Origin: Salinisphaera sp.
Lineage (GTDB): Bacteria > Pseudomonadota > Gammaproteobacteria > Nevskiales > Salinisphaeraceae
NCBI GenBank assembly: GCA_027858915.1
Contig: JAQIBT010000033.1
Location: forward strand, 1-64,000
Reading direction: 5' to 3'
DNA: 64,000 nt
This document shows, piece by piece, positions 1 through 64,000 of this stretch (its first letter is position 1; each line of letters starts with the position of its first letter). The notes below the pieces were generated by a model. The model worked only from the letters and a program-made list of their open reading frames with translations, had not been told where the DNA came from and did no database searches. The translations under genes and the position numbers were made by a program.

Positions 1-1790
1 GCGTCGGCGATTTCGATCAACGCAATGGCAATCTGTTCGTCAGTCTTGCCGCGCAGATCGGCGACGCCGTACTCAGTGACCACAATATCGCGCAGATGTC
101 GCGGAATCGTGGTGTAGGCATAGCGCGCCACGATATTGGATTCCGGCCCATCGGAACCCTGGCGAACCGCCCGTACGCAGATGATCGAGCGGGCATCGTG
201 CAGTTCGTGGGCCTGGGCCACGAAGTTGTATTGTCCGCCCACGCCCGAGAGCACCTGCCTGTTTTCCAACCCGTCAGCCGCAATCGAGCCGTCCAGGCTG
301 GCCTTGATGGCAGTATTGACGAACCGTGCCTTGCGGCGCTGGGCGCGCTTGAGCTCTTCATTGCCGTAGAGATGATTGATCTCATGCACGCTGGTCATAT
401 GGAACAGCTCGCGCTCGGTATCGCTCAGATCGCGCAGCCGCTGATAGAAATCATTGGGGCCAAGGTAGAAACCGCCGTGTACCAGGGTCGCACCTACCAA
501 CCGACTGCCCAGGCAACGCGCCTCGATCGCAGCCCGCGCCTTCGAATCGGCAAGATTCGTGTTGATCGGGCGTTCATCGCTGCCCACCACCAACGTGTCA
601 TTGCTCCAGACGACTTGTTCGTGAAAGACGCCAAACCGCTTGAGATAAGCCACGTCGTCCGCGTCCAGCCGAGCGTGGATAGCGCCTTGTTCGAGCAACG
701 CGGCCAGTGTGTCCGAACCAATTTTTTCGTTGATCGTGCCGTCATCGAGCAGATTTTGAATTACAACGTCGTTGTAGACACATCGTTTGATCACGCCGGC
801 GCGATGAAGCTGCATATAAGCATCCACCAACATCTCGGTGCAGCCGTAAAGCCCTTGCTCGAAACGGGATAGCCCGTCATAACGGTCGATCAGCATCTGT
901 TCGTCTGGCCCCGGATTCAGCCGGCCGACCAGTTCACCGAATAACGCATTCTCGTTGGCGCGCAGATCGCAGCAATAGGCAATAGCGTCCGACAGCGAGC
1001 CAATGCCAATCTGCAGCGTGCCGCCGTCCGCCAGCAAGGCCGCGACGCGCAGTGCGATCACATAATCAGCGTCGGCAACCGGCGCGGCCGGGGCACCAAA
1101 CGGCTTGCAATCGGCCGCTGGGCCTTCGAACACCGCATCCAGCGTGCTCGTATCGATCAATGCGCTGCGCGTCATGGTGGGCAGCCGACGATTGACCTGG
1201 CCGACAATCAGCGGGGCGCTGCCCTGCTCACGCATCCTCTCGACCACCGGCAGCAGGTCGAGGGTGACGTCGGTATTGCACGACAACGACAGCTGCTCAT
1301 CGCCCAGCCCCGGTGCAAGCATCTGTATCAGCACATTTACACCGGCATCCATCAGGTCGCGCGCGGCGTGCGTGTAGTTGACCGAGCGATAATGACGCTG
1401 GGCATATTCGTTGCCAAGCATCGCACCCGGCTGGAAAAAGAACTCGGAGACAATGATGTTCTCGGGCAGATTCTGCGCTCGCACGGCTTGCAGATAATCC
1501 AGCCCCGGATAGTCCTCGAACACGCGTTCGACAATTGGATCCATCAGCCGTTTTTCCAGATCGCTGCCGGCCACCGGCACGTCCAGCGATAGCGCCGTAA
1601 TGATCTCCAACCGGATAGTTGGGTTGTGGAAGGCGCGCTGATACAGCGCGTTCATCAGCTGCGGGGCCTTGCCCAGCCCCAGCGGCGCGCCGACCCGGAT
1701 ATCCGCGCCCACCGTGTCGATAACCCAGTCGATCGTGGCGTCGGCGTCGGTGAATCGCTGGGTCGACCGAGGCAAGGGCGTCGTATCCAA
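1..1790 (-). CDS. Acetyl-CoA hydrolase/transferase family protein (3' end outside window)
   Basis: About 596 N-terminal codons are visible; the C-terminus lies beyond the left edge. Enzymes of this family move CoA between acetyl-CoA and a short carboxylic acid such as succinate or 4-hydroxybutyrate, or hydrolyse it, in the cytoplasm. The N-terminal part contains GAPLGLGKAPQLMNALY. Near the edge the protein reads VVTEYGVADLRGKT, the block typical of the C-terminal domain of this family. No ATG or GTG lies in frame near the first conserved block, so the TTG at 1790 is the best start. It begins eight bases after the stop of the lipid kinase gene, so the two are probably co-transcribed. The acyl substrate cannot be read from sequence. 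Confidence 0.88.
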   Translation of the reverse strand, partial: MDTTPLPRSTQRFTDADATIDWVIDTVGADIRVGAPLGLGKAPQLMNALYQRAFHNPTIRLEIITALSLDVPVAGSDLEKRLMDPIVERVFEDYPGLDYLQAVRAQNLPENIIVSEFFFQPGAMLGNEYAQRHYRSVNYTHAARDLMDAGVNVLIQMLAPGLGDEQLSLSCNTDVTLDLLPVVERMREQGSAPLIVGQVNRRLPTMTRSALIDTSTLDAVFEGPAADCKPFGAPAAPVADADYVIALRVAALLADGGTLQIGIGSLSDAIAYCCDLRANENALFGELVGRLNPGPDEQMLIDRYDGLSRFEQGLYGCTEMLVDAYMQLHRAGVIKRCVYNDVVIQNLLDDGTINEKIGSDTLAALLEQGAIHARLDADDVAYLKRFGVFHEQVVWSNDTLVVGSDERPINTNLADSKARAAIEARCLGSRLVGATLVHGGFYLGPNDFYQRLRDLSDTERELFHMTSVHEINHLYGNEELKRAQRRKARFVNTAIKASLDGSIAADGLENRQVLSGVGGQYNFVAQAHELHDARSIICVRAVRQGSDGPESNIVARYAYTTIPRHLRDIVVTEYGVADLRGKTDEQIAIALIEIAD

Positions 1791-1798
1791 AAGCGGTT

Positions 1799-2743
1799 TC
1801 AGGACTCGACGCCGGCCTCGGCGGCGTCGACCTGGTCCTGGGCCTTCTGGTGATACTGGTCGATATATTCCTGCGGCACCTTGACGGTCAGCGCACCGGG
1901 CAGCACGCGGAAGGTCGCCGGCGTACGCGTGAGAATCTCGCCGTCGGTGTTGATGTCCATCGGTCGGTCGGTCGTGATGTGGAATTCGGTGCCCTCGAAC
2001 AGCTGCACGTCCTGCATCGACTTGTCCGGGCCACGCACCAGTCCCGGCAGCGATCCGACCAGAGACCAAAGCGGCTGGGGTTTGAGGCTGTATACATCCA
2101 GCCGCCCATCATCGATCGCGGCCTCGCTGGTAACGGCCATCCCGCCACCAAAATAACGACCGTTGCCGACTGCGATCTGGATCGAGTGCAGGCGTTGACG
2201 CTTGCCATCGACCCGCAGATCGGCGCCGAAAGGCCGCGTATCGCGGACCGCCTGAAATACGTTGCTGGCATAGCCCAGTGCGCCCAACCACTTCTTGGCC
2301 GCGTCAGAGCGATATTCGCTGGCACGTACCGCGAGCCCGATGCTGGCGACATTAACAAAATTGACGTCGTTGCACTGGCCCAGATCGACTTGGTGAGCGA
2401 CGCCGTTCACCACGTTGGCACAGGCGCCCTGCAGATCGCCCGGGATAAGCAGCGTCCGAGCAAAATCGTTGGCCGTACCCAGCGGCAGCACAGCCATTGG
2501 CTTGTCGGCATCCATCACTGCTCGGGCCGCTAGATTGAGCGTACCGTCGCCCCCGCCCAACACGATGATGTCAACATCCGCACTTTTCTGCGTGATTTCG
2601 CGCGCGACTTGATCCGGCTCGTCGAACAGGCCCATGACCACATCGACTCCGAGTTCTTTCAGGTAATCACTCGCCGCGTCGGCATTTTCCTTGCCCTGGC
2701 GTGAGCCTTGGTTGATCATCAATAGCGCGCGCAGTGTCTTCAC
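1799..2743 (-). CDS. YegS/DAGK-family lipid kinase
   Basis: The 314-residue protein has the diacylglycerol kinase catalytic fold. The nucleotide-binding loop GGGDGT is at residues 63-68 and PLGTANDFAR at 87-96. Family members phosphorylate diacylglycerol or a related lipid at the inner face of the membrane with ATP and Mg2+. The length matches YegS-type kinases (about 300 residues). It is transcribed leftward with the CoA-transferase and diverges from the Yip1-like gene. The family is certain. The exact lipid substrate is unknown, because YegS-like proteins differ in substrate. Confidence 0.93.
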   Translation of the reverse strand: MKTLRALLMINQGSRQGKENADAASDYLKELGVDVVMGLFDEPDQVAREITQKSADVDIIVLGGGDGTLNLAARAVMDADKPMAVLPLGTANDFARTLLIPGDLQGACANVVNGVAHQVDLGQCNDVNFVNVASIGLAVRASEYRSDAAKKWLGALGYASNVFQAVRDTRPFGADLRVDGKRQRLHSIQIAVGNGRYFGGGMAVTSEAAIDDGRLDVYSLKPQPLWSLVGSLPGLVRGPDKSMQDVQLFEGTEFHITTDRPMDINTDGEILTRTPATFRVLPGALTVKVPQEYIDQYHQKAQDQVDAAEAGVES

Positions 2744-2867
2744 CGTAATATCGGTAATGTATAACGCCAGCGTATGCTTGCCGCCTCACAGGTGCAATGC
2801 ATAGCAATTCAGCCAGCCGTTCTTGCGCCAAGCTGACGGCGGACCCAATCAAACGGATCGGACCACA

Positions 2868-3422
2868 ATGCAAAGCTTCATCAATCGTATGCTGGGTGCG
2901 GCGAAACTCGACGTCGCCACCTACGAAGAAGTCGAACACGACCATTCGGCTACTGGCCAGGCGGCGCTTGTCGTCGCGCTTGCCTCGCTTGCGGCCGGCA
3001 TCGGCGCGCTGGGAGCTGGCGGCGGATTGAGTTTTCTAGTGATTGCCACCGTCGGCGCCTTGCTGGGCTGGCTGATCTGGGCGGCGATCATCTGGTTCGT
3101 AGGCACAAAACTGTTGCCGCAACGCCAGACCGAAGCCAACATCGGCCAGCTGCTTCGAACCATGGGTTTTGCCGCCTCGCCCGGGCTGCTGCGTATATTC
3201 GAGATTCTTCCGCTGATTGGTGGCTTGATCGCATTGATCGTCGCCATCTGGATGCTCGTCACCATGATTGTGGCGATTCGGCAAGCGCTGGATTATGACA
3301 ACACCCTGCGCGCGGTCGGTGTTTGTGTCGTCGGCTGGGTCATCCAGCTGGTGATCATGTGGCTGATCGGCGGCCTGGTTGGCTTTGGCGACGCCGGCCC
3401 CGTGACTGGCAGCACCATCTAG
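2868..3422 (+). CDS. Yip1-family integral membrane protein
   Basis: The 184-residue protein has several hydrophobic stretches from about residue 30 to the end (ALVVALASLAAGIGALGAGG, IIWFVGTKLL, LLRIFEILPLIGGLIALIVA, QLVIMWLIGGLVGF), which fits the Yip1 domain with about five membrane spans. A longer open frame starts at a TTG at 2823. The ATG at 2868 is preferred because the protein then begins with MQSFINRML, as many bacterial Yip1 proteins do. It lies 19 bases upstream of the co-chaperone gene cbpA in the same direction. Bacterial Yip1 proteins have no well-established function. Confidence 0.85.
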   Translation: MQSFINRMLGAAKLDVATYEEVEHDHSATGQAALVVALASLAAGIGALGAGGGLSFLVIATVGALLGWLIWAAIIWFVGTKLLPQRQTEANIGQLLRTMGFAASPGLLRIFEILPLIGGLIALIVAIWMLVTMIVAIRQALDYDNTLRAVGVCVVGWVIQLVIMWLIGGLVGFGDAGPVTGSTI

Positions 3423-3441
3423 GACTGACCGGAGTCGGTGC

Positions 3442-4419
3442 ATGGAATATAAGGATTACTACAAGATTCTCGGCGTTGCGCGTGACGCGTCGGTCGACGA
3501 CGTCAAGCGCGCCTATCGCAAGCTGGCGCGCAAGTATCATCCCGACGTCAGCGCCGAGGACGATGCAGGCGATCGGTTCCGCGAGGCCAACGAAGCCTAC
3601 GAAGTGCTCAAGGATCCGGAGAAACGCGCGGCCTATGACCAGATCCCGCCCGGCGGCGCTCGCACGGCCAGTCCGGGCCAGCGCCCGGGGTTCGAGCCGC
3701 CGCCCGGTTGGGACGCTGGGTTCGAGTTCAGCGGCGGCGGGTATACCGGCGGCGATTCGGCCGATTTCAGCGATTTCTTCGAATCGCTGTTCGGACGCGG
3801 CGGCGTGCCGGGTGGTCGCGCCAATCAACGCGCCAGCGGCGCCGGTGCAAGCATGCGAGGTCAGGACCACACGGCACGTATCCTGCTGGATATCGAGGAC
3901 AGCTTTTCCGGCGGCAGTCGCACATTGAACATGCGGATGCCGGAAACCGACGATCACGGCCGCGTGGTCACGCGTGAGCGCGCCATCAAGGTGAGTATTC
4001 CCAAGGGCGTACGCGCCGGTCAGCAGCTGCGCCTGGCTGGTCAAGGCATGCCGGGTGTCGGCGGGGGGCCGGCCGGCGATCTGTATCTGGAGATCGGCTT
4101 CAACCCGCATCGTCATTTTCGCGTCGACGGCCAGAATCTGATCCTGGATCTGCCGGTCGCTCCCTGGGAAGCCGCGCTCGGCGCGACCGTGAAGACCCCC
4201 ACACCGGCCGGCCCGGTGGACTTGAAGATCCCAGCCGGCTCGAACACCGGTCGCCGTCTGCGCCTCAAGGGCCGCGGCATGCCCGGCAAGACAGCAGGTG
4301 ACTTGTTCGTTGTACTACAGGTCACCCTGCCACCGGATGCGAACGACGCGGCAAGCGCGTTGTATCAACAGATGGCCGACACCATGTCCTTCAATCCCCG
4401 TCAAAACCTGGGGGTGTAA
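3442..4419 (+). CDS. cbpA: DnaJ-type co-chaperone, CbpA class
   Basis: The 325-residue protein has an N-terminal J domain with the HPD motif at residues 33-35, which stimulates the ATPase of DnaK. A glycine-rich linker follows (about 70-130), then two DnaJ C-terminal substrate-binding domains. The cysteine-rich zinc domain of DnaJ is absent, which identifies the CbpA class (type II J protein). The length fits E. coli CbpA (306 residues). The next gene, two bases after the stop, encodes the CbpM-type modulator, which in E. coli binds the J domain and blocks both DnaK interaction and DNA binding. Confidence 0.93.
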   Translation: MEYKDYYKILGVARDASVDDVKRAYRKLARKYHPDVSAEDDAGDRFREANEAYEVLKDPEKRAAYDQIPPGGARTASPGQRPGFEPPPGWDAGFEFSGGGYTGGDSADFSDFFESLFGRGGVPGGRANQRASGAGASMRGQDHTARILLDIEDSFSGGSRTLNMRMPETDDHGRVVTRERAIKVSIPKGVRAGQQLRLAGQGMPGVGGGPAGDLYLEIGFNPHRHFRVDGQNLILDLPVAPWEAALGATVKTPTPAGPVDLKIPAGSNTGRRLRLKGRGMPGKTAGDLFVVLQVTLPPDANDAASALYQQMADTMSFNPRQNLGV

Positions 4420-4421
4420 TC

Positions 4422-4751
4422 ATGCAAGACGACGCTGCAACCACGCTGACCTGTGAAATCATCGAGGAGCATCATGTCCTGAGCCTGGGGCAGATCTGTC
4501 GCTCATGCGGCGTGCGCGCCGACTGGGTGATCCTACTGGTGGACGAAGGCGTACTCGAGCCCTTGAAGATCGATGAGACGCACTTTCAGTTCACCGCCCG
4601 TCATATGCGGCGCCTCCATACCGCGCGGCGATTGCAGCGCGACCTCGGTCTGGACATTGCCGGCATCGCGCTGGCGCTGGAACTGATGGATGAGATTCGC
4701 GAGCTGCGCAATCGTCTGCAGGCGCTCGGCGAGCCGCCTGTACGCCGTTGA
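4422..4751 (+). CDS. cbpM: CbpM-type modulator of CbpA (MerR-like helical protein)
   Basis: This 109-residue helical protein starts two bases after cbpA. It reads LGQICRSCGVRADWVILLVDEGVLEP, then FTARHMRRLHTARRLQRDLG and a leucine-rich helical end (LALELMDEIRELRNRL). This is the CbpM layout: a MerR-like winged helix followed by a dimerising helix. Its position after cbpA supports the assignment. CbpM proteins bind the J domain of CbpA and tune its use of DnaK. It ends nine bases from the convergent dusB stop, and I see no clear terminator between the two. Confidence 0.85.
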   Translation: MQDDAATTLTCEIIEEHHVLSLGQICRSCGVRADWVILLVDEGVLEPLKIDETHFQFTARHMRRLHTARRLQRDLGLDIAGIALALELMDEIRELRNRLQALGEPPVRR

Positions 4752-4760
4752 GCCAGACGC

Positions 4761-5759
4761 TCAGTTCGCGACGCGATCAGGCCACGGCTTGCCGTTGGCC
4801 ACCGCGTCGAAGTAGCGATCCAGCAGCCGACACTGGCGAACCGCATCGCCAGCCAGCATCATATCCATATACAACGCGGGATGCGGCGGGCGGCGTTCGC
4901 ACAGCCAGCCAATATGCTTGCGCGCCACGCGTACCCCTTGTGGCTCGCCGTAAAAATCGTGGATCTGTTCTATCAGGCCCAGCAACAACTCGCGCTCGTC
5001 TGCAAGGCTTGGCGCCGGGGGCGCCAAGCCTGTCGCCCGCTCGACGGCGATATCGCGAAACAGCCAGGGACGCCGGCAGGCGGCACGCCCAATCATCAAG
5101 CCATCGGCGCCGGTGGCGGCCAGCACATCCCGTGCCTTGGCCGGCGAATCGATATCGCCGTTGGCCCAGACCGGAATCGAGACAGCCGCCTTCACCGCAG
5201 CAATGGTGGCGTACTCGGCCACGCCGCGATAATGCTGATCGCGCGTTCGCCCGTGCACTGCCAATGCAGCGATACCGGCCGCCTCGGCGTGGCAGGCAAC
5301 CGTGACCGCATTACGACGCTCGGCACAGACGCCGGTCCGCATTTTCAACGTCACCGGGATCGGCGAGGCGGCGACCACCGCGTCCAGAATACGCGCCACA
5401 TGATCGGTATCGGCCATCAACGCCGAGCCCGCCGCCTTGCGACAGACCTTCTTGGCCGGGCAGCCCATATTGATATCGAGAATATCCGCGCCGGCATCAG
5501 CGTTGACGCGGGCGGCGTGTACCAGATCGGCGGCATCACCCCCGGCAATCTGTACAATACGAGGCGCAGGCTCGCCGGTAAAATCCAGACGCAGCCGCGA
5601 CTTGCGGGTATCTCGCAGCTCGGGCCGCGCCGACACCATCTCGCCGGTGGTGGCCGCTGCGCCCAAGCTCCGGCACAGTGCACGAAACACGCGATCCGAG
5701 ACGCCGGCCATAGGCGCGGCGGCCAGGCCGTTGGCAAATGTAAAAGCGGCAATCTGCAT
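4761..5759 (-). CDS. dusB: tRNA-dihydrouridine synthase B
   Basis: The 332-residue flavoenzyme reduces specific uridines in the D-loop of tRNA to dihydrouridine using FMN and NADPH. The active-site block NMGCPAKKVCRKAAGSAL contains the catalytic cysteine at residue 100, and the form AKKV..K.AGSAL marks DusB rather than DusA or DusC. The TIM-barrel ends VHGRTRDQHYRG and WANGDIDSP are also present. The ATG at 5759 is chosen because the protein then starts just before the conserved LAAAPMAGVSD. In many gammaproteobacteria fis follows dusB; here the downstream neighbour is the convergent cbpM and no fis is present. Confidence 0.93.
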   Translation of the reverse strand: MQIAAFTFANGLAAAPMAGVSDRVFRALCRSLGAAATTGEMVSARPELRDTRKSRLRLDFTGEPAPRIVQIAGGDAADLVHAARVNADAGADILDINMGCPAKKVCRKAAGSALMADTDHVARILDAVVAASPIPVTLKMRTGVCAERRNAVTVACHAEAAGIAALAVHGRTRDQHYRGVAEYATIAAVKAAVSIPVWANGDIDSPAKARDVLAATGADGLMIGRAACRRPWLFRDIAVERATGLAPPAPSLADERELLLGLIEQIHDFYGEPQGVRVARKHIGWLCERRPPHPALYMDMMLAGDAVRQCRLLDRYFDAVANGKPWPDRVAN

Positions 5760-5862
5760 AAGCGCGGCTATTGTAGCCTTGAAAAACCAAACCGCCGAAA
5801 TAGTTGGGTATTCCGGCAAACGTGGTATTTTCTACCGCATTGCATTTCCCTGCGAGAACTCG

Positions 5863-6687
5863 ATGAAAACCCAGCGCCCGCAAACTCTCACGCTGTTCAC
5901 GACTCTTCTTGTCGCTGCCATGCTGGTCACCGGCTGCTCGCAGTCGCCACAGCAGAAGTACGACAAGGCCACCAGCCACTTGAAGGATGCGAAAAAAGCG
6001 CTCAAGGACGCAAAGGAAAAGGTCACCGATCAACAGCAGGACGTACAAAAAGCACAAAAGAAGCTGAACGACCTGCAGAACAAGGTCGACGCCAAGCGCC
6101 AGAAGGTCGTCGAGGCCACGCAGGCCGTCGACAAGACGGTCACCGATCAAGTGCTCTTCCGCACTCTTCAGAAACAACTGCTCAACAAGGATCAGTTCAG
6201 CAACTCGGCGATCTCGGTCGCAGTGAACAACCTCACTGTGACCCTGTCCGGCACCGTTCCCGACCAGAAGACCCACAAGCAGGCGCTACAGATCACCCGC
6301 AACCAGCCAGGCGTCGCCGATATACGTGATCAGCTGCAGATAGCCGATCAGCAGTCAGACACCAAGCAGGGGACGCAAGGTAACAGTCAGGGCAGCGATA
6401 GCCAGTCCGGGGCACCACAGGGTGACACTCAGAGCCCAAACAAGAATCAGGGTCAATCGCAGCCGCAAACTGACCAGAGCCAAAGCCAGAATCATAGCCA
6501 GAGCAGCGACGCCGACTCCAGCGCGGGTAACGCAGGCGGCGCTTCGTCCGGCACAGAGCCGGCTCCGGCCAACCCCCCGGCAGCCAGGCAGGACCAGGGC
6601 TCAGGTCAGAACAACGGCCAGATTCCCCAGGGCAATAGCGGCAGCGGCTCGCAGGGTAACCAGTCGGCGCAGCCCAACGAGAGCTGA
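5863..6687 (+). CDS. BON-domain lipoprotein with coiled coil and Gln/Ser/Gly-rich tail
   Basis: The 274-residue protein has a lipoprotein signal with lipobox LVTGC and the lipidated cysteine at position 25. A charged heptad-like region rich in K, D and Q (about 30-85) predicts a coiled coil. A BON-like domain follows (about 90-150, including VNNLTVTLSGTVPDQ and GVADIRDQLQIA). The last 120 residues are a low-complexity tail of Q, S, G, N and P. BON domains occur in envelope proteins such as OsmY and bind membranes or phospholipid. It diverges from dusB. The role of the tail is unknown; it may cross or contact the peptidoglycan layer. Confidence 0.85.
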   Translation: MKTQRPQTLTLFTTLLVAAMLVTGCSQSPQQKYDKATSHLKDAKKALKDAKEKVTDQQQDVQKAQKKLNDLQNKVDAKRQKVVEATQAVDKTVTDQVLFRTLQKQLLNKDQFSNSAISVAVNNLTVTLSGTVPDQKTHKQALQITRNQPGVADIRDQLQIADQQSDTKQGTQGNSQGSDSQSGAPQGDTQSPNKNQGQSQPQTDQSQSQNHSQSSDADSSAGNAGGASSGTEPAPANPPAARQDQGSGQNNGQIPQGNSGSGSQGNQSAQPNES

Positions 6688-6921
6688 TCGCTTCTTACGT
6701 CCGCGTCTTGCGGCCGGCGGGATCGTCGGCCATCAACTCCAGAGCTTGGCGCTTGGCTGGTCAAGTACGTGGCGCAACGCTTACCCCGGTCGGGTACTTG
6801 ACCCGATCTCACTCTTGCCAGCGATGAATCGAGCGATTAATCGGCTTTGAGCAGGCTATCGCTTAAGGACGCGTTAAGGGCCCGCGACCTAGTTTGTGTC
6901 TCCGCAAGAGAGGCTCCTGTG
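6688..6921. other. Intergenic region with long inverted repeat
   Basis: This 234-bp gap separates two lipoprotein genes. It holds a perfect 10-bp inverted repeat, GGTCAAGTAC at 6759-6768 and GTACTTGACC at 6794-6803, separated by 25 bases, and a separate perfect palindrome CGATTAATCG at 6834-6843. No T-run follows the first repeat, so it does not look like a standard intrinsic terminator. No convincing coding frame was seen. Confidence 0.6.
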
Positions 6922-7311
6922 ATGACAGCTTTCAATCGTCTTCCGTCATGGGGCATTGGCTTGGTTGCCAGTGCTCTGATCGCCGGTTGCGCGACCCAGC
7001 GTGGCCCAAGCGTCGACCCGATATTCCAGGCAGTACCCGGCGGGCGGTATGCCTGCGCGAATACGCCGGATCATCGTAATGTCGCGGTCCAGGGCGCCAC
7101 CAGCACGGTCGGCCAGGCCGCCATAGGCGGTGCAGCCGGCGGTTTGCTTGGCAATCAGTTTGGCGGCGGCACCGGGCGCGACATCGCCACCGGTATCGGC
7201 GCTGCGGCTGGGCTGGCGGCTGGTGCCTGGAATGCGCATCGCATGAGCGACAATCGCTACCGACAATGTCTGCAGCAGAACGATAGCAACAGCTACCAGT
7301 ACGGAAATTGA
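6922..7311 (+). CDS. Glycine-zipper (2TM) outer-membrane lipoprotein, SlyB-like
   Basis: The 129-residue lipoprotein has the signal sequence MTAFNRLPSWGIGL and a lipobox ending AGC around residue 23. A glycine zipper follows (VGQAAIGGAAGGLLGNQFGG, then IATGIGAAAGLAAGAW), the mark of SlyB/PcP-type envelope lipoproteins. The ATG at 6922 is chosen because a GAGAGG ribosome-binding site lies upstream and the signal peptide starts properly there. In enterobacteria SlyB belongs to the PhoP/PhoQ regulon. A PhoP/PhoQ-like pair lies two genes downstream, so shared regulation is a reasonable inference. Its TGA overlaps the next ATG (TGATG), showing translational coupling. Confidence 0.85.
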   Translation: MTAFNRLPSWGIGLVASALIAGCATQRGPSVDPIFQAVPGGRYACANTPDHRNVAVQGATSTVGQAAIGGAAGGLLGNQFGGGTGRDIATGIGAAAGLAAGAWNAHRMSDNRYRQCLQQNDSNSYQYGN

Positions 7312-7721
7312 TGAAAAAACGCGTTTACTGGGGCGACACAGCCATTGTTTGCGCTGAGCAACGGGCAAGACGAAAAGCCGCGTTGATTGTCGCCGGGGTA
7401 TCGCTTGTCTTGCTGGCGTGCACGGTATCGCAGCTTGCGGCGGCGGCGCCGCCGCTTCAGACCCCAATCACGGCGGGCGCACATCCGCAGTGGATTCGCG
7501 TGTCGAGCCAAGGCAATGCAAGCGAAAAAAGCCGCACGCCGCGCAACCAGCAGAGTGAGCCAGCCATTGGGCCGTACGACGCGGCGCAGCGCGCCCGCCA
7601 GCAATATGGAGGGCGAGTGCTGAACGTAGTACTGGAACACGGCCCATCCGGCCCTTATTATCAAGTGAAACTGCTGGACAGGGGTCGCGTTCGCGTCGTG
7701 CATATTAACGCGGCGAAATAG
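7311..7721 (+). CDS. Small exported protein, PepSY-like
   Basis: The 136-residue protein starts at an ATG that overlaps the stop of the SlyB-like gene. It has a positively charged start, a hydrophobic segment (AALIVAGVSLVLLACTVSQLAAAA) ending in a likely signal-peptidase site, and a C-terminal part reading AAQRARQQYGGRVLNVVLEH and YYQVKLLDRGRVRVVHIN. That end resembles the PepSY fold, in which an A..A...GG.V motif precedes a strand pair. PepSY-like proteins are often encoded just before two-component systems, as here (46 bases before the regulator). It may sense or inhibit an envelope process; the family call is tentative. Confidence 0.7.
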   Translation: MKKRVYWGDTAIVCAEQRARRKAALIVAGVSLVLLACTVSQLAAAAPPLQTPITAGAHPQWIRVSSQGNASEKSRTPRNQQSEPAIGPYDAAQRARQQYGGRVLNVVLEHGPSGPYYQVKLLDRGRVRVVHINAAK

Positions 7722-7766
7722 CCGCTGGACCAGTTCCACAGGTTTAATGATGATTGGGACGGTTTG

Positions 7767-8474
7767 ATGCGAGCTCTGGTAATCGAGGATGATGTCGATC
7801 TGCGTGAACAGATCTGTACGCGGCTGCGCCAGGAGGGCTACGCGGTCGACGAAACCGGCGAAGGCGAGGAAGGGATGTTCTATGCCAAGGAATATCCGAT
7901 CGATATTGCTATCATCGATCTCGGTCTCCCGGGGCCAACCGGGCTGGACATCATCGCCGAGGTTCGCGAAGCGGGGCTGGACTATCCGATCCTTATTCTG
8001 ACGGCCCGCAGTCGCTGGCAGGACAAGGTCGAGGGTCTGGAAGCCGGCGCCGACGACTACGTGGTCAAACCGTTCCAGCCCGAAGAGCTGTCGGCGCGCA
8101 TCCAGGCGCTGCTCCGACGTTCACGCGGCTGGGCACAGCCAAGGCTGGAGTCTGGCGATATCATTGTCGATACCACCCGCCAGGAAGTGTTCGTCGGCGA
8201 TCAGTCGATCGATCTGACCGCCTACGAATATCGCGTCCTTGAGTATCTGATGCTGCACGCCGGGGAGGTGATCTCCAAGACTGCACTGACCGAGCATATC
8301 TACGAGGAGAACGCCGAGCGTGACTCCAACGTAATCGAAGTGTTTGTGCGTCGCCTGCGTTCCAAGCTCGACCCGGATGGCACCCGCAAACCTATAGAGA
8401 CCCTGCGTGGGCGCGGCTACCGGTTGAGTCGTGACGGGCGCAACCGTCGTCCGGCAGACGCCAGCAGCTCGTGA
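7767..8474 (+). CDS. OmpR/PhoP-family response regulator
   Basis: The 235-residue regulator has an N-terminal receiver domain with acidic residues EDD at 7-9, phospho-acceptor Asp51 in AIIDLGLPG, and the lysine of YVVKPF. The C-terminal winged helix ends with NVIEVFVRRLRSKLD and LRGRGYRL, which identifies the OmpR family. The sequence is closest in style to PhoP/QseB. The histidine kinase gene overlaps its end by four bases, so the pair is one unit. The start is the ATG at 7767, just after an in-frame TTG. Targets are unknown; the adjacent envelope protein genes are candidates. Confidence 0.93.
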   Translation: MRALVIEDDVDLREQICTRLRQEGYAVDETGEGEEGMFYAKEYPIDIAIIDLGLPGPTGLDIIAEVREAGLDYPILILTARSRWQDKVEGLEAGADDYVVKPFQPEELSARIQALLRRSRGWAQPRLESGDIIVDTTRQEVFVGDQSIDLTAYEYRVLEYLMLHAGEVISKTALTEHIYEENAERDSNVIEVFVRRLRSKLDPDGTRKPIETLRGRGYRLSRDGRNRRPADASSS

Positions 8475-9817
8475 TCAACTCGCTGCGGGCGCGGCTACTC
8501 GCTGCGACCGCAGTGCTGCTGCTGGCGTTCATTGGTCTGACCGGCTTTGCCTTGCAGACCGCGGTACGCGATCGCGCCGAGCAGGCCGAGCACGATCGCC
8601 TGCAAGGGCTCAGCTATGCCCTGCTCGGCAGCGCCGACATCACCGACAAGGGCCAATTCAAGCTGGGGCAGCGCGTGCTGCCCGAATCCAACCTGTCGCG
8701 GCCGGATTCCGGCCTGTATGCGTTCGTGCTCAATGAAAAAGGCAGTATTGTCTGGCACTCGCCCTCGCTGCTCGGCGGCCTCAAAATGCCGAGCCTGCCG
8801 GCCGTCGGCCAATGGCAGGCACTACGCGTGGCCCGCGGCAAGGATCAGCAGCTGCTGACCCTGTCTTTCGGGTTTCGCTGGGTTACCGATAACGGCGACG
8901 ATTATCGCTACACGCTGGTGGTAGCCGAAAACTCGGCTGCATTCGTCAAGCAGATGCAACGCTTCCAGGGTGCATTGTGGACCATGCTCAGCGTGTCTGC
9001 TCTTATTCTGCTGATCGTAGAGCTTTTGATCCTGCGCTGGGGGCTGGCGCCGCTGCGCCGGCTGGCTCGCAACCTCAGCCATCTGCAGAGCGACGACGAT
9101 CGTCGCCTGGAAGGCCGGTATCCCGACGAGATTCAACCGCTGGTGTCCAATCTGAATACGATGCTCGCCAATGATCAGGCGCGCTTGACCCGGTATCGCA
9201 ATGCGTTGGGTGATCTGGCGCACAGCCTAAAGACCCCGATGGCGGTCTTGCGCGGCATCGCCGAGGACAAAAATCTACCGGAGGACACACGAGGGCCACT
9301 GCGCAGCCAGCTGGCACACATGAACGATATTCTCGACTATCAGTTGCAAAAAGCCGCCGCTGCCGGCAGGCGCAGCCTGGCCCGGCCGCTGGCGATCGCC
9401 CCGGTTGCCGAGAAACTGGGGCGGGCACTGACCAAGGTCTACGCCGAACAGGGCACACAGATCTCGGTTGGTATCGATGCCAGGTTACGTGCACCCATAG
9501 ACGAAGGCGACCTCACCGAACTGCTGGGTACCGTGATGGACAACGCCGCCAAGTACGGCCGTGGGCAGGTTGTGGTCGACGCTGAACGCAGCCGGGATGC
9601 GCTCTGGCTCTGGATCGACGACAACGGTCCTGGCTTTGGCGAGGGCTCGAACACGGCGCTGCTGGAACGCGGCGTGCGTGCCGACTCGACCCGCGAAGGC
9701 CAGGGTCTGGGCCTGGCCGTCGCAGCAGAAATCGTGCGCTCTTATAACGGCGATCTCCATCTCGTCGATAGCACACTCGGCGGCGCGCGCGTCGAGATTC
9801 GAATCCCTGACGCCTGA
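8471..9817 (+). CDS. PhoQ-like sensor histidine kinase
   Basis: This 448-residue inner-membrane kinase starts with GTG at 8471, overlapping the regulator stop. TM1 covers about residues 8-30, a periplasmic sensor about 31-168, and TM2 about 170-190, followed by a HAMP-like segment. The phosphorylated His251 lies in DLAHSLKTPMAVL; HSLKTP in place of HELRTP is typical of the PhoQ group. The ATP-binding domain has DNAAKYG, DNGPGFG and GLGLAVA. It should autophosphorylate and pass phosphate to the adjacent regulator. The periplasmic ligand is unknown; the sensor domain does not show an obvious PhoQ acidic patch. Confidence 0.92.
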   Translation: MINSLRARLLAATAVLLLAFIGLTGFALQTAVRDRAEQAEHDRLQGLSYALLGSADITDKGQFKLGQRVLPESNLSRPDSGLYAFVLNEKGSIVWHSPSLLGGLKMPSLPAVGQWQALRVARGKDQQLLTLSFGFRWVTDNGDDYRYTLVVAENSAAFVKQMQRFQGALWTMLSVSALILLIVELLILRWGLAPLRRLARNLSHLQSDDDRRLEGRYPDEIQPLVSNLNTMLANDQARLTRYRNALGDLAHSLKTPMAVLRGIAEDKNLPEDTRGPLRSQLAHMNDILDYQLQKAAAAGRRSLARPLAIAPVAEKLGRALTKVYAEQGTQISVGIDARLRAPIDEGDLTELLGTVMDNAAKYGRGQVVVDAERSRDALWLWIDDNGPGFGEGSNTALLERGVRADSTREGQGLGLAVAAEIVRSYNGDLHLVDSTLGGARVEIRIPDA

Positions 9818-10081
9818 TTCTGGTCGGTCGGGGCCGGCTCGGCCGTTCCGGCCATTCGTTCCGGCACACCACGGCCACAGGCGTTCATGATCTGGCCGAC
9901 CGCCTTGACCGCGAGTATTGCCACCGCGGAGACAACCGGCAATGGCGACGCCGTGCAGAAAACGCGCGGCGCAAACCATAGCCGGATGAACGCATGCGCC
10001 GTTCAACAAACACCGCCGTTGGGTTATCCTGCTTACAACCCGGCCGTCCCGGCCTGTTCCGCGCCGCCAACCGTTGCCGTC
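9818..10081. other. Intergenic region, no gene recognised
   Basis: This 264-bp gap lies between the kinase and the next gene. A GC-rich hairpin can form just after the kinase stop (GGCCGG with CCGGCC around 9834-9862), but it lacks a T-run. I see no convincing coding frame or RNA. Confidence 0.4.
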
Positions 10082-10591
10082 ATGAGCCAGAGCAAAGACA
10101 CACGTCTCGACCCAGAAAATCTCGACCCCCAGGCGCTACAGCCCCACGCCTACCACCGGACCGTCGGCCCGGCCCTGCAGGTCGCCGCCGAAGTGGCGGC
10201 CAAACGCGGCCATCGACGTCTGTACGACGACATGCCCGCCATGCTTGCCCTGGTCGAGATAGTCACCCGGCTGTCCGATCTGTACGCCGAGCATCACGGC
10301 GACACCGACGCGTCGGAGTCGATGCTCGACAGCGCGGCAACCGGCGCCTGTGTCATGGTGTTTCAGGAAGCCGAACTACCGGTAGATTCTATCGGGCAGC
10401 TGCTGGCCGCGCTCGAAACCGCCTACCGACAGCTTCACGAGCAAGCCGTGATCGACGACGCACGCCCGTTCATCGCTATGGCCTGGGCGCATCTGGACGA
10501 CGACGAACGAGAAGAGGGCCGGCATTGCCTGACGCAGGCCTGTCAGAACATCATTGTCGCCATCGAGAGCTGGCAGGAGCCGGTGCACTGA
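10082..10591 (+). CDS. Conserved-looking hypothetical protein upstream of SppA
   Basis: The 169-residue protein is soluble, acidic and mostly helical, with no signal peptide. It reads MSQSKDTRLDPENLDPQALQ at the N-terminus and later contains LVEIVTRLSDLYAEHHGD and FIAMAWAHLDDDEREEG. I do not recognise the family. Its stop is one base before the start of sppA, so it is probably translated together with the protease. The longer frame to the left lacks plausible composition, so ATG 10082 is preferred. Confidence 0.7.
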   Translation: MSQSKDTRLDPENLDPQALQPHAYHRTVGPALQVAAEVAAKRGHRRLYDDMPAMLALVEIVTRLSDLYAEHHGDTDASESMLDSAATGACVMVFQEAELPVDSIGQLLAALETAYRQLHEQAVIDDARPFIAMAWAHLDDDEREEGRHCLTQACQNIIVAIESWQEPVH

Positions 10592-10592
10592 G

Positions 10593-11609
10593 ATGAATAT
10601 TTCCTTTCGCCGCTGGGCGCGTGCCGGCATGGCGGTTCTCGCGGCGACCGCTATCGCCTCACTGTCGGGTTGCATCACCATCAATGGTCCGTTCGGCAGC
10701 AGCGGTGGCAACGAACTACAGGAAACCACGATCTCCGGCAGCGGGTCGGCAAAAATCCTGTGGCTACCGATCAGCGGCTTCATCTCATCTACTCCGTCGA
10801 GCCACTCCTTTGGACTGGTGCAACGGCAATCGACTCTGACAGAGGTAGACCGCGCGCTAGACAAAGCCAGCAAGGACAAGCATATCGCCGCTGTTGTGCT
10901 GCGTATCGACAGCCCCGGCGGCACCGTGGCCGCCAGCGACGAGATCTATGCTCGTATCCGGCGCTACCATCAGGCCACCGGTGTCCCGGTGATCGCTAGC
11001 CTTGGCGGTGTTGCAGCCTCTGGCGGCTACTACGTCGCCATGAGCGCACAACAGGTAATTGCCGAGCCCACGACCATCACCGGTTCGATCGGCGTGATCC
11101 TGATTGACGTCAATGCAGCAGGTCTGATGAACAAGATCGGCCTGGCGAACGAGACCGTCACCTCGGGCCCACACAAGGACATCATGTCGCCGCTGCGTCC
11201 GCCGAAAGCCGACGAGCATGCCATCGTCCAGCGCGTAGTGAACTCGTTGTTCGCGCGTTTTGTCTCGGTGGTCGAGAGCAATCGACCCCTGCTCGACCGA
11301 AGCCAGATCGGCAAGATCACCGACGGCCGCATCTTTTCTGCCGCCGACGCCCTGCATCTGGGGCTGATCGATGCGATTGGCCATCAGCCCGATGTGCTGG
11401 CAGCGGCGCGCCGAGCCGCCGGTGTCAGCCAGGCCGGCGTCGTGCGCTATTACCAAGGCCGCTCGGCCCCCACCACACTGTCGGCCGCCGCCGCAGCCTC
11501 CACAGCTGCCTCCGGTGCCGATATGAGTTGGCTGGGCGCGCTCGGCCAGGTCAGTAGTTCGCTCGGTGGGGACCAGCCACTGTATTTCTGGCGAGGAACG
11601 GCGCATTGA
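10593..11609 (+). CDS. sppA: SppA-type signal peptide peptidase (S49), lipoprotein form
   Basis: The 338-residue serine protease cuts remnant signal peptides in the membrane. A lipoprotein signal ends LSGC with Cys27. The catalytic dyad is visible as Ser143 in ASGGYYVAM and Lys195 in SGPHKDIMSP. IDSPGG at 105-110 is the conserved strand before the active site. The length matches the short single-domain SppA (36 kDa class) rather than the 67 kDa E. coli enzyme. The last 50 residues are Ala/Ser-rich. A lipid anchor in place of a transmembrane helix is less usual. A copy of the dispersed GGGCCTGTTGCC repeat lies three bases after the stop. Confidence 0.92.
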   Translation: MNISFRRWARAGMAVLAATAIASLSGCITINGPFGSSGGNELQETTISGSGSAKILWLPISGFISSTPSSHSFGLVQRQSTLTEVDRALDKASKDKHIAAVVLRIDSPGGTVAASDEIYARIRRYHQATGVPVIASLGGVAASGGYYVAMSAQQVIAEPTTITGSIGVILIDVNAAGLMNKIGLANETVTSGPHKDIMSPLRPPKADEHAIVQRVVNSLFARFVSVVESNRPLLDRSQIGKITDGRIFSAADALHLGLIDAIGHQPDVLAAARRAAGVSQAGVVRYYQGRSAPTTLSAAAAASTAASGADMSWLGALGQVSSSLGGDQPLYFWRGTAH

Positions 11610-11612
11610 CCC

Positions 11613-11632
11613 AGGGCCTGTTGCCGTTTCAT
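11613..11632 (+). repeat. Dispersed repeat copy (consensus match)
   Basis: AGGGCCTGTTGCCGTTTCAT lies between the convergent sppA and plsB genes and is followed by a sequence ending CCGCGCCGG. It matches the arm of the 175-bp palindromic element at 24311-24485 at 20 of 20 positions. Confidence 0.85.
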
Positions 11633-11654
11633 ACCACACCGCGCCGGCCACCGG

Positions 11655-14144
11655 TCAGGTCAACGCATTGACGGGCGTGGCGTCCTCAAGCTGCGGCAGC
11701 GAAGTCAGATGCGCTATCGACTGGCGGATATCCGAGCCCAGCAGACGAAGGGCGTGTTCGGCCAGGTGGCGCAGTGCCGGATCGATGTGCAGCTTGTTGC
11801 CTTCCTGATGCAGCAGGCCGATATCGACCAGTGTTCTCAGGTGGTTTCGGAACAGCCGCGAATCGAAGAATTCCGGACTGTTGCGACCGCTGATCAAGGC
11901 CATACGCTCGGCCATCAACTGACACTGGCGCTCGAAGCGCCCGCGCTCGACCACGCCCGCTTCCAGATTGTGGGTCAGCAGCATGGCCGTCATCGCATAG
12001 CGCTCCAGCGATTCGCGCATGATCCGCGACAGACTCACCAGCGCAGCAAACTCGCCACTTCCTGATTCGGGGCGTTTCAGACGGCCTTTATCCGTGCGCT
12101 CGAGCAGTCCGCACTCCAGCATGCCGGCCAGCGCATCGGCCAGCGCGCCGCGGCATTCGTCAGCCGGCCAGCGCAGAAACAGCTCGGATGCCAGCAGCGG
12201 ATAGAGCTCGGCGGCATCATCGAGCAGCGCTTTGTCGCTACGCTGCTCGAAATGCGCAAAGAAGTTGGCAATCAAGGACGGCAGCGCGAACAGATGCATG
12301 ACGTTGTTGCGCATATAAGTGAGTAGCACCGCCTGCCGCGACTCAACCGTGAGCACGTCGCCCCAGGCGTGCGGGGCTCGGATCAGTCGCATCAGCGGTT
12401 CTGCCTCGGCGAGCATCGCCCGGCCATCGCTGTCAGGGGCGCTGGCATCCGGCGAATAGGGAAACTCACGCGCCAGGCGTGCCAGCAACTCCATGGACTG
12501 GATCATTTCGTCTTCGGCCACTGCTTTCTGCGGGCTGCCAAGAAGGATCAACGACGCCAGGCCAGTCGCACTCAAGGTGGCCGTGGCGTTGATGCCGCGC
12601 ATTACCTGCCCGGACAGTTGGCCGACGAAGTCCTGCAGCCAGGCCGGCCGCCCTTCGACGTCGAGTTCACTCATGCGCGAGCGCCAGTCGGGCAGATGCG
12701 CGTCCGCAAAATCGTGCAGATCAATCGGCAGACCAAACGATACGAAGACACGGCCGTACTTGCGTTTGAGGACCTTGGTGGAGCCACGTACGAGATCGCC
12801 CATCGATTCGCCTTTCTTCACTCGGGTGCCGCGCAATTCATCGAAATATCGATTAACCTCCATCACGCGATCATAGCCAATGTAGACAGGCACTACCGCC
12901 ACTGACGCGTCCGGATTGGCCAGAGCGCTGGCCACCGTCATCGACAGCATCCCGGTCTTGGGTGCCAGCAGGCGCCCCGTGCGGCTGCGCCCGGCCTCAG
13001 GATAGAACTTCATCGGCTGGCCACGCTGAACCAACACTTCGATATAGGCCCGGAATACTGCCGTATAGAGACGATCCCCCTTGAAGCTGCGCCGCAGATA
13101 GAAGGCGCCGCAACGCCTGAGCAAGGCGCCCACCGGCCAGAAGTTGAGATTTACCCCGGCCGCAACATGCGGCAGGGCCAGCCCTTCCTTGTAGAGAATA
13201 TAAGACAGCAGCAGGTAGTCCATATGGCTGCGATGCGACGGCAGGTAGATCACTTCTCGCTTGTCGTGCGCGGTCTCGCGCAAACGCGCCAGATGACGTA
13301 CGTCGACGCCATCGTAAATGCGATGCCACAGCCAGGTCAGCACCCGCAGCATGAAACCGATGGCGATGTTCGAATGATCGGCCGCGATCTCGTCAGCGTA
13401 GCTGCGCGCGCGCGCGCGCAGCGCCGTGACATTCTTTTTCTCGCGCCGGGCACCGTCGGCGATCGCTTTCTGCACCTCGGGATCGGCCAGCAAAGAATTG
13501 ATCAGTTGGCTGCGCCGCGACAGAGCCGGGCCCAGTGTCGCCGTTCGCTGGCGCCGGAAATGGATTCGCAGCACGCGCACCAGCTTGCGTACCATGGCAC
13601 CCGGCGCGGCCTGCTCATCGAGCACTGCGCGATAATCGACCGGCTGGCCGAAATGCACCAGAGTGTTGCGCCCGTTTGCCATGACGATCAGCAGCTTGCG
13701 TAATCGACCGGGTCGTTCAGCATCGGCAAACAAAATACGGAACAGGGACGTCTCCTGGACCGGATTACGCCCCCAGAAAACCGAAACCGGAACAATTTGC
13801 GCCTCAAACCCCTGGTCGTGCAGGCCCCGGGCAATCAGACGATGTAGTTCTGATCGCTGCCGGTTTCTTCCGACCGGCACCGCCAGCACCACCGCACGCC
13901 GAACCGTAGGCGGCCGATTGCCCGCAAGATTAGGCCGTGGCAGACCGTGCTCGGCGCAGCCAGCTTCCAGAGCCAGCCAGTCCATGACGCTGGCCACCGG
14001 CAGCATATAGCAGATCGGACGATCCCGGTTCAGGGCAATTTCGCCCAGATCCGACGGCGACACATGCGTCTTGATCCATGTCCTCAGCGGCCAGCGCAGC
14101 AGCGGCATGAACAGCAAGAAAAAGCGCAGCGTGAAACGCTTCAT
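11655..14144 (-). CDS. plsB: Glycerol-3-phosphate 1-O-acyltransferase
   Basis: The 829-residue membrane-bound enzyme transfers a fatty acyl group from acyl-ACP or acyl-CoA to position 1 of glycerol-3-phosphate, the first step of phospholipid synthesis. The length agrees with E. coli PlsB (807). The catalytic HX4D motif is LPSHRSHMDYLLLSY, with His304 and Asp309. Block II (GAFYLRRSF) and block III (FYPEAGRSRTGRLL) follow. The N-terminus has a hydrophobic stretch (FFLLFMPLLRWPL). Its ATG overlaps the stop of the upstream kinase-like gene (ATGA), so it ends a leftward envelope-lipid operon. Residues ARARAR near 243 come from a GC dinucleotide run. Confidence 0.96.
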   Translation of the reverse strand: MKRFTLRFFLLFMPLLRWPLRTWIKTHVSPSDLGEIALNRDRPICYMLPVASVMDWLALEAGCAEHGLPRPNLAGNRPPTVRRAVVLAVPVGRNRQRSELHRLIARGLHDQGFEAQIVPVSVFWGRNPVQETSLFRILFADAERPGRLRKLLIVMANGRNTLVHFGQPVDYRAVLDEQAAPGAMVRKLVRVLRIHFRRQRTATLGPALSRRSQLINSLLADPEVQKAIADGARREKKNVTALRARARSYADEIAADHSNIAIGFMLRVLTWLWHRIYDGVDVRHLARLRETAHDKREVIYLPSHRSHMDYLLLSYILYKEGLALPHVAAGVNLNFWPVGALLRRCGAFYLRRSFKGDRLYTAVFRAYIEVLVQRGQPMKFYPEAGRSRTGRLLAPKTGMLSMTVASALANPDASVAVVPVYIGYDRVMEVNRYFDELRGTRVKKGESMGDLVRGSTKVLKRKYGRVFVSFGLPIDLHDFADAHLPDWRSRMSELDVEGRPAWLQDFVGQLSGQVMRGINATATLSATGLASLILLGSPQKAVAEDEMIQSMELLARLAREFPYSPDASAPDSDGRAMLAEAEPLMRLIRAPHAWGDVLTVESRQAVLLTYMRNNVMHLFALPSLIANFFAHFEQRSDKALLDDAAELYPLLASELFLRWPADECRGALADALAGMLECGLLERTDKGRLKRPESGSGEFAALVSLSRIMRESLERYAMTAMLLTHNLEAGVVERGRFERQCQLMAERMALISGRNSPEFFDSRLFRNHLRTLVDIGLLHQEGNKLHIDPALRHLAEHALRLLGSDIRQSIAHLTSLPQLEDATPVNALT

Positions 14145-14851
14145 GAGGACTTATCGCCACGCGCAATCAACCAGCGCACACCGCGTCGCACGCCCTGGCC
14201 GATTGCACGCGCCATACGTTCGGCCAGACCCCGCGTGGCCAGCCCTCGACGATCCTCGGTGGTTGCCAGATGAGGCGCATGCCGCACCCGCAGCTTGATC
14301 AGCGCCGAACGATCAGCAGCGACAAACTGTCGAAATAGCCAGTTCCATGGAAGGTTCCAACATGGCCCACGTCGTATCCGAGCCACAAAATCGACGATAT
14401 ATGGCTGCCCGGATTCGCCCACCAGTATGTTGCCGCCGCCGCGCAGATCACAGTGCGCCACGCCGCGCTCATGCATGGCGGCAACCAGCTCATCGAGACG
14501 ATCGTAGGTCGGGTCCGCGGGTGTGGCTTGTGGCCACGGCGTCGCCGGCAGATATTCCATCAACAGGCCGCGCCGATCCGGCCGGTGGTACAGCTTGGGC
14601 ATACCCATCAACTCGTCCAGCGCAATCAAGGCCGATGCTTCGCGCCATAACAACATAGGCGCAATCAGATGGCCAAACCAACCCGGCGTTCGGCCGTAAT
14701 CCTTGAAGATCGCGCGCGCCTGGCCGCAGCGCACCAGCGCGACTTCGGGTTCGCTGGCACCGCCCTGCTTGAAGTAAAGCTCGGCATGAGCATGCAATTT
14801 ATCACGACCCATCGCGCAAAGGCGCGCCAGGTCTGGTGATTTGCTAGACAT
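14141..14851 (-). CDS. Lipopolysaccharide-kinase-like (Kdo/WaaP fold) protein
   Basis: The 236-residue protein has a protein-kinase-like fold of the lipopolysaccharide kinase/RIO type. The catalytic loop is HCDLRGGGNILV with Asp135 and Asn141. The metal-binding aspartate is Asp154 in YIVDF, and Lys50 in AIFKDYG is the likely ATP lysine. Enzymes of this fold phosphorylate core sugars of lipopolysaccharide or small molecules. The four-base overlap with plsB and the MlaA gene upstream support a role in the envelope. The ATG at 14851 is preferred over an upstream GTG. The substrate is unknown. Confidence 0.82.
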   Translation of the reverse strand: MSSKSPDLARLCAMGRDKLHAHAELYFKQGGASEPEVALVRCGQARAIFKDYGRTPGWFGHLIAPMLLWREASALIALDELMGMPKLYHRPDRRGLLMEYLPATPWPQATPADPTYDRLDELVAAMHERGVAHCDLRGGGNILVGESGQPYIVDFVARIRRGPCWNLPWNWLFRQFVAADRSALIKLRVRHAPHLATTEDRRGLATRGLAERMARAIGQGVRRGVRWLIARGDKSS

Positions 14852-14966
14852 ACCTGAAACCACCCCGTGTCCAGTTCTGCGCGTTGTTTACGATGCGACG
14901 CGTTCGCGCAATCCGGCGTCCGGCCCGCCGTTGCCAACCCGGCCTCCTGCAACCGGCTCGTGGAGG

Positions 14967-15758
14967 TTATTTCGTACTGTCCGAACTGCCGGCGTCCGTC
15001 GCAGGGAAATCACCGAGGCTGTCGGGCGCGTCCAGGCGCGCAGGGACATGGCCGTCATACACCGCCTTTTGGCGACTTTCCAGATAATAGCTGCGTACGA
15101 AGGCATAGGGGTCGAACTGCTGGGCCAGTGTCTGATCGAAACCGAGCAGGCTCGCTCGCAGGTTGACTCCCTCCAGTACGCGCAGCAGATACGGTAGATA
15201 GGAGTAGTTGTGATCGATCTCATCGAAATTGGTCATATAGGTGACCGGACTGGCGAAATGATCTCCCGCCCTGCCGACCAGATCACGTCCGTCGCTGGGC
15301 CCCAGCAGCGGCAACACGAGATACGCGCCTGGCCCAAGACCCCAGTAGCCCAGCGTCTGGCCCAGATCCTCGTCTGGATGGGGCACATGGGCCATGCTCG
15401 CGACATCGAACAGTCCGCCCACACCGGCGGTGGTGTTGATCATGAAACGCCCGAGCGACTGATTGAACTTGCCCCATTTAAGCTGCAGCAGGCTGTTGAC
15501 CATCACGATCGGCTGGCTCGCATTGTCAAAAAAGTTGCTCACACTCTTCTGGACGCGATTCGGCGTGATTTTGTCATAACCCTTGGCGATCGGGCGCAGC
15601 ACGTACTTGTCGGCCTGATCGTTGAACTTGTAGGTGACGCGGTTGATCGGCTCGAGCGGGTCCCAGGGGTCGGACGGCGGACTGTGCACGCAGCCCGCCA
15701 GGACGAGAAGGCTCATCAATCCCGACAGGCCAATGAAGGATCGTATCAACTTAGGCAT
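14967..15758 (-). CDS. mlaA: MlaA (VacJ) outer-membrane lipoprotein
   Basis: The 263-residue lipoprotein has its lipobox ending LAGC at Cys23. MlaA sits in the outer membrane with porins and removes misplaced phospholipids from the outer leaflet, passing them to MlaC and the MlaFEDB transporter. Family blocks visible are DPWDPLEPINRVTYKFND, FFDNASQP, GGLFDVAS and DLGQTLGYWGLGPGAYLVLP. The C-terminal tail is longer and acidic. The mla transporter genes are not adjacent. The neighbours are acyltransferases and a kinase, so this looks like a lipid-homeostasis operon. Confidence 0.95.
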   Translation of the reverse strand: MPKLIRSFIGLSGLMSLLVLAGCVHSPPSDPWDPLEPINRVTYKFNDQADKYVLRPIAKGYDKITPNRVQKSVSNFFDNASQPIVMVNSLLQLKWGKFNQSLGRFMINTTAGVGGLFDVASMAHVPHPDEDLGQTLGYWGLGPGAYLVLPLLGPSDGRDLVGRAGDHFASPVTYMTNFDEIDHNYSYLPYLLRVLEGVNLRASLLGFDQTLAQQFDPYAFVRSYYLESRQKAVYDGHVPARLDAPDSLGDFPATDAGSSDSTK

Positions 15759-15790
15759 GAACTTGAGAGCCTCAAAATGTCCGCTCGATC

Positions 15791-16861
15791 TCATTTGGCC
15801 GAGCGGTAGTGGCCGAGCAATTCAGCCAGCGAGTGACTAGGACGGTAATTGAAGGTGCGCGCGAACAGGCTGCCGTCGATAATTACCGAATATTTAAAGA
15901 AATCGATCATGTAGTCCGGCGGTGCCAGGCGTCCGAGCGCGCGTATCGACCGCCGCGCCAGTGATGGCGGGATCGACGGCAGAAACAGCCGGCGGCAGCC
16001 CGCCATGACCAGCGCGTCCTGATAGGACACATAATCATCCGGAGCCACATTATATACGCCTGGATGGTTCTGCTCGAATGCCGCGATCACGGCGTCCGAC
16101 ATGTCCTGGACATGAATGAACTGCATCAAAGGCGAAAAACCCGCGAGGCAGGGCGCGAACGATTGCGAGAGCATGCGACTCATCTCGTTCTTGATGCCCG
16201 GCCCGGCAATCACGCAGGGGCGCAGGATCACGATGTTGAGCTCGGGATGCTTGTAGAGATGAATGTTGAACAGATTCTCAAGCTCGACGGCATCCACTAT
16301 CTGCGGCATCAGGTTGGCCGCTCGCATCGGATATTCCTCGTCGATCAGACTCGGATTGCGAGCATCAGCCCCGTAGACATGAAAGGTCGATAGCGCCAGT
16401 ACTTTCTCGACGCCGTACTTCAGCGCCAGCCGCAGAAGTCGGGTGGTGCCCACGACGTTCTCCGAATATCGTCGCCCTCGGGTGGACTGAGTGAACCGGA
16501 TCCGTCCCAGATGGGCAATACCGACGAAGTCGTGCTCGCGGAACACATCTTCAAATGGCCGCTGATTGAAGTCGACCACGTAATCGACGGTATCCGGATA
16601 GTCGTCGGCGACGCCACGAAATTCCACACCCACGGTTTCATAACCGCGCTCGCGCAGATCGGCAATGACGTGCTGCGACAAGGCACCTGCGGCCCCCGTC
16701 ACGAGAATCTTGCCGCGGCTGCCCGGGTCGATGCTCGACGGAGAGGATTTAGCTGCGCGGCTCCGCATCGGGCTATCCGCGCGCCGTGCCGGCGTCTTGC
16801 GGGCGGCGGCTGCACTCTCGGGCGGCGCTGATGGACCGGCTGAAGACTTGGCGCTGCTCAT
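15791..16861 (-). CDS. SDR-like NAD-dependent epimerase/dehydratase without canonical catalytic pair
   Basis: The 356-residue protein has an N-terminal Ala/Ser/Arg-rich tail of about 48 residues. An extended short-chain dehydrogenase fold follows, with the nucleotide loop ILVTGAAGALSQHV and the STFHVYG strand. At the place of the YxxxK catalytic motif the protein reads NLMPQIVDAVELENLF, with neither the tyrosine nor the lysine. It may therefore bind NAD(P) without acting as a normal epimerase. Its ATG directly follows the stop of the acyltransferase gene, and it is 32 bases before mlaA. A link to lipid or sterol handling is inferred from position only. Confidence 0.85.
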   Translation of the reverse strand: MSSAKSSAGPSAPPESAAAARKTPARRADSPMRSRAAKSSPSSIDPGSRGKILVTGAAGALSQHVIADLRERGYETVGVEFRGVADDYPDTVDYVVDFNQRPFEDVFREHDFVGIAHLGRIRFTQSTRGRRYSENVVGTTRLLRLALKYGVEKVLALSTFHVYGADARNPSLIDEEYPMRAANLMPQIVDAVELENLFNIHLYKHPELNIVILRPCVIAGPGIKNEMSRMLSQSFAPCLAGFSPLMQFIHVQDMSDAVIAAFEQNHPGVYNVAPDDYVSYQDALVMAGCRRLFLPSIPPSLARRSIRALGRLAPPDYMIDFFKYSVIIDGSLFARTFNYRPSHSLAELLGHYRSAK

Positions 16862-17680
16862 CTAGAAAATACTCTTTCGTTGGCTGATGCCCACGTCAAT
16901 CAGGTCGCGAATCGCGTCCTTGATCTCTTCCACACGCCATTCTACTTCCCGTTCGTTGCGTGCATCGTTGACAAAAGTCATCGGCTTGCCGAAATTGAGA
17001 AACAGGCGCGCCGGCAAGGGCACCAGCGGCGCCAGCGGGAAATACGGCATGCCGAGCATGCGCGCGATCGGTTTCATATTGCCGAGAGACGGCATGGTTT
17101 CTTCACAGCCGACAACGCCAACCGGCACGATCGGCGTGTTGTGCTCCATGGCCAGATGCATGAAACCGTGCCCGAAACGCTGCAGCTGGTAACGCAGCCG
17201 ATAAGGCTTGCCCGAGCCACGGATCCCTTCAGGAAACACCACCAGCGCCTCTTCGCGCTCCAGCATCTTCGCGCAGTTCTTCGGGTCGCCAATCACGCCG
17301 CCGACCGAGTTCATCCAGTTGCCGAGGAACGGTACCGAGGGAAACCAGCGTTCGATCATCGATCGCGGCAGCCGGGCGCCCTCTTTCCTGTTAGCGACCG
17401 CAAAGCTGATCATGACGCCGTCCATGGGCAGCTGGCCGCTATGATTGCCGACAATCAATACCCGCCCGCTGCCGGGCACGTTGTCGAGCCCCAGGGCCTG
17501 CACGCGAAAATAGCGTTCGTACAACCAGCGCACTGCGGTGAAGGTAATCTTGGCGGTATCCGGATTGAGCCCCCACGGATCATAGCCCTGACTTCCAATA
17601 TTCCGCATCGGCAGGTTGTTGACAATATCGTCGACTTCCCGCGATACGGTGCGCGGCTTGAGAAACTGCCGGGTTCGCAT
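16862..17680 (-). CDS. 1-acylglycerol-phosphate-type lysophospholipid acyltransferase
   Basis: The 272-residue protein of the PlsC-like superfamily starts at the ATG at 17680. The active-site region is VGNHSGQLPMDGVM, with His80 and Asp87. The spacing is longer than HX4D but usual for this subfamily, in which NHSG.LP.DG is typical. The later motif VVFPEGIRGSGKP is the FPEGTR-like block. It should acylate a lysophospholipid or glycerol lipid at the inner membrane. It heads the leftward operon acyltransferase, SDR-like, mlaA, kinase-like, plsB. Confidence 0.88.
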   Translation of the reverse strand: MRTRQFLKPRTVSREVDDIVNNLPMRNIGSQGYDPWGLNPDTAKITFTAVRWLYERYFRVQALGLDNVPGSGRVLIVGNHSGQLPMDGVMISFAVANRKEGARLPRSMIERWFPSVPFLGNWMNSVGGVIGDPKNCAKMLEREEALVVFPEGIRGSGKPYRLRYQLQRFGHGFMHLAMEHNTPIVPVGVVGCEETMPSLGNMKPIARMLGMPYFPLAPLVPLPARLFLNFGKPMTFVNDARNEREVEWRVEEIKDAIRDLIDVGISQRKSIF

Positions 17681-17839
17681 CGTATGACCTCTCGTCAGAT
17701 CCCGCCCAGACCTTTGAACGGGCCGGCGCATCGGATCATCGGTCGTATGGGTTTACACTCCGTTGAAATCGAGCTTATCACGCCCCGCCGTTGCTTCCGT
17801 GTGGGTCTTCCACTCACTCCTGATTAACGGAAACCCCCG

Positions 17840-18643
17840 ATGCCGGACGACGCGACAGTGCAGCGGCTACCGATCGAAATGATACAGCGCGACCGCGATC
17901 AGGCACGAGCGTATTTCGACGATCAAGCGCTGACCGAACTCGCGCGCTCGATCGCCGAGTCGGGGGTGATTCAGCCGGTGGTGGTGAGAGGCGATGCGAC
18001 GTCCGGCTACGTGCTCCTTGCAGGCGAACGACGCTGGCGTGCGGCACAGCGTGCTGGCCTGGATCGTCTGCCGGCGATCGTGCGCAACGATCTCGATGAT
18101 CGTCAGGCGGCAGTACTCGGCCTGATCGAGAATCTGCAGCGCGAGTCCCTGGGAATCATGGAAACCGCACACGGGCTCGCTCGGCTGGCCGATCAGCACT
18201 GCCTGACGCACGATGCGATCGCTCATCGCATCGGCAAGTCGCGCGTCTATGTCACCAACTACCTGCGCCTGCGCCAGCTTGCTGAACCTGTGCAGGCGCT
18301 GCTGGAAAACCATAAACTGTCGCTTGGACACGCCAAGATTCTGGCCGGACTGCCTGCCGCCCGACAGATCGATCTCGCCCACAAGGCCGTGCGCAGCCGC
18401 TGGAGCGTCCGCCATCTGGAACACCGCGCTCGCAGCCATGACAGCGCATCGCGCGAGCCATCAACCGTGGATGCTTCCCACATCGACCTCGTCGCTTTGG
18501 AAAGCGGGCTTGCCGAACACGTGGGCAATACCGTTCACATCGACTTCGATCCGGCTCACCGGCGCGGCGAACTACGCATTGCCTTCCATGACCTGGACGA
18601 ATTCGAAGGCCTGCTGGCGCGGCTTGGCTACGTGCCCGAGTGA
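17840..18643 (+). CDS. ParB/Spo0J-family protein without adjacent ParA
   Basis: The 267-residue protein has the ParB N-terminal CTP-binding domain with GERRWRA at residues 62-68 and ENLQRESLG around 97-105. A central helix-turn-helix region follows (LTHDAIAHRIGKSRVYVTNYLRL, stated here as positions about 118-140), then a short C-terminal domain. Chromosomal ParB proteins bind parS and slide as CTP clamps. No parA is next to it and mnmG, its usual neighbour, is 41 kb away, so this is an orphan ParB. I saw no consensus parS site. It could be a nucleoid-occlusion factor, an added second ParB, or the remains of a mobile element. Confidence 0.88.
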   Translation: MPDDATVQRLPIEMIQRDRDQARAYFDDQALTELARSIAESGVIQPVVVRGDATSGYVLLAGERRWRAAQRAGLDRLPAIVRNDLDDRQAAVLGLIENLQRESLGIMETAHGLARLADQHCLTHDAIAHRIGKSRVYVTNYLRLRQLAEPVQALLENHKLSLGHAKILAGLPAARQIDLAHKAVRSRWSVRHLEHRARSHDSASREPSTVDASHIDLVALESGLAEHVGNTVHIDFDPAHRRGELRIAFHDLDEFEGLLARLGYVPE

Positions 18644-18734
18644 CTGCGGCTGGTCGCCCCCATGATCCTCGGCGTTAATGTTTTGCCTGCGCGACCGCTG
18701 CATCGTTATCGACCGCGCCTTCCGCGCAAGCCAA

Positions 18735-19439
18735 TCATCCTTTGTCAGAATCGCCGTCGACCCCTTTTCCCGGCACCACGGGCTCGACGAGCTGTGCCAG
18801 GCTCATGTTCAGATTGAATCGGTCGCTGTCGCCACCGCGCTGACCGCGCCGGATATCGTCTTCATCGATCTGGATCATCGCCAACCGTGCGATGCCCCCG
18901 CCGGGGCCTCCGGCCGGGCCAGACCAGACTCCAACCCGTGGCTGACCCGGCGCCAGACGTGACAGACCATCGGCGTACAGAGCCCGCAGTGCCCGTGGCA
19001 TCAACGCCTGGGCCCCGCCGTCCAGCGGCGCCGTACTCACCTGCAGGTCCAGCCAGCTGCGCCACCGACGCCTACCCAGCCTGGACATACGCTCGGAAGG
19101 CAGCCGCTCGATCAACTGACGCATCGCCATAACCGCCACGCGACTGCCCTGCCCGACCAGAGAAGGACGGTCGCGCTGGTCGTGCGCCAGCGCTGCTCGA
19201 TCGGCCGCATTCTCGGGTAGGGTCATACAACCGTCGACGTGGGCGCTCAGCCGCAACAGCTGGCCGTAGCCGCGCGGCACGCTGGACACCGCCAGTGTTG
19301 CGCTCAGCCACGGCCGACCGCCATAGGGATTGGGTAGCTGTAGACAGATACGCGTGCTGCGCGGACTGGCCTGGGAACGATCATCGCGCCGAAGCGGTCG
19401 GGCGAGCAGACCGACACGGCGTTTGACTGTGTCGAACAT
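18735..19439 (-). CDS. Hypothetical protein
   Basis: The reading frame of 234 codons reads MFDTVKRRVGLLARPLRRDD at the N-terminus and ends with an acidic, glycine-rich tail. There is no signal peptide or clear motif. An alternative ATG lies six codons upstream at 19457. It diverges from acylphosphatase, with 57 bases between the starts. I do not recognise the family; codon composition looks like that of its neighbours. It may be a true lineage-specific gene. Confidence 0.5.
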   Translation of the reverse strand: MFDTVKRRVGLLARPLRRDDRSQASPRSTRICLQLPNPYGGRPWLSATLAVSSVPRGYGQLLRLSAHVDGCMTLPENAADRAALAHDQRDRPSLVGQGSRVAVMAMRQLIERLPSERMSRLGRRRWRSWLDLQVSTAPLDGGAQALMPRALRALYADGLSRLAPGQPRVGVWSGPAGGPGGGIARLAMIQIDEDDIRRGQRGGDSDRFNLNMSLAQLVEPVVPGKGVDGDSDKG

Positions 19440-19496
19440 GGATTTTGCCTGCGGCATGTAGACTTGGAGGCAAGTATAACGCCGTGGTTTTCAATC

Positions 19497-19769
19497 ATGC
19501 CGGAAGCAAAGCAATACCGTATCGGCGGTCGTGTCCAGGGGGTGGGCTTTCGTGCCGCCACCTGTGACAAGGCGCGCGAGCTGGGGATGGCCGGATGGGT
19601 TCGCAACCGACGTGATGGCACCGTAGAGGTGATGGCGACCGGCTCTGAATCGGCGCTTCGAACACTGCGGGACTGGCTTGGGCATGGTCCCCGACACGCC
19701 CGGGTCGATACGGTCTCCGTAGAATGCGTGAACAGCGGCGACCTCACTACGCCGTTTTCCATACGCTGA
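19497..19769 (+). CDS. acyP: Acylphosphatase
   Basis: The 90-residue enzyme hydrolyses the carboxyl-phosphate bond of acyl phosphates. Both signature motifs are present: GRVQGVGFRA with the phosphate-binding Arg19, and GWVRNRRDGTVEV with the catalytic Asn37. The length is standard. The ATG at 19497 is used because the fold begins right after it. It ends at 19769, facing the candidate small RNA on the other strand. Confidence 0.95.
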   Translation: MPEAKQYRIGGRVQGVGFRAATCDKARELGMAGWVRNRRDGTVEVMATGSESALRTLRDWLGHGPRHARVDTVSVECVNSGDLTTPFSIR

Positions 19770-19785
19770 CAAGCTTGGCGTGAAC

Positions 19786-19808
19786 AGGGCGCCTGTTGCT
19801 CGTTTCAT
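19786..19808 (+). repeat. Dispersed repeat copy (diverged)
   Basis: AGGGCGCCTGTTGCTCGTTTCAT matches the consensus AGGGCCTGTTGCCGTTTCAT apart from two short insertions. It is followed by ATGACGCCGCGC, as in other copies. It lies 16 bases after the acylphosphatase stop. Confidence 0.7.
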
Positions 19809-19842
19809 ATGACGCCGCGCGGACCGTGCAGAACGTCGGCCA

Positions 19843-20020
19843 ACAAAAAGAGGCCCAGGTCGGGAGGGCGTCCGACCCGGGCCAGCAAAATGATGCCGCC
19901 AAGGGGTAGGCGACATCTACTAACGCAGCGCCTCGACTCGGGTAGGATGCGCTACGTTGGGCAGATCCGGTGAAGGGGGAACACCGTTTCTGCCAGCAAA
20001 GGGATTGCCCCGTTGCCTTG
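19843..20020 (-). ncRNA. Candidate structured small RNA with C-rich loops
   Basis: The minus strand has a promoter ending near 20027, then three hairpins and an intrinsic terminator. Hairpin 1 uses 19960-19972 with 19982-19994, loop UUCCCCCUU. Hairpin 2 uses 19922-19931 with 19949-19958, a 17-base loop with CCUACCC. Hairpin 3 uses 19892-19900 with 19909-19917, loop UACCCCUU. The terminator uses 19852-19863 with 19872-19883, followed by UCUUUUUG. Hairpins 2 and 3 and the terminator each have one irregular pair that is A-C on the plus strand but G-U on the minus strand, which points to a minus-strand RNA. No convincing protein is encoded. C-rich loops could pair with Shine-Dalgarno regions. Target genes are unknown. 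Confidence 0.65.
19852..19883 (-). terminator. Intrinsic terminator of candidate small RNA
   Basis: A 12-bp stem with one G-U pair and an 8-base loop is followed on the minus strand by TCTTTTTG (plus-strand A-run at 19845-19849). On the plus strand no T-run follows, so it acts on leftward transcription. Confidence 0.75.
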
Positions 20021-20026
20021 AGCGTT

Positions 20027-20055
20027 AATATAGGCAAAAAGTCGTAGAGTTTCTA
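20027..20055 (-). promoter_or_regulatory. Predicted sigma-70 promoter of the candidate small RNA
   Basis: On the minus strand TAGAAA (20055-20050) and TATATT (20032-20027) are separated by 17 bases. The expected start is near 20020, just upstream of the first hairpin. Confidence 0.55.
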
Positions 20056-20076
20056 ATTAAATCTCTATTTCCTGCT

Positions 20077-20093
20077 TATAGTGCTGCACTATA
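20077..20093. promoter_or_regulatory. Palindromic operator-like site upstream of prfC
   Basis: TATAGTG-CTG-CACTATA is a perfect palindrome with 7-base arms. It lies just before a good rightward -10 candidate TATTAT (20098-20103) and about 60 bases upstream of the predicted leftward small-RNA start. It could serve either divergent promoter. No matching regulator was identified. Confidence 0.5.
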
Positions 20094-20156
20094 CAGCTAT
20101 TATTTCGAGCATAGACAGTCACCTATCCTAATACGGTCGCCTTGCCGGAGCCTTTG

Positions 20157-21770
20157 ATGAATCAGCCCCTAGCCGAATCCCAGACCCTAACAGCGCAGGA
20201 GGCAGCCAGAAGACGTACGTTCGCGATCATTTCGCATCCGGACGCCGGCAAGACGACGCTTACCGAAAAACTGCTGCTATTCGGCGGTGCGATTCAGCTG
20301 GCGGGTACCGTCAAGGGCCGCAAGGCCACCCGGCACGCCACGTCCGACTGGATGGCGATGGAGCAGTCGCGCGGCATTTCCGTCACCACCTCGGTGATGC
20401 AGTTTCCGTATAACGAGCGCATCGTCAATCTGCTCGACACACCGGGCCACGAAGACTTCTCGGAAGATACCTACCGTACGTTGACGGCCGTAGACTCGGC
20501 GTTGATGGTGATCGACATCGCGCGCGGCGTCGAACCTCGCACGATCAAGCTGATGGAAGTCTGTCGGCTGCGTACCACGCCTATCTTCACCTTCATCAAC
20601 AAGATGGACCGTGAAGGTCGGCCGCCCCTGGAAGTCCTCGATGAGATTGAGGAAGTCCTCGGCATTGTCTGTGCGCCGATCACCTGGCCGATCGGTATGG
20701 GCAGCCAGTTCAAGGGCGTCTATCACCTGCTCGAGGACAAGGTGCACCTGTACGAAGGCACCGATAATGAAGCCGGTGGCAAGACCGTCACTCTGGACGG
20801 GCTGGATGATCCTCGCCTGAAGGAGATCGCCGGCCACTACTACAACGACCTGCTGGAAGAGATCGAACTGGTGCGCGGCGCCGGCGATGGCTTCGATCTG
20901 GAAATGTATCTGGCCGGCGAGATCACGCCTGTATTCTTCGGTTCGGCGGTCAACAACTTCGGCATTCGGCCGTTGCTGGATGCTTTCGTGGAATGGGCCC
21001 CGGGCCCGCAGCCACGCAACACCACATCGCGCGAGGTGCAGCCCGCCGAGGAGTCGCTGTCCGGCTTTGTTTTCAAGATCCAGGCCAATATGGATCCGCA
21101 GCATCGCGACCGCATTGCCTTTATGCGCGTGTGCTCGGGCCACTACGAAAAAGGCATGAAGATGCAGCATCTGCGGGCAGGCAAGGAGATCCGCATCAAC
21201 GATGCCATCACCTTCATGGCAAACCGGCGCGAAGCCGCCGAACACGCCTGGCCAGGCGACATCATCGGTATCCACAATCACGGCACCATTGCGATCGGCG
21301 ATTGTTTCTCGCAAGGCGAGGATCTGGCTTTTACCGGGATCCCGAACTTCGCCCCGGAGCTGTTTCAGCGCGTGGTACTGCGCGATCCGCTCAAGGCCAA
21401 GTCGCTGCACAAGGGCCTCGACCAGCTCTGCGAAGAAGGCGCGACCCAGGTATTCCGACCGCTGCACAACAACGACGTCATCCTGGGCGCGGTCGGGGTG
21501 TTGCAGTTTGACGTAGTCGCAGAGCGCCTGCGCACCGAGTACAACGTCAACGCCGGTTTTGAATCGATTGCGGTGTTCACCGCGCGCTGGATCTACGGCG
21601 ATGAACGCGAGATCCGGCGCTTCCGCGATCGCATGGATACCGGTGTAGCCGAAGACCACGGCGGCGCCCTGGTTTATCTGGCGCCTTCACGCGTGAAGCT
21701 GCAGCTGACCGAAGAGCGCTGGCCCGAGATCACTTTTGCGGCGACCCGCGAGTACAACGTCGGCGCATGA
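20157..21770 (+). CDS. prfC: Peptide chain release factor 3
   Basis: The 537-residue GTPase recycles RF1 and RF2 from the ribosome after termination. G1 is [10 protein letters not shown] at 25-34, followed by the SRGISVT switch region, [14 protein letters not shown] (G3) and INKMDR (G4). The length equals that of known RF3 proteins (about 529). The ATG at 20157 is preferred to an upstream TTG because GGAG lies seven bases before it. It is preceded by a 387-bp gene-free region that holds the candidate small RNA and a palindromic site. Confidence 0.97.
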
Positions 21771-21840
21771 ACAGGCGGTCCCGCCGCAACAACCGCGCAT
21801 TGGCGCAACGTCCTGGCAAGTGGCCTGCGGGACAGGGCAC

Positions 21841-23379
21841 TCAGGAGCCTGCGGCTTGGTCGCCGGACTCGGCAGTATCGATCTTCAATGACAGTCCAGC
21901 CTGTGCGAGTCGCTCGCTCTCGCGGTCCAGATCGGCTCGCGTGAGCGGGCGGGAATCCAGCCAGCCCTCGTCGAATACCAGCTCGACACAGTCGTCGGTG
22001 ATGGTCAGCGCCACCGATGGCATGATCTGTGGATCGCGTCCCCGATGCAGGATCACGGCCAGGCGCAGACACACCGCCAATGCCAGACCGATATCGCCCC
22101 AACCTCCCGGCATGGCGTCGATCAACTCGCGGCGCAACCGACCACGATGCAGACGAACCAACGTCGCCATCAGCCGCTGATCCGCCTGCGAGAACCCCCG
22201 CAGGTCGGCGTTGGCAAGCAGATATTCGCCGTGCTTGTGATAGGCGCGATGCGCAATTGCCAAACCGATTTCATGCAGCATGGCCGACCAGCGCAGCAGC
22301 TGACGCGGCGCCGTGTCGGCCAGACCGGCACTGGCCAGCAGCCGAACCGCGGTGTCAGCCACCTGCAGGCCGTGCTCGCGATCAACACGATACGTATCGG
22401 CGGCCGCCGCGACGCCGTCGTCACGACTGTCATGGGCTGACAGACGGCCGATCAGATCGGCGATCACGCCTTCGCGCAGCGCCTTGTCGGAAACGCGCAT
22501 CGAGGTAATACCGAGCGCTTCGAAGAGGCCGGTGAGCACGGCCAGACCACCGGGAAATATTGCGCGCCGATCGTCGGCCATATCGCCGATCGACAGCTTG
22601 TCGAGCTTGCCGGCCTTGCGCACCTGCTTGCCCAGTTTCTTGAGCAGAGGCGGCGTGATCTCGGCATCGGGACCATCCAGGCCGCCTGCGCGAAGAATCG
22701 ATTTGATGCTACCGGACGCCCCAATAGCGATGTCCCAGCCGGATGCGCGATACGCGCGCACGATGGGTTCCAGCACGACCTGAACATCCAGAACGGCGGC
22801 GTCCCAGCCAGATTTTGTGATCGCCTCGCTGGGGAAAAATCGCGACATCTGTGTGACCGCGCCCAATGGCACGCTTTCGACCAGCTGCGGAACATCCTCG
22901 TTGCCAATGACAATTTCAGTAGAGCCGCCGCCGATATCGATCACCAGCCGACGGCCGGGTGATGCGTTTAGATCCTCCACTACGCCGGCGTATATCAGAC
23001 GCGCTTCCTCGACCCCGTAGATGATCTCGATCGGGTGACCCAGCGCTTGATGGGCCTGTTCCAGAAACGACTCGATGCTGCGTGCCTGACGCAGCGTGTT
23101 GGTACCCACCACTCGCACATGAGCACCCGGCAACGGCTTGAGCCGCTCGCCAAAGCGCCGCAGGCAGGCCAGCGCTCGATCACAGGCCACAGGATCCAGC
23201 CGACCATCGGCTTGCAGGCCGCCTGCCAGGCGTACCGACTCCTTGAGCCGGTCGACGACGCGGCTGCGACCGCCCTGGAATTCCACCACGATCATGTGAA
23301 AACTGTTCGAACCTAGATCCACCGCCGCGACTGTCAACGGGTCCGTGGAGGCCTCTGGGCTTTTCAAACGATACGACAT
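21841..23379 (-). CDS. Exopolyphosphatase/guanosine pentaphosphatase (Ppx/GppA)
   Basis: The 512-residue protein of the Ppx/GppA family removes terminal phosphate from polyphosphate or converts pppGpp to ppGpp. The N-terminal actin-like fold shows DLGSNSFHM and DIGGGSTE. The C-terminal region has an HD-like histidine cluster (MLHEIGLAIAHRAYHKHGEY). The length matches E. coli Ppx (513). The sequence does not decide between Ppx and GppA. It converges with prfC. Confidence 0.93.
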   Translation of the reverse strand: MSYRLKSPEASTDPLTVAAVDLGSNSFHMIVVEFQGGRSRVVDRLKESVRLAGGLQADGRLDPVACDRALACLRRFGERLKPLPGAHVRVVGTNTLRQARSIESFLEQAHQALGHPIEIIYGVEEARLIYAGVVEDLNASPGRRLVIDIGGGSTEIVIGNEDVPQLVESVPLGAVTQMSRFFPSEAITKSGWDAAVLDVQVVLEPIVRAYRASGWDIAIGASGSIKSILRAGGLDGPDAEITPPLLKKLGKQVRKAGKLDKLSIGDMADDRRAIFPGGLAVLTGLFEALGITSMRVSDKALREGVIADLIGRLSAHDSRDDGVAAAADTYRVDREHGLQVADTAVRLLASAGLADTAPRQLLRWSAMLHEIGLAIAHRAYHKHGEYLLANADLRGFSQADQRLMATLVRLHRGRLRRELIDAMPGGWGDIGLALAVCLRLAVILHRGRDPQIMPSVALTITDDCVELVFDEGWLDSRPLTRADLDRESERLAQAGLSLKIDTAESGDQAAGS

Positions 23380-23512
23380 GCGTCTATCTTAAGCAGCTTG
23401 TGAACCGGTTGCGAGGGGCAGGGTTTGGCTACCGTATTTCCTACGACAATATGCCGGCGAGATGAACGAGCTATTGTGGCCCCCCGGCCCGCACTGGCGA
23501 TCCGCCATCGCT

Positions 23513-23567
23513 CGCGACGACCAGGACCGGTTGCCGCATGAAACGGCAACTGGTCCTGGTCGTCGCG
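23513..23567 (+). promoter_or_regulatory. 24-bp hairpin with the nlpC/P60 start codon in its loop
   Basis: The arms at 23513-23536 and 23544-23567 are complementary at 23 of 24 positions. The 7-base loop is CATGAAA, so the ATG at 23538 sits in the loop. The right arm encodes the start of the signal peptide. No Shine-Dalgarno sequence is visible. The core is a reversed copy of the dispersed repeat (17 of 19 positions). Confidence 0.75.
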
Positions 23568-24035
23568 TTGATATTGGCTACCGCCGGCTGCGCCAGCCAG
23601 AACGTGCCAGGCAGGCACGCAGAATTCGACGCTGACAGCGGGCCGGTACAGCAAAGCAAGCTGGAAAACGCGCTTCACGACTACTACGAGCAATGGCAGG
23701 GCGTGCCCTATGCCTACGGCGGACGCAGCCAGAGCGGCATAGATTGCTCCAGTTTCGTACGGCATACGTTCGCCGCCGTGGAATCCTATGAATTGCCACG
23801 AACCACCGTCGAACAGGCTCAGGTCGGTATCTCGATCAGCCGTGCCAACCTGAAAACCGGCGACCTGGTTTTTTTCCACACCGGGCATTCATCGCACCAC
23901 GTGGGCGTTTATCTGGGTCAGGGTCGTTTCATGCATGTGTCGTCGCGCCGGGGCGTAACCATCTCGCGACTGGATAATATCTACTGGCGCAAACACTACT
24001 GGCAATCGCGGCATATCCTCGCAGGCTCGAGCTGA
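23538..24035 (+). CDS. NlpC/P60 cysteine peptidase lipoprotein
   Basis: The 165-residue lipoprotein has lipobox ATAGC with Cys18. The NlpC/P60 catalytic triad is visible as Cys70 in GIDCSSFVRH, His121 in HHVGVYLG and His133 in FMHVSS. Members such as E. coli MepS cut peptide crosslinks in peptidoglycan. The length is close to MepS (188). It diverges from the Ppx/GppA gene. Its start codon lies in the loop of a strong hairpin with no clear ribosome-binding site, so translation may be low or regulated. The frame continues after the TGA into a zinc-ribbon-like peptide. Confidence 0.93.
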   Translation: MKRQLVLVVALILATAGCASQNVPGRHAEFDADSGPVQQSKLENALHDYYEQWQGVPYAYGGRSQSGIDCSSFVRHTFAAVESYELPRTTVEQAQVGISISRANLKTGDLVFFHTGHSSHHVGVYLGQGRFMHVSSRRGVTISRLDNIYWRKHYWQSRHILAGSS

Positions 24036-24206
24036 GCCTGTTGCCTGACCGAGACTCGCCGACGAGTTGCGCCAGGCATTATCGAATACACCAGCCATGA
24101 CGACCGCCAGGCCCGCCAATGCGCGAACTGCGAACGCAGCAGGCACGGCACCGATGCCCATTATTGCAAGTTCTGCGGCGGCGATCTGGGCGAGAAGCTC
24201 GATTGA
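24036..24206 (+). other. Open frame with zinc-ribbon motif directly after the NlpC/P60 stop
   Basis: In the same frame as the peptidase and right after its TGA there are 56 codons without a stop. They encode a zinc-ribbon-like end, CANCERSRHGTD then AHYCKFCGGDLGEKLD. The two CxxC pairs and the CGGDLG tail are typical of such ribbons. There is no in-frame ATG, GTG or TTG before them. The segment is either a decayed small gene, a readthrough extension of the lipoprotein, or a gene using a rare start such as ATT at 24078. Confidence 0.45.
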
Positions 24207-24276
24207 AGACACCGCTGGTCGGGATATGCGGCTTCGCCGAAGCCCGCCTGTCATCCTCCTACGTATCCGCGCATTC

Positions 24277-24295
24277 AGGACTGTTGCCGCTTCAT
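24277..24295 (+). repeat. Dispersed repeat copy (diverged)
   Basis: AGGACTGTTGCCGCTTCAT resembles the consensus AGGGCCTGTTGCCGTTTCAT and is followed by AAGACGCCGCGCCG, as in other copies. It lies 15 bases upstream of the palindromic element, in the same direction as its left arm. Confidence 0.7.
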
Positions 24296-24310
24296 AAGAC
24301 GCCGCGCCGT

Positions 24311-24485
24311 CTAGGGCCTGTTGCCGTTTCATGCGAGCGCCGCGTTGGAGTCCTCAAATCGTTTCAGGCAAGGCGCGAGTCGCCGGTCGTGGCGTGCCAC
24401 GACCCAGACTTGCCACGCCGCCTGGGGCGATTTGAGGCCCAACCCTTCGGGACAAGGGCTCGCACGAAACGGCAACAGGCCCTAG
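24311..24485. repeat. 175-bp palindromic repeat element
   Basis: The outer arms at 24311-24338 and 24458-24485 are inverted repeats matching at 27 of 28 positions, starting with CTAGGGCCTGTTGCCG. Inside, CCTCAAATCG (24352-24361) pairs with CGATTTGAGG (24428-24437). The centre has a perfect hairpin, GGTCGTGG (24385-24392) with CCACGACC (24397-24404). There is no open frame. This nested layout and the CTAG ends suggest a non-autonomous MITE-like or REP/BIME-like element. It lies between convergent genes. Confidence 0.8.
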
Positions 24486-24489
24486 ACAT

Positions 24490-24522
24490 AAAAAAACCCG
24501 CCGCATCAACGAATGCGGCGGG
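24490..24522 (-). terminator. Intrinsic terminator of the desaturase gene
   Basis: CCCGCCGCAT (24497-24506) pairs with ATGCGGCGGG (24513-24522) across a 6-base loop. On the minus strand seven T follow (plus-strand A-run 24490-24496). It ends leftward transcription from the desaturase, whose stop is 30 bases away. Confidence 0.9.
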
Positions 24523-24551
24523 CCCTTTCATCTTTCAGTGGAATTGAACGA

Positions 24552-25742
24552 CTAGGCGCTGGCGCTCTGGTGGTCACCGCGCGCGTCTTCGATCAGACGA
24601 TGCGATACCGAACGATGCAGCATGGCCTGAGCGCGCTCGATCGCCCGATCCAACCCTTCATGGCGAATCTTGAACTGCTTGTGGGCCCGTGCCTTGAGGT
24701 CGTCCGCACTCGGCAGCTCCGGCAATTCGATTCCGGCCAGATAGGCCTCGGCCGCGCTCCATTTATCATGCGCATGGCTGCGCAGGTCGTCCATCATGTG
24801 ACTTCCTTCCCAGCGCTTACGGATATTCGCGCTAATGTGCTCAGCAGAGAAACCTTCAGCGATGTAGACAGCACACTTGTCGATGATGCGCTGCGTTGGC
24901 GCCTTCTCGTTGGCAAGAATGGTCTTCGGCGGCTGACGCAGGTCCCACACGAGGCCGACTTTCTCCAGGCCCAGCAGCAAGTAATAGGTCACATCCACTT
25001 CCCACCAGAAAAAGCCGTTGCGGGCCGTCGCCGGATAATAGTGATGATTGTTGTGCCAGCCCTCGCCCAGCGACAACAACGCGAGGAACCAGTTGTTACG
25101 CGAGTCGTCGCCGGTCAGGTAACGCTGTTTGCCAAACATGTGGTTCAGCGAGTTGATGGTGAAAGTGGCGTGGTAGACCAGAATGGTCGACAACAGGAAG
25201 CCCACCAGAAACCCGGACCAGCCGGCGATCAGCGTACAGACCACAGCCGTTATGATGCCGGGCATATACTGATGCTTCTCAATCCAGCGCAGCTCCGGAT
25301 ACTTTGAGAAGTCCTTCATCAAATCCATATCCGGATTGGAGCGGGCTTCGCGATAGACCCAACCGATGTGGGCATCGAACACGCCGTACTGGCGCGGCGA
25401 GTGCGAATCCGCGGGCATGTCGGAATCCCGATGGTGCTCGCGATGCTTGGCCGCCCACCAGAGCGGACCTTTCTGCATGGCAGTCGCGCCAAGGAAGGCC
25501 ATGACAAACTGGAACACGCGACTGGTCTTGTACCCACGGTGCGAGAAATACCGGTGGTAGCCGCCGGTGATCCCGAATACGCGGGCGATGTACAGACCCA
25601 CACACAGTGACACGGAAGCCCAGGTGAAGCCGGTCCACCAGATGCCGATAAGGCCCAGATGCATGATCGCCATGGGCATGAACTGCACCCAGTCGAAGTG
25701 ATCATCCATATGTTGATTGGACGGAAATTTCCTTTCGCTCAT
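24552..25742 (-). CDS. Acyl-CoA delta-9 fatty-acid desaturase
   Basis: The 396-residue membrane di-iron enzyme introduces a double bond into saturated fatty acyl chains with oxygen and an electron donor. The three histidine boxes are HRYFSH (63-68), HREHH (100-104) and HNNHH near 220. Several hydrophobic spans lie between them. The ATG at 25742 is supported by the protein start MSERKFPSNQ. The C-terminal 100 residues are charged and helical, longer than in short bacterial desaturases. The promoter carries a DesT/FabR-like operator, so expression is probably controlled by the ratio of unsaturated to saturated acyl-CoA. Confidence 0.92.
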   Translation of the reverse strand: MSERKFPSNQHMDDHFDWVQFMPMAIMHLGLIGIWWTGFTWASVSLCVGLYIARVFGITGGYHRYFSHRGYKTSRVFQFVMAFLGATAMQKGPLWWAAKHREHHRDSDMPADSHSPRQYGVFDAHIGWVYREARSNPDMDLMKDFSKYPELRWIEKHQYMPGIITAVVCTLIAGWSGFLVGFLLSTILVYHATFTINSLNHMFGKQRYLTGDDSRNNWFLALLSLGEGWHNNHHYYPATARNGFFWWEVDVTYYLLLGLEKVGLVWDLRQPPKTILANEKAPTQRIIDKCAVYIAEGFSAEHISANIRKRWEGSHMMDDLRSHAHDKWSAAEAYLAGIELPELPSADDLKARAHKQFKIRHEGLDRAIERAQAMLHRSVSHRLIEDARGDHQSASA

Positions 25743-25778
25743 CGCGTGACGAACCTCATGAAGGTCAATTTTAGTTGC

Positions 25779-25796
25779 AGTGCACAACCGTACACT
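25779..25796 (-). promoter_or_regulatory. DesT/FabR-like operator at the desaturase promoter
   Basis: The 18-bp near-palindrome reads AGTGTACGGTTGTGCACT on the minus strand. It has the layout AGNGNAC-N4-GTNCNCT known for DesT and FabR operators. It lies at the predicted transcription start and 37 bases before the ATG, a good place for repression. Confidence 0.6.
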
Positions 25797-25804
25797 TAAC
25801 AAAA

Positions 25805-25833
25805 AGTATGGAGCACTTGAGAATAGTTTTCAA
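25805..25833 (-). promoter_or_regulatory. Predicted promoter of the desaturase gene
   Basis: On the minus strand TTGAAA (25833-25828) and CATACT (25810-25805) are 17 bases apart. The expected start is near 25798, next to the operator-like site. Confidence 0.5.
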
Positions 25834-25869
25834 GAAATAGTCGTAACCGCCTGTTCAGTTTACGTGCGG

Positions 25870-26736
25870 TCAGCAGGTCGGATGCATGGCATCCCGCTCG
25901 GGTTCGAGGCTGGCGAAGTCAAACAGCGCCGGGTCGGCCATCTGTGACGGTGCGATACGAGTCATCGAGCGGAAGATGCGCTGGGTACGGCCGGGATCGT
26001 CGACTTCCCATGCAACCAGCATCGCCTTGATATTCTGGCGCTGCAGGTTGGCCTGTGAGCCGCACAGATTGCAGGGAATGATCGGAAACTGTTTCAGGCG
26101 TGCGTATTTCTCAAGATCCCGCTCGGCGCAGTAGGCCAGCGGTCGAATCACCACGTTGTCGCCGTCGTCGGATTTCAACTTGGGCGGCATGGCTGCCATA
26201 CGCGAGCCATGAAACATGTTCAGGAACAGGGTCTCAACGATATCGTCGCGATGATGGCCCAGCGCAATTCGATTGAAGCCATTCTCGCGCGCGTAGCGAT
26301 ACAGAATGCCGCGCCGCAGACGCGAGCACAGCCCACACATGGTGCGCCCTTCGGGCACCTTGTCGGTGACGATGGAGTAGGTATCGCGCTCGACGATCTC
26401 GTAATCAACGCCCAGACCCCTTAGATAAGCGGGCAGGATATGCTCGGGAAATCCAGGCTGCTTCTGATCGAGATTCACCGCACGCAGCGTGAAACGGACC
26501 GGCGCCACTTCCTGCAGATAGCTCAGGACGTCCAGTAGCGCATAGCTGTCCTTACCGCCCGACAGGCAGACCATGATGCGGTCGCCGTCGCGGATCATGC
26601 CGTAATCGACGATTGCCTTGCCGGCCAGTCGGCGCAGACGCTTGGTCAGCTTGTTGGCAGCCACCGAACCGGGCGCGAGCCCTTCGGGTGGGCGCGTATC
26701 GAGAACCGGAATATCACTCATATCCGTAGGGCGCAT
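25870..26736 (-). CDS. ttcA: tRNA 2-thiocytidine(32) synthetase
   Basis: The 288-residue PP-loop enzyme adds sulfur to C32 of tRNA. The ATP loop is SGGKDS at 59-64. The CxxC pairs CGLC and CNLC, which hold the [4Fe-4S] cluster, are present. The length is near E. coli TtcA (311). Starts at 26736 or 26721 are both possible and neither has a strong ribosome-binding site; 26736 is used. Confidence 0.95.
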
Positions 26737-26814
26737 GGTTTGACAGAACACATCATTGTACCGGTGCGACACATCCGAGGCCCAAACCGACGCGCTGCGA
26801 AGCTTGAAACCAGT

Positions 26815-27705
26815 TCAAACAGACGCCAGCAACTGCTGGATCAGCCGATGACTCTGGCCTGCATAGCCGCCACCGAACAGTCGGGCGTGATTGAGCAGAT
26901 GATAGAGCTGATACAACGGGCGCCGTATCTCACGATACCCCGGTGTGCCTGGCCAGGCGCCCCAGTAGGCCTCAAAGAAATCGGGCGTGAAACCGCCGAA
27001 CAGTTCGGCCAGCGCAATATCGGTCTCGCGATCGCCATAATAGACCGCCGGATCGTAGATGACGGGCCGGCCGGCGTCATCCATGCCGGCGTTGCCGCCC
27101 CATAGATCCCCGTGCAGCAGCGATGCTTCAGGCGTGTGGCCGGCCAGCAGGTCGGGCAGTGCAGCCAGCAGCCGATCGCCGTCGCGAGCCAGCGCCGGAT
27201 GCTCAGGCGCGATCGCATCGAGCATCACCGCCAGGCGATTTTCGCGCCAGAACTCGACCCAGCTGCTGTGACGCGCATTGTGCTGCGCATTCGGGCCGAT
27301 CATGTTGTCGCGGTGCCAGCCGTGCCGAGTGGCGACCACCCCGTGCATGTCGGCGAGTGCTTCGCCCAATCGCCGCATGCAGGCGCGCGAGGGACGTTGC
27401 AGTTGTACGTGCTCGATGACCAGAAACGACCAGGCATCCTCGGCGCCCGACACGACCGGCGCCGGCACGCGCAGCCCTACCGCCTGGCGCAACTCCGTCA
27501 GCCCCGCTGACTCGGCCTCAAACATCGCCAGTCGGTCGGCGCGGTTGATCTTGAGAAAATAACGATGCCCGTTGCCCGACAGCGCATAGGCCTGATTGAT
27601 ATCACCGCCGGCCACGCTGCGACGGGCCTCGGTGATAAACGCCTCGCCGCTGGCCTGCGCAATCGCCACATCGACTGCTTTGATCAGACGGCTGGGCACG
27701 GTCAT
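26815..27705 (-). CDS. Fructosamine/ketosamine-3-kinase
   Basis: The 296-residue kinase phosphorylates sugar adducts on protein lysines so that they fall off, repairing glycation. It has the APH-like fold with GGDINQAYAL near residue 33, catalytic block LLHGDLWGGNAG and YDPAVYYGDRE with the metal-binding aspartate. The length equals E. coli YniA (286). Its start overlaps the end of the exonuclease gene by four bases, so the two form an operon. Confidence 0.94.
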   Translation of the reverse strand: MTVPSRLIKAVDVAIAQASGEAFITEARRSVAGGDINQAYALSGNGHRYFLKINRADRLAMFEAESAGLTELRQAVGLRVPAPVVSGAEDAWSFLVIEHVQLQRPSRACMRRLGEALADMHGVVATRHGWHRDNMIGPNAQHNARHSSWVEFWRENRLAVMLDAIAPEHPALARDGDRLLAALPDLLAGHTPEASLLHGDLWGGNAGMDDAGRPVIYDPAVYYGDRETDIALAELFGGFTPDFFEAYWGAWPGTPGYREIRRPLYQLYHLLNHARLFGGGYAGQSHRLIQQLLASV

Positions 27706-28574
27706 GCAGCGGACGCGTCCAGCCCAAGCCGTGTCCGCAGACGCACGCCGATTCCCTGGGCATCACATAGCGCTTTGAGACGCTTGAAGTCGGGGGCGCG
27801 ACGCGTAATTCGGCATTGATCGGCGGTCAATTCGATGTCCGTGACAATCACCGCCAACCGTCGCGAAAGCCGTGCCTGGCCGGCGTGCCGTGCCAGCTTG
27901 TCGGCCAGTGAGGCGGCGCCGCGCAGCGCCAGCGTGCGCACGGCTTCGATATCGCCCAGCATCGCTTCCAGATCGCTGAAACGTTCGAGCAGCGCCGCAG
28001 CCGTCTTCGCGCCAATGCCCGGCACGCCCGGAATGTTGTCTACGCTATCGCCAACCAGCGCCAGATAATCCGGGATCTGGGTCGGCGTCACACCGAACTT
28101 GTCGCGAATAGCCAGCGCATCAAGACGGATTTCGCGCGCATAGTCCCAGAGAATATCGTGCGCGCCGAGCAGCTGCGCCAGATCCTTGTCCGAGGTCACG
28201 ATCGTCACCGGCTCGGTGGTGCCGGCCGCCAGCGTACCGATCAGATCGTCGGCCTCGAAGCGGGGGCTGGACAGCGTCGTGATGCCCAGTGCCTCTGTGA
28301 GTTCGCGGCAGGCTGCGATCTGTCCCGTCAACGCCTCGGGCGGCAACTCGCGGTTGGACTTGTAGTCGGCATACCATTCGTTGCGGAACGAACTGGTCAA
28401 CGAGTCATCGAACGCGGCCGCGATCTCGCGCTCGCCGCTACCGGCCAGCAGCCCGGTAAGAAAGGTCGCGTAGCCATGCACCGCATTCAGCGGCCGGCCG
28501 TCGTGACCCGTGATACTGGCGGGCAGCGAATGAAAGGCGCGAAAAATATAGACGCTGGCGTCGATCAGCAGCAT
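27702..28574 (-). CDS. xni: 5'-3' exonuclease, flap endonuclease family (Xni/ExoIX type)
   Basis: The 290-residue protein corresponds to the nuclease domain of DNA polymerase I without the polymerase. Metal-binding acidic blocks are EADDLIGTLA, TSDKDLAQLL and DYLALVGDSVDNIPGVPGIG, the last with the helix-hairpin-helix GVPGIGAKTA. It begins MLLIDASVYIFRAFHSLP. E. coli Xni is 251 residues and lacks some metal ligands. Here the ligands look complete, so the enzyme may be active. It shares an operon with the fructosamine kinase. Confidence 0.9.
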   Translation of the reverse strand: MLLIDASVYIFRAFHSLPASITGHDGRPLNAVHGYATFLTGLLAGSGEREIAAAFDDSLTSSFRNEWYADYKSNRELPPEALTGQIAACRELTEALGITTLSSPRFEADDLIGTLAAGTTEPVTIVTSDKDLAQLLGAHDILWDYAREIRLDALAIRDKFGVTPTQIPDYLALVGDSVDNIPGVPGIGAKTAAALLERFSDLEAMLGDIEAVRTLALRGAASLADKLARHAGQARLSRRLAVIVTDIELTADQCRITRRAPDFKRLKALCDAQGIGVRLRTRLGLDASAA

Positions 28575-28614
28575 GACGCTAGTGTACTCGAGCCTTCATT
28601 GAACTGTCCCGCCG

Positions 28615-28627
28615 GGGCCTGTTGCCG
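28615..28627 (+). repeat. Core of dispersed repeat
   Basis: GGGCCTGTTGCCG matches the 13-base core of the family but lacks the TTTCAT end. It lies between the divergent exonuclease and DUF4412-like genes. Confidence 0.5.
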
Positions 28628-28655
28628 ACACAAAACCGATATCGAGGATTCCTGC

Positions 28656-29432
28656 ATGCGTCTCTCATTCTTGCGAACCGCTGTCCTGCTGGTGGCCTGC
28701 GGGCTGACCGGCGTATTCACCGCGGCCCAGGCTGACACTACCTTGACCTACGCCGGGCCCAGCGGGCAGTACATGGTGTACATGACGGGCCAGGCGATTC
28801 GAATCAACGGCGATGACCAGGCATGGCAGCTGTACCGCCGGTCCGACCCGGCGATCATCTCGGTCGATCCGGCAGACCAGTCCTTCACCCGGCTCGACCA
28901 GCGCTCGGCCGTCGCCATCCGCAAGCAAATGAACAGCCTGCGGGCGCGCGTCGAGTCGCGCCTGTCCCAGTTACCACCGGCCCAGCGCGCCGCCGCCCGC
29001 CAAGCCATGTCGGCACGCATTCCGGGACTCGACAGCACCAGCGGGTCGATAGGCCTGGACCGGACCGGCAACCAGGACAAAGTCAACGGCGTGTCATGCG
29101 AAATTGTCCAGATCGTGCGCGGCGGCAAACCGGCAGACCAGATGTGTGTCGCCAGCCGTGAAGCGCTGGATATTTCCAGGTCGAGCTTCGCCACCCTGCA
29201 ATCGATGTTCAAGCTGCTGGAGGGCATGCTCAAGGGCACTGGCCTGGAAGGCATCGGCCTGCCCTACCAGAACCTGTCCGGTATGCCGGTCCGTTTTGTC
29301 GACGGCGTGTCGCAGGAGCGCCGGTCACTGATCTCCGTGTCACACGATAAAATCCCAAAAAGTCGTTTTAGTATTCCTAATAGTTATATAGAACAAAACC
29401 AACGCGTCCGACGCCTCAGTAGCAGCGAATAG
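28656..29432 (+). CDS. Secreted protein, DUF4412-like
   Basis: The 258-residue protein has a signal peptide ending AAQA before DTTLTY. The mature part has a region with VNGVSCEIVQIVRGGK and DQMCVASREAL, with two cysteines that may form a disulfide, and ends with a proline-basic segment (KIPKSRFSIPNSYIEQNQ). This layout recalls DUF4412 periplasmic proteins, which are related to the LolA/LolB fold. The function is unknown. The ATG at 28656 is chosen from the signal peptide. The last 30 codons are AT-richer than the rest. Confidence 0.78.
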   Translation: MRLSFLRTAVLLVACGLTGVFTAAQADTTLTYAGPSGQYMVYMTGQAIRINGDDQAWQLYRRSDPAIISVDPADQSFTRLDQRSAVAIRKQMNSLRARVESRLSQLPPAQRAAARQAMSARIPGLDSTSGSIGLDRTGNQDKVNGVSCEIVQIVRGGKPADQMCVASREALDISRSSFATLQSMFKLLEGMLKGTGLEGIGLPYQNLSGMPVRFVDGVSQERRSLISVSHDKIPKSRFSIPNSYIEQNQRVRRLSSSE

Positions 29433-29477
29433 CGATTAACAGCCGCTGGCGCTGGACTTGGGCGCATGAATTGTTGC

Positions 29478-29483
29478 TAGACT
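29478..29483 (+). promoter_or_regulatory. Extended -10 promoter candidate for the pnt operon
   Basis: TGCTAGACT contains an extended -10 (TG, one base, TAGACT). It lies about 100 bases before the pntAA start in a gene-free region. Confidence 0.4.
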
Positions 29484-29581
29484 AAGGTTCATCCATCCGG
29501 AAGGCGAGCTCGGGGGAGCGTGCGTATTTGCACGTCGACCGCCTGATTCCGGCGTTCATTCTCTTGAGAACAAGGCAAAAC

Positions 29582-30784
29582 ATGAGCGTATCTATCGCAG
29601 TCCCGAAAGAGTCCGCCAGCGGTGAAACGCGGGTAGCCATGGTGCCCAAGATAGCCAGCAAGCTGACCAAACTGAATGTGGCACTGACGATCGAAAAAGA
29701 TGCCGGCGCCGGCAGCCGGATCCCGAACGAAGCGTACGGCGACAATGTCACACTCACCGAAAACGCTGACGATATCTTCGGGGCCGATGTCGTACTGGCT
29801 GTCAATGCGCCCGACGCCGATCGCATCAAGAAAATGAAGAAAGGCTCGGTGCTGATCAGTTTTATCCAAGCACATAACAATCCGGACATTCTCGAGGCGC
29901 TGAAGACCAATCACGTGACGTCTTTTGCGATGGAACTGGTGCCCCGCATCACCCGCGCGCAATCCATGGACGCCCTGTCCTCGCAGGCCTCGGCGGCCGG
30001 CTACAAGGCAGCATTGATGGCTGCCAGCGCGCTGGAACGCTTTCTGCCCATGCTTACCACCGCTGCCGGCACGATTCGGCCTGCCAAGGTGTTGGTGATC
30101 GGCGCCGGCGTTGCCGGTCTGCAGGCGATTGCCACCTCCAAACGGCTTGGCGCCAAGGTGTTTGCCTACGACGTACGCACCGATACCAAGGAACAGGTGG
30201 AATCGCTGGGCGCCAATTTCCTGATGGCCGAGGGCGTCAAGGCCGAGGCTGAGGGCGGCTATGCCCGCGAGCTGACCGACGAAGAAAAGAGCAAGCAGCA
30301 GCAGATGCTGGCCGACAACATGGCCGACGCAGACGCAGTGATCACCACCGCGGCGGTCCCCGGCAAGCCCGCACCCAAGATCATCTCCAAGGCCATGGTG
30401 GAAGCCATGAAACCTGGCTCGGTATTGATCGATCTGGGGGCTTCCGGCGGCGGCAACTGCGAGCTCACCAAGCCCGACGAGATAGTCACCCACGGCTCGG
30501 TCACCATCCATGGCCCGTCGAACGTGCCGGCCCAACTGGCCGAACACGCCAGCGAAATGTATGCCCAGAACGTCCTCAACTTCCTGCAGCTGATTCTGGT
30601 AGAGGAAGAAGGCCCGGACGAGGGCCAGAGCCAGAACGAGAACAAGGCCGCCGACAAGCCAGGCCAGAAACAATACAAGCTCGACATCGACTGGGAAGAC
30701 GAGATTCTGGCCAAGGCCGTGCTGACCCGCGACGGCGAACTGGTCAACGAATCGGTCAAGAAGCTGCTGGAAGCCAACGCCTGA
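29582..30784 (+). CDS. pntAA: NAD(P) transhydrogenase alpha subunit, soluble part
   Basis: The 400-residue dI component binds NAD(H). It starts MSVSIAVPKESASGETRVAM, typical of the family, and has the Rossmann loop VLVIGAGVAGLQA near 170 and the RAQSMDALSSQ loop. The last 60 residues are a charged linker. In E. coli PntA this domain is fused to membrane helices; here the helices are encoded by the next gene, as in Rhodospirillum and many other bacteria. With PntAB and PntB it couples hydride transfer between NADH and NADP+ to proton entry. Confidence 0.95.
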   Translation: MSVSIAVPKESASGETRVAMVPKIASKLTKLNVALTIEKDAGAGSRIPNEAYGDNVTLTENADDIFGADVVLAVNAPDADRIKKMKKGSVLISFIQAHNNPDILEALKTNHVTSFAMELVPRITRAQSMDALSSQASAAGYKAALMAASALERFLPMLTTAAGTIRPAKVLVIGAGVAGLQAIATSKRLGAKVFAYDVRTDTKEQVESLGANFLMAEGVKAEAEGGYARELTDEEKSKQQQMLADNMADADAVITTAAVPGKPAPKIISKAMVEAMKPGSVLIDLGASGGGNCELTKPDEIVTHGSVTIHGPSNVPAQLAEHASEMYAQNVLNFLQLILVEEEGPDEGQSQNENKAADKPGQKQYKLDIDWEDEILAKAVLTRDGELVNESVKKLLEANA

Positions 30785-30833
30785 GGCGTCTCGCGCCACC
30801 GTCGTCAGATTAATCACTCGGGGAGAATCCCAC

Positions 30834-31118
30834 ATGATCACCGGTTTCGTCGCACTTTATATCTTCATGCTCGCTGCCTTCACAGGCTACGAGATCATCG
30901 GCCGTGTACCAGTCATCCTGCACACGCCGCTGATGTCCGGATCGAATTTCGTCCACGGCATCGTACTGGTCGGCGCCATGGTGGCACTGGGCAACGCCGG
31001 CGGTTTCTGGGAGACGCTGATCGGCTTCATCGGCGTGATTCTGGCGGCCGGTAACGTGGTCGGCGGCTACGTCGTGACCGAGCGCATGCTCGAGATGTTC
31101 AAGTCTTCCAAGGACTGA
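30834..31118 (+). CDS. pntAB: NAD(P) transhydrogenase alpha subunit, membrane part
   Basis: The 94-residue protein has three or four membrane helices (MITGFVALYIFMLAAFTGYE, FVHGIVLVGAMVALGNA, LIGFIGVILAAGNVVGGYVV). It is the dII alpha piece of the proton channel. It lies 49 bases after pntAA and 57 before pntB, with the same direction. Confidence 0.94.
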   Translation: MITGFVALYIFMLAAFTGYEIIGRVPVILHTPLMSGSNFVHGIVLVGAMVALGNAGGFWETLIGFIGVILAAGNVVGGYVVTERMLEMFKSSKD

Positions 31119-31175
31119 TCTCCGGCATTCGGGCTTGCTGACAAGCCGATCCGATAACAAGACAAGGTTACCGCT

Positions 31176-32573
31176 ATGAGTTTCTGGGCATTCGTTGTCA
31201 ACGCGAGTTATTTCATCGCTGCTGTGCTGTTCATCTACGGCCTCAAGCGCATGGGCTCGCCCAAGACCGCCAAGAACGGCATCAAGGTGGCAGGCGCCGG
31301 CATGCTGCTGGCTACGATCTTTACCTTCTTCAATCCCGCCATTCACGGCGGCGCGTGGAACTACATCCTGATGATCATCGCGATCGCCATCGGCGGCGGT
31401 GCGGCCTGGGTGTCCGGTAAGAAAGTGCAGATGACCGCCATGCCGCAGATGGTGGCGCTGTACAACGGCATGGGCGGCGGCGCGGCGGCTGCCATCGCCC
31501 TGGTCGAAATGTATTCCCATGAAGCCTTCATGCACGGCAACGCGGTCATCATCATGGCCGTGCTGGGTGCGATGATCGGCGGCGTATCGTTCTCCGGCTC
31601 GCTGATCGCCTGGGCCAAGCTCGAAGGCAAGATGCAGAAGACGCTGCGCCTGCCCGGCCAACAGATCATTAACGGCGTGATCGTGTTGCTGGTCGTGGTG
31701 CTCGGTCTGTGCATCATCGGCTCCAACGTGAGCGCGCCAGTGCTGGTGACTTTCTTCTTCCTGGCCTGCCTGGTGTTCGGCATCCTGTTGACCCTCCCGA
31801 TCGGCGGCGCCGACATGCCGGTGGTTATCTCGATGTACAACGCCTTTACCGGCCTGGCAGTGGCCTTTGAAGGTTATGTGATCGGCAACCCGGCCATGAT
31901 CATCGCCGGCATGGTGGTGGGCGCAGCCGGTTCGCTGCTGACCTGGCTCATGGCCACTGCCATGAACCGCTCGATTGGCAACGTGCTGTTCGCCGGTTTC
32001 GGTGTCGACGAAGGCAGCACCTCGGAAGATCCGGAAGGGGAGATGAAGGCGGTCGAGGCCTTCGATGCAGCAGCTTCGTTTGCCTATGCCGACTCCCTGA
32101 TCGTGGTCCCCGGCTATGGCCTGGCCGTGGCCCAGGCCCAGCACAAGCTCTGGGAATTCGTACAGATGCTGCACAAGGAACACGGTGTCGACGTCAAGTT
32201 CGCGATCCATCCGGTGGCGGGTCGCATGCCCGGACACATGAACGTATTGCTCGCCGAGGCCGGTGTGCCCTACGACATGATCTACGATCTGGACGAGATC
32301 AATCCGGAGTTCCCTAATGCCGATGCAGCACTGGTGATCGGTGCCAATGACGTAGTCAATCCGGCCGCCAAGGAAGACAAGGGCAGCCCGATCTATGGCA
32401 TGCCGATTCTCAACGTCAATGCAGCCCGCGAGGTCTATGTCATCAAGCGCGGCAAGGGTACTGGCTTCTCAGGTGTTCAGAACGCACTGTTCTTTGGCGA
32501 CAACACTCGCATGGTGTTTGGCGATGCCAAGCAGGTCTGCGCTGACCTGAGCAACGGGTTGAAGCAGTTGTAA
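31176..32573 (+). CDS. pntB: NAD(P) transhydrogenase beta subunit
   Basis: The 465-residue protein has eight or nine membrane helices (1-260) and a C-terminal NADP(H)-binding dIII domain with VVPGYGLAVAQAQ, HPVAGRMPGHMNVLLAEA, GANDVVNPAA and IKRGKGTGF. The length equals E. coli PntB (462). It completes the enzyme that makes NADPH from NADH using the proton gradient. A strong terminator follows. Confidence 0.96.
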   Translation: MSFWAFVVNASYFIAAVLFIYGLKRMGSPKTAKNGIKVAGAGMLLATIFTFFNPAIHGGAWNYILMIIAIAIGGGAAWVSGKKVQMTAMPQMVALYNGMGGGAAAAIALVEMYSHEAFMHGNAVIIMAVLGAMIGGVSFSGSLIAWAKLEGKMQKTLRLPGQQIINGVIVLLVVVLGLCIIGSNVSAPVLVTFFFLACLVFGILLTLPIGGADMPVVISMYNAFTGLAVAFEGYVIGNPAMIIAGMVVGAAGSLLTWLMATAMNRSIGNVLFAGFGVDEGSTSEDPEGEMKAVEAFDAAASFAYADSLIVVPGYGLAVAQAQHKLWEFVQMLHKEHGVDVKFAIHPVAGRMPGHMNVLLAEAGVPYDMIYDLDEINPEFPNADAALVIGANDVVNPAAKEDKGSPIYGMPILNVNAAREVYVIKRGKGTGFSGVQNALFFGDNTRMVFGDAKQVCADLSNGLKQL

Positions 32574-32595
32574 GTCGGCTGTACCCGCTTTGAAG

Positions 32596-32619
32596 AAGCC
32601 GCCTGCGGGCGGCTTTTTT
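32596..32619 (+). terminator. Intrinsic terminator of the pnt operon
   Basis: AAGCCGCC pairs with GGCGGCTT across TGCG, and the T-run covers 32614-32619. It starts 22 bases after the pntB stop. Confidence 0.93.
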
Positions 32620-32806
32620 ATCGCGCGAATGTGCTGGGCGGATGGAGCGCCTGCGGCATCAGGATAGCGGCTCCAGATTGCGGCGCCCAGGTGCAACGCG
32701 GCCACCGCAAGATTCGAAGATCGTCGTTATGACGTGCTTCTTGCCTACGCGCTACGATTGGTAATTGCGCCAAGCTCCCAACCAAGGCAACCCGACTTCC
32801 TGACCC

Positions 32807-33394
32807 ATGCACGAACTCGCCCCGATTATAAAAGCCCTATCGAGTCATGAGCCACGGCGCAGCCGCTGGCGGCATCGGCTACCGCGAGCTGCGGTGGCGG
32901 TGCTGCTGCGAGAGACCGCCCAAGGCGCTCAGGTACTGCTGATCGAGCGCGCGCATCGCGACGGGGATCCGTGGTCGGGCAATATGGCATTCCCCGGCGG
33001 CCGGGTAGACGGCTCAGACGAAGACAGCGCATCGTACGCAGCCTGCCGCGAAACCCGCGAGGAGATCGGCATCGAGATTGATCGCGGCGATGGTATCGGC
33101 CGACTATCCGATCAAATCACGCTCGATCATCGGCGACGCGGGCTGATGGTCATCTCGCCCTTTGTCTATCGGTGCCCGGACCACAGCCAGCTCGTCTACA
33201 ACCACGAGATTGCTGATAGTGAGTGGGTCACGCTGGCATGGCTGGCCGAGCATGGCCATCGCCAGCCGCACGAATGGGCGGTGGGCCCGCTCAAGCTGTC
33301 GATGCCCAGTTACGCTCTGTCGCGAAACCGCCGGCTGTGGGGGCTGACTTTGCATATGCTCGATGAACTGCTGAGGATCGCTCGCCGTCGCTGA
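32807..33394 (+). CDS. Nudix hydrolase, CoA pyrophosphatase type
   Basis: The 195-residue enzyme has the Nudix box around 64-86, beginning GGRVDGSDED and ending CRETREEIGIE with the metal-binding REEIG. MAFPGGR and the downstream SPFVY block match the NudL/CoA pyrophosphatase subgroup (E. coli NudL, 192 residues). It probably splits CoA or acyl-CoA into phosphopantetheine and 3',5'-ADP. It stands alone between the pnt operon and the AT-rich region before priA. Confidence 0.9.
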   Translation: MHELAPIIKALSSHEPRRSRWRHRLPRAAVAVLLRETAQGAQVLLIERAHRDGDPWSGNMAFPGGRVDGSDEDSASYAACRETREEIGIEIDRGDGIGRLSDQITLDHRRRGLMVISPFVYRCPDHSQLVYNHEIADSEWVTLAWLAEHGHRQPHEWAVGPLKLSMPSYALSRNRRLWGLTLHMLDELLRIARRR

Positions 33395-33716
33395 AACGAG
33401 TGGGGTTGGCCGGCAGCGCATGTCATGTGACGCAAAACGTCGTATTTCTAGTCCATCGATACGCGTGCTCAGGATCTGAAGCATGGGGAAAAGCCGATTT
33501 TCTACAAATATTTACAGGACATTTCTAAACAAATCCACAGGCCTTTGGCAATAAAAAATCTAACCTGGCTTTCTATTCAGATCAGAAATTATATTCATAG
33601 AATTTTGATTTAATTAGTTATTTATTATTACTTCTGTATATCTCGATTTGGTAGGCACGAGCTATGGGCAAAACGTCCAGAAATAGTCCACGCACTTATC
33701 CACAGACCGTGGACTC
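33395..33716. other. AT-rich intergenic island before priA
   Basis: A 322-bp gap contains a markedly AT-rich core at about 33490-33655, in contrast with the GC-rich surroundings. It has runs such as TTTATTATTA and AATTAGTTATT. A consensus DnaA box (33696-33704) and an imperfect one (AAATCCACA, 33531-33539) flank the core. No coding frame was seen. It may hold the priA promoter, a DnaA-regulated site or a DNA-unwinding-type element. Confidence 0.6.
33685..33715 (+). promoter_or_regulatory. DnaA box inside an inverted repeat
   Basis: TTATCCACA at 33696-33704 is a perfect DnaA box. It is enclosed by AGTCCACG (33685-33692) and CGTGGACT (33708-33715), a perfect 8-bp inverted repeat that ends one base before the priA start codon. 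Confidence 0.6.
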
Positions 33717-35915
33717 TTGACAGAGCCGCGACATAACGTCTTGAAGGTCGCTGTCCCGGTGCCACTGGACGGCACTTTTGACTACCTCGCCCACGATCCA
33801 GCCGCTGAGATCGCAATCGGCAGCCGTGTGCTTGTGCGTTTCGGTCGTCGTCCATTGGTCGGGATCGTCCTCGCTGTGCACAGCGACAGCGCGTTGCCAA
33901 TACACAGGCTGCGCGCCATTGACCAGCTACTCGACGACGAACCAGTAATCGACGCGCCTTTACTCAAGCTGCTCCGCTGGACCGCTCGTTACTACCATCA
34001 CCCGATCGGCGACACCCTGGCGAGCGCTCTACCGGCGGCCCTGCGCCGAGCCACTGCGCCCACCGACAGACACCGAAACCGGGGCTGGCGCGCGCTGGCC
34101 CGCAACAACGAAAATAGCCGCGCGCTCATCCGCGCGCCGCGCCAACAGGAACTACGGGCGCTGATACGCGCCACCGACGAGGCCGTTGCGCACAGCACGT
34201 TGCTCGCCCGTCACCCCGGCGCCGGCCGGCCGCTGCAGGCACTCGCCGAACGCGGCCTGATCGAGGCCGTAGAGCTGCCGGGCGGCATCGAACGCGGCCA
34301 GGCCGCAGCAGCGCCGACGCCGACGTCAGCCCAGCAGGCCGCACTCGACAAGCTCGCCTCTGCGCCTTCCGGCTTCGCGCCCGCGCTGATCGAAGGCGTG
34401 ACCGGCAGCGGTAAGACAGAAGTCTATTTCCGGCGTATGCAGGCCGCCCTCGATGCCGGCGGGCAGGTGCTTTATCTGGCGCCTGAAATCGGCCTGACTC
34501 CGCAGCTGATCGACCGCCTGCGCACCCGCTTCGACGCGGCTATCGGCCTGCTGCATTCGCAGCGCAGCGACGGCGAGCGCGCCGATGTCTGGCGTGCCGC
34601 ACAACGCGGGCATGCCGATATCATCGTCGGCACGCGATCGGCTGTTTTCACCCCCATGCCGCGTCTAGGCCTGATCGTGGTCGACGAAGAACACGATGGC
34701 TCCTACAAGCAGGCAGACGGACTGCGCTATCACGCCCGCGATGTCGCCCTCAAGCGCGCCCAGGACGCCGGCATCGCGATTCTGCTGGGTAGCGCCACAC
34801 CAGCCCTCGAGACGCTGTACAACGCACGCCAGGGCCGCTATGCCCATATTCGACTCGCCACCCGCGCGACCGGCGCCAGTCTGCCCGCAATCCGACTGAT
34901 CGATGTCCGCTCGCGGCCGTTGGACGGCGGCCTGTCTGAGTCGCTGATCGCGCATATCAAGCCGCATCTCGAAGCCGGCAATCAGGTGATGATCTTCATC
35001 AACCGACGCGGATTTGCGCCTGCGCTGGCGTGCCACGACTGCGGCTGGATTGCGCCGTGCGAGCGCTGCGACGCGTCGCTGACCGTTCATCGCGGCGGCG
35101 CGCAGTTGCTGTGTCATCACTGCGGCGCTGCCGGTCATGCGCCCCACGCCTGCTCTGCCTGCGGCAGCGAATCGCTGCTGGCGCTCGGCGCTGGCACCCA
35201 GCGCGTCGCGGGCGCTCTGCGCAGCCGTTTCCCCGATATCGCGGTGGCCCGGTTCGATCGGGACAGCATGGCGCGGCGCGGCCGACTGGAAGCCCAGCTG
35301 GCTGATGTCGCCAACGGCACCACTCAGCTGCTCGTGGGCACCCAGATGCTGGCCAAGGGCCACGATTTCGCGCGCCTGACCTGCGTTGGCGTGCTGGATG
35401 TCGATGGCGGTCTGTTTTCGGCAGACTTCCGGGCCGCCGAACACATGGCCCAGATCGTCACCCAGGTCGCTGGCCGCGCCGGCCGCGGTGATCTGCCCGG
35501 CGAAGTATGGCTGCAGACCCGCAATCCCGAGCATCCGCTGCTGCAGCGACTACTTCGCGAGGGCTACGTCGGCTTCTGCGGCGCCGCATTGGCCGAGCGC
35601 GAACAGACCGCGCTGCCGCCGTTCGGATATCTGGCGCTGCTACGGGCCGAGGCACTTGAGATGCTCCATCCACAGGAGTTTCTGGCCGCGGCCGCTGCGA
35701 CCGTGCCGGCCGAAGGACAAGTCGCCTGCTGGGGGCCGGTGCCGGCGCCGATGGCTCGCCGCGCAGGACGCCATCGGGCGCATCTGTTGCTGCACGCAGC
35801 AACCCGCGCGCTGCTGCATCCGATTCTTGACCACTGGCAGGCAGTACTACCCGACCTGCCGGGGGCCCGACGGGTACGCTGGTCGATCGACGTCGACCCA
35901 CAGGATCTGCTCTGA
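33717..35915 (+). CDS. priA: Primosomal replication protein N' (PriA helicase)
   Basis: The 732-residue helicase reloads the replisome at stalled forks. It has Walker A GVTGSGKTEVYFRRM, DEEH box VVDEEHDGSYKQ, GSATPALET, and a zinc-binding cysteine cluster starting CHDCGWIAPCERCDASL and ending HACSACG. Motifs V and VI are GTQMLAKGHDF and QVAGRAGRG. The length equals E. coli PriA (732). No ATG or GTG is available; the start is TTG at 33717, or TTG at 33741 just before KVAVPVPL. The DnaA-box hairpin touches the first start, so initiation could be controlled there. Confidence 0.96.
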   Translation: MTEPRHNVLKVAVPVPLDGTFDYLAHDPAAEIAIGSRVLVRFGRRPLVGIVLAVHSDSALPIHRLRAIDQLLDDEPVIDAPLLKLLRWTARYYHHPIGDTLASALPAALRRATAPTDRHRNRGWRALARNNENSRALIRAPRQQELRALIRATDEAVAHSTLLARHPGAGRPLQALAERGLIEAVELPGGIERGQAAAAPTPTSAQQAALDKLASAPSGFAPALIEGVTGSGKTEVYFRRMQAALDAGGQVLYLAPEIGLTPQLIDRLRTRFDAAIGLLHSQRSDGERADVWRAAQRGHADIIVGTRSAVFTPMPRLGLIVVDEEHDGSYKQADGLRYHARDVALKRAQDAGIAILLGSATPALETLYNARQGRYAHIRLATRATGASLPAIRLIDVRSRPLDGGLSESLIAHIKPHLEAGNQVMIFINRRGFAPALACHDCGWIAPCERCDASLTVHRGGAQLLCHHCGAAGHAPHACSACGSESLLALGAGTQRVAGALRSRFPDIAVARFDRDSMARRGRLEAQLADVANGTTQLLVGTQMLAKGHDFARLTCVGVLDVDGGLFSADFRAAEHMAQIVTQVAGRAGRGDLPGEVWLQTRNPEHPLLQRLLREGYVGFCGAALAEREQTALPPFGYLALLRAEALEMLHPQEFLAAAAATVPAEGQVACWGPVPAPMARRAGRHRAHLLLHAATRALLHPILDHWQAVLPDLPGARRVRWSIDVDPQDLL

Positions 35916-35960
35916 GCAGCTTGCGCAGGCGTCGCTCGGAAACACCGGCGGAGGGGTCGC

Positions 35961-35982
35961 GTGAAACAGCAACAGGCCCTAA
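35961..35982 (-). repeat. Dispersed repeat copy, reversed, upstream of argS
   Basis: GTGAAACAGCAACAGGCCCTAA matches the reverse of AGGGCCTGTTGCCGTTTCAT at 18 of 20 positions. Its GTG is in frame with argS with no stop between, so it could offer an alternative start 20 codons upstream. Confidence 0.75.
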
Positions 35983-36020
35983 ACTGCGCCGTCATTCGAT
36001 ACACCGGACCGTCGACTGCC

Positions 36021-37688
36021 GTGAAATTTCTGGTACAAGAATTGCTGGCCGCCGCCGCTGCGCGCGCCTGGCCCAACATCGATATTCCCAGCGCGCCGCA
36101 CATCGAGCGCACGCGCGATGCCGGTCACGGCGATTTTGCCTCCAATCTCGCGATGACGCTCACCAAGCAGGCGCGCCGCAATCCACGCGAAATTGCCCAG
36201 GCTATTGTCGACGAGCTGAGCGACGACGAACGGATCGCCAGGGTCGAGATTGCCGGGCCCGGCTTCATCAACTTCTTCCTGGCGCCGGCCGTTTTTCGCG
36301 CCACCATCGACGAGATACTCGATTCGGGAGATCAGTACGGACGCTCGCACGCCGGTGACGGCCAGAAAGTGCTTATCGAGTTCGTTTCGGCCAACCCGAC
36401 CGGACCATTGCATGTCGGCCATGGACGCGGCGCAGCGGTCGGCGACTGCCTGGCGCGTCTGTATGAAGCCACCGGCTGGGACGTTACCCGCGAGTTCTAC
36501 TACAACGACGCCGGCGTGCAGATCGACAATCTCGCGCACTCGACCCAGGCCCGTTGCCGCGGGCTGACGCCGGACGACGCCGGCTGGCCGGAGGCCGGCT
36601 ACCGCGGCGAGTATCTGGTCGCCGTCGCCCAGGCCTACCTGGCCCGCGAAACCGTCGCCGCAGATGACCGCGAAGTGACCGGCGCCGGCGATGCCGAGGA
36701 TCTGGCGGCAATCCGCGAGTTCGCTGTAGCCTGGCTGCGGCGCGAGCAGGATGCCGACCTGCGCGCCTTCGGCGTGCAGTTCGACGTCTACTCGCTGGAA
36801 TCGGCGCTATATTCCGAAGGCCGCGTGGCCAAAACCGTCGATGCGCTGGTAGCTGCCGGCCATACCTACGAGGCTGAAGGCGCCCTGTGGCTGCGCACCA
36901 CCGACTACGGCGACGACAAGGACCGGGTGATGCGCAAGGCCGACGGCGGCTTCACGTATTTTGTGCCGGATGTCGCCTATCATCGCGCCAAATGGGAACG
37001 CGGTTTCGCCCGGGCGATCAACGAACAAGGGGCCGATCATCACGGCACCATCGCGCGCGTACGGGCCGGCCTGCAAGCGCTGGATATTGGCATCCCCCAG
37101 GGCTGGCCAGATTATGTCCTGCATCAGATGGTCACGGTCATGCGCGGCGGCGAGGAAGTGAAACTTTCCAAGCGCGCCGGCTCCTACATCACGCTGCGCG
37201 ACCTGATCGACGAAGTCGGCCGCGATGCCACCCGGTTCTTCCTGATCGCCCGCAAGTCCGATTCGCAGCAGACCTTCGATATCGACCTGGCCCGCAGCCA
37301 GTCCGAGGAAAACCCGGTGTACTACATCCAGTACGCCCATGCGCGTATCTGCAGCGTGCTGCGCCAGCTCGACGAAAAACACATGCCCTTCGAGCGCATG
37401 CAGGCCGACTATTCGCGTCTGGAAAGCGAGCACGAACAACGCTTGATCACCGTGCTATCGCGTTTCCCCGAAACAGTCGTAACAGCTGCCGAAGACTCTG
37501 CCGTGCAGACTGTGCCTCACTTTCTGCGCGAAGTGGCCGATGCATTCCATAGCTATTACAACGCGCAGAAATTCGTGATCGAGGACGCCAGCCTGCGCAA
37601 CGCGCGTATCGCACTGGTGATGGCGACGCGGCAGACCCTTGCCAACGGACTTCGACTGTTGGGTGTAAGCGCTCCAGAACAGATGTAG
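36021..37688 (+). CDS. argS: Arginyl-tRNA synthetase
   Basis: The 555-residue class I synthetase charges tRNA-Arg. The HIGH motif is present as [13 protein letters not shown], and the KMSKS loop is the ArgS form [15 protein letters not shown]. The N-terminal Add1 domain begins after GTG 36021 ([13 protein letters not shown]). The anticodon-binding domain ends [10 protein letters not shown]. The length is usual (577 in E. coli). The SPOR gene follows after nine bases, a conserved neighbourhood in gammaproteobacteria. Confidence 0.96.
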
Positions 37689-37697
37689 GGATCAGGC

Positions 37698-38471
37698 ATG
37701 GCCCGCGATTATTCCTCGCGACAGAACAATCCTCCGTCCAAGAACGGCAAGCGCAAACCGACCCGGCGCGCGGCTCCGGCGGCCAAATCGATACGCCAGA
37801 AGAAAAGAGGTGGCGGGACTCCGGGTTTCGTGTGGCTGCTGTGCGGATTGTGCATCGGCGTCACCGTAGCCGCTGGCTTCTACATCTTCGCCCGGCCGGC
37901 GGGAACGCCCGGCCATGACCGGGTCAGCATCAATCTTCCCAACGGCGAGTCCCCGGCGAAAAAACCGACAGCGGATACCGCGGTATCGGCGCACGCCGAT
38001 AACGCACAGGCAAAGCAGCCGGACGCCAAGCCCCGCTTCTCGTTCTACAAGATGCTGCCCAACTATCGGGTCGAGGTACCCGATGGATCCGCCGGTAGCC
38101 GTTCGTCCACAGGCAAAACGCACGACGAGGAACCCTCGAACAGCACGCCACCGCCCACCAGCGCTTCGGCGGCGCCAAGCCCGGACAGCAAGCACACGGC
38201 GGCGTCGACGTCATCACCACCTGCAGACAGCGGCCATGGCTACGTGATCCAGGCCGGTGCGTTCTCTCACGCCACGGACGCCGAGCGCCGCAAGGCCCGA
38301 CTCGCTCTGCTCGGGATCACCGCAGAGGTCGTGGACGTAAAGTCATCATCGGGCAAGACGATCTACCGGGTCCAGAGCGATACTATCGCGTCGCGATCTG
38401 AGGTCGACGATTTCATGCATCGGCTCGACAAGCATCAGATTGAAGGCCTGGTGCGACAGGCCGACCAATGA
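37698..38471 (+). CDS. SPOR-domain protein, FtsN-like
   Basis: The 257-residue bitopic membrane protein has a basic cytoplasmic tail (1-44), one membrane helix (about 44-66, FVWLLCGLCIGVTVAAGFYI), a long Pro/Ser/Ala-rich periplasmic linker, and a C-terminal SPOR domain (about 182-254) starting GYVIQAGAFSHATDAERR. SPOR domains bind glycan strands lacking stem peptides at the division septum. The layout and the argS neighbour match FtsN. FtsN activates septal peptidoglycan synthesis through FtsA and FtsQLB. Confidence 0.9.
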   Translation: MARDYSSRQNNPPSKNGKRKPTRRAAPAAKSIRQKKRGGGTPGFVWLLCGLCIGVTVAAGFYIFARPAGTPGHDRVSINLPNGESPAKKPTADTAVSAHADNAQAKQPDAKPRFSFYKMLPNYRVEVPDGSAGSRSSTGKTHDEEPSNSTPPPTSASAAPSPDSKHTAASTSSPPADSGHGYVIQAGAFSHATDAERRKARLALLGITAEVVDVKSSSGKTIYRVQSDTIASRSEVDDFMHRLDKHQIEGLVRQADQ

Positions 38472-38490
38472 TCAATTAGCCAATATTTGC

Positions 38491-38517
38491 GTCGGGTTGC
38501 CTGCCAGGCAACCCGAC
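38491..38517. terminator. Symmetric hairpin between convergent genes
   Basis: GTCGGGTTGCCT and AGGCAACCCGAC are perfect 12-bp arms around a 3-base loop. It lies between the SPOR gene and the convergent channel gene and could stop transcription from both sides, although neither side has a long T-run. Confidence 0.65.
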
Positions 38518-38533
38518 CACGCGGCATCACGAG

Positions 38534-39673
38534 CTACTGGCCGAGATATCGGTTTTTCAAGAATGTCCATTGATTGCTTTCGAGATATTCCAGAATCGCG
38601 CGGTTGATAGGCTCTCGCAGCGGGCTGCCCTGCGGCAGGGCGAACGCATAGTCCTGGCGCTCGAACGTGTTGGGAAGCACGGTGATCTTGTTGGGATATT
38701 TCTCGCGCACGCGGTATTGCATGAGTGGCGCGTCGTACACCACGGCGTCTACCTGGCCCGCGGCCAGGTCTGCTAGTGCTGCCGCCAGCGTATCGCGCCT
38801 GCTGAAAGCGATGCCGCGATCGTTCAACGCCTGGGCTGCTGCCGAATGGGCGACGGTGGCCACGCGGGCGCTATTGAGGTCGTTGACGCTCTGAATGCCG
38901 GTAGCCAGCTTGTTGACCGTCAACGAGGTCGCGATGGCGGCCGTGAAGCTGGAAATGATGATCACGGCCGCAAACATCCAGACCAGGCCGACCAAACGGC
39001 CACCAGCAGTGCGCGGCGATTTATCGCCGTAGCCGACCGTGGTCATCGTCACCGCCGCCCACCAGAAGCCACTGGCCAGACCATGAAGCGGGCTGCCGCC
39101 GAACTCATCCGCATTGTGTCGGCGCTCGAACAACCATACCAGCGCACCAAACGCCAGCAGCACCGCGGACAACGTCAACAGAGCGGTAAAAAACTGCCAG
39201 GAAAAGAATCGCTTGATTGTCTGCCATGTGCTGTTTCCGCCCTGCGTCGGCACTGCGATCGCCAGGCCAGAGGAATAAAAGGGATAGGTGAAGTCCAGCT
39301 TGGCTTCGCGCTGCGCCGTGACGGTCAGCGCGGCGACAGCGATGTTCAGTTTGCCGTTCTCGACCCCGGACAACAGACCCTTCAGATCGGTTCCCACATA
39401 TTTGGTCTTCAATCCAAGCTTGTCGGCCACTTCCTGCCACAGCTCGATACTCAGACCGCTGTAGCCGTCGCCGCTCTTGACCACGAACGGCGGCGCAATC
39501 TTGGTGCCCACGGTGAGCGTTCGGCCGCTATCGCCCGCGGGCAACGCACTCGCGATCGCCGGCGGCTGGCCGTTGCTGCCGCTCGGCGCCTGTGCCCAGA
39601 GCAACGGCGCCCAGACGCAGGCAAAAAGCGCCAGACAGCAGGCGGCGAGGCGGCGACTCGAATAACTCGACAT
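38534..39673 (-). CDS. Bacterial ionotropic glutamate-receptor-like potassium channel (GluR0-like)
   Basis: The 379-residue protein combines a signal peptide (ending LLWAQA), a periplasmic amino-acid-binding domain split in two (about 50-150 and 255-379), and a pore between them. Helix 1 is about 160-183. The potassium filter TTVGYGD is at about 211-217. The last pore helix ends SSFTAAIATSLTV, the match to the SYTANLAAF gating motif of animal receptors. LTVGTKIAPPFVVK opens the ligand-binding half. Cyanobacterial GluR0 has this design: a ligand opens a K+ channel. It is a single gene converging on the SPOR gene. The ligand is unknown. Confidence 0.9.
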   Translation of the reverse strand: MSSYSSRRLAACCLALFACVWAPLLWAQAPSGSNGQPPAIASALPAGDSGRTLTVGTKIAPPFVVKSGDGYSGLSIELWQEVADKLGLKTKYVGTDLKGLLSGVENGKLNIAVAALTVTAQREAKLDFTYPFYSSGLAIAVPTQGGNSTWQTIKRFFSWQFFTALLTLSAVLLAFGALVWLFERRHNADEFGGSPLHGLASGFWWAAVTMTTVGYGDKSPRTAGGRLVGLVWMFAAVIIISSFTAAIATSLTVNKLATGIQSVNDLNSARVATVAHSAAAQALNDRGIAFSRRDTLAAALADLAAGQVDAVVYDAPLMQYRVREKYPNKITVLPNTFERQDYAFALPQGSPLREPINRAILEYLESNQWTFLKNRYLGQ

Positions 39674-39798
39674 TGATATCCCCTACTCCCTTAAGGCTGG
39701 CTCTCCGGCCAGCCGATGCGTATACATCACCCCCGGCCGCCTACAGGCCAACGCAGGCTAGGCGAGCCTGACGGCAGCGGACGCAGCCGGCGGAGCGA

Positions 39799-41973
39799 TC
39801 AGATCGGATCGAGTTTGGCATAGCCCGCAATCAGCCACTTGCTGCCTGCGCGATCGAAATTCACCTGAATCCGGGCGCGTGCGCCGTCGCCTTCGAAAGC
39901 CAGCACTGTGCCTTCGCCAAACTTCTTGTGTTGTACGCGCTGGCCCAGCTTCAGGCCGCCGGCGCTGACTTCTGCGCGGCCGATCGCACCGGGTCGGAAC
40001 ACCGGCTGCGAGATACCGGCCTGCGGCCGTGTTTCACGCAAATAATCTGCTGGCACCTCGCGCAGGAAGCGCGACGGCGCACAGAGATTTTCTGTGCCAT
40101 GGATACGTCGGACCTCGGCGTGCGACATATACAGTTTTTCCATCGCCCGGGTCATGCCTACATAGGCCAGCCGGCGCTCTTCTTCCAGACCGTTCTCGTC
40201 GTCGATTGAGCGTTGGTGTGGAAACAGCCCTTCCTCGAGGCCGACCATGAACACCACCGGAAACTCCAGCCCCTTGGCCGAATGCAGCGTCATCAGCTGC
40301 ACCGAGTCATCCCATTCGCCCGCCTGGGCTTCACCAGCCTCCAGCGAGGCATAAGCCAGAAACTGGGTGATTTCGTCCATGGTCTCGTCGTCATCGGCCT
40401 GATAGGCGCGAGCGGCCGAGATCAGCTCGTCGAGATTATCCTTGCGGGCTTCGGCCTTCTCGTCGTTGCCCTTGCCGTGGTGCGTCTTGAGATTGGTGGT
40501 CTGAATAACCGTCTCGGCAGCCTGGTGCAAGGCCTGATCCTCGACTGTCTCGTCCAGTTCGTCGATCAGCAGGATGAAGTTCATCACGGCCTTGGCCGCA
40601 CGTGCCGACAGGCCCTGTGTATTGTCAGGGTCGGCCAGATCGAATGCTGCCTGCCACAGGCTCATGGCGCTGGCGCGGGCATGCGCGCGAACCTTGTCGA
40701 CCGTGGTATTGCCGATCCCGCGGGTCGGCGTATTCACCACCCGCTCGAAGGCTGCATCATCGGCTCGCGACTGGATCAGACGCAGATAAGCGAGCGTGTC
40801 CTTGATCTCGGCGCGTTCGAAGAATTTCTGCCCGCCGTAAATCCGATACGGAATCTCTGCGGCGATCAGGCGCTCTTCCAGCACTCGCGATTGCGCGTTG
40901 GAGCGATACAGAATCGCCACATCGGAGCGCGTGCCGCCGTCCTCGATCCAGTGCTGGATACGGCCGACTACGTGCTGGGCTTCGTCGTATTCGTTGAAGG
41001 CCGCATAGACATCGATCGGCTCGCCGTCGGCACCGGCGGTCCACAGCTGCTTGCCCAGACGCGCCACGTTGTGGTCGATCAGGCCGTTGGCGGCTGCCAG
41101 AATGGTGCCGGTAGAACGATAGTTCTGTTCCAGGCGCACGGTCTGCGTACCCGAGAAGTCCTCTTCGAAACGCATGATGTTGTCGACCCGCGCGCCGCGC
41201 CAGGAATAAATCGACTGATCGTCGTCGCCCACGATGAACACCTTGCCCTGTGAGCCAGCCAGCAACTGGATCCAGGCGTATTGCAGCGCGTTGGTGTCCT
41301 GGAACTCGTCCACCAGGATATGCGTGAAACGGCGACGATAATGAGCCAGCAGGTCCGCGTTGTCGCGACAGACTTCGAACGCGCGCAGCAGCAACTCCGG
41401 GAAATCGACCAGCCCGGAGGTCTCACGAGCACGCTCGTAGGCCTTGTAGACGCCGATGAGCTGGGAGCGTGCATAGTCGCCGGTATCTACCAGATCGCCC
41501 GGGCGCTCGGCTTCTTCCTTGCACTTGTTGATGAAGCCGGCCATCTGGCGCGGCGGCCAGCGCTGTTCGTCCATCTCGAGTGCGCGCATGACGCGCTTGA
41601 CCAGTCGCAGCTGGTCGTCGGAGTCGATGATCTGAAACGCCTGCGGCAGCCCGGCTTCCTTGTAATGCATGCGCAGCAGCCGATGCGCGATGCCGTGAAA
41701 AGTACCGACCCACATGGCCCGCGCCGGCACGCGGATCATCGGCTCGAGCCGCGAGCGCATCTCGCCGGCGGCCTTGTTGGTGAAGGTCACCGCCAGAACC
41801 GACTGCGGCGAGACGCCTTCAACACCGATCAGCCAGGCAATACGGTGTATGAGTACCCGCGTCTTGCCCGAACCGGCACCGGCCAGCACCCGCATATGCA
41901 CCGGCGGCGCGCCGACCGCGCCGCGCTGGGCTTCGTTGAGAGAGTCGAGAATTGTCGATACATCATCCATCAT
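39799..41973 (-). CDS. uvrD: DNA helicase II
   Basis: The 724-residue SF1A helicase acts in nucleotide-excision and mismatch repair. Walker A is AGAGSGKTRVL, followed by AVTFTNKAAGEMR, DEFQDTN, GDDDQSIYSWRGA, and motif VI VGMTRAMEKLYMSHAE. The end has a Tudor-like tail (GQRVQHKKFGEGTVLAFEG) that binds partners such as RNA polymerase. The length equals E. coli UvrD (720). It diverges from the M48 gene, and the region between their starts is about 140 bp. Confidence 0.96.
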   Translation of the reverse strand: MMDDVSTILDSLNEAQRGAVGAPPVHMRVLAGAGSGKTRVLIHRIAWLIGVEGVSPQSVLAVTFTNKAAGEMRSRLEPMIRVPARAMWVGTFHGIAHRLLRMHYKEAGLPQAFQIIDSDDQLRLVKRVMRALEMDEQRWPPRQMAGFINKCKEEAERPGDLVDTGDYARSQLIGVYKAYERARETSGLVDFPELLLRAFEVCRDNADLLAHYRRRFTHILVDEFQDTNALQYAWIQLLAGSQGKVFIVGDDDQSIYSWRGARVDNIMRFEEDFSGTQTVRLEQNYRSTGTILAAANGLIDHNVARLGKQLWTAGADGEPIDVYAAFNEYDEAQHVVGRIQHWIEDGGTRSDVAILYRSNAQSRVLEERLIAAEIPYRIYGGQKFFERAEIKDTLAYLRLIQSRADDAAFERVVNTPTRGIGNTTVDKVRAHARASAMSLWQAAFDLADPDNTQGLSARAAKAVMNFILLIDELDETVEDQALHQAAETVIQTTNLKTHHGKGNDEKAEARKDNLDELISAARAYQADDDETMDEITQFLAYASLEAGEAQAGEWDDSVQLMTLHSAKGLEFPVVFMVGLEEGLFPHQRSIDDENGLEEERRLAYVGMTRAMEKLYMSHAEVRRIHGTENLCAPSRFLREVPADYLRETRPQAGISQPVFRPGAIGRAEVSAGGLKLGQRVQHKKFGEGTVLAFEGDGARARIQVNFDRAGSKWLIAGYAKLDPI

Positions 41974-42113
41974 GCAATTGTACCCAAGGGAAGATCTGTG
42001 TGAGTCATCGCAGGCGTATCGGCCCAGTCAAGAGGCTTCCCCCGACAACCACGATTCAGGTCAGCGCTGATATTCTGCCGAACCGTCTGCCTCACGCCAC
42101 CGGCACGTTGATC

Positions 42114-42911
42114 ATGAAACGACTGATTCCACTGGCCCTGATCTGCTTGACCCTGGCTGCCTGCGCCACATCACCGACCGGGCGCAGCCAGCTCAAGCTG
42201 TTTGGGGGCGGCAAGATGGCTGCGCTTGGCGACCAGAGCTATGCCCAGCTCAAGCAGAAAACGCCGATCGATCACAACGCGGCCGATAACCGCTTCGTGA
42301 TGTGCGTGGCGCATGCGATTACCAGCGTGCCCGGGGTCGACAAGGCAGTAAATGGCCCATGGCAGATCACAGTGTTCAAGTCGGACCAGATCAACGCATT
42401 CGCGCTGCCCGGCGGAAATATCGGCGTCTATTCCGGCTTGCTCCCGGTTACCCAGGACGGCGCTCAACTGGCAGCAGTCATCGGCCATGAGGTAGGCCAC
42501 GTGCTGGCCGGCCATGGCAACGAACGCATGTCAGAGCAATACGCCACTCAGGGCGGCCTCGCCGTGCTCTCGGCTTTTTTGGGTGGCAGTGGCGCTGGCG
42601 CCGGCGGCCAGGCCATCATGTCGGCGCTCGGCGTCGGTGCCCAGGTCGGTATTCTGCTCCCCTTCTCTCGTGCTCAGGAAAGCGAAGCGGACCTGATCGG
42701 ACTGGAACTGATGGCCAAGGCCGGATTTGATCCACGCGAAGCCGTCAAGCTCTGGCAGAACATGAGCAAGGCATCGAATGGCAACTCGCCAAACCAGTTC
42801 TTGTCCACTCACCCCTCCAACAACAATCGCATTCAGGCGCTGCAGGCGCATATGAACAAGGCGATGCAGCTGTATCGGGCGGCGCCCCACCATCCCCAAT
42901 GCAGTAAATAA
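42114..42911 (+). CDS. M48-family metalloprotease lipoprotein (LoiP/YcaL-like)
   Basis: The 265-residue periplasmic lipoprotein has lipobox LAAC with Cys17. The zinc motif HEVGH is at 125-129, and the third ligand glutamate is in QESEADLIGLELM. FALPGGNIGVYSGLL is the strand before the active site. The family (LoiP, YcaL, BepA N-terminal domain) degrades misfolded outer-membrane proteins. LSTHPSNNNRIQAL near the end is also conserved. It is monocistronic. Confidence 0.93.
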   Translation: MKRLIPLALICLTLAACATSPTGRSQLKLFGGGKMAALGDQSYAQLKQKTPIDHNAADNRFVMCVAHAITSVPGVDKAVNGPWQITVFKSDQINAFALPGGNIGVYSGLLPVTQDGAQLAAVIGHEVGHVLAGHGNERMSEQYATQGGLAVLSAFLGGSGAGAGGQAIMSALGVGAQVGILLPFSRAQESEADLIGLELMAKAGFDPREAVKLWQNMSKASNGNSPNQFLSTHPSNNNRIQALQAHMNKAMQLYRAAPHHPQCSK

Positions 42912-43103
42912 TCGCTGGATACGGACGTAATCGATAATTTTTCCCGATTCGCCGGTTTTTTTGTTGCGGAGCGCCTCAACTTAGGTAGACTCGATTGCAA
43001 GTAGTCGATGGCTGCTTTCCGCTGGTCTTAGTTTGGTGTCGTTGACGAGCCCGGACGGTTTTAAATAGTAATGACACGCTATTGTTAGCTAGGATCAGTC
43101 GAG
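42912..43103 (+). promoter_or_regulatory. Promoter and long leader of the RRM-protein gene
   Basis: TTGCGG (42964-42969) and TAGACT (42986-42991) are 16 bases apart. A start near 42998 leaves a 5' leader of about 105 bases before the RRM start codon. Long leaders are common for cold-inducible RNA-binding proteins. A T-run at 42956-42962 after CGCCGG may be the end of the M48 transcript. Confidence 0.5.
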
Positions 43104-43376
43104 ATGAATATTTACGTTGGCAACCTGTCGTGGAACTCCACGGACGACGATCTTCGCAGTGCGTTCGAAGCATTCGGCGAAGTCTCTTCCGCCAAGGTGA
43201 TCATGGATCGCGAGACTGGCCGTTCGCGCGGTTTCGGTTTTGTCGAGATGTCTGACGACAATGCCGCTAAGCAGGCCATCGAAGGCATGAATGACAAGGA
43301 TCCCCAGGGCCGCACCCTGCGGGTGAACGAAGCACGTCCGCGTGATGATCGTCCGCGCGGTCCGCGTCGCTTCTGA
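43104..43376 (+). CDS. RRM-type RNA-binding protein
   Basis: The 90-residue protein is a single RNA-recognition motif. RNP-2 is IYVGNL (3-8) and RNP-1 is RGFGFVEM (about 43-50). The tail is Arg/Pro-rich (PRDDRPRGPRR). Proteins of this kind in cyanobacteria and proteobacteria are often cold-induced and bind single-stranded RNA. A long leader precedes it and a terminator follows, so it is a single-gene unit. Confidence 0.93.
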   Translation: MNIYVGNLSWNSTDDDLRSAFEAFGEVSSAKVIMDRETGRSRGFGFVEMSDDNAAKQAIEGMNDKDPQGRTLRVNEARPRDDRPRGPRRF

Positions 43377-43405
43377 TAGATCGCCTGTATCGATCGTAGA
43401 AAACC

Positions 43406-43434
43406 GCCGGTCGTCGTTGGCAGCCGGCTTTTTT
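43406..43434 (+). terminator. Intrinsic terminator of the RRM gene
   Basis: GCCGG (43406-43410) pairs with CCGGC (43424-43428), followed by a T-run 43429-43434. The stem is short but the T-run is clear. Confidence 0.75.
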
Positions 43435-43549
43435 ATGCCGATTCCACGTATCTCAGGCCTGATGACGTGAATTGTGTATCTATGCGTCTTGTGTAGCGGC
43501 GCTCGACAAGGCGTGCGATTCGCCCCGCATGTCCTACGCCGGGTTCGTA

Positions 43550-44764
43550 TCACTTGCCCGACGGGCTGTCAGGCGTGGCGAAGAACACCGTGGCGGGCAG
43601 GGTCAGCGTCGTCTGAGGCAAGTGCACCGCCCGCATCGTTGCCAGCACGAATAGTAAGGGATTGACGTCGTATATCGCGCGCAAGGGCGCCTCAAGCGCT
43701 GGCGCGATGAATCCCTCGGCGACCAGCCGGCCAAGTGCCACCGCGCCCGGACGCGCACTGTCTGGATAGTCGCTGGCATAAACCAATTGATCGTAGAACT
43801 GCGGATGCTGGAGCAGCGGCCACAGCACGCTGTCTATGCGGTTGGATGCCAGCACGCCGGCAAGGCTCACCGTCAGTCGGTTGGCATGCCCGGCGTACGC
43901 CAGCAAATCGAACAACGCCGGCATCACGCGCTGGCCGTCAGGCCCGATTGGGCCACCGATAATCAATTCGACATGGACGCCCGCATCCAACGCCGCGCGA
44001 ACGATCGATGGTGGAACCCAGGGCCGACGACCGTCTCCCGCCGATTGTCGGCCGATCATCACCTGCAAGGTCGCATCGTGGGCGGCAAGCTCGCTATATA
44101 TCGCCTTGGTTGTCCTGGCGACCGGGTCCAGCTTTTGTACGGCCGGATTCCAGATGATTCGGGTCGCACCTGCCTCCAGCCAGTGTGCGAGCCGATCAGG
44201 CTGACCCGCCGACATCGATACCACCGGGGCCAATGTGGTGGCCTCGCCACGGCTCGCCAACCCAACAATATAAGAATTAGAGACAAAGGGTAGGTGACTG
44301 GTCTTTGACCGCCCGGCTGCCCACCGCGCCTGGATCCAGGCCTGATACGGCCCCGGCATCGCTTGAGTCTGACGGACCAGGCGCGCCAGATACTGCGCAT
44401 CAGGACGCGGACTGTCGGCCGCGATGCCACCGGCTCGCCAACGCAGCTCACGCTGTAACCAGATCAACGGCCCCGGCCGGTTGCCGGTCGGTCGGCTCTT
44501 GTGATCGACATTCGAAGCGGACAGCGTGCCCCACGTCAGTATCTGCACGCCATGATCGACGACGATACGTTGGTTGGCATCGGCAAAGGTCTGGTCGATC
44601 AACTTGCGGGCGACCGGGCCCAATACCCATGCTGCATCCTCCGGCGCATAGACCCAATGTCCACCGTAATAGTCGAGCGCCTGGCGCCAAAGGCTCGCGC
44701 TGGCCAGCGCGATCACTGCCAGACCCACGAGGAGAGCCACTCCCCGCCAGACCAAAGCACGCAT
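43550..44764 (-). CDS. Membrane-anchored amidohydrolase-like protein
   Basis: The 404-residue protein has an N-terminal membrane segment (about 7-27, GVALLVGLAVIALASASLW). The rest resembles the metal-dependent TIM-barrel hydrolase family. Fragments RIVVDHGVQILTWG, IIWNPAVQKLD and LVYASDYPDS are consistent, the last matching the C-terminal metal aspartate. The usual N-terminal HxH is not obvious, so activity is uncertain. It lies downstream of oppF in the same direction. The substrate is unknown. Confidence 0.7.
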   Translation of the reverse strand: MRALVWRGVALLVGLAVIALASASLWRQALDYYGGHWVYAPEDAAWVLGPVARKLIDQTFADANQRIVVDHGVQILTWGTLSASNVDHKSRPTGNRPGPLIWLQRELRWRAGGIAADSPRPDAQYLARLVRQTQAMPGPYQAWIQARWAAGRSKTSHLPFVSNSYIVGLASRGEATTLAPVVSMSAGQPDRLAHWLEAGATRIIWNPAVQKLDPVARTTKAIYSELAAHDATLQVMIGRQSAGDGRRPWVPPSIVRAALDAGVHVELIIGGPIGPDGQRVMPALFDLLAYAGHANRLTVSLAGVLASNRIDSVLWPLLQHPQFYDQLVYASDYPDSARPGAVALGRLVAEGFIAPALEAPLRAIYDVNPLLFVLATMRAVHLPQTTLTLPATVFFATPDSPSGK

Positions 44765-44867
44765 CGGGAACGCTAGACCCGGCCAGTCGCGCAGCGACCG
44801 ACCGTATCAGCCACTACGGTATAAAGCCGGCTGAGCAAAAGACAGGAACAGCGGATATTGATCATGC

Positions 44868-45872
44868 TCAGGCCGTCTCTTCCTTCTCCAGCCGCTCGGC
44901 GTAGTGACAAGCCACCTGACTGTTGTGGATCATCCGTAGCTCAGGCACGGCGTCGCCACAATCGGGACGCGCCCACGGACAGCGGGTGCGAAACACGCAG
45001 CCGCTTGGCGGATTGGCCGGCGACGGCAGATCACCCGGCAGCCGAATCCGTCGGCGCGCACGCTCGGCGTCGAGATCGGGCCGCGGCACAGCCGACAGCA
45101 GCGCCTTGGTATAAGGATGACGCGGGCTGTCGAATAATACGTCCGACGAGGCCTGCTCCATCACCCGTCCGAGATACATCACGCGCACGTCGTGGCTGAT
45201 CTGGCGCACCACCGCCAGATCATGGGCGATGAACAGCATGGCAACGCGAGTTTCGCGCTGCAATTCAGCCAGCAACTCCACGATCTTCGCCTGGATCGAC
45301 ACATCCAGTGCAGACACTGGCTCGTCGCAGATCAGCACCCGTGGCTCGACGACCAGCGCCCGCGCAATACCGATGCGCTGACACTGTCCACCGGAAAATT
45401 CGTGGGGATAACGACCTAGCTGGGCGCGAGATAGCCCCACGCGATCAACCATTTCAGCGACTTTCAGACGACGCTCGGCCCGCGACAGGTCGTGCCTCAG
45501 GTGGTGCAGCGGCTCGGCCACAATCTGAGCCACGGTCATACGCGGATCCAGGCTGGCCAGCGGATCCTGGAAGATCATCTGCACTTCCCGGCGCAGCATC
45601 TGCCAATCGCGTGGCGTGCCGGCGGTGAGGTCTCGCCTGCCGAGATGCAGCGTCCCGGAGCTGATCGGCACCATGCCGGTGAGCGCACGCGCGAGGGTGG
45701 ATTTTCCGCAACCGGACTCGCCTACCAGCCCCAGCGTATGGCCGGGCGTCAGTTCAAGACTGGCTCCGTCCACCGCGCGCAGCACCGGCCTTGGCCACCA
45801 GGGCCAGTCGGCCTTGAGCGGAAAATGCACGCAGATGTCGCGCGCGTTGAGAATGGAAGCGTCATCTGCCAT
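44868..45872 (-). CDS. oppF: Oligopeptide ABC transporter ATPase OppF/DppF
   Basis: The 334-residue ATPase shows Walker A GESGCGKST, Q-loop FQDPLASLDPR, signature SGGQCQR, Walker B VLICDEPVSALD and the switch HD. The C-terminal oligopeptide extension is present with its cysteines (CVFRTRCPWARPDC). It would pair with OppD to power OppBC. The rest of the operon (oppABCD) lies 8.8 kb to the right, with unrelated genes between. The ATG at 45872 is preferred to the preceding in-frame TTG. It diverges from the phosphatase-like gene. Confidence 0.93.
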   Translation of the reverse strand: MADDASILNARDICVHFPLKADWPWWPRPVLRAVDGASLELTPGHTLGLVGESGCGKSTLARALTGMVPISSGTLHLGRRDLTAGTPRDWQMLRREVQMIFQDPLASLDPRMTVAQIVAEPLHHLRHDLSRAERRLKVAEMVDRVGLSRAQLGRYPHEFSGGQCQRIGIARALVVEPRVLICDEPVSALDVSIQAKIVELLAELQRETRVAMLFIAHDLAVVRQISHDVRVMYLGRVMEQASSDVLFDSPRHPYTKALLSAVPRPDLDAERARRRIRLPGDLPSPANPPSGCVFRTRCPWARPDCGDAVPELRMIHNSQVACHYAERLEKEETA

Positions 45873-45917
45873 CAATTACTCGTTTCGCAACCCCCAGTCG
45901 ATGGTACGCTGCCTGAA

Positions 45918-46754
45918 GTGAAAACACTCGATTCAGATCCCAACCCAATAGTCACGCCGCGTTGCGCGGATTCGTTATCGATCCTGAGTTTCAACATGCA
46001 GGTCGGCGTTGGCACTAAGCGCTATCGTGAGTATTTGACGCGTGGCTGGCGTCATCTGCTGCCCAGCCAGCAGGTACGCGACAATCTGGAGCGTATTGCT
46101 GCGCTGCTGACCGAACACGACATCATTGGGCTGCAGGAAATTGATGCCGGCAGCAGGCGCAGCCGCTACCAGAACCAGATCGAACAAATCGCCGACTATG
46201 CGGGTTTTGCCTATTGGTACGTTCAGGTCAATCGCAACCTGGGCCGGGTGGCTCAGCACGGGCTGGGGCTGATCAGCCGTTTCGAGCCGTTTGACGTATC
46301 AGAGCACAAGCTTCCAGGGCGCCTACCCGGTCGCGGCGCGTTGATCGCGCGTTTCGGCAACCCAACCAATACGCTCACCGTGGTGGTCACCCATCTGGCA
46401 CTGGGCGCAGGCAGCCGTACCCAGCAGCTCGCCGCCATCTGCGATCTCGTCGCCGGCGAACAGAACGTGATCGTCATGGGCGACACCAACTGCACTACCC
46501 GGCAGCTGCTGGCCGACAATGCGCTCGCGGCCAGTGGACTGTGCGTCTACGACCGATTGCTGCCTACCTTTCCCAGTTGGCGGCCGCGGCGCGGCATCGA
46601 CCACATCATGATCTCGCCGTCGCTCTCGGTCCGTGAAGCAAGCGTCGTCGATGCGACGTTGTCCGATCATCGACCGGTGCAGATGTCGATCGATCTGCCA
46701 CCAGCGCTCCGCGCACTGATTCCGGCGCGTCGGAAGACCACACCCGGATATTAG
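45918..46754 (+). CDS. Endonuclease/exonuclease/phosphatase-family protein
   Basis: The 278-residue protein has the EEP fold. Blocks are ILSFNMQVG, GLQEIDAGS (metal glutamate), THLALGAGSR, VIVMGDTNC and SDHRPVQMSI (catalytic DH). RGIDHIMISP is also typical. Members range from nucleases to sphingomyelinase-like phospholipases. The cardiolipin synthase neighbour is convergent. The start is GTG 45918; no better start was seen, but the ribosome-binding site is weak. Confidence 0.88.
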   Translation: MKTLDSDPNPIVTPRCADSLSILSFNMQVGVGTKRYREYLTRGWRHLLPSQQVRDNLERIAALLTEHDIIGLQEIDAGSRRSRYQNQIEQIADYAGFAYWYVQVNRNLGRVAQHGLGLISRFEPFDVSEHKLPGRLPGRGALIARFGNPTNTLTVVVTHLALGAGSRTQQLAAICDLVAGEQNVIVMGDTNCTTRQLLADNALAASGLCVYDRLLPTFPSWRPRRGIDHIMISPSLSVREASVVDATLSDHRPVQMSIDLPPALRALIPARRKTTPGY

Positions 46755-46902
46755 GACCTGGGCATCAACGTCCGCCAATGAACGCTGACCGCACGTTTCC
46801 AGTTCGAGTGCAATTGTGCAAAGCCGGTCCGCAGGCCAGGAAACAAGAAGCCTCGTTGATCCTAATGCCTTGTTTTTCAGCGTCGGTTACGCGTGTTCGG
46901 GT

Positions 46903-48351
46903 TCAGAAATACGGCGAGAAAAGCCAGAAAAAAGAGTCTCGCAGGCGCGCCGGCCAGCGGCGTGAAGCCAGTTCGCGTGCGGTGATCGGCGTGCTGTGGT
47001 TGATCGTTTTGCCGACGTGGCTGGCCAGCGTCCATACGGTTTCCGTGTCGAAGATCTCAACCGCCAGTTCGAAGTTAAGCTGCAGACTGCGAGGATCGAT
47101 GTTGGGCGAGCCGATCAACGCGTAATCGTCGTCGATAATGAACAGCTTGGTATGGGCAAACGGCGGCGGCCCGTAGTACACCTTGACCCCGCGTTCCAGC
47201 AGGTCCAGCAGCCCATGCCGCATCGCCCAGGCGACAAACGGCAGATTGTTGCGCCCCGGCAGCACGATCGACACCTCCAACCCGCGCAGCGCTGCGGCCT
47301 GCAGCGCACCAACCAGCGCCGGCCCGGGCAGGAAATACGGGGTGACAATCAGCACGCGCTTCGAGGCGCTGGAAACCGCCGTCTGCAGCAGCGTGCTCAG
47401 GCGCTCGATATCCCGCGTCGGCCCGTTCTCGACCGTGCGACAGGCGGCCTGCCCGACTTCCGGCAGATCACGCGCGCTGATTGCACTCTGGTGGCCGGTG
47501 GCGAACGCCCAGTCCGAGAGAAACACGGCCTCAAGCTGGCGCACAATCGGTCCGGCCAGACGGAAATGCATGTCGGCCACGCCGCGTGTGCCGTCGACGA
47601 AATGCCGGTCACCAATATTCATGCCGCCGGTAAAAGCGACACCGCCGTCAGTCACCAGAATCTTGCGGTGATTGCGCAGGTTGATCCGCAGCGACGGCGG
47701 CCACAGCCGCGGCGGCAGGAAACGTGCTGCCGTCACGCCGTAGGAGGTCAACAGTGCGACCGGCCGCTTGCCGGGCCAGGCATAGTATTCGCCTAAACCG
47801 TCAATCAGTACGCGGACGTCAACCCCGCGGTCGGCCGCTGCCGCCAGCGCCTGGATAAAGCGCCGTCCGACGCGGTTGGTCTCCAGGATATAGGTGGTCA
47901 GATAGACAAAACGGCGCGCGTTGTCGATCGCCTCGAGCATCGGCGGGTACGCCTTGTCGCCATTGCTGAGCACGCGGATCTGATTGCCGGGCACAACAGG
48001 CCACACAGACAGACGATCACCCGCGGCGGCAAGCCCGCGTCGGCGGCGGCCAATGAATCGATGGTAATCACGCAGTGCGGCATCGGCACCCGTGCGACGC
48101 GCCCCTAGGCCGTGGCGAGAAGCGCGATCGAGCCGGCGAGCACGCACGCGCACTCGATTGACGCCGAACATGTAGTACAGCAGCGGCCCAACCGGCGGAA
48201 ACAGCAACGACACACCGATCCAGCCGAAGGCGCCACTGGGCGTTTCGCGGGTGAGCAAGGCGTGCACAGCAGCCGCAATAGCGCTGACCGCCACGATCAA
48301 AACCGGAACCCAGAACTCCAGCCAGTCGATGATTTCAGGGCCCAGGATCAC
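46903..48351 (-). CDS. cls: Cardiolipin synthase A type
   Basis: The 482-residue phospholipase D superfamily enzyme joins two phosphatidylglycerols. Two HKD motifs are visible, NHRKILVTDGG and HTKLFIIDDD. Two N-terminal membrane spans are present (WVPVLIVAVSAIAAAV, FGWIGVSLLFPPVGPLLYYM). GTG 48351 is chosen because AAGGTAGGA lies seven bases upstream, and the length then equals E. coli ClsA (486). A longer frame to 48504 has no such signal. Confidence 0.93.
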   Translation of the reverse strand: MILGPEIIDWLEFWVPVLIVAVSAIAAAVHALLTRETPSGAFGWIGVSLLFPPVGPLLYYMFGVNRVRVRARRLDRASRHGLGARRTGADAALRDYHRFIGRRRRGLAAAGDRLSVWPVVPGNQIRVLSNGDKAYPPMLEAIDNARRFVYLTTYILETNRVGRRFIQALAAAADRGVDVRVLIDGLGEYYAWPGKRPVALLTSYGVTAARFLPPRLWPPSLRINLRNHRKILVTDGGVAFTGGMNIGDRHFVDGTRGVADMHFRLAGPIVRQLEAVFLSDWAFATGHQSAISARDLPEVGQAACRTVENGPTRDIERLSTLLQTAVSSASKRVLIVTPYFLPGPALVGALQAAALRGLEVSIVLPGRNNLPFVAWAMRHGLLDLLERGVKVYYGPPPFAHTKLFIIDDDYALIGSPNIDPRSLQLNFELAVEIFDTETVWTLASHVGKTINHSTPITARELASRRWPARLRDSFFWLFSPYF

Positions 48352-48759
48352 TGGCCAGTTCCTACCTTGATCGGCAACACGTAAATGGTCATAGCGCCCC
48401 GTCTGTGCCGGCTCACAACGCTTGACTGCTCCAACGGCAACATCTGTTTCAAGGATGGTAACAGCCGCTCGACAGGCACCACTGGAGAATTGACGCCGTT
48501 GCAATGGTATCCCTGCCGCTACGCAGCATTACAGTCATTGACCCGATTGGTACGGCCGAGCTATCGGCTGAAGTCGGGTCGCAGACGTGCTTAGGAACCG
48601 AAGCCAGCCTGGCGCTCTATCTCAGCATAGCGCCACTGGATATGGGGCAACCTTGGCCTTGCGGTCGACTTGGCGAACGACGCGGCGCGGTCGGTTCCGA
48701 TGACCGGCTATGGCCTAACGTAGTCAGAAAACAGGATTCGGGCAGGCACCCCTCTCCAC
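48352..48759. other. Intergenic region, nothing convincing
   Basis: The 408-bp gap lies between cardiolipin synthase and the AI-2E gene, both leftward. It has a small hairpin GCCGA-GCTA-TCGGC around 48554-48568. A 69-codon plus-strand frame at 48385 has no recognisable features. It presumably holds the cls promoter. Confidence 0.4.
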
Positions 48760-49942
48760 TCACTCTGCCTTGTCCGGCTTCGAACTGTCGCTGTCGCTTG
48801 TTTCCAGCATGCCTTCAAATTTCTCATGTCGCTCGGCTAGAAAATGGCTTAACGATTTAAGAGCATCAATATGCTCACCGAAGGTCTTGATCGCAACCAA
48901 TAGTGGCACCGCAACGATCATGCCCACGGCAGACCAGAGCCAGGCCCAGAACGATATGGTCACAAAGACCGCGACCGTATTCAGGCGTAAGCTGCGCCCT
49001 ATAAAATACGGCGTGACGAACTGGCCCTCGAGCGTGGTCAAGCTCAAGTAAACCCCGGCCACAATCAACGCCCATCCCGCCCAGGAAAACGCTACCAACG
49101 CCACAAGCGCCGCTATCAAGATGCCCACGAATGCGCCGAGGTAAGGCACAAAGTTGAATAGAAAAGCAATGATGCCGAACATCAGGGCGTTGGGCAGACC
49201 CAGTGCCCACATGGCGATACCCACCGCGACACCCAGGCCTGCGTTGATGATGGTGATCGTCAGCAGATAGCGCGATAGTTTGCGCTCGATGTCGTGCGCA
49301 ATCTTGACCGCGCGTTTCTTGTCGTGGAGGGTCGGCATGACCTGCACGATCTTTTCATAGAACATGTCGCCCGAGGCCAGTAAAAACAACAACAGCACTA
49401 GCGTGAAAACAAACTGTGCAACAACCGAAGGCAGTTGGGACGCGATACTCTCCGCGACGCTCATACTGGTTTGGGCAGCGTTGCTTTCTTTTTTCGAGCT
49501 CGGCCCGTTCGACGAACTGCTGTTCGGGTCGGGACTGCTCGGAGCGGCGAAATAATCGCTGAACGGACCGGATATGCCACTCAGCCGGTATTCGACCGTG
49601 CTTTCCAGCCGCGAGCTGTTATTCGTCCAGGAACTGATCGGAACCGCCAATGCGGCGGCGATGCTGAAAAAGATGATCAATATCACCGACACGATACCCA
49701 GCGCGGACAACCCCTGGGGAACCCCACGCCGATCGAAAAACCGTCGTACCGGGCTAAAGACCATCGATAAGAGATAAGAGATAAGCGAATATGATCGGGA
49801 TGAAAAAAACCTGTGCGTAACCCAGCGCGAACACGGTTAGATATAAAAAGATCCCGATTCCCACCCATTTGGGAATGGCAGACGGCCAGCTCCGCTGAGG
49901 CGTATCACGGTCTTGGGATTGCCGGTCGGTTTCGAATGCCAT
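48760..49942 (-). pseudogene. AI-2E family transporter, frame broken by a 7-bp tandem repeat
   Basis: Two overlapping frames form one AI-2E/PerM-type membrane protein. The first (49942-49754) gives 62 residues ending FFIPIIFAYLLSLIDGL. The second (from ATG 49764 to 48760) begins MVFSPVRRFFDRRGVPQGL and continues through the remaining helices. At 49766-49785 there are nearly three copies of GATAAGA (plus strand). Removing one 7-base unit joins the frames as AYLLS-MVFSPVRRFF, the normal family sequence. The gene is therefore inactive, phase-variable or expressed by restart at ATG 49764. The function of this family is export of small signals or ions. Confidence 0.85.
49766..49785. repeat. 7-bp tandem repeat (2.9 copies of GATAAGA)
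   Basis: Units are at 49766-49772, 49773-49779 and a partial one at 49780-49785. It lies inside the AI-2E reading frame and its copy number decides the frame. Confidence 0.9.
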
Positions 49943-50311
49943 AAGTAAATCCCAGTAGAATGACCGACGCGCAATACATCACAATAGTTTAAATGGCTTC
50001 GATTTTCTCAAGGCGCGAGGAGGCGAGCCATGCGATTTCGTTGCCAAGACTGATTGTATCCTCTGCCAGCCGATTGAAGAGGAGCAGCGCTTCTGGTTTC
50101 GCAAATGACTTCTCGACGATCACCGCGCGATGTGACGTGATACAACGCGCGGCAGATCTAGATTCGAGCAGAACGAGCCATACTCCCAGTTTCACGTCTC
50201 CCGAAGTCGTCACGCGACCGTTTCCGACCGGCCACCGAGGTGCCCAGGTTCGGCACGCGTTAGCCCTACAGCCACGAATTGGTCATACATGCCTATTCAG
50301 CGAGGAAATGC
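49943..50311. other. Intergenic region at island edge
   Basis: A 369-bp gap upstream of the dehalogenase. It contains one possible small frame (49989-50213, minus, listed separately). A GAGGAAATG ribosome-binding region precedes the dehalogenase ATG. No mobile-element end was recognised. Confidence 0.4.
49989..50213 (-). CDS. Possible small hypothetical protein or gene fragment
   Basis: The 74-codon frame reads ARCITSHRAVIVEKSFAK and then LFNRLAEDTISLGNEIAWLA, a composition more protein-like than typical shadow frames. It has no recognised domain. It may be a fragment of a larger protein left by rearrangement. Evidence is weak. Confidence 0.3.
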   Translation of the reverse strand: MTTSGDVKLGVWLVLLESRSAARCITSHRAVIVEKSFAKPEALLLFNRLAEDTISLGNEIAWLASSRLEKIEAI

Positions 50312-51211
50312 ATGAGGCAAGAAGTCTTTCGTACGCCGGAAGCGCGCTTTGCCAGGCTGCCAGGCTTTGCCTATGCGCCGTGTTATGTCGAGGTCGACGG
50401 CCTGCGCATGCATTACGTCGACGCCGGCCCTAGGGGCGCGCCGGTAGTTGTGCTCATGCACGGCGAGCCCACCTGGGCCTATCTGTATCGGCACATGATC
50501 GAACCACTGGCCGCGGCCGGGTATCGCGTGCTTGTACCAGACCTGATCGGCTGCGGGCGATCCGACAAGCCAGGCGCAGTCGCCGACTATAGCTATGCCC
50601 GGCATGTCGCCTGGACATGGGAATGGTTCACGCAGCTTGAGCTCGCCGATGTCACTCTGTTCTGCCAGGACTGGGGATCGCTGATCGGCCTGCGCCTGGT
50701 TGCCGAACATTCGGACACGTTTGCGCGCGTGTTCGTCGGCAATGGTTTTCTGCCGACCGGGGACGAGAACATGCCAAAGTTGTTCTCGCTGTGGCGCAGT
50801 TTTGCTTTGTACAGCCCGGTATTCCCAGTCGGCGCGATCCTGCAGGCTGGCAGCAAGCGCTGGTTATCACGGGCCGAGCGCGCGGCCTATACCGCGCCTT
50901 TTCCGGACAAGCGCTACATGGGCGGCATCCGCGCGTTTCCGGCTTTGGTGCCTATGACCTCGGACGATCCCGCCACGCCGGCCAACCGAGCCGCCTGGGA
51001 ATCGCTGGAGAGGTTTCCGCGACCTTTACATACCTGCTTTGCCGACGGCGATCCGATCACCCGCGGCGCCGACAAGACCCTGCGCCGGCGTGTCATCGGC
51101 GCTGCGAATGCCCAGCACACCACCATTCGCGGCGCGCGGCACTTTCTGCAGGAGGATCAGGGCGCGCAGATCGTCGCGTTCATGCTCGCCCAGATGGATC
51201 CGGCGCGTTAA
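50312..51211 (+). CDS. Haloalkane dehalogenase (HLD-I type alpha/beta hydrolase)
   Basis: The 299-residue enzyme hydrolyses carbon-halogen bonds of haloalkanes. The oxyanion block HGEPTWAYLYR is at 50-60. The nucleophile is Asp120 followed by halide-stabilising Trp121 in FCQDWGSLIGLR. The acid is likely the aspartate in FADGDPITRGAD and the base the histidine of GARHFLQED. The pattern YTAPFPDKRYMGGIRAFP is close to Xanthobacter DhlA. The ATG at 50312 has GAGGAAA upstream. The natural substrate is uncertain. It lies in the accessory stretch between oppF and oppD. Confidence 0.9.
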   Translation: MRQEVFRTPEARFARLPGFAYAPCYVEVDGLRMHYVDAGPRGAPVVVLMHGEPTWAYLYRHMIEPLAAAGYRVLVPDLIGCGRSDKPGAVADYSYARHVAWTWEWFTQLELADVTLFCQDWGSLIGLRLVAEHSDTFARVFVGNGFLPTGDENMPKLFSLWRSFALYSPVFPVGAILQAGSKRWLSRAERAAYTAPFPDKRYMGGIRAFPALVPMTSDDPATPANRAAWESLERFPRPLHTCFADGDPITRGADKTLRRRVIGAANAQHTTIRGARHFLQEDQGAQIVAFMLAQMDPAR

Positions 51212-51219
51212 GCGTTGCG

Positions 51220-51264
51220 TTGCTTGTGACGCTGAAACGCCTTAATATGTTGCATGTAACATGT
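51220..51264 (+). promoter_or_regulatory. Promoter and operator of the MazEF-type module
   Basis: TTGCTT (51220-51225) and TAATAT (51243-51248) are 17 bases apart. The inverted repeat ATGTT-GCATGT-AACAT (51247-51262) overlaps the -10 element and the start, as expected for antitoxin autorepression. Confidence 0.65.
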
Positions 51265-51274
51265 GAGGTCTAGT

Positions 51275-51493
51275 ATGGCTGGAGTAAATTCGAGAGTTCA
51301 AAAGCATCGCGATGCGTTACGCATGGCAGGGCTTCGGCCGGTGCAAATCTGGGTGCCGGATACGCGACGGCCAGATTTCCTGGAAGAATGCCGTCGCCAG
51401 TCGCGGCTTGCTGCTGAAGCCGATAAGGCTAACGCGAGCATCCTGGATTTCATGGATGAAGCGCTAACTGATATCGATGGCTGGACGGAGTGA
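51275..51493 (+). CDS. MazE-family antitoxin (DUF3018 type)
   Basis: The 72-residue protein reads MAGVNSRVQKHRDALRMAGL then RPVQIWVPDTRRPDFLEECR, the DUF3018 antitoxin signature. The N-terminus should bind DNA and the C-terminus should cover the toxin. It overlaps the toxin gene by four bases. The operator upstream suggests autoregulation. Confidence 0.9.
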   Translation: MAGVNSRVQKHRDALRMAGLRPVQIWVPDTRRPDFLEECRRQSRLAAEADKANASILDFMDEALTDIDGWTE

Positions 51494-51816
51494 CACGGGG
51501 CGACTTCGTGACCATTGCCATGCAAGGCGATTTTGGCAAACCGCGACCCGCCCTGGTCATTCAGGCCGATCAATTTGACGAGCACGTCACGGTTACCGTG
51601 TTGCCGGTAACGAGCACGCTGGTGGCCTCGCCGTTGTTTCGTATTGCCGTGCAACCCAGCGCCGAAAACGGTTTGCAGAAGCCCTCGCATGTGATGGTAG
51701 ACAAGGCCATGACCGTTAAGCGCGACAAGATAGGGCAATCCTTCGGACGTATAGATTCGGCTTCGATGATCGAGGTTGAGCGTTGCCTGGCTTTGTTTCT
51801 GGGCATCGCAAAGTAG
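51490..51816 (+). CDS. MazF/PemK-family mRNA interferase toxin
   Basis: The 108-residue toxin starts with GTG overlapping the antitoxin stop. Family blocks are RGDFVTIAMQGDFGKPRPAL, TVLPVTST and VMVDKAMTVKRDKIGQSFG. MazF cuts mRNA at short sequences to slow growth under stress. Length and order are standard for the class. Confidence 0.92.
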   Translation: MTRGDFVTIAMQGDFGKPRPALVIQADQFDEHVTVTVLPVTSTLVASPLFRIAVQPSAENGLQKPSHVMVDKAMTVKRDKIGQSFGRIDSASMIEVERCLALFLGIAK

Positions 51817-52167
51817 CTGACCTACTCGCGCATCTGGGCACCGCCGTGCGCGCGTCGAACCGCTCGCCCCGATTTTGCTGAATCCGGGTTGCGTTCACTC
51901 GGCGCAATACTCGCCTGAGCTATCCCAGAAGAGCAATTTTGAAGACGGTATCCTTAATTTATTGCAGACACGAGATAGGTATACGATCCCCCGATCCGTC
52001 GGGCCTTCGGACTGGTATAGGACGCCGACACAGCCGGGCTTGTGATCAAGCTGGCGAGTGTCGGGCGGATCGGTTTGTCGGATCCGTGGTGACGCGCGAT
52101 ACTGCGCTTGTCAGCGAACTTTTAAAAGACTAAATTTAGTCTCGAAATCATTTCTCGGAGTTCGATT
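51817..52167. other. Intergenic region between two toxin-antitoxin modules
   Basis: The 351-bp gap contains a nested inverted repeat: CCGATCCG (51991-51998) with CGGATCGG (52066-52073), and inside it CCGACAC (52025-52031) with GTGTCGG (52058-52064), so a stem of about 17 bp can form at 52025-52064. It also holds the 16-bp palindrome before the next module. No coding frame was convincing. The nested repeat recalls but does not match integron attC sites. Confidence 0.5.
52127..52142. promoter_or_regulatory. 16-bp perfect palindrome before the Phd/ParE module
   Basis: AGACTAAA-TTTAGTCT is perfectly symmetric and lies 25 bases before the antitoxin start. It is a likely binding site for the Phd-type antitoxin. 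Confidence 0.7.
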
Positions 52168-52443
52168 GTGCGCTATTCAATCCAGGTGAAACCGATCAGC
52201 TTTTTGAAAGCGAACGCTGCAGAGGTTCTTCGCCGCCTAGAAGAACAGCGCGAACCGATTGTCATCACACAGAACGGCGAAGCAAAAGCGGTGCTTCAGG
52301 ACGCGGCGTCTTACGAGCAAACCCAGGAAACGCTGGCGTTGCTCAAGATTCTGGCGCTCGGCCAGCGTGAAGTCGAACAAGACAATGTCAAACCCGTGTC
52401 TGATGTGATCGATCGTCTGCGGGCCAAACGGCTGGAAGAGTAG
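52168..52443 (+). CDS. Phd/YefM-family antitoxin
   Basis: The 91-residue protein starts with GTG at 52168 with CGGAG eight bases before it. The text SFLKANAAEVLRRLEEQREP and VITQNGEAKAVLQDAASYEQ is the classic Phd/YefM DNA-binding domain. The C-terminal acidic helix neutralises the toxin. Its stop shares one base with the toxin GTG. Confidence 0.93.
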   Translation: MRYSIQVKPISFLKANAAEVLRRLEEQREPIVITQNGEAKAVLQDAASYEQTQETLALLKILALGQREVEQDNVKPVSDVIDRLRAKRLEE

Positions 52444-52769
52444 TGTCTTATGACGTGGCGCTCTCTGCGGGAGCGGAGCGTGATCTCGAGGAACTATATG
52501 ACTATATTGCGACGTCCGATTCGCGAGAAAACGCGAATTACGTTCTGGATCGGCTATGGGATATGACCGAGCGGCTCTCCGTCGCGCCCGAGCGCGGTAG
52601 CTATCCAAAAGAACTTTTGGCGCTCGGTATCCGCGACTATCGCCAAGCTTTCTTTAAACCGTACCGTATTATCTATCGCGTTTTCGACAGCTGTGTCGTC
52701 GTCTACCTGATCATCGACGGTCGTCGCGATCTGCAGTCCTTGCTCGAACGACGCTTGCTCCGCAGCTAA
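52443..52769 (+). CDS. ParE/RelE-superfamily toxin
   Basis: The 108-residue toxin has the ParE-type helices LSAGAERDLEELYDYIA and the strand set GIRDYRQAFFKPYRIIYRVF then VVYLIIDGRRDLQSLLERRL. ParE toxins inhibit gyrase; RelE relatives cut mRNA. The sequence is closer to ParE. It is translationally coupled to the antitoxin. Confidence 0.92.
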   Translation: MSYDVALSAGAERDLEELYDYIATSDSRENANYVLDRLWDMTERLSVAPERGSYPKELLALGIRDYRQAFFKPYRIIYRVFDSCVVVYLIIDGRRDLQSLLERRLLRS

Positions 52770-52874
52770 ACCGTGACACCGGCCGGACCGCCGATCTGGG
52801 CCGAGACGACGAAACAGGTGGGCCATCCCATACGAAAATCTGGCGATACGGCGCCAGCGGCACGCTTCGCGGGG

Positions 52875-53008
52875 TAGTACGAAGCTAGACCTGACCCTGA
52901 GAGCGTTTCGGACCTGAGCGTTTCCGCTTTGCTGGCACGCACGATCCGGCCCACCGTTGTGAAATGCAGCCCAAAGTGACTGGCAATCTGCAGATAGCTA
53001 TACCCGCC
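52875..53008 (-). pseudogene. Remnant of a Y1-type transposase (C-terminal helix-turn-helix)
   Basis: On the minus strand the text GYSYLQIASHFGLHFTTVGR then IVRASKAE is the C-terminal helix-turn-helix found in small IS200/REP-associated tyrosine transposases. An in-frame TAG lies just upstream, and the catalytic part is missing. The 3' end coincides with one of the direct-repeat copies. Confidence 0.6.
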
Positions 53009-53137
53009 CTAAGAAGATAAACCCGGCGGCCTTATTGCTGGAAGGCGAGGATTGCTACATTGCTAGACCGCAGCTATTCGCAAATAGTAACGTGTCACCG
53101 TAATAGTCCGATGGCAAAAAGCTGTGGATCAAACGAA

Positions 53138-53169
53138 TAGTACGAAGCTAGACCTGAACCTGAGCGTTT
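53138..53169. repeat. Second copy of the transposase-end repeat
   Basis: TAGTACGAAGCTAGACCTGA is identical to 52875-52894. The next bases are also similar (CCTGAG and CGTTT). It is bounded by the short inverted repeat GGATCAAA/TTTGATCC. Confidence 0.65.
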
Positions 53170-53353
53170 TGTTTATTTTGAACAAAACGGATAGCAAGAA
53201 GTAAGGTTCGTCTCAGGGAACCCAAACATTTGATCCGATAATGATAATGAGCAACGATCAGGACACGCCGATGCGGCCGATCGACCGCGTTGCAACGTAC
53301 TCGCGCATCTCGGACCGGCTGCATGTAATAGTCGACTTATCAAGGAAGGCTGA

Positions 53354-53785
53354 ATGCCCAAGAACAAGCCACGTCACGACACGCTTTTGCGAGAGAACCG
53401 TGAACTGCGCAGACAACTCGCGGAGAAGCCCGGCCGTCAGACGCAGCGCGAAATCTTCAAAACCATACGGGAGCTTTGCAAGCCCGCAATAATGCTCGGC
53501 ATTCCGTGTTGGGCGGCGGTCGAGATCTTTAACGCTTGGGCCGGAACTGCGACCGATGTGAACATCGCGGTGGAATTTATCGGCAGCTTGAAGGTCTCAA
53601 CGACTATCGTTTTCTCTTACAGCTTGGTCGCGACATGGTACGGCTGGAAACAGCGCCGATTGCGTCTCCGCGTTGTTTCGTCGCAAGATATTCATATAAA
53701 GGAACTCGAAACCGGATATGATCCAGACCGATCCAGTAGCGGGCTCGATAGCCAAGGCCAACCCCGGCAGGAAGACGACTCATGA
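53354..53785 (+). CDS. Unknown small membrane protein (first gene of a pair)
   Basis: The 143-residue protein has a charged N-terminal helix (LLRENRELRRQLAEKPGRQ), two likely membrane spans (about 43-63, PAIMLGIPCWAAVEIFNAW, and about 72-95, FIGSLKVSTTIVFSYSLVA) and a charged, Ser/Asp-rich tail. AAGGAAGG lies four bases before the ATG. It overlaps the next gene by four bases. Base composition looks lower in GC than the core genes. I do not recognise the family. It lies directly after toxin-antitoxin genes and transposon debris, so it may belong to an acquired stress or defence module. Confidence 0.65.
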   Translation: MPKNKPRHDTLLRENRELRRQLAEKPGRQTQREIFKTIRELCKPAIMLGIPCWAAVEIFNAWAGTATDVNIAVEFIGSLKVSTTIVFSYSLVATWYGWKQRRLRLRVVSSQDIHIKELETGYDPDRSSSGLDSQGQPRQEDDS

Positions 53786-54357
53786 CACACGAACAGCTAG
53801 CGATCGCGCTTCAGTCCGCATTGGGGATAGCTCTTTGGTGCGCGTTTCTCTTTTGGCTTTATCCACACTATCGTATCGAGGAATTCCGTCAGCGTGTTTT
53901 TGAACTGCGCCAGAAGATGTTTCGAGAGGCTGCAGCCGGTCGAATCGATTTCAACGATCCAGCTTACGGGATGCTACGCACAACGATGAACGGTATGCTC
54001 GGATACGCGCACGAGCTCTCCGTGTGGGTGCTGCTATTTGAAGCGACCCAAGGTCCTAAAGAGACGGGCGGCGATTATCGTGCCGCTTGGGAAAAGAACG
54101 TCAGTTGCTTGGAGGCCCGACAGCAAAAGATTATCCGTCGCTTGCGCTCAGAGATGGACTTCGAGACCTTGAGGTTCCTCATCATGCGTTCGGTGGTGCT
54201 ATCAACGGGTGCGGCGCTGATCCGAGCTCTCTCTCATGTTCGCCATCTTAATCGGAAATTTTCGCCCCATGCGGCTGGCTGGTTCAACACTATCGACAGC
54301 ACCGCGTATAGCATGGGCAGAGAAAACAGATCAGGTCATCGACACATCAATGCGTGA
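53782..54357 (+). CDS. Unknown membrane-anchored protein (second gene of a pair)
   Basis: The 191-residue protein has one N-terminal membrane helix (about 7-28, IALQSALGIALWCAFLFWLY). A conserved-looking motif follows: RVFELRQKMFREAA, then DFNDPAYGMLRTTMNGMLGY. The rest is helical and charged (LEARQQKIIRRLRSEM). It overlaps the upstream gene by ATGA. The RqklFe..a..g.i.f..paY..lR...N pattern suggests a cytoplasmic domain of a widespread but uncharacterised family. No catalytic residues are evident. Its role, perhaps together with the first gene as a membrane complex, is unknown. Confidence 0.7.
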   Translation: MTHEQLAIALQSALGIALWCAFLFWLYPHYRIEEFRQRVFELRQKMFREAAAGRIDFNDPAYGMLRTTMNGMLGYAHELSVWVLLFEATQGPKETGGDYRAAWEKNVSCLEARQQKIIRRLRSEMDFETLRFLIMRSVVLSTGAALIRALSHVRHLNRKFSPHAAGWFNTIDSTAYSMGRENRSGHRHINA

Positions 54358-54581
54358 ATTAAGCTTGCTCTGAAAATTGGTATGAACATTTACCAGTGAA
54401 TGTTCCCATCCTGAGCTCGTTCAAAGCCTGATTTCTATTTCTTGGGAAATTGCGTTTGAACGGTTGATTAAACTGGCGAGCAAGACCACGGTTTCTGCAT
54501 TATCCCGTCGTAGTCGCCGTCAGGTACGGCCGGGCGGGAGCCGTGAATATTTGTGACACAACGGCTGGAGCTGGCGCGTAG
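54358..54581. other. Gap downstream of the unknown pair
   Basis: This stretch holds GAACATT (54384-54390) and AATGTTC (54399-54405), a perfect 7-bp inverted repeat with an 8-base loop, and GTTCAAA/TTTGAAC about 36 bases apart. No gene was recognised. It marks the right end of the accessory stretch. Confidence 0.4.
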
Positions 54582-54609
54582 AAAGAGCGTCTTTCTTCCG
54601 ACGCTCTTT
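54582..54609. terminator. Hairpin terminator after oppD
   Basis: AAAGAGCGTC (54582-54591) and GACGCTCTTT (54600-54609) form a perfect 10-bp stem. T-rich sequence lies on both sides, so it can end leftward oppABCD transcription and rightward transcription from the unknown pair. Confidence 0.8.
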
Positions 54610-54635
54610 TCGCCGATCCAGCGATGGGCACGAAC

Positions 54636-55445
54636 TCAGCCCTCCAACCGCGGAATCGCTGCCAGTAGATCGCGGGTGTACTGCGCCTCGGGGGCACGAA
54701 ATATCTGCTCGATTGGCCCGTGCTCGACCAGATCGCCTCGGCGCATTACAAGTGCCCGGCTGCACTGGCCGGCGATCACGCCCAGATCGTGGGTGATCAG
54801 GATCAGCGCGGTATGGGTCCGGGCCCGTAGTTCGTCGATCAGGTCCAGAATCTCGGCCTGAACGGTGACGTCCAGCGCGGTGGTTGGCTCGTCGGCGATC
54901 AGGATCTCGGGCTCACAGGACAAGGCCATGGCAATCATCACGCGTTGACGCATGCCGCCCGAGAACTGGTGCGGATAATATTTGATGCGCCGTGCGGCCT
55001 CGGGAATACGCACGGCTTCCAGCATGTCGATGGCGGCCTGCATCGCTTCACGCCGGCCCATGCCGCGATGGGCACGCAGCACCTCGATCATCTGGGTGGA
55101 GATCTTCAGATGCGGATTGAGCGCAGTCATTGGGTCCTGGAAGATCATGGCAATTCGTGCGCCGCGTACCTTCCGCAGAATCCGCGGTTTAGCAGACAGC
55201 AACTCGATATCGCCCTGCTTTCCACTGCCTGTCAGCGTCGCTGTGCCGCTGATTTTCGCGTTCGGCGCAAGCAGGCCTATAAGCCCGAGCACGGTCTGGC
55301 TCTTGCCAGAGCCGGATTCGCCGACGATACCCAGCGCCTCGCCGCGCTCGAGTGTGAAATCCAGGGCGTGGACTGCATCCACGACCGCGTCATGCGTTTC
55401 GAAGTCGATCTTGAGATTACGTACTTCGAGTAGTGGCCTGCTCAT
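54636..55445 (-). CDS. oppD: Oligopeptide ABC transporter ATPase OppD, short form
   Basis: The 269-residue ATPase has Walker A GESGSGKSQ, Q-loop FQDPMTALNPH, signature SGGMRQR, Walker B ILIADEPTTALD and switch HDLGV. It ends at LLAAIPRLEG. Typical OppD proteins have another 50-65 residues, the oligopeptide extension with cysteines, which is missing here. OppF, 8.8 kb away, keeps its extension. The truncation fits a rearrangement at this end of the operon, though some short OppD proteins may exist. oppC ends seven bases upstream. Confidence 0.9.
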   Translation of the reverse strand: MSRPLLEVRNLKIDFETHDAVVDAVHALDFTLERGEALGIVGESGSGKSQTVLGLIGLLAPNAKISGTATLTGSGKQGDIELLSAKPRILRKVRGARIAMIFQDPMTALNPHLKISTQMIEVLRAHRGMGRREAMQAAIDMLEAVRIPEAARRIKYYPHQFSGGMRQRVMIAMALSCEPEILIADEPTTALDVTVQAEILDLIDELRARTHTALILITHDLGVIAGQCSRALVMRRGDLVEHGPIEQIFRAPEAQYTRDLLAAIPRLEG

Positions 55446-55451
55446 GGGCAG

Positions 55452-56339
55452 CTACCGATCCTTGGGATCGAGCGCATCACGCAGCCCGTCGCCGATAAAG
55501 TTGAAGCAGAACAGCGTGACGGCCAGGAAGATCGACGGGATGATGAGCAGCCAGGGCGCGACGCTCATCTCGCTAGTGCCGTCGTTGATCAGGGCACCCC
55601 AGGAGGTAGCCGGCGGCTGCACGCCGAGCCCCAGATAACTCAGAAAGGATTCGAACAGAATCACCTGCGGGATCGTAAGCGTGACATAGACCACTACCAG
55701 CCCCAGCAGATTAGGCACGATATGGCGCGCGATGATGCCCGGCGTGCCCGCACCGGCCATGCGTGCGGCCTCGATATAAGGCTGCTGCTTGATCGACAGC
55801 GTCTGACCGCGAACGATCCGGGCCATGTCCAGCCAGCTCACGGCGCCAATAGCCGCAAACAGCAACAGCAGGTTTCGACCGAAGAACACAACCAGCAGGA
55901 TCACGAAGAACATGAACGGCAGCGAATACAGGATATCGACGATCCGCATCATCAGGTTATCCGTACGGCCACCGAGGTAGCCCGACGTAGCGCCGTAGGT
56001 CACGCCGATGATCAGGCTCACGAAGGTGGTGACGATCCCCACCATGAGCGATATCCGGCCCCCGTTGAGGGTCCGCACGAACAGATCCCGGCCGACTGCG
56101 TCAGTGCCGAAGAAATGCCCGCTGGCCCAGGACGGCGCGGTCCAGATCGCATCGTAATCCTGTGAGTAGTAGTTGAAAGGCGACAGCCAGGGCCCGACGA
56201 CCACTGCCAGCGTGATCAGCCCCAGCAGTACGAGCGACGCCATGGCGGCCCGGTTGGCCTTGAGTCGACGCCAGGCATCGCGACCCAGGCTGTTGCCGCG
56301 TGCTGCGTTCTCCAGACTGTCTCTCTTGCGCGAGATCAT
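55452..56339 (-). CDS. oppC: Oligopeptide ABC transporter permease OppC
   Basis: The 295-residue inner-membrane permease has an N-terminal charged tail, then six spans with the first at about 34-54. The EAA loop is EAARMAGAGTPGIIARHIVPN. FGTDAVGRDLFVR is the family's first conserved block. The ATG at 56339 overlaps the oppB stop (TGATG). Confidence 0.94.
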   Translation of the reverse strand: MISRKRDSLENAARGNSLGRDAWRRLKANRAAMASLVLLGLITLAVVVGPWLSPFNYYSQDYDAIWTAPSWASGHFFGTDAVGRDLFVRTLNGGRISLMVGIVTTFVSLIIGVTYGATSGYLGGRTDNLMMRIVDILYSLPFMFFVILLVVFFGRNLLLLFAAIGAVSWLDMARIVRGQTLSIKQQPYIEAARMAGAGTPGIIARHIVPNLLGLVVVYVTLTIPQVILFESFLSYLGLGVQPPATSWGALINDGTSEMSVAPWLLIIPSIFLAVTLFCFNFIGDGLRDALDPKDR

Positions 56340-57253
56340 CAATACGTCACTCGCGGATCGAGCCAGCCGTAGATTACATCGACCAGCAGATTGAAGCCGA
56401 TGATGATGATGCCGTAGAACAGGGTGATGCCCAGCACGAGCGTGTAATCCCGGTTGAGCGCGCCGGTGACGAAGAACCGGCCCAGCCCGGGAATCCCGAA
56501 GATCTGCTCGACCACCACCGAACCGGTGAGAATCCCGGCCGCCGCCGGCCCGAGAAACGACACCACCGGCAACAAGGCGGCCGGCAGAACGTGTACGAAA
56601 AACACCCGGAAACCGGACAGGCCCTTGGCGCGCGCGGTACGGATATAGTTCGAGCGCAGCACCTCGATGGTAGAGGCACGCATCAAACGTGTGACATAAG
56701 CGACATACATGGCCGCCAGCGCCAGCACGGGCATCACATAGCTCTGCCAGCCATCCAGCCCACCGGCCGGCAGCCAGTCGTTATAGACCGCAAAGACGAG
56801 CACCATCAACGGCCCGAGTACGAAGTTGGGCACCGAGATGCCGGCCAGCGACAATCCCATCGCTCCGTAATCGGCCGTGTGGTTCTGATGCACAGCCGCC
56901 AGCATGCCCAGCGGTATGCCCAGCGCCAGCGCGAGCGCGAGTGCGGCAGCACCTAGCGTCAGCGAGACCGGAAAGCCGGCAGCGATCAGCGAATTCACGC
57001 TGGTGTTCTTGTACTGAAACGACGTGCCGAAATCCAGATGCGCGATATTGAGCAGATAGCGCCGGTATTGCTGAATCAGTGGTTCGTTCATGTGGTACTT
57101 GGCTTCGAGGTTGGCCCGTACCTCCGGCGTCATCGGCCGATCGCCGTCCAACGGGCTGCCGGGCGCCAGATGGACCAGCGCGAAGGTCAGCGTCAACAGG
57201 ATGAAGATGGTGGGGATCGCCCCCAGCAGGCGCTTGACGATATAAGCCATCAT
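56339..57253 (-). CDS. oppB: Oligopeptide ABC transporter permease OppB
   Basis: The 304-residue permease starts MMAYIVKRLLGAIPTIFILL. Six spans are visible and the EAA loop reads RTARAKGLSGFRVFFVHVLP. LAPGSPLDG is the typical block after the first helix. Two ATG codons are adjacent and the first overlaps the stop of oppA. Confidence 0.94.
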   Translation of the reverse strand: MMAYIVKRLLGAIPTIFILLTLTFALVHLAPGSPLDGDRPMTPEVRANLEAKYHMNEPLIQQYRRYLLNIAHLDFGTSFQYKNTSVNSLIAAGFPVSLTLGAAALALALALGIPLGMLAAVHQNHTADYGAMGLSLAGISVPNFVLGPLMVLVFAVYNDWLPAGGLDGWQSYVMPVLALAAMYVAYVTRLMRASTIEVLRSNYIRTARAKGLSGFRVFFVHVLPAALLPVVSFLGPAAAGILTGSVVVEQIFGIPGLGRFFVTGALNRDYTLVLGITLFYGIIIIGFNLLVDVIYGWLDPRVTY

Positions 57254-58953
57254 CAGTGGTTCTCCTGCTTGTCATTGGCAGGCGGCGGCGATGTCTGGCT
57301 GGCAGTGCCGGCGGGCACGATGTCCAGATCCTTGCTGTAGTAGTTATCCAGCGGATTGGGCACAAAGCCTTTGACGTAGGGCTTGATCAGATGATGATTG
57401 GTCCAGAAAAAGATGGGCATCAACGGCGCGTCGTGCAGCAGGGCGGCTTCGGCCGTGTGCATCAGAGCCGTACGCTGCGGGCCGTTGGGCACATGTTCGG
57501 ATGCGGCTTGGGCCTTGTCGTAGACCGCGCTGTGATAGCCGGTGTAGTTGAGCGCGGCATGCGAATTGAGGATCGAGAAGAACGTGTTGGGGTCCTCGTA
57601 GTCGCCTATCCAGCCGCCCCAGAATATCTGGGTATCGAACTGGTTGCGGGTAGTCTGCAGAAAGACCTTCCATTCTTCATTGCGCGGCGTGATCTCGACC
57701 CCCAGCACCTTGCGCCACATGGCCGCGGCCACCAGCGACAGCGTCTTGCCGATGCCGCCGGTGGGATACAGGAATTCGGCCTTGAGCGGATGCTGGTCGG
57801 AATAACCGGCCTCCTGATACAGCTTGCGCGCCATCGCGTCGCGCCGTTTGTCCGACCAGTCGGCCCATTGGTAACGCACGCTGTCGTAGCCCTGGACCGC
57901 CGTCGGAATCCAGCTGTAAGCCGGAATCTGCCCGCCGCGCAGGATCTTGTCGACGATGACCTGGCGGTTGAGCGCCATGGACAACGCCAGGCGCAGCTTG
58001 CGATTGTCCTTGAACGGCGCGCGGGTGACGTTCATGCCGAAGTAGGCAATACCGAGAGTGGGGACGGTATGCAGCTGTTTCGGGATATTGGCCTTGATTG
58101 CATCCAGATCGGCGGCCGGCACACTGTAGGTCCAGTCCAGTCCGCCGGCCTGATAACGCGACAGTTCTGACTTGCTGTTGTCGATCGGGTAGTACTCGAC
58201 CTGATCGATACGGGTATGGGCGTTATCCCAGTATTGTCGGTTGCGCACCAGCACGATCTTGTCGTTCACGCGCCACTGTTTGAGTTGGTAGGCGCCGTTG
58301 CTCACCGAGTGGGCCGGCTGGGTGAAGGCATCGCCCCATTTTTTGACTGCCGGCGGATAGACCGGGTCGCTGCTGACGTGGGCCAGCGTCTGTAGAAAGA
58401 ACGGCGTGGGCTTGTCGAGCCGAATCTGCAAGGTGTGCTTGTCGAGCGCCTTCACCCCTAGCGTGGCCGGCGTCTTATCGCCGTTGATGATAGCCGTCGC
58501 ATTGACGATCGGGGCGTGGATATCGGCATAGGGGGATGCGGTCTTGGGATCGACCATACGGCGGAAGCTGAACACATAATCGCCTGCGGTAACCGGCGCG
58601 CCGTTGGACCAGCGGGCGTTATCGCGCAGATGGAACGTATACGTCTTGCGATCGGCGCTGATCTCCCAGGTCTTGGCGTCTGCTGGCAATATCCCGCCCT
58701 TGTGGCCGGTGATGACCAGGCCTTCATAGAGATCCTGCAGGATACCGGCCGCTGGCACGCCCGAGGCCTGATGCGGATCCAGCGTGCCGGGCTCGGAGCC
58801 GTTGCCCTTGCGCAGTACCTTGGTGCCGTCAGCGTGGATATCCGGCTGTATACGATTGGGGAAATCGCTGCGGTCGCTGCTGCATCCGGCGACCAACACG
58901 ACCAGCATGACGCAGCTCGCAGCTATCCAGGACACCAATCGGCGTTCGGGCAT
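57253..58953 (-). CDS. oppA: Oligopeptide-binding lipoprotein OppA
   Basis: The 566-residue solute-binding lipoprotein has lipobox LVAGC near residue 25. The family block EPGTLDPHQASGVPAAGILQ is followed by YTFHLRDNARWSNGAPVTA and YVFSFRRMVDP. It captures peptides in the periplasm for OppBCDF. The length matches E. coli OppA (543). AAAGGAA precedes the ATG at 58953, choosing it over two in-frame TTG codons just upstream. It starts 82 bases after the mnmG stop in the same direction. Confidence 0.95.
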   Translation of the reverse strand: MPERRLVSWIAASCVMLVVLVAGCSSDRSDFPNRIQPDIHADGTKVLRKGNGSEPGTLDPHQASGVPAAGILQDLYEGLVITGHKGGILPADAKTWEISADRKTYTFHLRDNARWSNGAPVTAGDYVFSFRRMVDPKTASPYADIHAPIVNATAIINGDKTPATLGVKALDKHTLQIRLDKPTPFFLQTLAHVSSDPVYPPAVKKWGDAFTQPAHSVSNGAYQLKQWRVNDKIVLVRNRQYWDNAHTRIDQVEYYPIDNSKSELSRYQAGGLDWTYSVPAADLDAIKANIPKQLHTVPTLGIAYFGMNVTRAPFKDNRKLRLALSMALNRQVIVDKILRGGQIPAYSWIPTAVQGYDSVRYQWADWSDKRRDAMARKLYQEAGYSDQHPLKAEFLYPTGGIGKTLSLVAAAMWRKVLGVEITPRNEEWKVFLQTTRNQFDTQIFWGGWIGDYEDPNTFFSILNSHAALNYTGYHSAVYDKAQAASEHVPNGPQRTALMHTAEAALLHDAPLMPIFFWTNHHLIKPYVKGFVPNPLDNYYSKDLDIVPAGTASQTSPPPANDKQENH

Positions 58954-59035
58954 CAACAATTCCTTTCCCCCTTGGAACGTCAGCCAGATTACACCAAGCG
59001 ATCCGACTCGCGCGGCAACGACCTAACCGCCCGGA

Positions 59036-60952
59036 TCAGGCGCTTCGGGCCAGCCGCGCGCCTTGCTTCTTCAGCTGCACCAGCAGCAGCGACACTGCCG
59101 CCGGCGTCATGCCCGGAATCCGTGCGGCCTGACCCAGCGTCGCCGGCCGGATATCGTCCAGCTTGCCGGTCAGTTCGTTGGACAGGCCCGAGACCGCGCG
59201 ATAATCGAAGTCGGGCGGAAATCCGGTCTCCTCGTGTGCGCGGGCCCGTTCGATCTCGCCGTTCTGGCGTGCGATATACCCGGCATAGCGGGCCTGGACC
59301 TCTACCTGCTCGCCGACCGAGATCGCAGCTTCGGGCGACATGCCGTCTGTGTCGGCCGAGCCGATACCGGTACGCGCCACCAGGTCCGCATGGCCGATAC
59401 CCGGCCGCTTGAGCAGATCGGCTGCCGACACGGCTTCCTTGAGCGGGTTGCCAAGCCAGGCTGCACCAGCGTCCTGGCCGAGGTCCGCTGGCTTGATCGC
59501 AATATCAGCCAGACGTGCCTGCTCGCGGCCCACCGCTTCGCGCTTGATATCGAACGCCTGCCAGCGTGCTTCGTCGACCAGGCCCAGCTCGTGGCCGATC
59601 GGCGTCAGCCGCGTATCGGCGTTGTCCTCGCGCAGCAGGAGTCGATGCTCGGCGCGCGAGGTGAACATCCGATAAGGCTCGATCGTGCCGCGAGTGATCA
59701 GATCGTCTACCAGCACGCCGAGATAAGCGTCGTGCCGCCCCGGCCACCAGGGCGCTTCGCCGGCAGACGCGCGCGCGGCATTAATGCCAGCCAGCAGGCC
59801 TTGTGCAGCGGCTTCTTCATAGCCGGTGGTGCCGTTGATCTGACCGGCGAAATACAGGCCGGCGATCGCCTTGGTCTCGAGCGAGTACGACAGCCCGCGC
59901 GGATCGAAATAATCGTATTCGATGGCATAGCCGGGGCGCGTGATATGTGCGTTCTCGAAGCCGGCGATCGAGCGCACCATGGCCAACTGGGTTTCGAACG
60001 ACAGGCTGGTGGAAATACCGTTCGGATAAACCTCGGCGGCCGTCAGCCCTTCTGGCTCGATAAATATCTGGTGGGCGTCCTTGTCGGCAAACCGCACAAC
60101 TTTGTCTTCGATCGACGGGCAATAGCGCGGGCCAACCGACTCGATATGCCCGGCATACATCGCCGATTCACCAATATTCTCGCGAATATACGCATGCGTC
60201 TCGGCGTTGGTATAAGTGATATGGCAACAGACCTGACGCGGATGCTCGGCGCGGCGGCCCATGAACGAGAACACCGGAGTCGGATCGTCGCCCGGCTGCT
60301 CGGCGAGCTGGGAATAATCGATTGACCTGGCATCAATACGCGGCGGCGTGCCGGTCTTGAGCCGGCCAACCGGCAATTCGAGCGCCCGCAGGCGTTCGGC
60401 CAATGCGTTCGACGGCGCATCCCCGGCACGCCCGCCGCCAAAGCGCTTGTGGCCGATATGGATCGTACCGCCGAGGAAAGTACCGACGGTCAAGGCCACG
60501 GACGGCGCGTGGAAAGCCAGGCCCATCGTCGTAGTCACGCCCGTGACACGATGATTTTCGACGATCAGATCGGCCACTGACTGCTGAAACAGATGCAGGT
60601 TCGGCTGGTTTTCGACCATCTCGCGCACGGCCGCCTTGTACAACGCGCGATCAGCCTGCGCGCGCGTGGCCCGTACCGCCGGGCCCTTGCGGGCATTGAG
60701 CGTCCGGAACTGGATACCACCACGATCGGCCGCCCGCGCCATCACGCCGCCCAACGCATCGATCTCACGCACCAGGTGGCCCTTGCCGATACCGCCAATC
60801 GCCGGATTACAGGACATCTGACCGATGGTCTCGATATTATCGGTGAGCAGCAGCGTACGCCGGCCCATGCGGGCCGCCGCGGTTGCGGCTTCAGTGCCCG
60901 CGTGGCCGCCACCGATTACGATGACGTCGAAATGCGTCTGGCTGTTGTACAT
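59036..60952 (-). CDS. mnmG: tRNA uridine 5-carboxymethylaminomethyl modification enzyme MnmG
   Basis: The 638-residue FAD protein works with MnmE to modify U34 of certain tRNAs. The FAD loop is [10 protein letters not shown], followed by [26 protein letters not shown] and [16 protein letters not shown]. The C-terminal MnmE-binding part ends [19 protein letters not shown]. In most gammaproteobacteria rsmG, parA and parB follow mnmG near the origin. Here oppA follows, so the usual cluster is broken. Confidence 0.96.
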
Positions 60953-61069
60953 GGGCTGTGCTCCCAACGTGGTCGTCGGCGCGCGTGAAATATATTAGCC
61001 GCGTAGTTTAACGCGCGAGCCTTGCGAAGTTGAATCTGGCCGCATCCGCGGCAGGACCCATTACCCCGG

Positions 61070-62473
61070 TTACAGCCCCTGAATCGCGGCCTGCGTCTGA
61101 TCGACCACACTCTGCCAACCGGGTTCGCCGTGACCGTTAAGCGTCAATTTGCCGTTGTGAATACGCAGCGTCACGCCATAACTGGCAGCGTGGCCATCGA
61201 CTGCCGATTGTCGTGTAATCAATCCACGAGCCGTCAGCGACTGCAATTCCTGATCCACCCGCTGAGCGGAAACAGCCATGCCGTCACCCTGCCGGGCAGC
61301 AATCTGGTGTTTCGTAAAGCGCTGCGCCAGCACGGCCGGTACTCGTATGCGCAGAGCGATATCGAGCTGGCGAATAGTGTCGGCGGCCATGGTGGACGGC
61401 TGCAGAGCTTTCGGCACGGACAGATGGCCGCTAAGCCGTAGCGGTCCATTTTTGGTATAGAGCGCGCTCTTCGCGATCGCCAATCGAAAGCCCGGCGACA
61501 AGACGCCCGGCAGCACGTCGGTATAAAGACGCGGATCGTCCGCGGCACCGCCGGTCAGCCCCCCCAGTGTCCGCCACTGGCCAGGCAGTGCCATCCAGGC
61601 GGCCTCATCAGCATCGGCAACCGTAATTTTCAGATGCAGTTCGCCATGGGTATTGTCTGGCAGCACCACTTCGCGGACCGCCAGCGACAACGCTGCCTGC
61701 CCCGGCGCCGAGCGCTGAAGATCGCCCTCGAACTGGCTTAACCGCGTCGCGCGGCCCTGGCCGTTGTCGAGGGTGATGGAATCGGCGGTGAGGACCAGAT
61801 GATCGAGTCGGTCAGCGGCGGGGTCGATCTTGCCGACGGTCAACTCGAGATTACGCCAGGCCAGACGCCCACCATGTTGTGGAGACAGCGCGAACGAGGG
61901 CCAGCGAAGCTGTCCGCCGGCAATCGCGCGACCGGCTATTGCCGTGGTCAGCGCACCGTCGACGGCAGACGTCTGGAACTGCGCGATCGGCTGGCGCCGG
62001 CTGACTTGGAAGCTGACCCCGTCCAGATGCAGAGCGACGTGGCCGCGGGTATCCAGTGCCACGCGCGAGCGCAATATCAGCGGCCCGGGCACCGGCGAGA
62101 ACACATAGCGCGGCCAGAGCGCCGCCGGGTTGACTCGCGTGTCGGCCACTGCAAGCACCGGGCGCAGGCTGCCCCGCCCCGGCGCGCCAAACGCCAACGG
62201 GCCTTGATAGATACGGCTGTTCAGAATCACAGTCGGGCACGGAGACGCATGACACAACGGGCCAATCGGGCGCAGCGAGATACGGGCATGCGAACTGAAC
62301 CAGCCGCGATCGAACTGGCTGCCAGCGACCTCTACCAGACCCGGTACGCGCAGGCTGGCTACCGCATGATCGAACTCGCGGGCCATGTAAAAGCCAATCA
62401 ATCCCGGCAGCCCGACGCCGAGCAACGCCAGCACGAGCGTCCCCCAGAGCAGTGTCTTTCCTATCAGCCGCAT
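61070..62473 (-). CDS. DUF945 (YdgA-like) family protein
   Basis: The 467-residue protein has an N-terminal membrane segment (MRLIGKTLLWGTLVLALLGV). The periplasmic part has the opening pattern LVEVAGSQFDRGWFSSHARI, typical of DUF945/YdgA, in which a strand motif YxRGWFxS is shared. The rest is beta-rich and ends in a domain with TLRIHNGKLTLNGHG. Function unknown; YdgA proteins are envelope-associated. The ATG at 62473 is chosen at the membrane segment. Confidence 0.88.
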   Translation of the reverse strand: MRLIGKTLLWGTLVLALLGVGLPGLIGFYMAREFDHAVASLRVPGLVEVAGSQFDRGWFSSHARISLRPIGPLCHASPCPTVILNSRIYQGPLAFGAPGRGSLRPVLAVADTRVNPAALWPRYVFSPVPGPLILRSRVALDTRGHVALHLDGVSFQVSRRQPIAQFQTSAVDGALTTAIAGRAIAGGQLRWPSFALSPQHGGRLAWRNLELTVGKIDPAADRLDHLVLTADSITLDNGQGRATRLSQFEGDLQRSAPGQAALSLAVREVVLPDNTHGELHLKITVADADEAAWMALPGQWRTLGGLTGGAADDPRLYTDVLPGVLSPGFRLAIAKSALYTKNGPLRLSGHLSVPKALQPSTMAADTIRQLDIALRIRVPAVLAQRFTKHQIAARQGDGMAVSAQRVDQELQSLTARGLITRQSAVDGHAASYGVTLRIHNGKLTLNGHGEPGWQSVVDQTQAAIQGL

Positions 62474-62556
62474 GTTGCTGCCTGCGTGGAAGTTTTCACG
62501 GAATACGGCCCACAACCATCGATCCGATACGGAGACTCATCATAGATCGCAGCCGC

Positions 62557-62577
62557 GCATACTGCATGTTGGTATGC
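62557..62577 (+). promoter_or_regulatory. Palindrome upstream of the GH13 phosphorylase gene
   Basis: GCATAC-N9-GTATGC lies 20 bases before the start codon. It could be an operator of a sugar regulator, or a chance palindrome. Confidence 0.4.
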
Positions 62578-62597
62578 AATTTGGTTATCCACCAAGC

Positions 62598-64000
62598 ATG
62601 ACTGCCCAAACTCATACTCCGGTCCAGGCCGCCGACGCTCACAGTCCCAACGATCTCGTCGAATGGCTGATCCCACTCTACGGCCCGGCCGCTGCCGAGC
62701 AATGCATTGAGGCGGCCAGCCAGGCCGCGCGCCGCCACGGCCTGCCACAACCCACCGATATGCCGGTCGATCAGGCATTCAACCTGATGATCACCTACCC
62801 CGACATCATCCAGCGCCCAGGCGAGGCACCGCTGGCTACGCTGCGCGATTTCATTGCCCGCAACCTGGGCGATGCGATTGCCGCGGTGCATCTGCTGCCG
62901 TTCTATCCGCATAGCTCGGACGAAGGCTTTTCGGTGATGGACTATCGCCAAGTCAATCCGGACTTTGGCGACTGGGACGACATCGCAGCTCTGGCCCGCG
63001 ACAAGCCGCTGATGTTCGACCTGGTACTCAACCACGCCTCACGCAAGGGTCTGTGGTTTGCGCATTATCTGGCCGACGCGGATCCGGGCCGCGATTACTT
63101 CATCGAAACAGATCCCAAGACCGATCTTCGCGCTGTGGTACGCCCGCGTGCCACGCCGCTGCTCGCCGAAGTGGTCACCGCACGTGGCACCAAGCATCTG
63201 TGGGCGACCTTCTCCGACGACCAGATCGATCTCAATTTCGCCAATCCGGCAGTGCTGTCTGAGTTCGTGGATATCGTCTTCGAATATGTCGCACGCGGGG
63301 CGCGGCTGCTGCGCCTGGACGCCGTGGCTTTTCTCTGGAAAGAGATCGGCACGCCTTGTATTCATCTGTGGCAGACCCATCAGGTGATCAAGTTCATGCG
63401 GGCGCTGCTGGAGCGCTATGCGCCTGGGCTGCAGCTGATCACCGAGACCAACGTGCCACACGCCGAGAACATTTCGTATCTCACCGACGGCAACGAAGCC
63501 CATGTCGCCTATCAGTTTGTACTGCCGCCGCTGGTCGCACACACCCTGCTGCATGCAGACGCGACCCGGCTCAACGGCTGGGCAGTCAGCCTGCCGGCGT
63601 TGCCGCCGGGCTGTCATTTTCTCAACTTCACCGCCAGCCACGACGGCATCGGCCTGCGCTCGGTAGAATCCATCCTCGACGACGATGAACTGGCGACTCT
63701 GGTGGAAACCACCCGTGAGCGCGGCGGTTTCGTATCCACCCGTGGCATGCCCGACGGCAGCACGCGGCCGTATGAGCTGAACGTCAGTTACTACGACCTG
63801 CTGGGCGAGCCCGGCGCTATCGACAGTCAGACCCATATCGATCGATTCGTGGTGAGCCAGGCAATCAGCATGGCGCTCGCCGGTATTCCGGCGTTGTATT
63901 TCCACAGCCTGGTGGCCACCCACAACGACATGGACGGCGTCGAGAACAGCGGCCACAGTCGATCCATCAACCGTCGTCGCTACGACGCCAGCGAGCTCGG
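62598..64000 (+). CDS. GH13 sucrose/glucosylglycerate phosphorylase-like enzyme (3' end outside window)
   Basis: About 467 N-terminal residues are seen. The enzyme belongs to GH13 subfamily 18, which phosphorolyses sucrose, glucosylglycerate or related glucosides to glucose-1-phosphate. Key blocks are LLPFYPHSSDEGFSVMDY, FDLVLNHASRKGLWF, the nucleophile Asp241 in LLRLDAVAFLWKE, the acid/base Glu283 in ITETNVPH, and FTASHDGIG. The start MTAQTHTPVQ is at ATG 62598. Which acceptor is used cannot be told from these residues. Glucosylglycerate is a compatible solute in halophiles, so that substrate is plausible here. Confidence 0.9.
   Translation, partial: MTAQTHTPVQAADAHSPNDLVEWLIPLYGPAAAEQCIEAASQAARRHGLPQPTDMPVDQAFNLMITYPDIIQRPGEAPLATLRDFIARNLGDAIAAVHLLPFYPHSSDEGFSVMDYRQVNPDFGDWDDIAALARDKPLMFDLVLNHASRKGLWFAHYLADADPGRDYFIETDPKTDLRAVVRPRATPLLAEVVTARGTKHLWATFSDDQIDLNFANPAVLSEFVDIVFEYVARGARLLRLDAVAFLWKEIGTPCIHLWQTHQVIKFMRALLERYAPGLQLITETNVPHAENISYLTDGNEAHVAYQFVLPPLVAHTLLHADATRLNGWAVSLPALPPGCHFLNFTASHDGIGLRSVESILDDDELATLVETTRERGGFVSTRGMPDGSTRPYELNVSYYDLLGEPGAIDSQTHIDRFVVSQAISMALAGIPALYFHSLVATHNDMDGVENSGHSRSINRRRYDASEL

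Follow-up and report, generated by a model that had tools for sequence, protein, structure and literature searches.

A predicted small RNA with C-rich loops encoded divergently from prfC in Salinisphaera

Background

The small RNA (sRNA) sX13 (RF02232) of Xanthomonadaceae is 115 nt long, consists of three stable hairpins with apical C-rich loops and is encoded downstream of polA. In the study describing its targets, 4C/5C loops and 4G motifs near target start codons are both needed for repression, the RNA acts without Hfq, and mutants of the C-loops are not rescued by matching mutations in the targets (PMC3771888), so that pairing is not fully proved even for sX13. The ar14 family (RF02344) of Alphaproteobacteria, which includes NfeR1, possesses three consecutive C-rich-loop hairpins at the 3' end; its members are described as carrying an identical CCUCCUCCC in the three loops, and NfeR1 as silencing ntrB at the translation start (PMC10746234). 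GsrN of Caulobacter and PmaR of Agrobacterium, also alphaproteobacterial, are reported to pair through a C-rich loop (PMC5869019, PMC6234868) and are mainly activating on the targets described.

Here we analyse an intergenic region within a 64,000-nt window, the whole stretch of DNA under study, from the 4.3-Mb genome of one species of Salinisphaera. A first-pass annotation of the window had proposed an undescribed sRNA with C-rich loops on the minus strand, divergent from prfC. An open-access text search found no papers on an sRNA of Salinisphaera, and at gathering score none of 4227 Rfam families matches anywhere in the window, in agreement with the proposed novelty.

Structure of the RNA gene

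The gene occupies positions 19845-20020 on the minus strand (about 175 nt) and is predicted to form five hairpins. Three hairpins and a terminator had been annotated; all are present at their place, but the 5' hairpin (20017-19995) had been left out. This hairpin 1 (19995-20017) has a loop that is not C-rich. Hairpin 2 (19960-19994) carries the loop UUCCCCCUU at 19973-19981, hairpin 3 (19922-19958) the 17-nt loop AUCCUACCCGAGUCGAG at 19932-19948, and hairpin 4 (19892-19917) the loop UACCCCUU at 19901-19908. The gene ends in an intrinsic terminator (19845-19883) with a 12-bp stem, the loop ACGCCCUC (19864-19871) and a U-run. The loops, including the CCUACCC of the 17-base loop, read exactly as first annotated; direct reading likewise returns the single G-U pair noted in each of three stems (those of the 17-base loop, of UACCCCUU and of the terminator), every one of them A-C on the plus strand. 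A scan of 19500-20400 yields three terminator-like sites (0.7 expected), among them the 12-bp terminator (19883-19852); the second is hairpin 4, the third hairpin of the earlier description.

The divergent neighbour, on the plus strand, is prfC, encoding peptide chain release factor 3 (20157-21770; NCBIfam equivalog NF001964, 858.8 bits for 20142-21770). Downstream of the sRNA terminator lies a convergent acylphosphatase gene (19497-19769, plus strand), matched by NCBIfam acylphosphatase models at E about 5e-25, below their curated cut-offs. A 240-aa reading frame at window positions 18735-19457 (minus strand) has no NCBIfam or Pfam match; relatives with 43-54% identity occur beside the acylphosphatase gene in the Salinisphaera loci examined.

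The minus strand folds with a minimum free energy of -90.2 kcal/mol (z -6.46), and none of 200 shuffles is as good. The antisense fold has a z of -2.90, with 2 of 200 shuffles as good; it also beats its shuffles because it is the complement of paired DNA. When each of 16 homologues is compared with its own shuffles (40 per strand), the sense strand scores better in every one, with z-values of -5.3 to -10.0 against -0.7 to -6.6 for the antisense. The homologues have no reading frame in common: the longest complete frames range from 0 to 40 codons, and seven of the 16 contain no complete frame within the RNA.

Covariation and strand

Across 12 distinct rows of the alignment, 16 of 47 pairs have changed on both sides, and 96.3% of 564 cells remain paired. 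Shuffles average 9.0 such double changes and 0 of 500 reach 16, while structures slid by 1-3 columns give 1-5. The double changes fall in hairpin 1 (3 of 8 pairs), hairpin 3 (4 of 7), hairpin 4 (7 of 10) and the terminator (2 of 12), whose stem is paired in 99.3% of cells. Hairpin 2 has none, since its inner stem never varies in the genus. Judged by these changes, four of the five hairpins are under selection for pairing in Salinisphaera. The first-pass annotation had held that its G-U/A-C pattern fixes the strand, and this extends to the relatives: the 13 distinct Salinisphaera rows aligned to the model contain 63 G-U cells and 7 A-C cells. G-U is thus far above A-C, and the minus strand is therefore taken as the transcript. 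A check for loss of stems in relatives that keep the DNA brought nothing against the RNA.

Three other origins were considered and rejected: chance hairpins on the fold z-scores and the double compensatory changes, a coding origin on the lack of a frame shared among homologues, and transcription of the plus strand on the G-U/A-C counts and the fold scores. Taken together, the comparative data mark the minus-strand locus almost certainly as a functional RNA gene.

Distribution among relatives

With blastn, 12 of the 13 other Salinisphaera genomes give a match to the RNA, whereas 47 further genomes give none. A covariance model built from 13 sequences (R1) matches the window copy with 165.6 bits, a score to be read with that sequence being part of the model. 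R1 detects the RNA in all 14 Salinisphaera genomes, including G003 (E 2.9e-28), which blastn missed. It also finds the same locus in two of three other genomes of the family, belonging to a second genus (G014, E 3.9e-11; G016, E 3.5e-12). The third, G015, has no credible copy but a weak match (E 0.003), which shares a contig with prfC at a distance of about 96 kb. prfC is divergent in 15 of the 16 homologue loci; in the remaining one (G010) the contig ends before prfC. The acylphosphatase gene is downstream in all 16, adjoining the terminator in ten and lying 0.8-0.9 kb further away in G002, G004, G006, G008, G011 and G012.

Wider searches add little. In 85 genomes of the order, R1 returns the same 16 loci plus one weak match (G020, E 0.0024). 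In 369 genomes of the class it returns the three Salinisphaera genomes included and eight weak matches elsewhere (E 4.8e-8 to 0.08), none of which has PrfC in the flanks of up to 1.5 kb on either side. Six of these eight were inspected and look like ordinary terminators or unrelated structures. The weak family-level matches L033-L046, nine of 14 inspected, are mostly gene ends with terminators, and one contains a tRNA-like stretch. The best of the weak class-level matches, L047 (G129:C217:13516-13643; E 4.8e-8), is from another gammaproteobacterium and has one C-rich-loop hairpin followed by a terminator, with no PrfC in the 2.1-kb locus. A plasmid search for the RNA gave no match. In the 700 bases before prfC, at least two C-loop hairpins on the divergent strand occur in none of 40 named loci outside Salinisphaera, one of which offered just 177 bases. 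Among 16 family and order loci outside the two genera, a single one (L170) has at least two such hairpins, with loops that are not alike. The genomes searched thus yielded no convincing copy outside Salinisphaera, G014 and G016. It is very likely that the sRNA gene is real, has not been described before and is retained throughout the Salinisphaera genomes examined.

Conservation of the loops

Within the genus, loop 2 has a column identity of 0.94 and the terminator loop one of 0.93, compared with 0.87 in the stems. Taken over its whole width, loop 3 (0.81) or loop 4 (0.85) does not exceed the stems, and only the C cores are more conserved: the core CCCGA of loop 3 is invariant in the genus, as is CCCC in loop 4, where most genomes have CCCCC. 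Hairpins 2 and 4 of G014 and G016 have stems of different sequence, and yet their loops are still UUCCCCCUU-like and ACCCCCU, respectively. Neither loop 3, which has lost CCCGA there, nor the terminator loop remains C-rich in these two genomes. The retention of loops 2 and 4 on rewritten stems is the behaviour of putative pairing or binding seeds.

Likeness to known RNA families

In a lax Rfam search the minus strand matches ar14 (33.3 bits, E 5.5e-5), sX13 (25.0 bits, E 0.0038), ar7 (22.8 bits, E 0.0068) and, weakly, three other families, while the plus strand has no match at E up to 1. The earlier lead to C-rich RNAs of Xanthomonas is borne out by the sX13 and ar14 matches. All of these remain below the family cut-offs, and the prfC-side RNA is therefore not filed in those families. 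The ar14 model exceeds its cut-off in none of 61 genomes; at E up to 0.1 and with stricter filters it matches the prfC-side RNA in 3 of 14 Salinisphaera genomes. An Rfam search of L030-L032 gives nothing at E up to 1, and the copies in G003, G014 and G016 are therefore without such family likeness at that search size.

The prfC-side RNA resembles sX13 in having stable hairpins with apical C-rich loops. Such loops cap four of its five hairpins, but the hairpins are more numerous and the loop sequences are not those of sX13. It differs from sX13 further in length (about 175 nt), in the four C-rich loops being non-identical, in its place between prfC and the acylphosphatase gene, in the window as in the relatives, and in a score of half the gathering value of 50. 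With ar14, its best sub-threshold match, it shares three consecutive C-rich-loop hairpins at the 3' end. It differs in having two further hairpins, in belonging to another bacterial class, in falling short of the gathering score of 58.8, and in its loops UUCCCCCUU, AUCCUACCCGAGUCGAG, UACCCCUU and ACGCCCUC, which lack CCUCCUCCC. The likeness to GsrN and PmaR is one of description.

6S RNA is one long interrupted stem. In agreement with the first-pass annotation, 6S is rejected here, given five separate hairpins and no 6S match at gathering score or at E up to 1. CsrB/RsmZ-type decoys repeat in their loops a conserved GGA, the motif of CsrA; a decoy of this type is likewise rejected, as GGA is not conserved in the loops and no Rfam family of such decoys matches. 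The C-runs of the prfC-side RNA are conserved in loops, predicted to be unpaired, on covarying stems, as in sRNAs of the C-rich-loop kind. By these comparisons the prfC-side RNA is a new RNA family of a kind already known.

C-rich-loop sRNAs beside polA

The ar14 search led to a second C-rich-loop RNA, located beside polA. A covariance model for it (R2) detects three to six strong, closely spaced copies in every Salinisphaera genome of the 14 except G010 (81% complete), which has none; G014, G015 and G016 have a single strong copy apiece. Examples are G000:C76:5750-6614 (L343, 551-1415), L342 in G007 and L344 in G001. Around the best copy, polA is no more than about 1.5 kb away in all 13 of these Salinisphaera genomes as well as in G015 and G016; on the opposite flank, the GTPase gene engB is present in 12 of the 13, and also in G014, G015 and G016. 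The polA-side sRNAs are about 115 nt long and have three hairpins with a terminator at the end. Among 15 copies from three genomes, the loops are UUCUCCCU (14 of 15), UCCCCCAA-like and CUCCCCC-like, and 10 of 26 pairs are doubly changed. Below the Rfam cut-offs, the copies match anti-hemB (best E 7e-7), sX13 (best E 7e-5) and CcsR1 (E 0.003).

Both RNAs carry C-rich loops on hairpins and end in a terminator, and R2 weakly matches the prfC-side RNA in G004 (E 4.6e-5) and in G011 and G012 (E 0.003), the likeness of the stems being known from this model match alone. The polA-side sRNAs differ from the prfC-side RNA in locus, length, number of hairpins and copy number. Since a separate C-rich-loop set sits by polA, the prfC-side RNA is an additional RNA and not the polA-side counterpart of sX13. 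Within the same order, L140 (G022, 1501-1606) and L144 (G047, 1501-1597) are three-hairpin C-rich-loop RNAs with terminators, found with ar14 below its cut-off; neither polA nor engB occurs within these loci.

Candidate targets

The first-pass annotation had suggested a prediction of targets with AAGGGG-type leaders. In the genome of the window, AAGGGGGN4-9ATG occurs 14 times against 2 for the reversed pattern. Five of these 14 sites precede a frame of at least 60 aa, one of the five being, by eye, inside a ribosomal-protein gene. The shorter AGGGGGN4-9ATG is likewise in excess over its reversal in G000 (54/12), G007 (74/20) and G002 (61/19), an excess that is not telling, because it is expected of any Shine-Dalgarno-like run. 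We examined 137 of these 189 sites (G002 61/61, G007 71/74, G000 5/54), leaving out three G007 sites at a contig end that look like repeats of the first three; 77 of the 137 precede a frame of at least 60 aa. Pfam matches nine of ten frames, chosen by hand and thus no measure of enrichment: two ABC-transporter membrane proteins, DctP, a sodium:alanine symporter, a pilin, a flagellar rod protein, MTHFR, biotin carboxylase and PurE.

Between G002 and G007, purE is the sole clear orthologue pair among the examined sites, next to one local match of 31 residues, and the 14 AAGGGGG sites of the window's own genome match nothing in the lists of these two genomes. The gene lists barely overlap between species, so no conserved regulon is seen. 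The purE leader (L351-L363) contains, a short way ahead of the start codon, GGGGG in 11 and GGGG in two of the 13 Salinisphaera genomes with the gene. Outside the genus, GGGG is present in G015 and G016, with no such run in G014. As G015 lacks the prfC-side RNA, the G run found there and in G016 need not depend on it. purE is a candidate target, which could equally belong to the polA-side sRNAs.

Proposed function and alternatives

We propose that the prfC-side RNA is probably a trans-acting repressor of the C-rich-loop type: a free-standing sRNA, similar to sX13 and ar14, with its own promoter region. Its presumed seeds would be loops 2 and 4 (CCCCCU or CCCCU), loop 3 (CUACCC) and the terminator loop (GCCCUCCC). 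These would pair with G-rich stretches at or near the ribosome-binding sites of several mRNAs, and pairing would mostly block translation. The C-rich loops may thus switch off messages with G-rich ribosome-binding sites.

The sign of regulation could be the opposite, with C-rich loops pairing to G-rich leaders or coding parts and mainly stabilising or opening the mRNAs. The sequence says nothing on sign, and precedents exist: GsrN is reported to use its C-rich loop and a leader G-tract to activate katG (PMC5869019), PmaR, whose targets include ampC, to raise most of its targets by way of a C-rich loop and mostly at a distance from start codons (PMC6234868), and sX13 to raise some mRNAs, e.g. 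hrpX (PMC3771888). We nevertheless consider mainly positive control unlikely, as the tested direct targets described for sX13 and NfeR1, members of the closest sub-threshold families, are repressed (PMC3771888, PMC10746234).

Alternatively, the repeated C-rich loops could titrate a protein or another RNA with no pairing to mRNA. An RNA with several similar loops on a single stable scaffold looks like a titration RNA, and CrfA of Caulobacter, first taken for an mRNA-pairing sRNA, is described as a sponge of four sibling sRNAs (PMC12559287). Such a decoy role is improbable for the prfC-side RNA: GGA is not kept in its loops (at the terminator loop, GG is followed by A, C or T), and the polA-side siblings are also C-rich-looped, so that its C-rich loops could not pair with theirs.

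Promoter region and palindrome

A scan of 19500-20400 yields a single promoter-like site (0.4 expected), which is the promoter annotated for the sRNA, TAGAAA-17-TATATT (20055-20027). Its -10 box TATATT (20027-20032, minus strand) holds up, with TATANT in 14 of 14 Salinisphaera genomes; the proposed -35 hexamer TAGAAA (20050-20055, minus strand) is weak and not conserved in relatives. Immediately upstream of the -35 position, a CAATT-like block is conserved.

Between the sRNA and prfC lies a perfect 17-bp palindrome (20077-20093), part of an operator-like site, TGTATAGTGCAGCACTATA (20077-20095, minus strand), centred at about -65 from the expected start. Its consensus TGTATAGTRCANNNCTAT has exactly one exact match per genome in 13 of 14 Salinisphaera genomes, always at this locus; in the 14th, G010, the contig is cut. 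Other places yield 16 matches, with one or two mismatches, and the reversed control yields 30. The same pattern finds no palindrome in G014 or G016. All 13 genomes showing the region have the centre 53 bp from the -10 box, and its distance to a codon mark in prfC is 125 in eight and 113 in four of the 12 genomes measured. A centre near -65 would fit an activator site, and a DNA-binding dimer at the palindrome probably turns on transcription of the sRNA. That palindrome and promoter instead control prfC, the leftward RNA being a by-product, is very improbable: prfC is divergent in all 15 loci where the contig reaches it, but the palindrome keeps a fixed distance to the -10 box of the RNA and not to the prfC mark, the RNA stems are selected, and the 40 other named prfC loci are devoid of comparable hairpin sets.

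Implications

The prfC-side RNA adds an undescribed, genus-wide sRNA family for which a covariance model is ready. Together with the polA-side copies, it shows that the Salinisphaera genomes have sRNAs with C-rich loops, a kind described in Xanthomonadaceae and alphaproteobacteria, at two loci that are unrelated. Two loci in one genus make it testable why G-rich ribosome-binding sites attract regulators with C-rich loops. A more tentative and rather doubtful extension is a system of two branches, with three to six siblings on the polA side and the prfC-side RNA, with its four non-identical C-rich loops, under a palindrome whose exact consensus occurs nowhere else in the genomes. In such a system one dedicated regulator could set the translation of an entire class of mRNAs with G-rich leaders. 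If this were true, the RNAs with C-rich loops in alpha-, beta- and gammaproteobacteria would represent a single recurrent solution whose copy number can expand.
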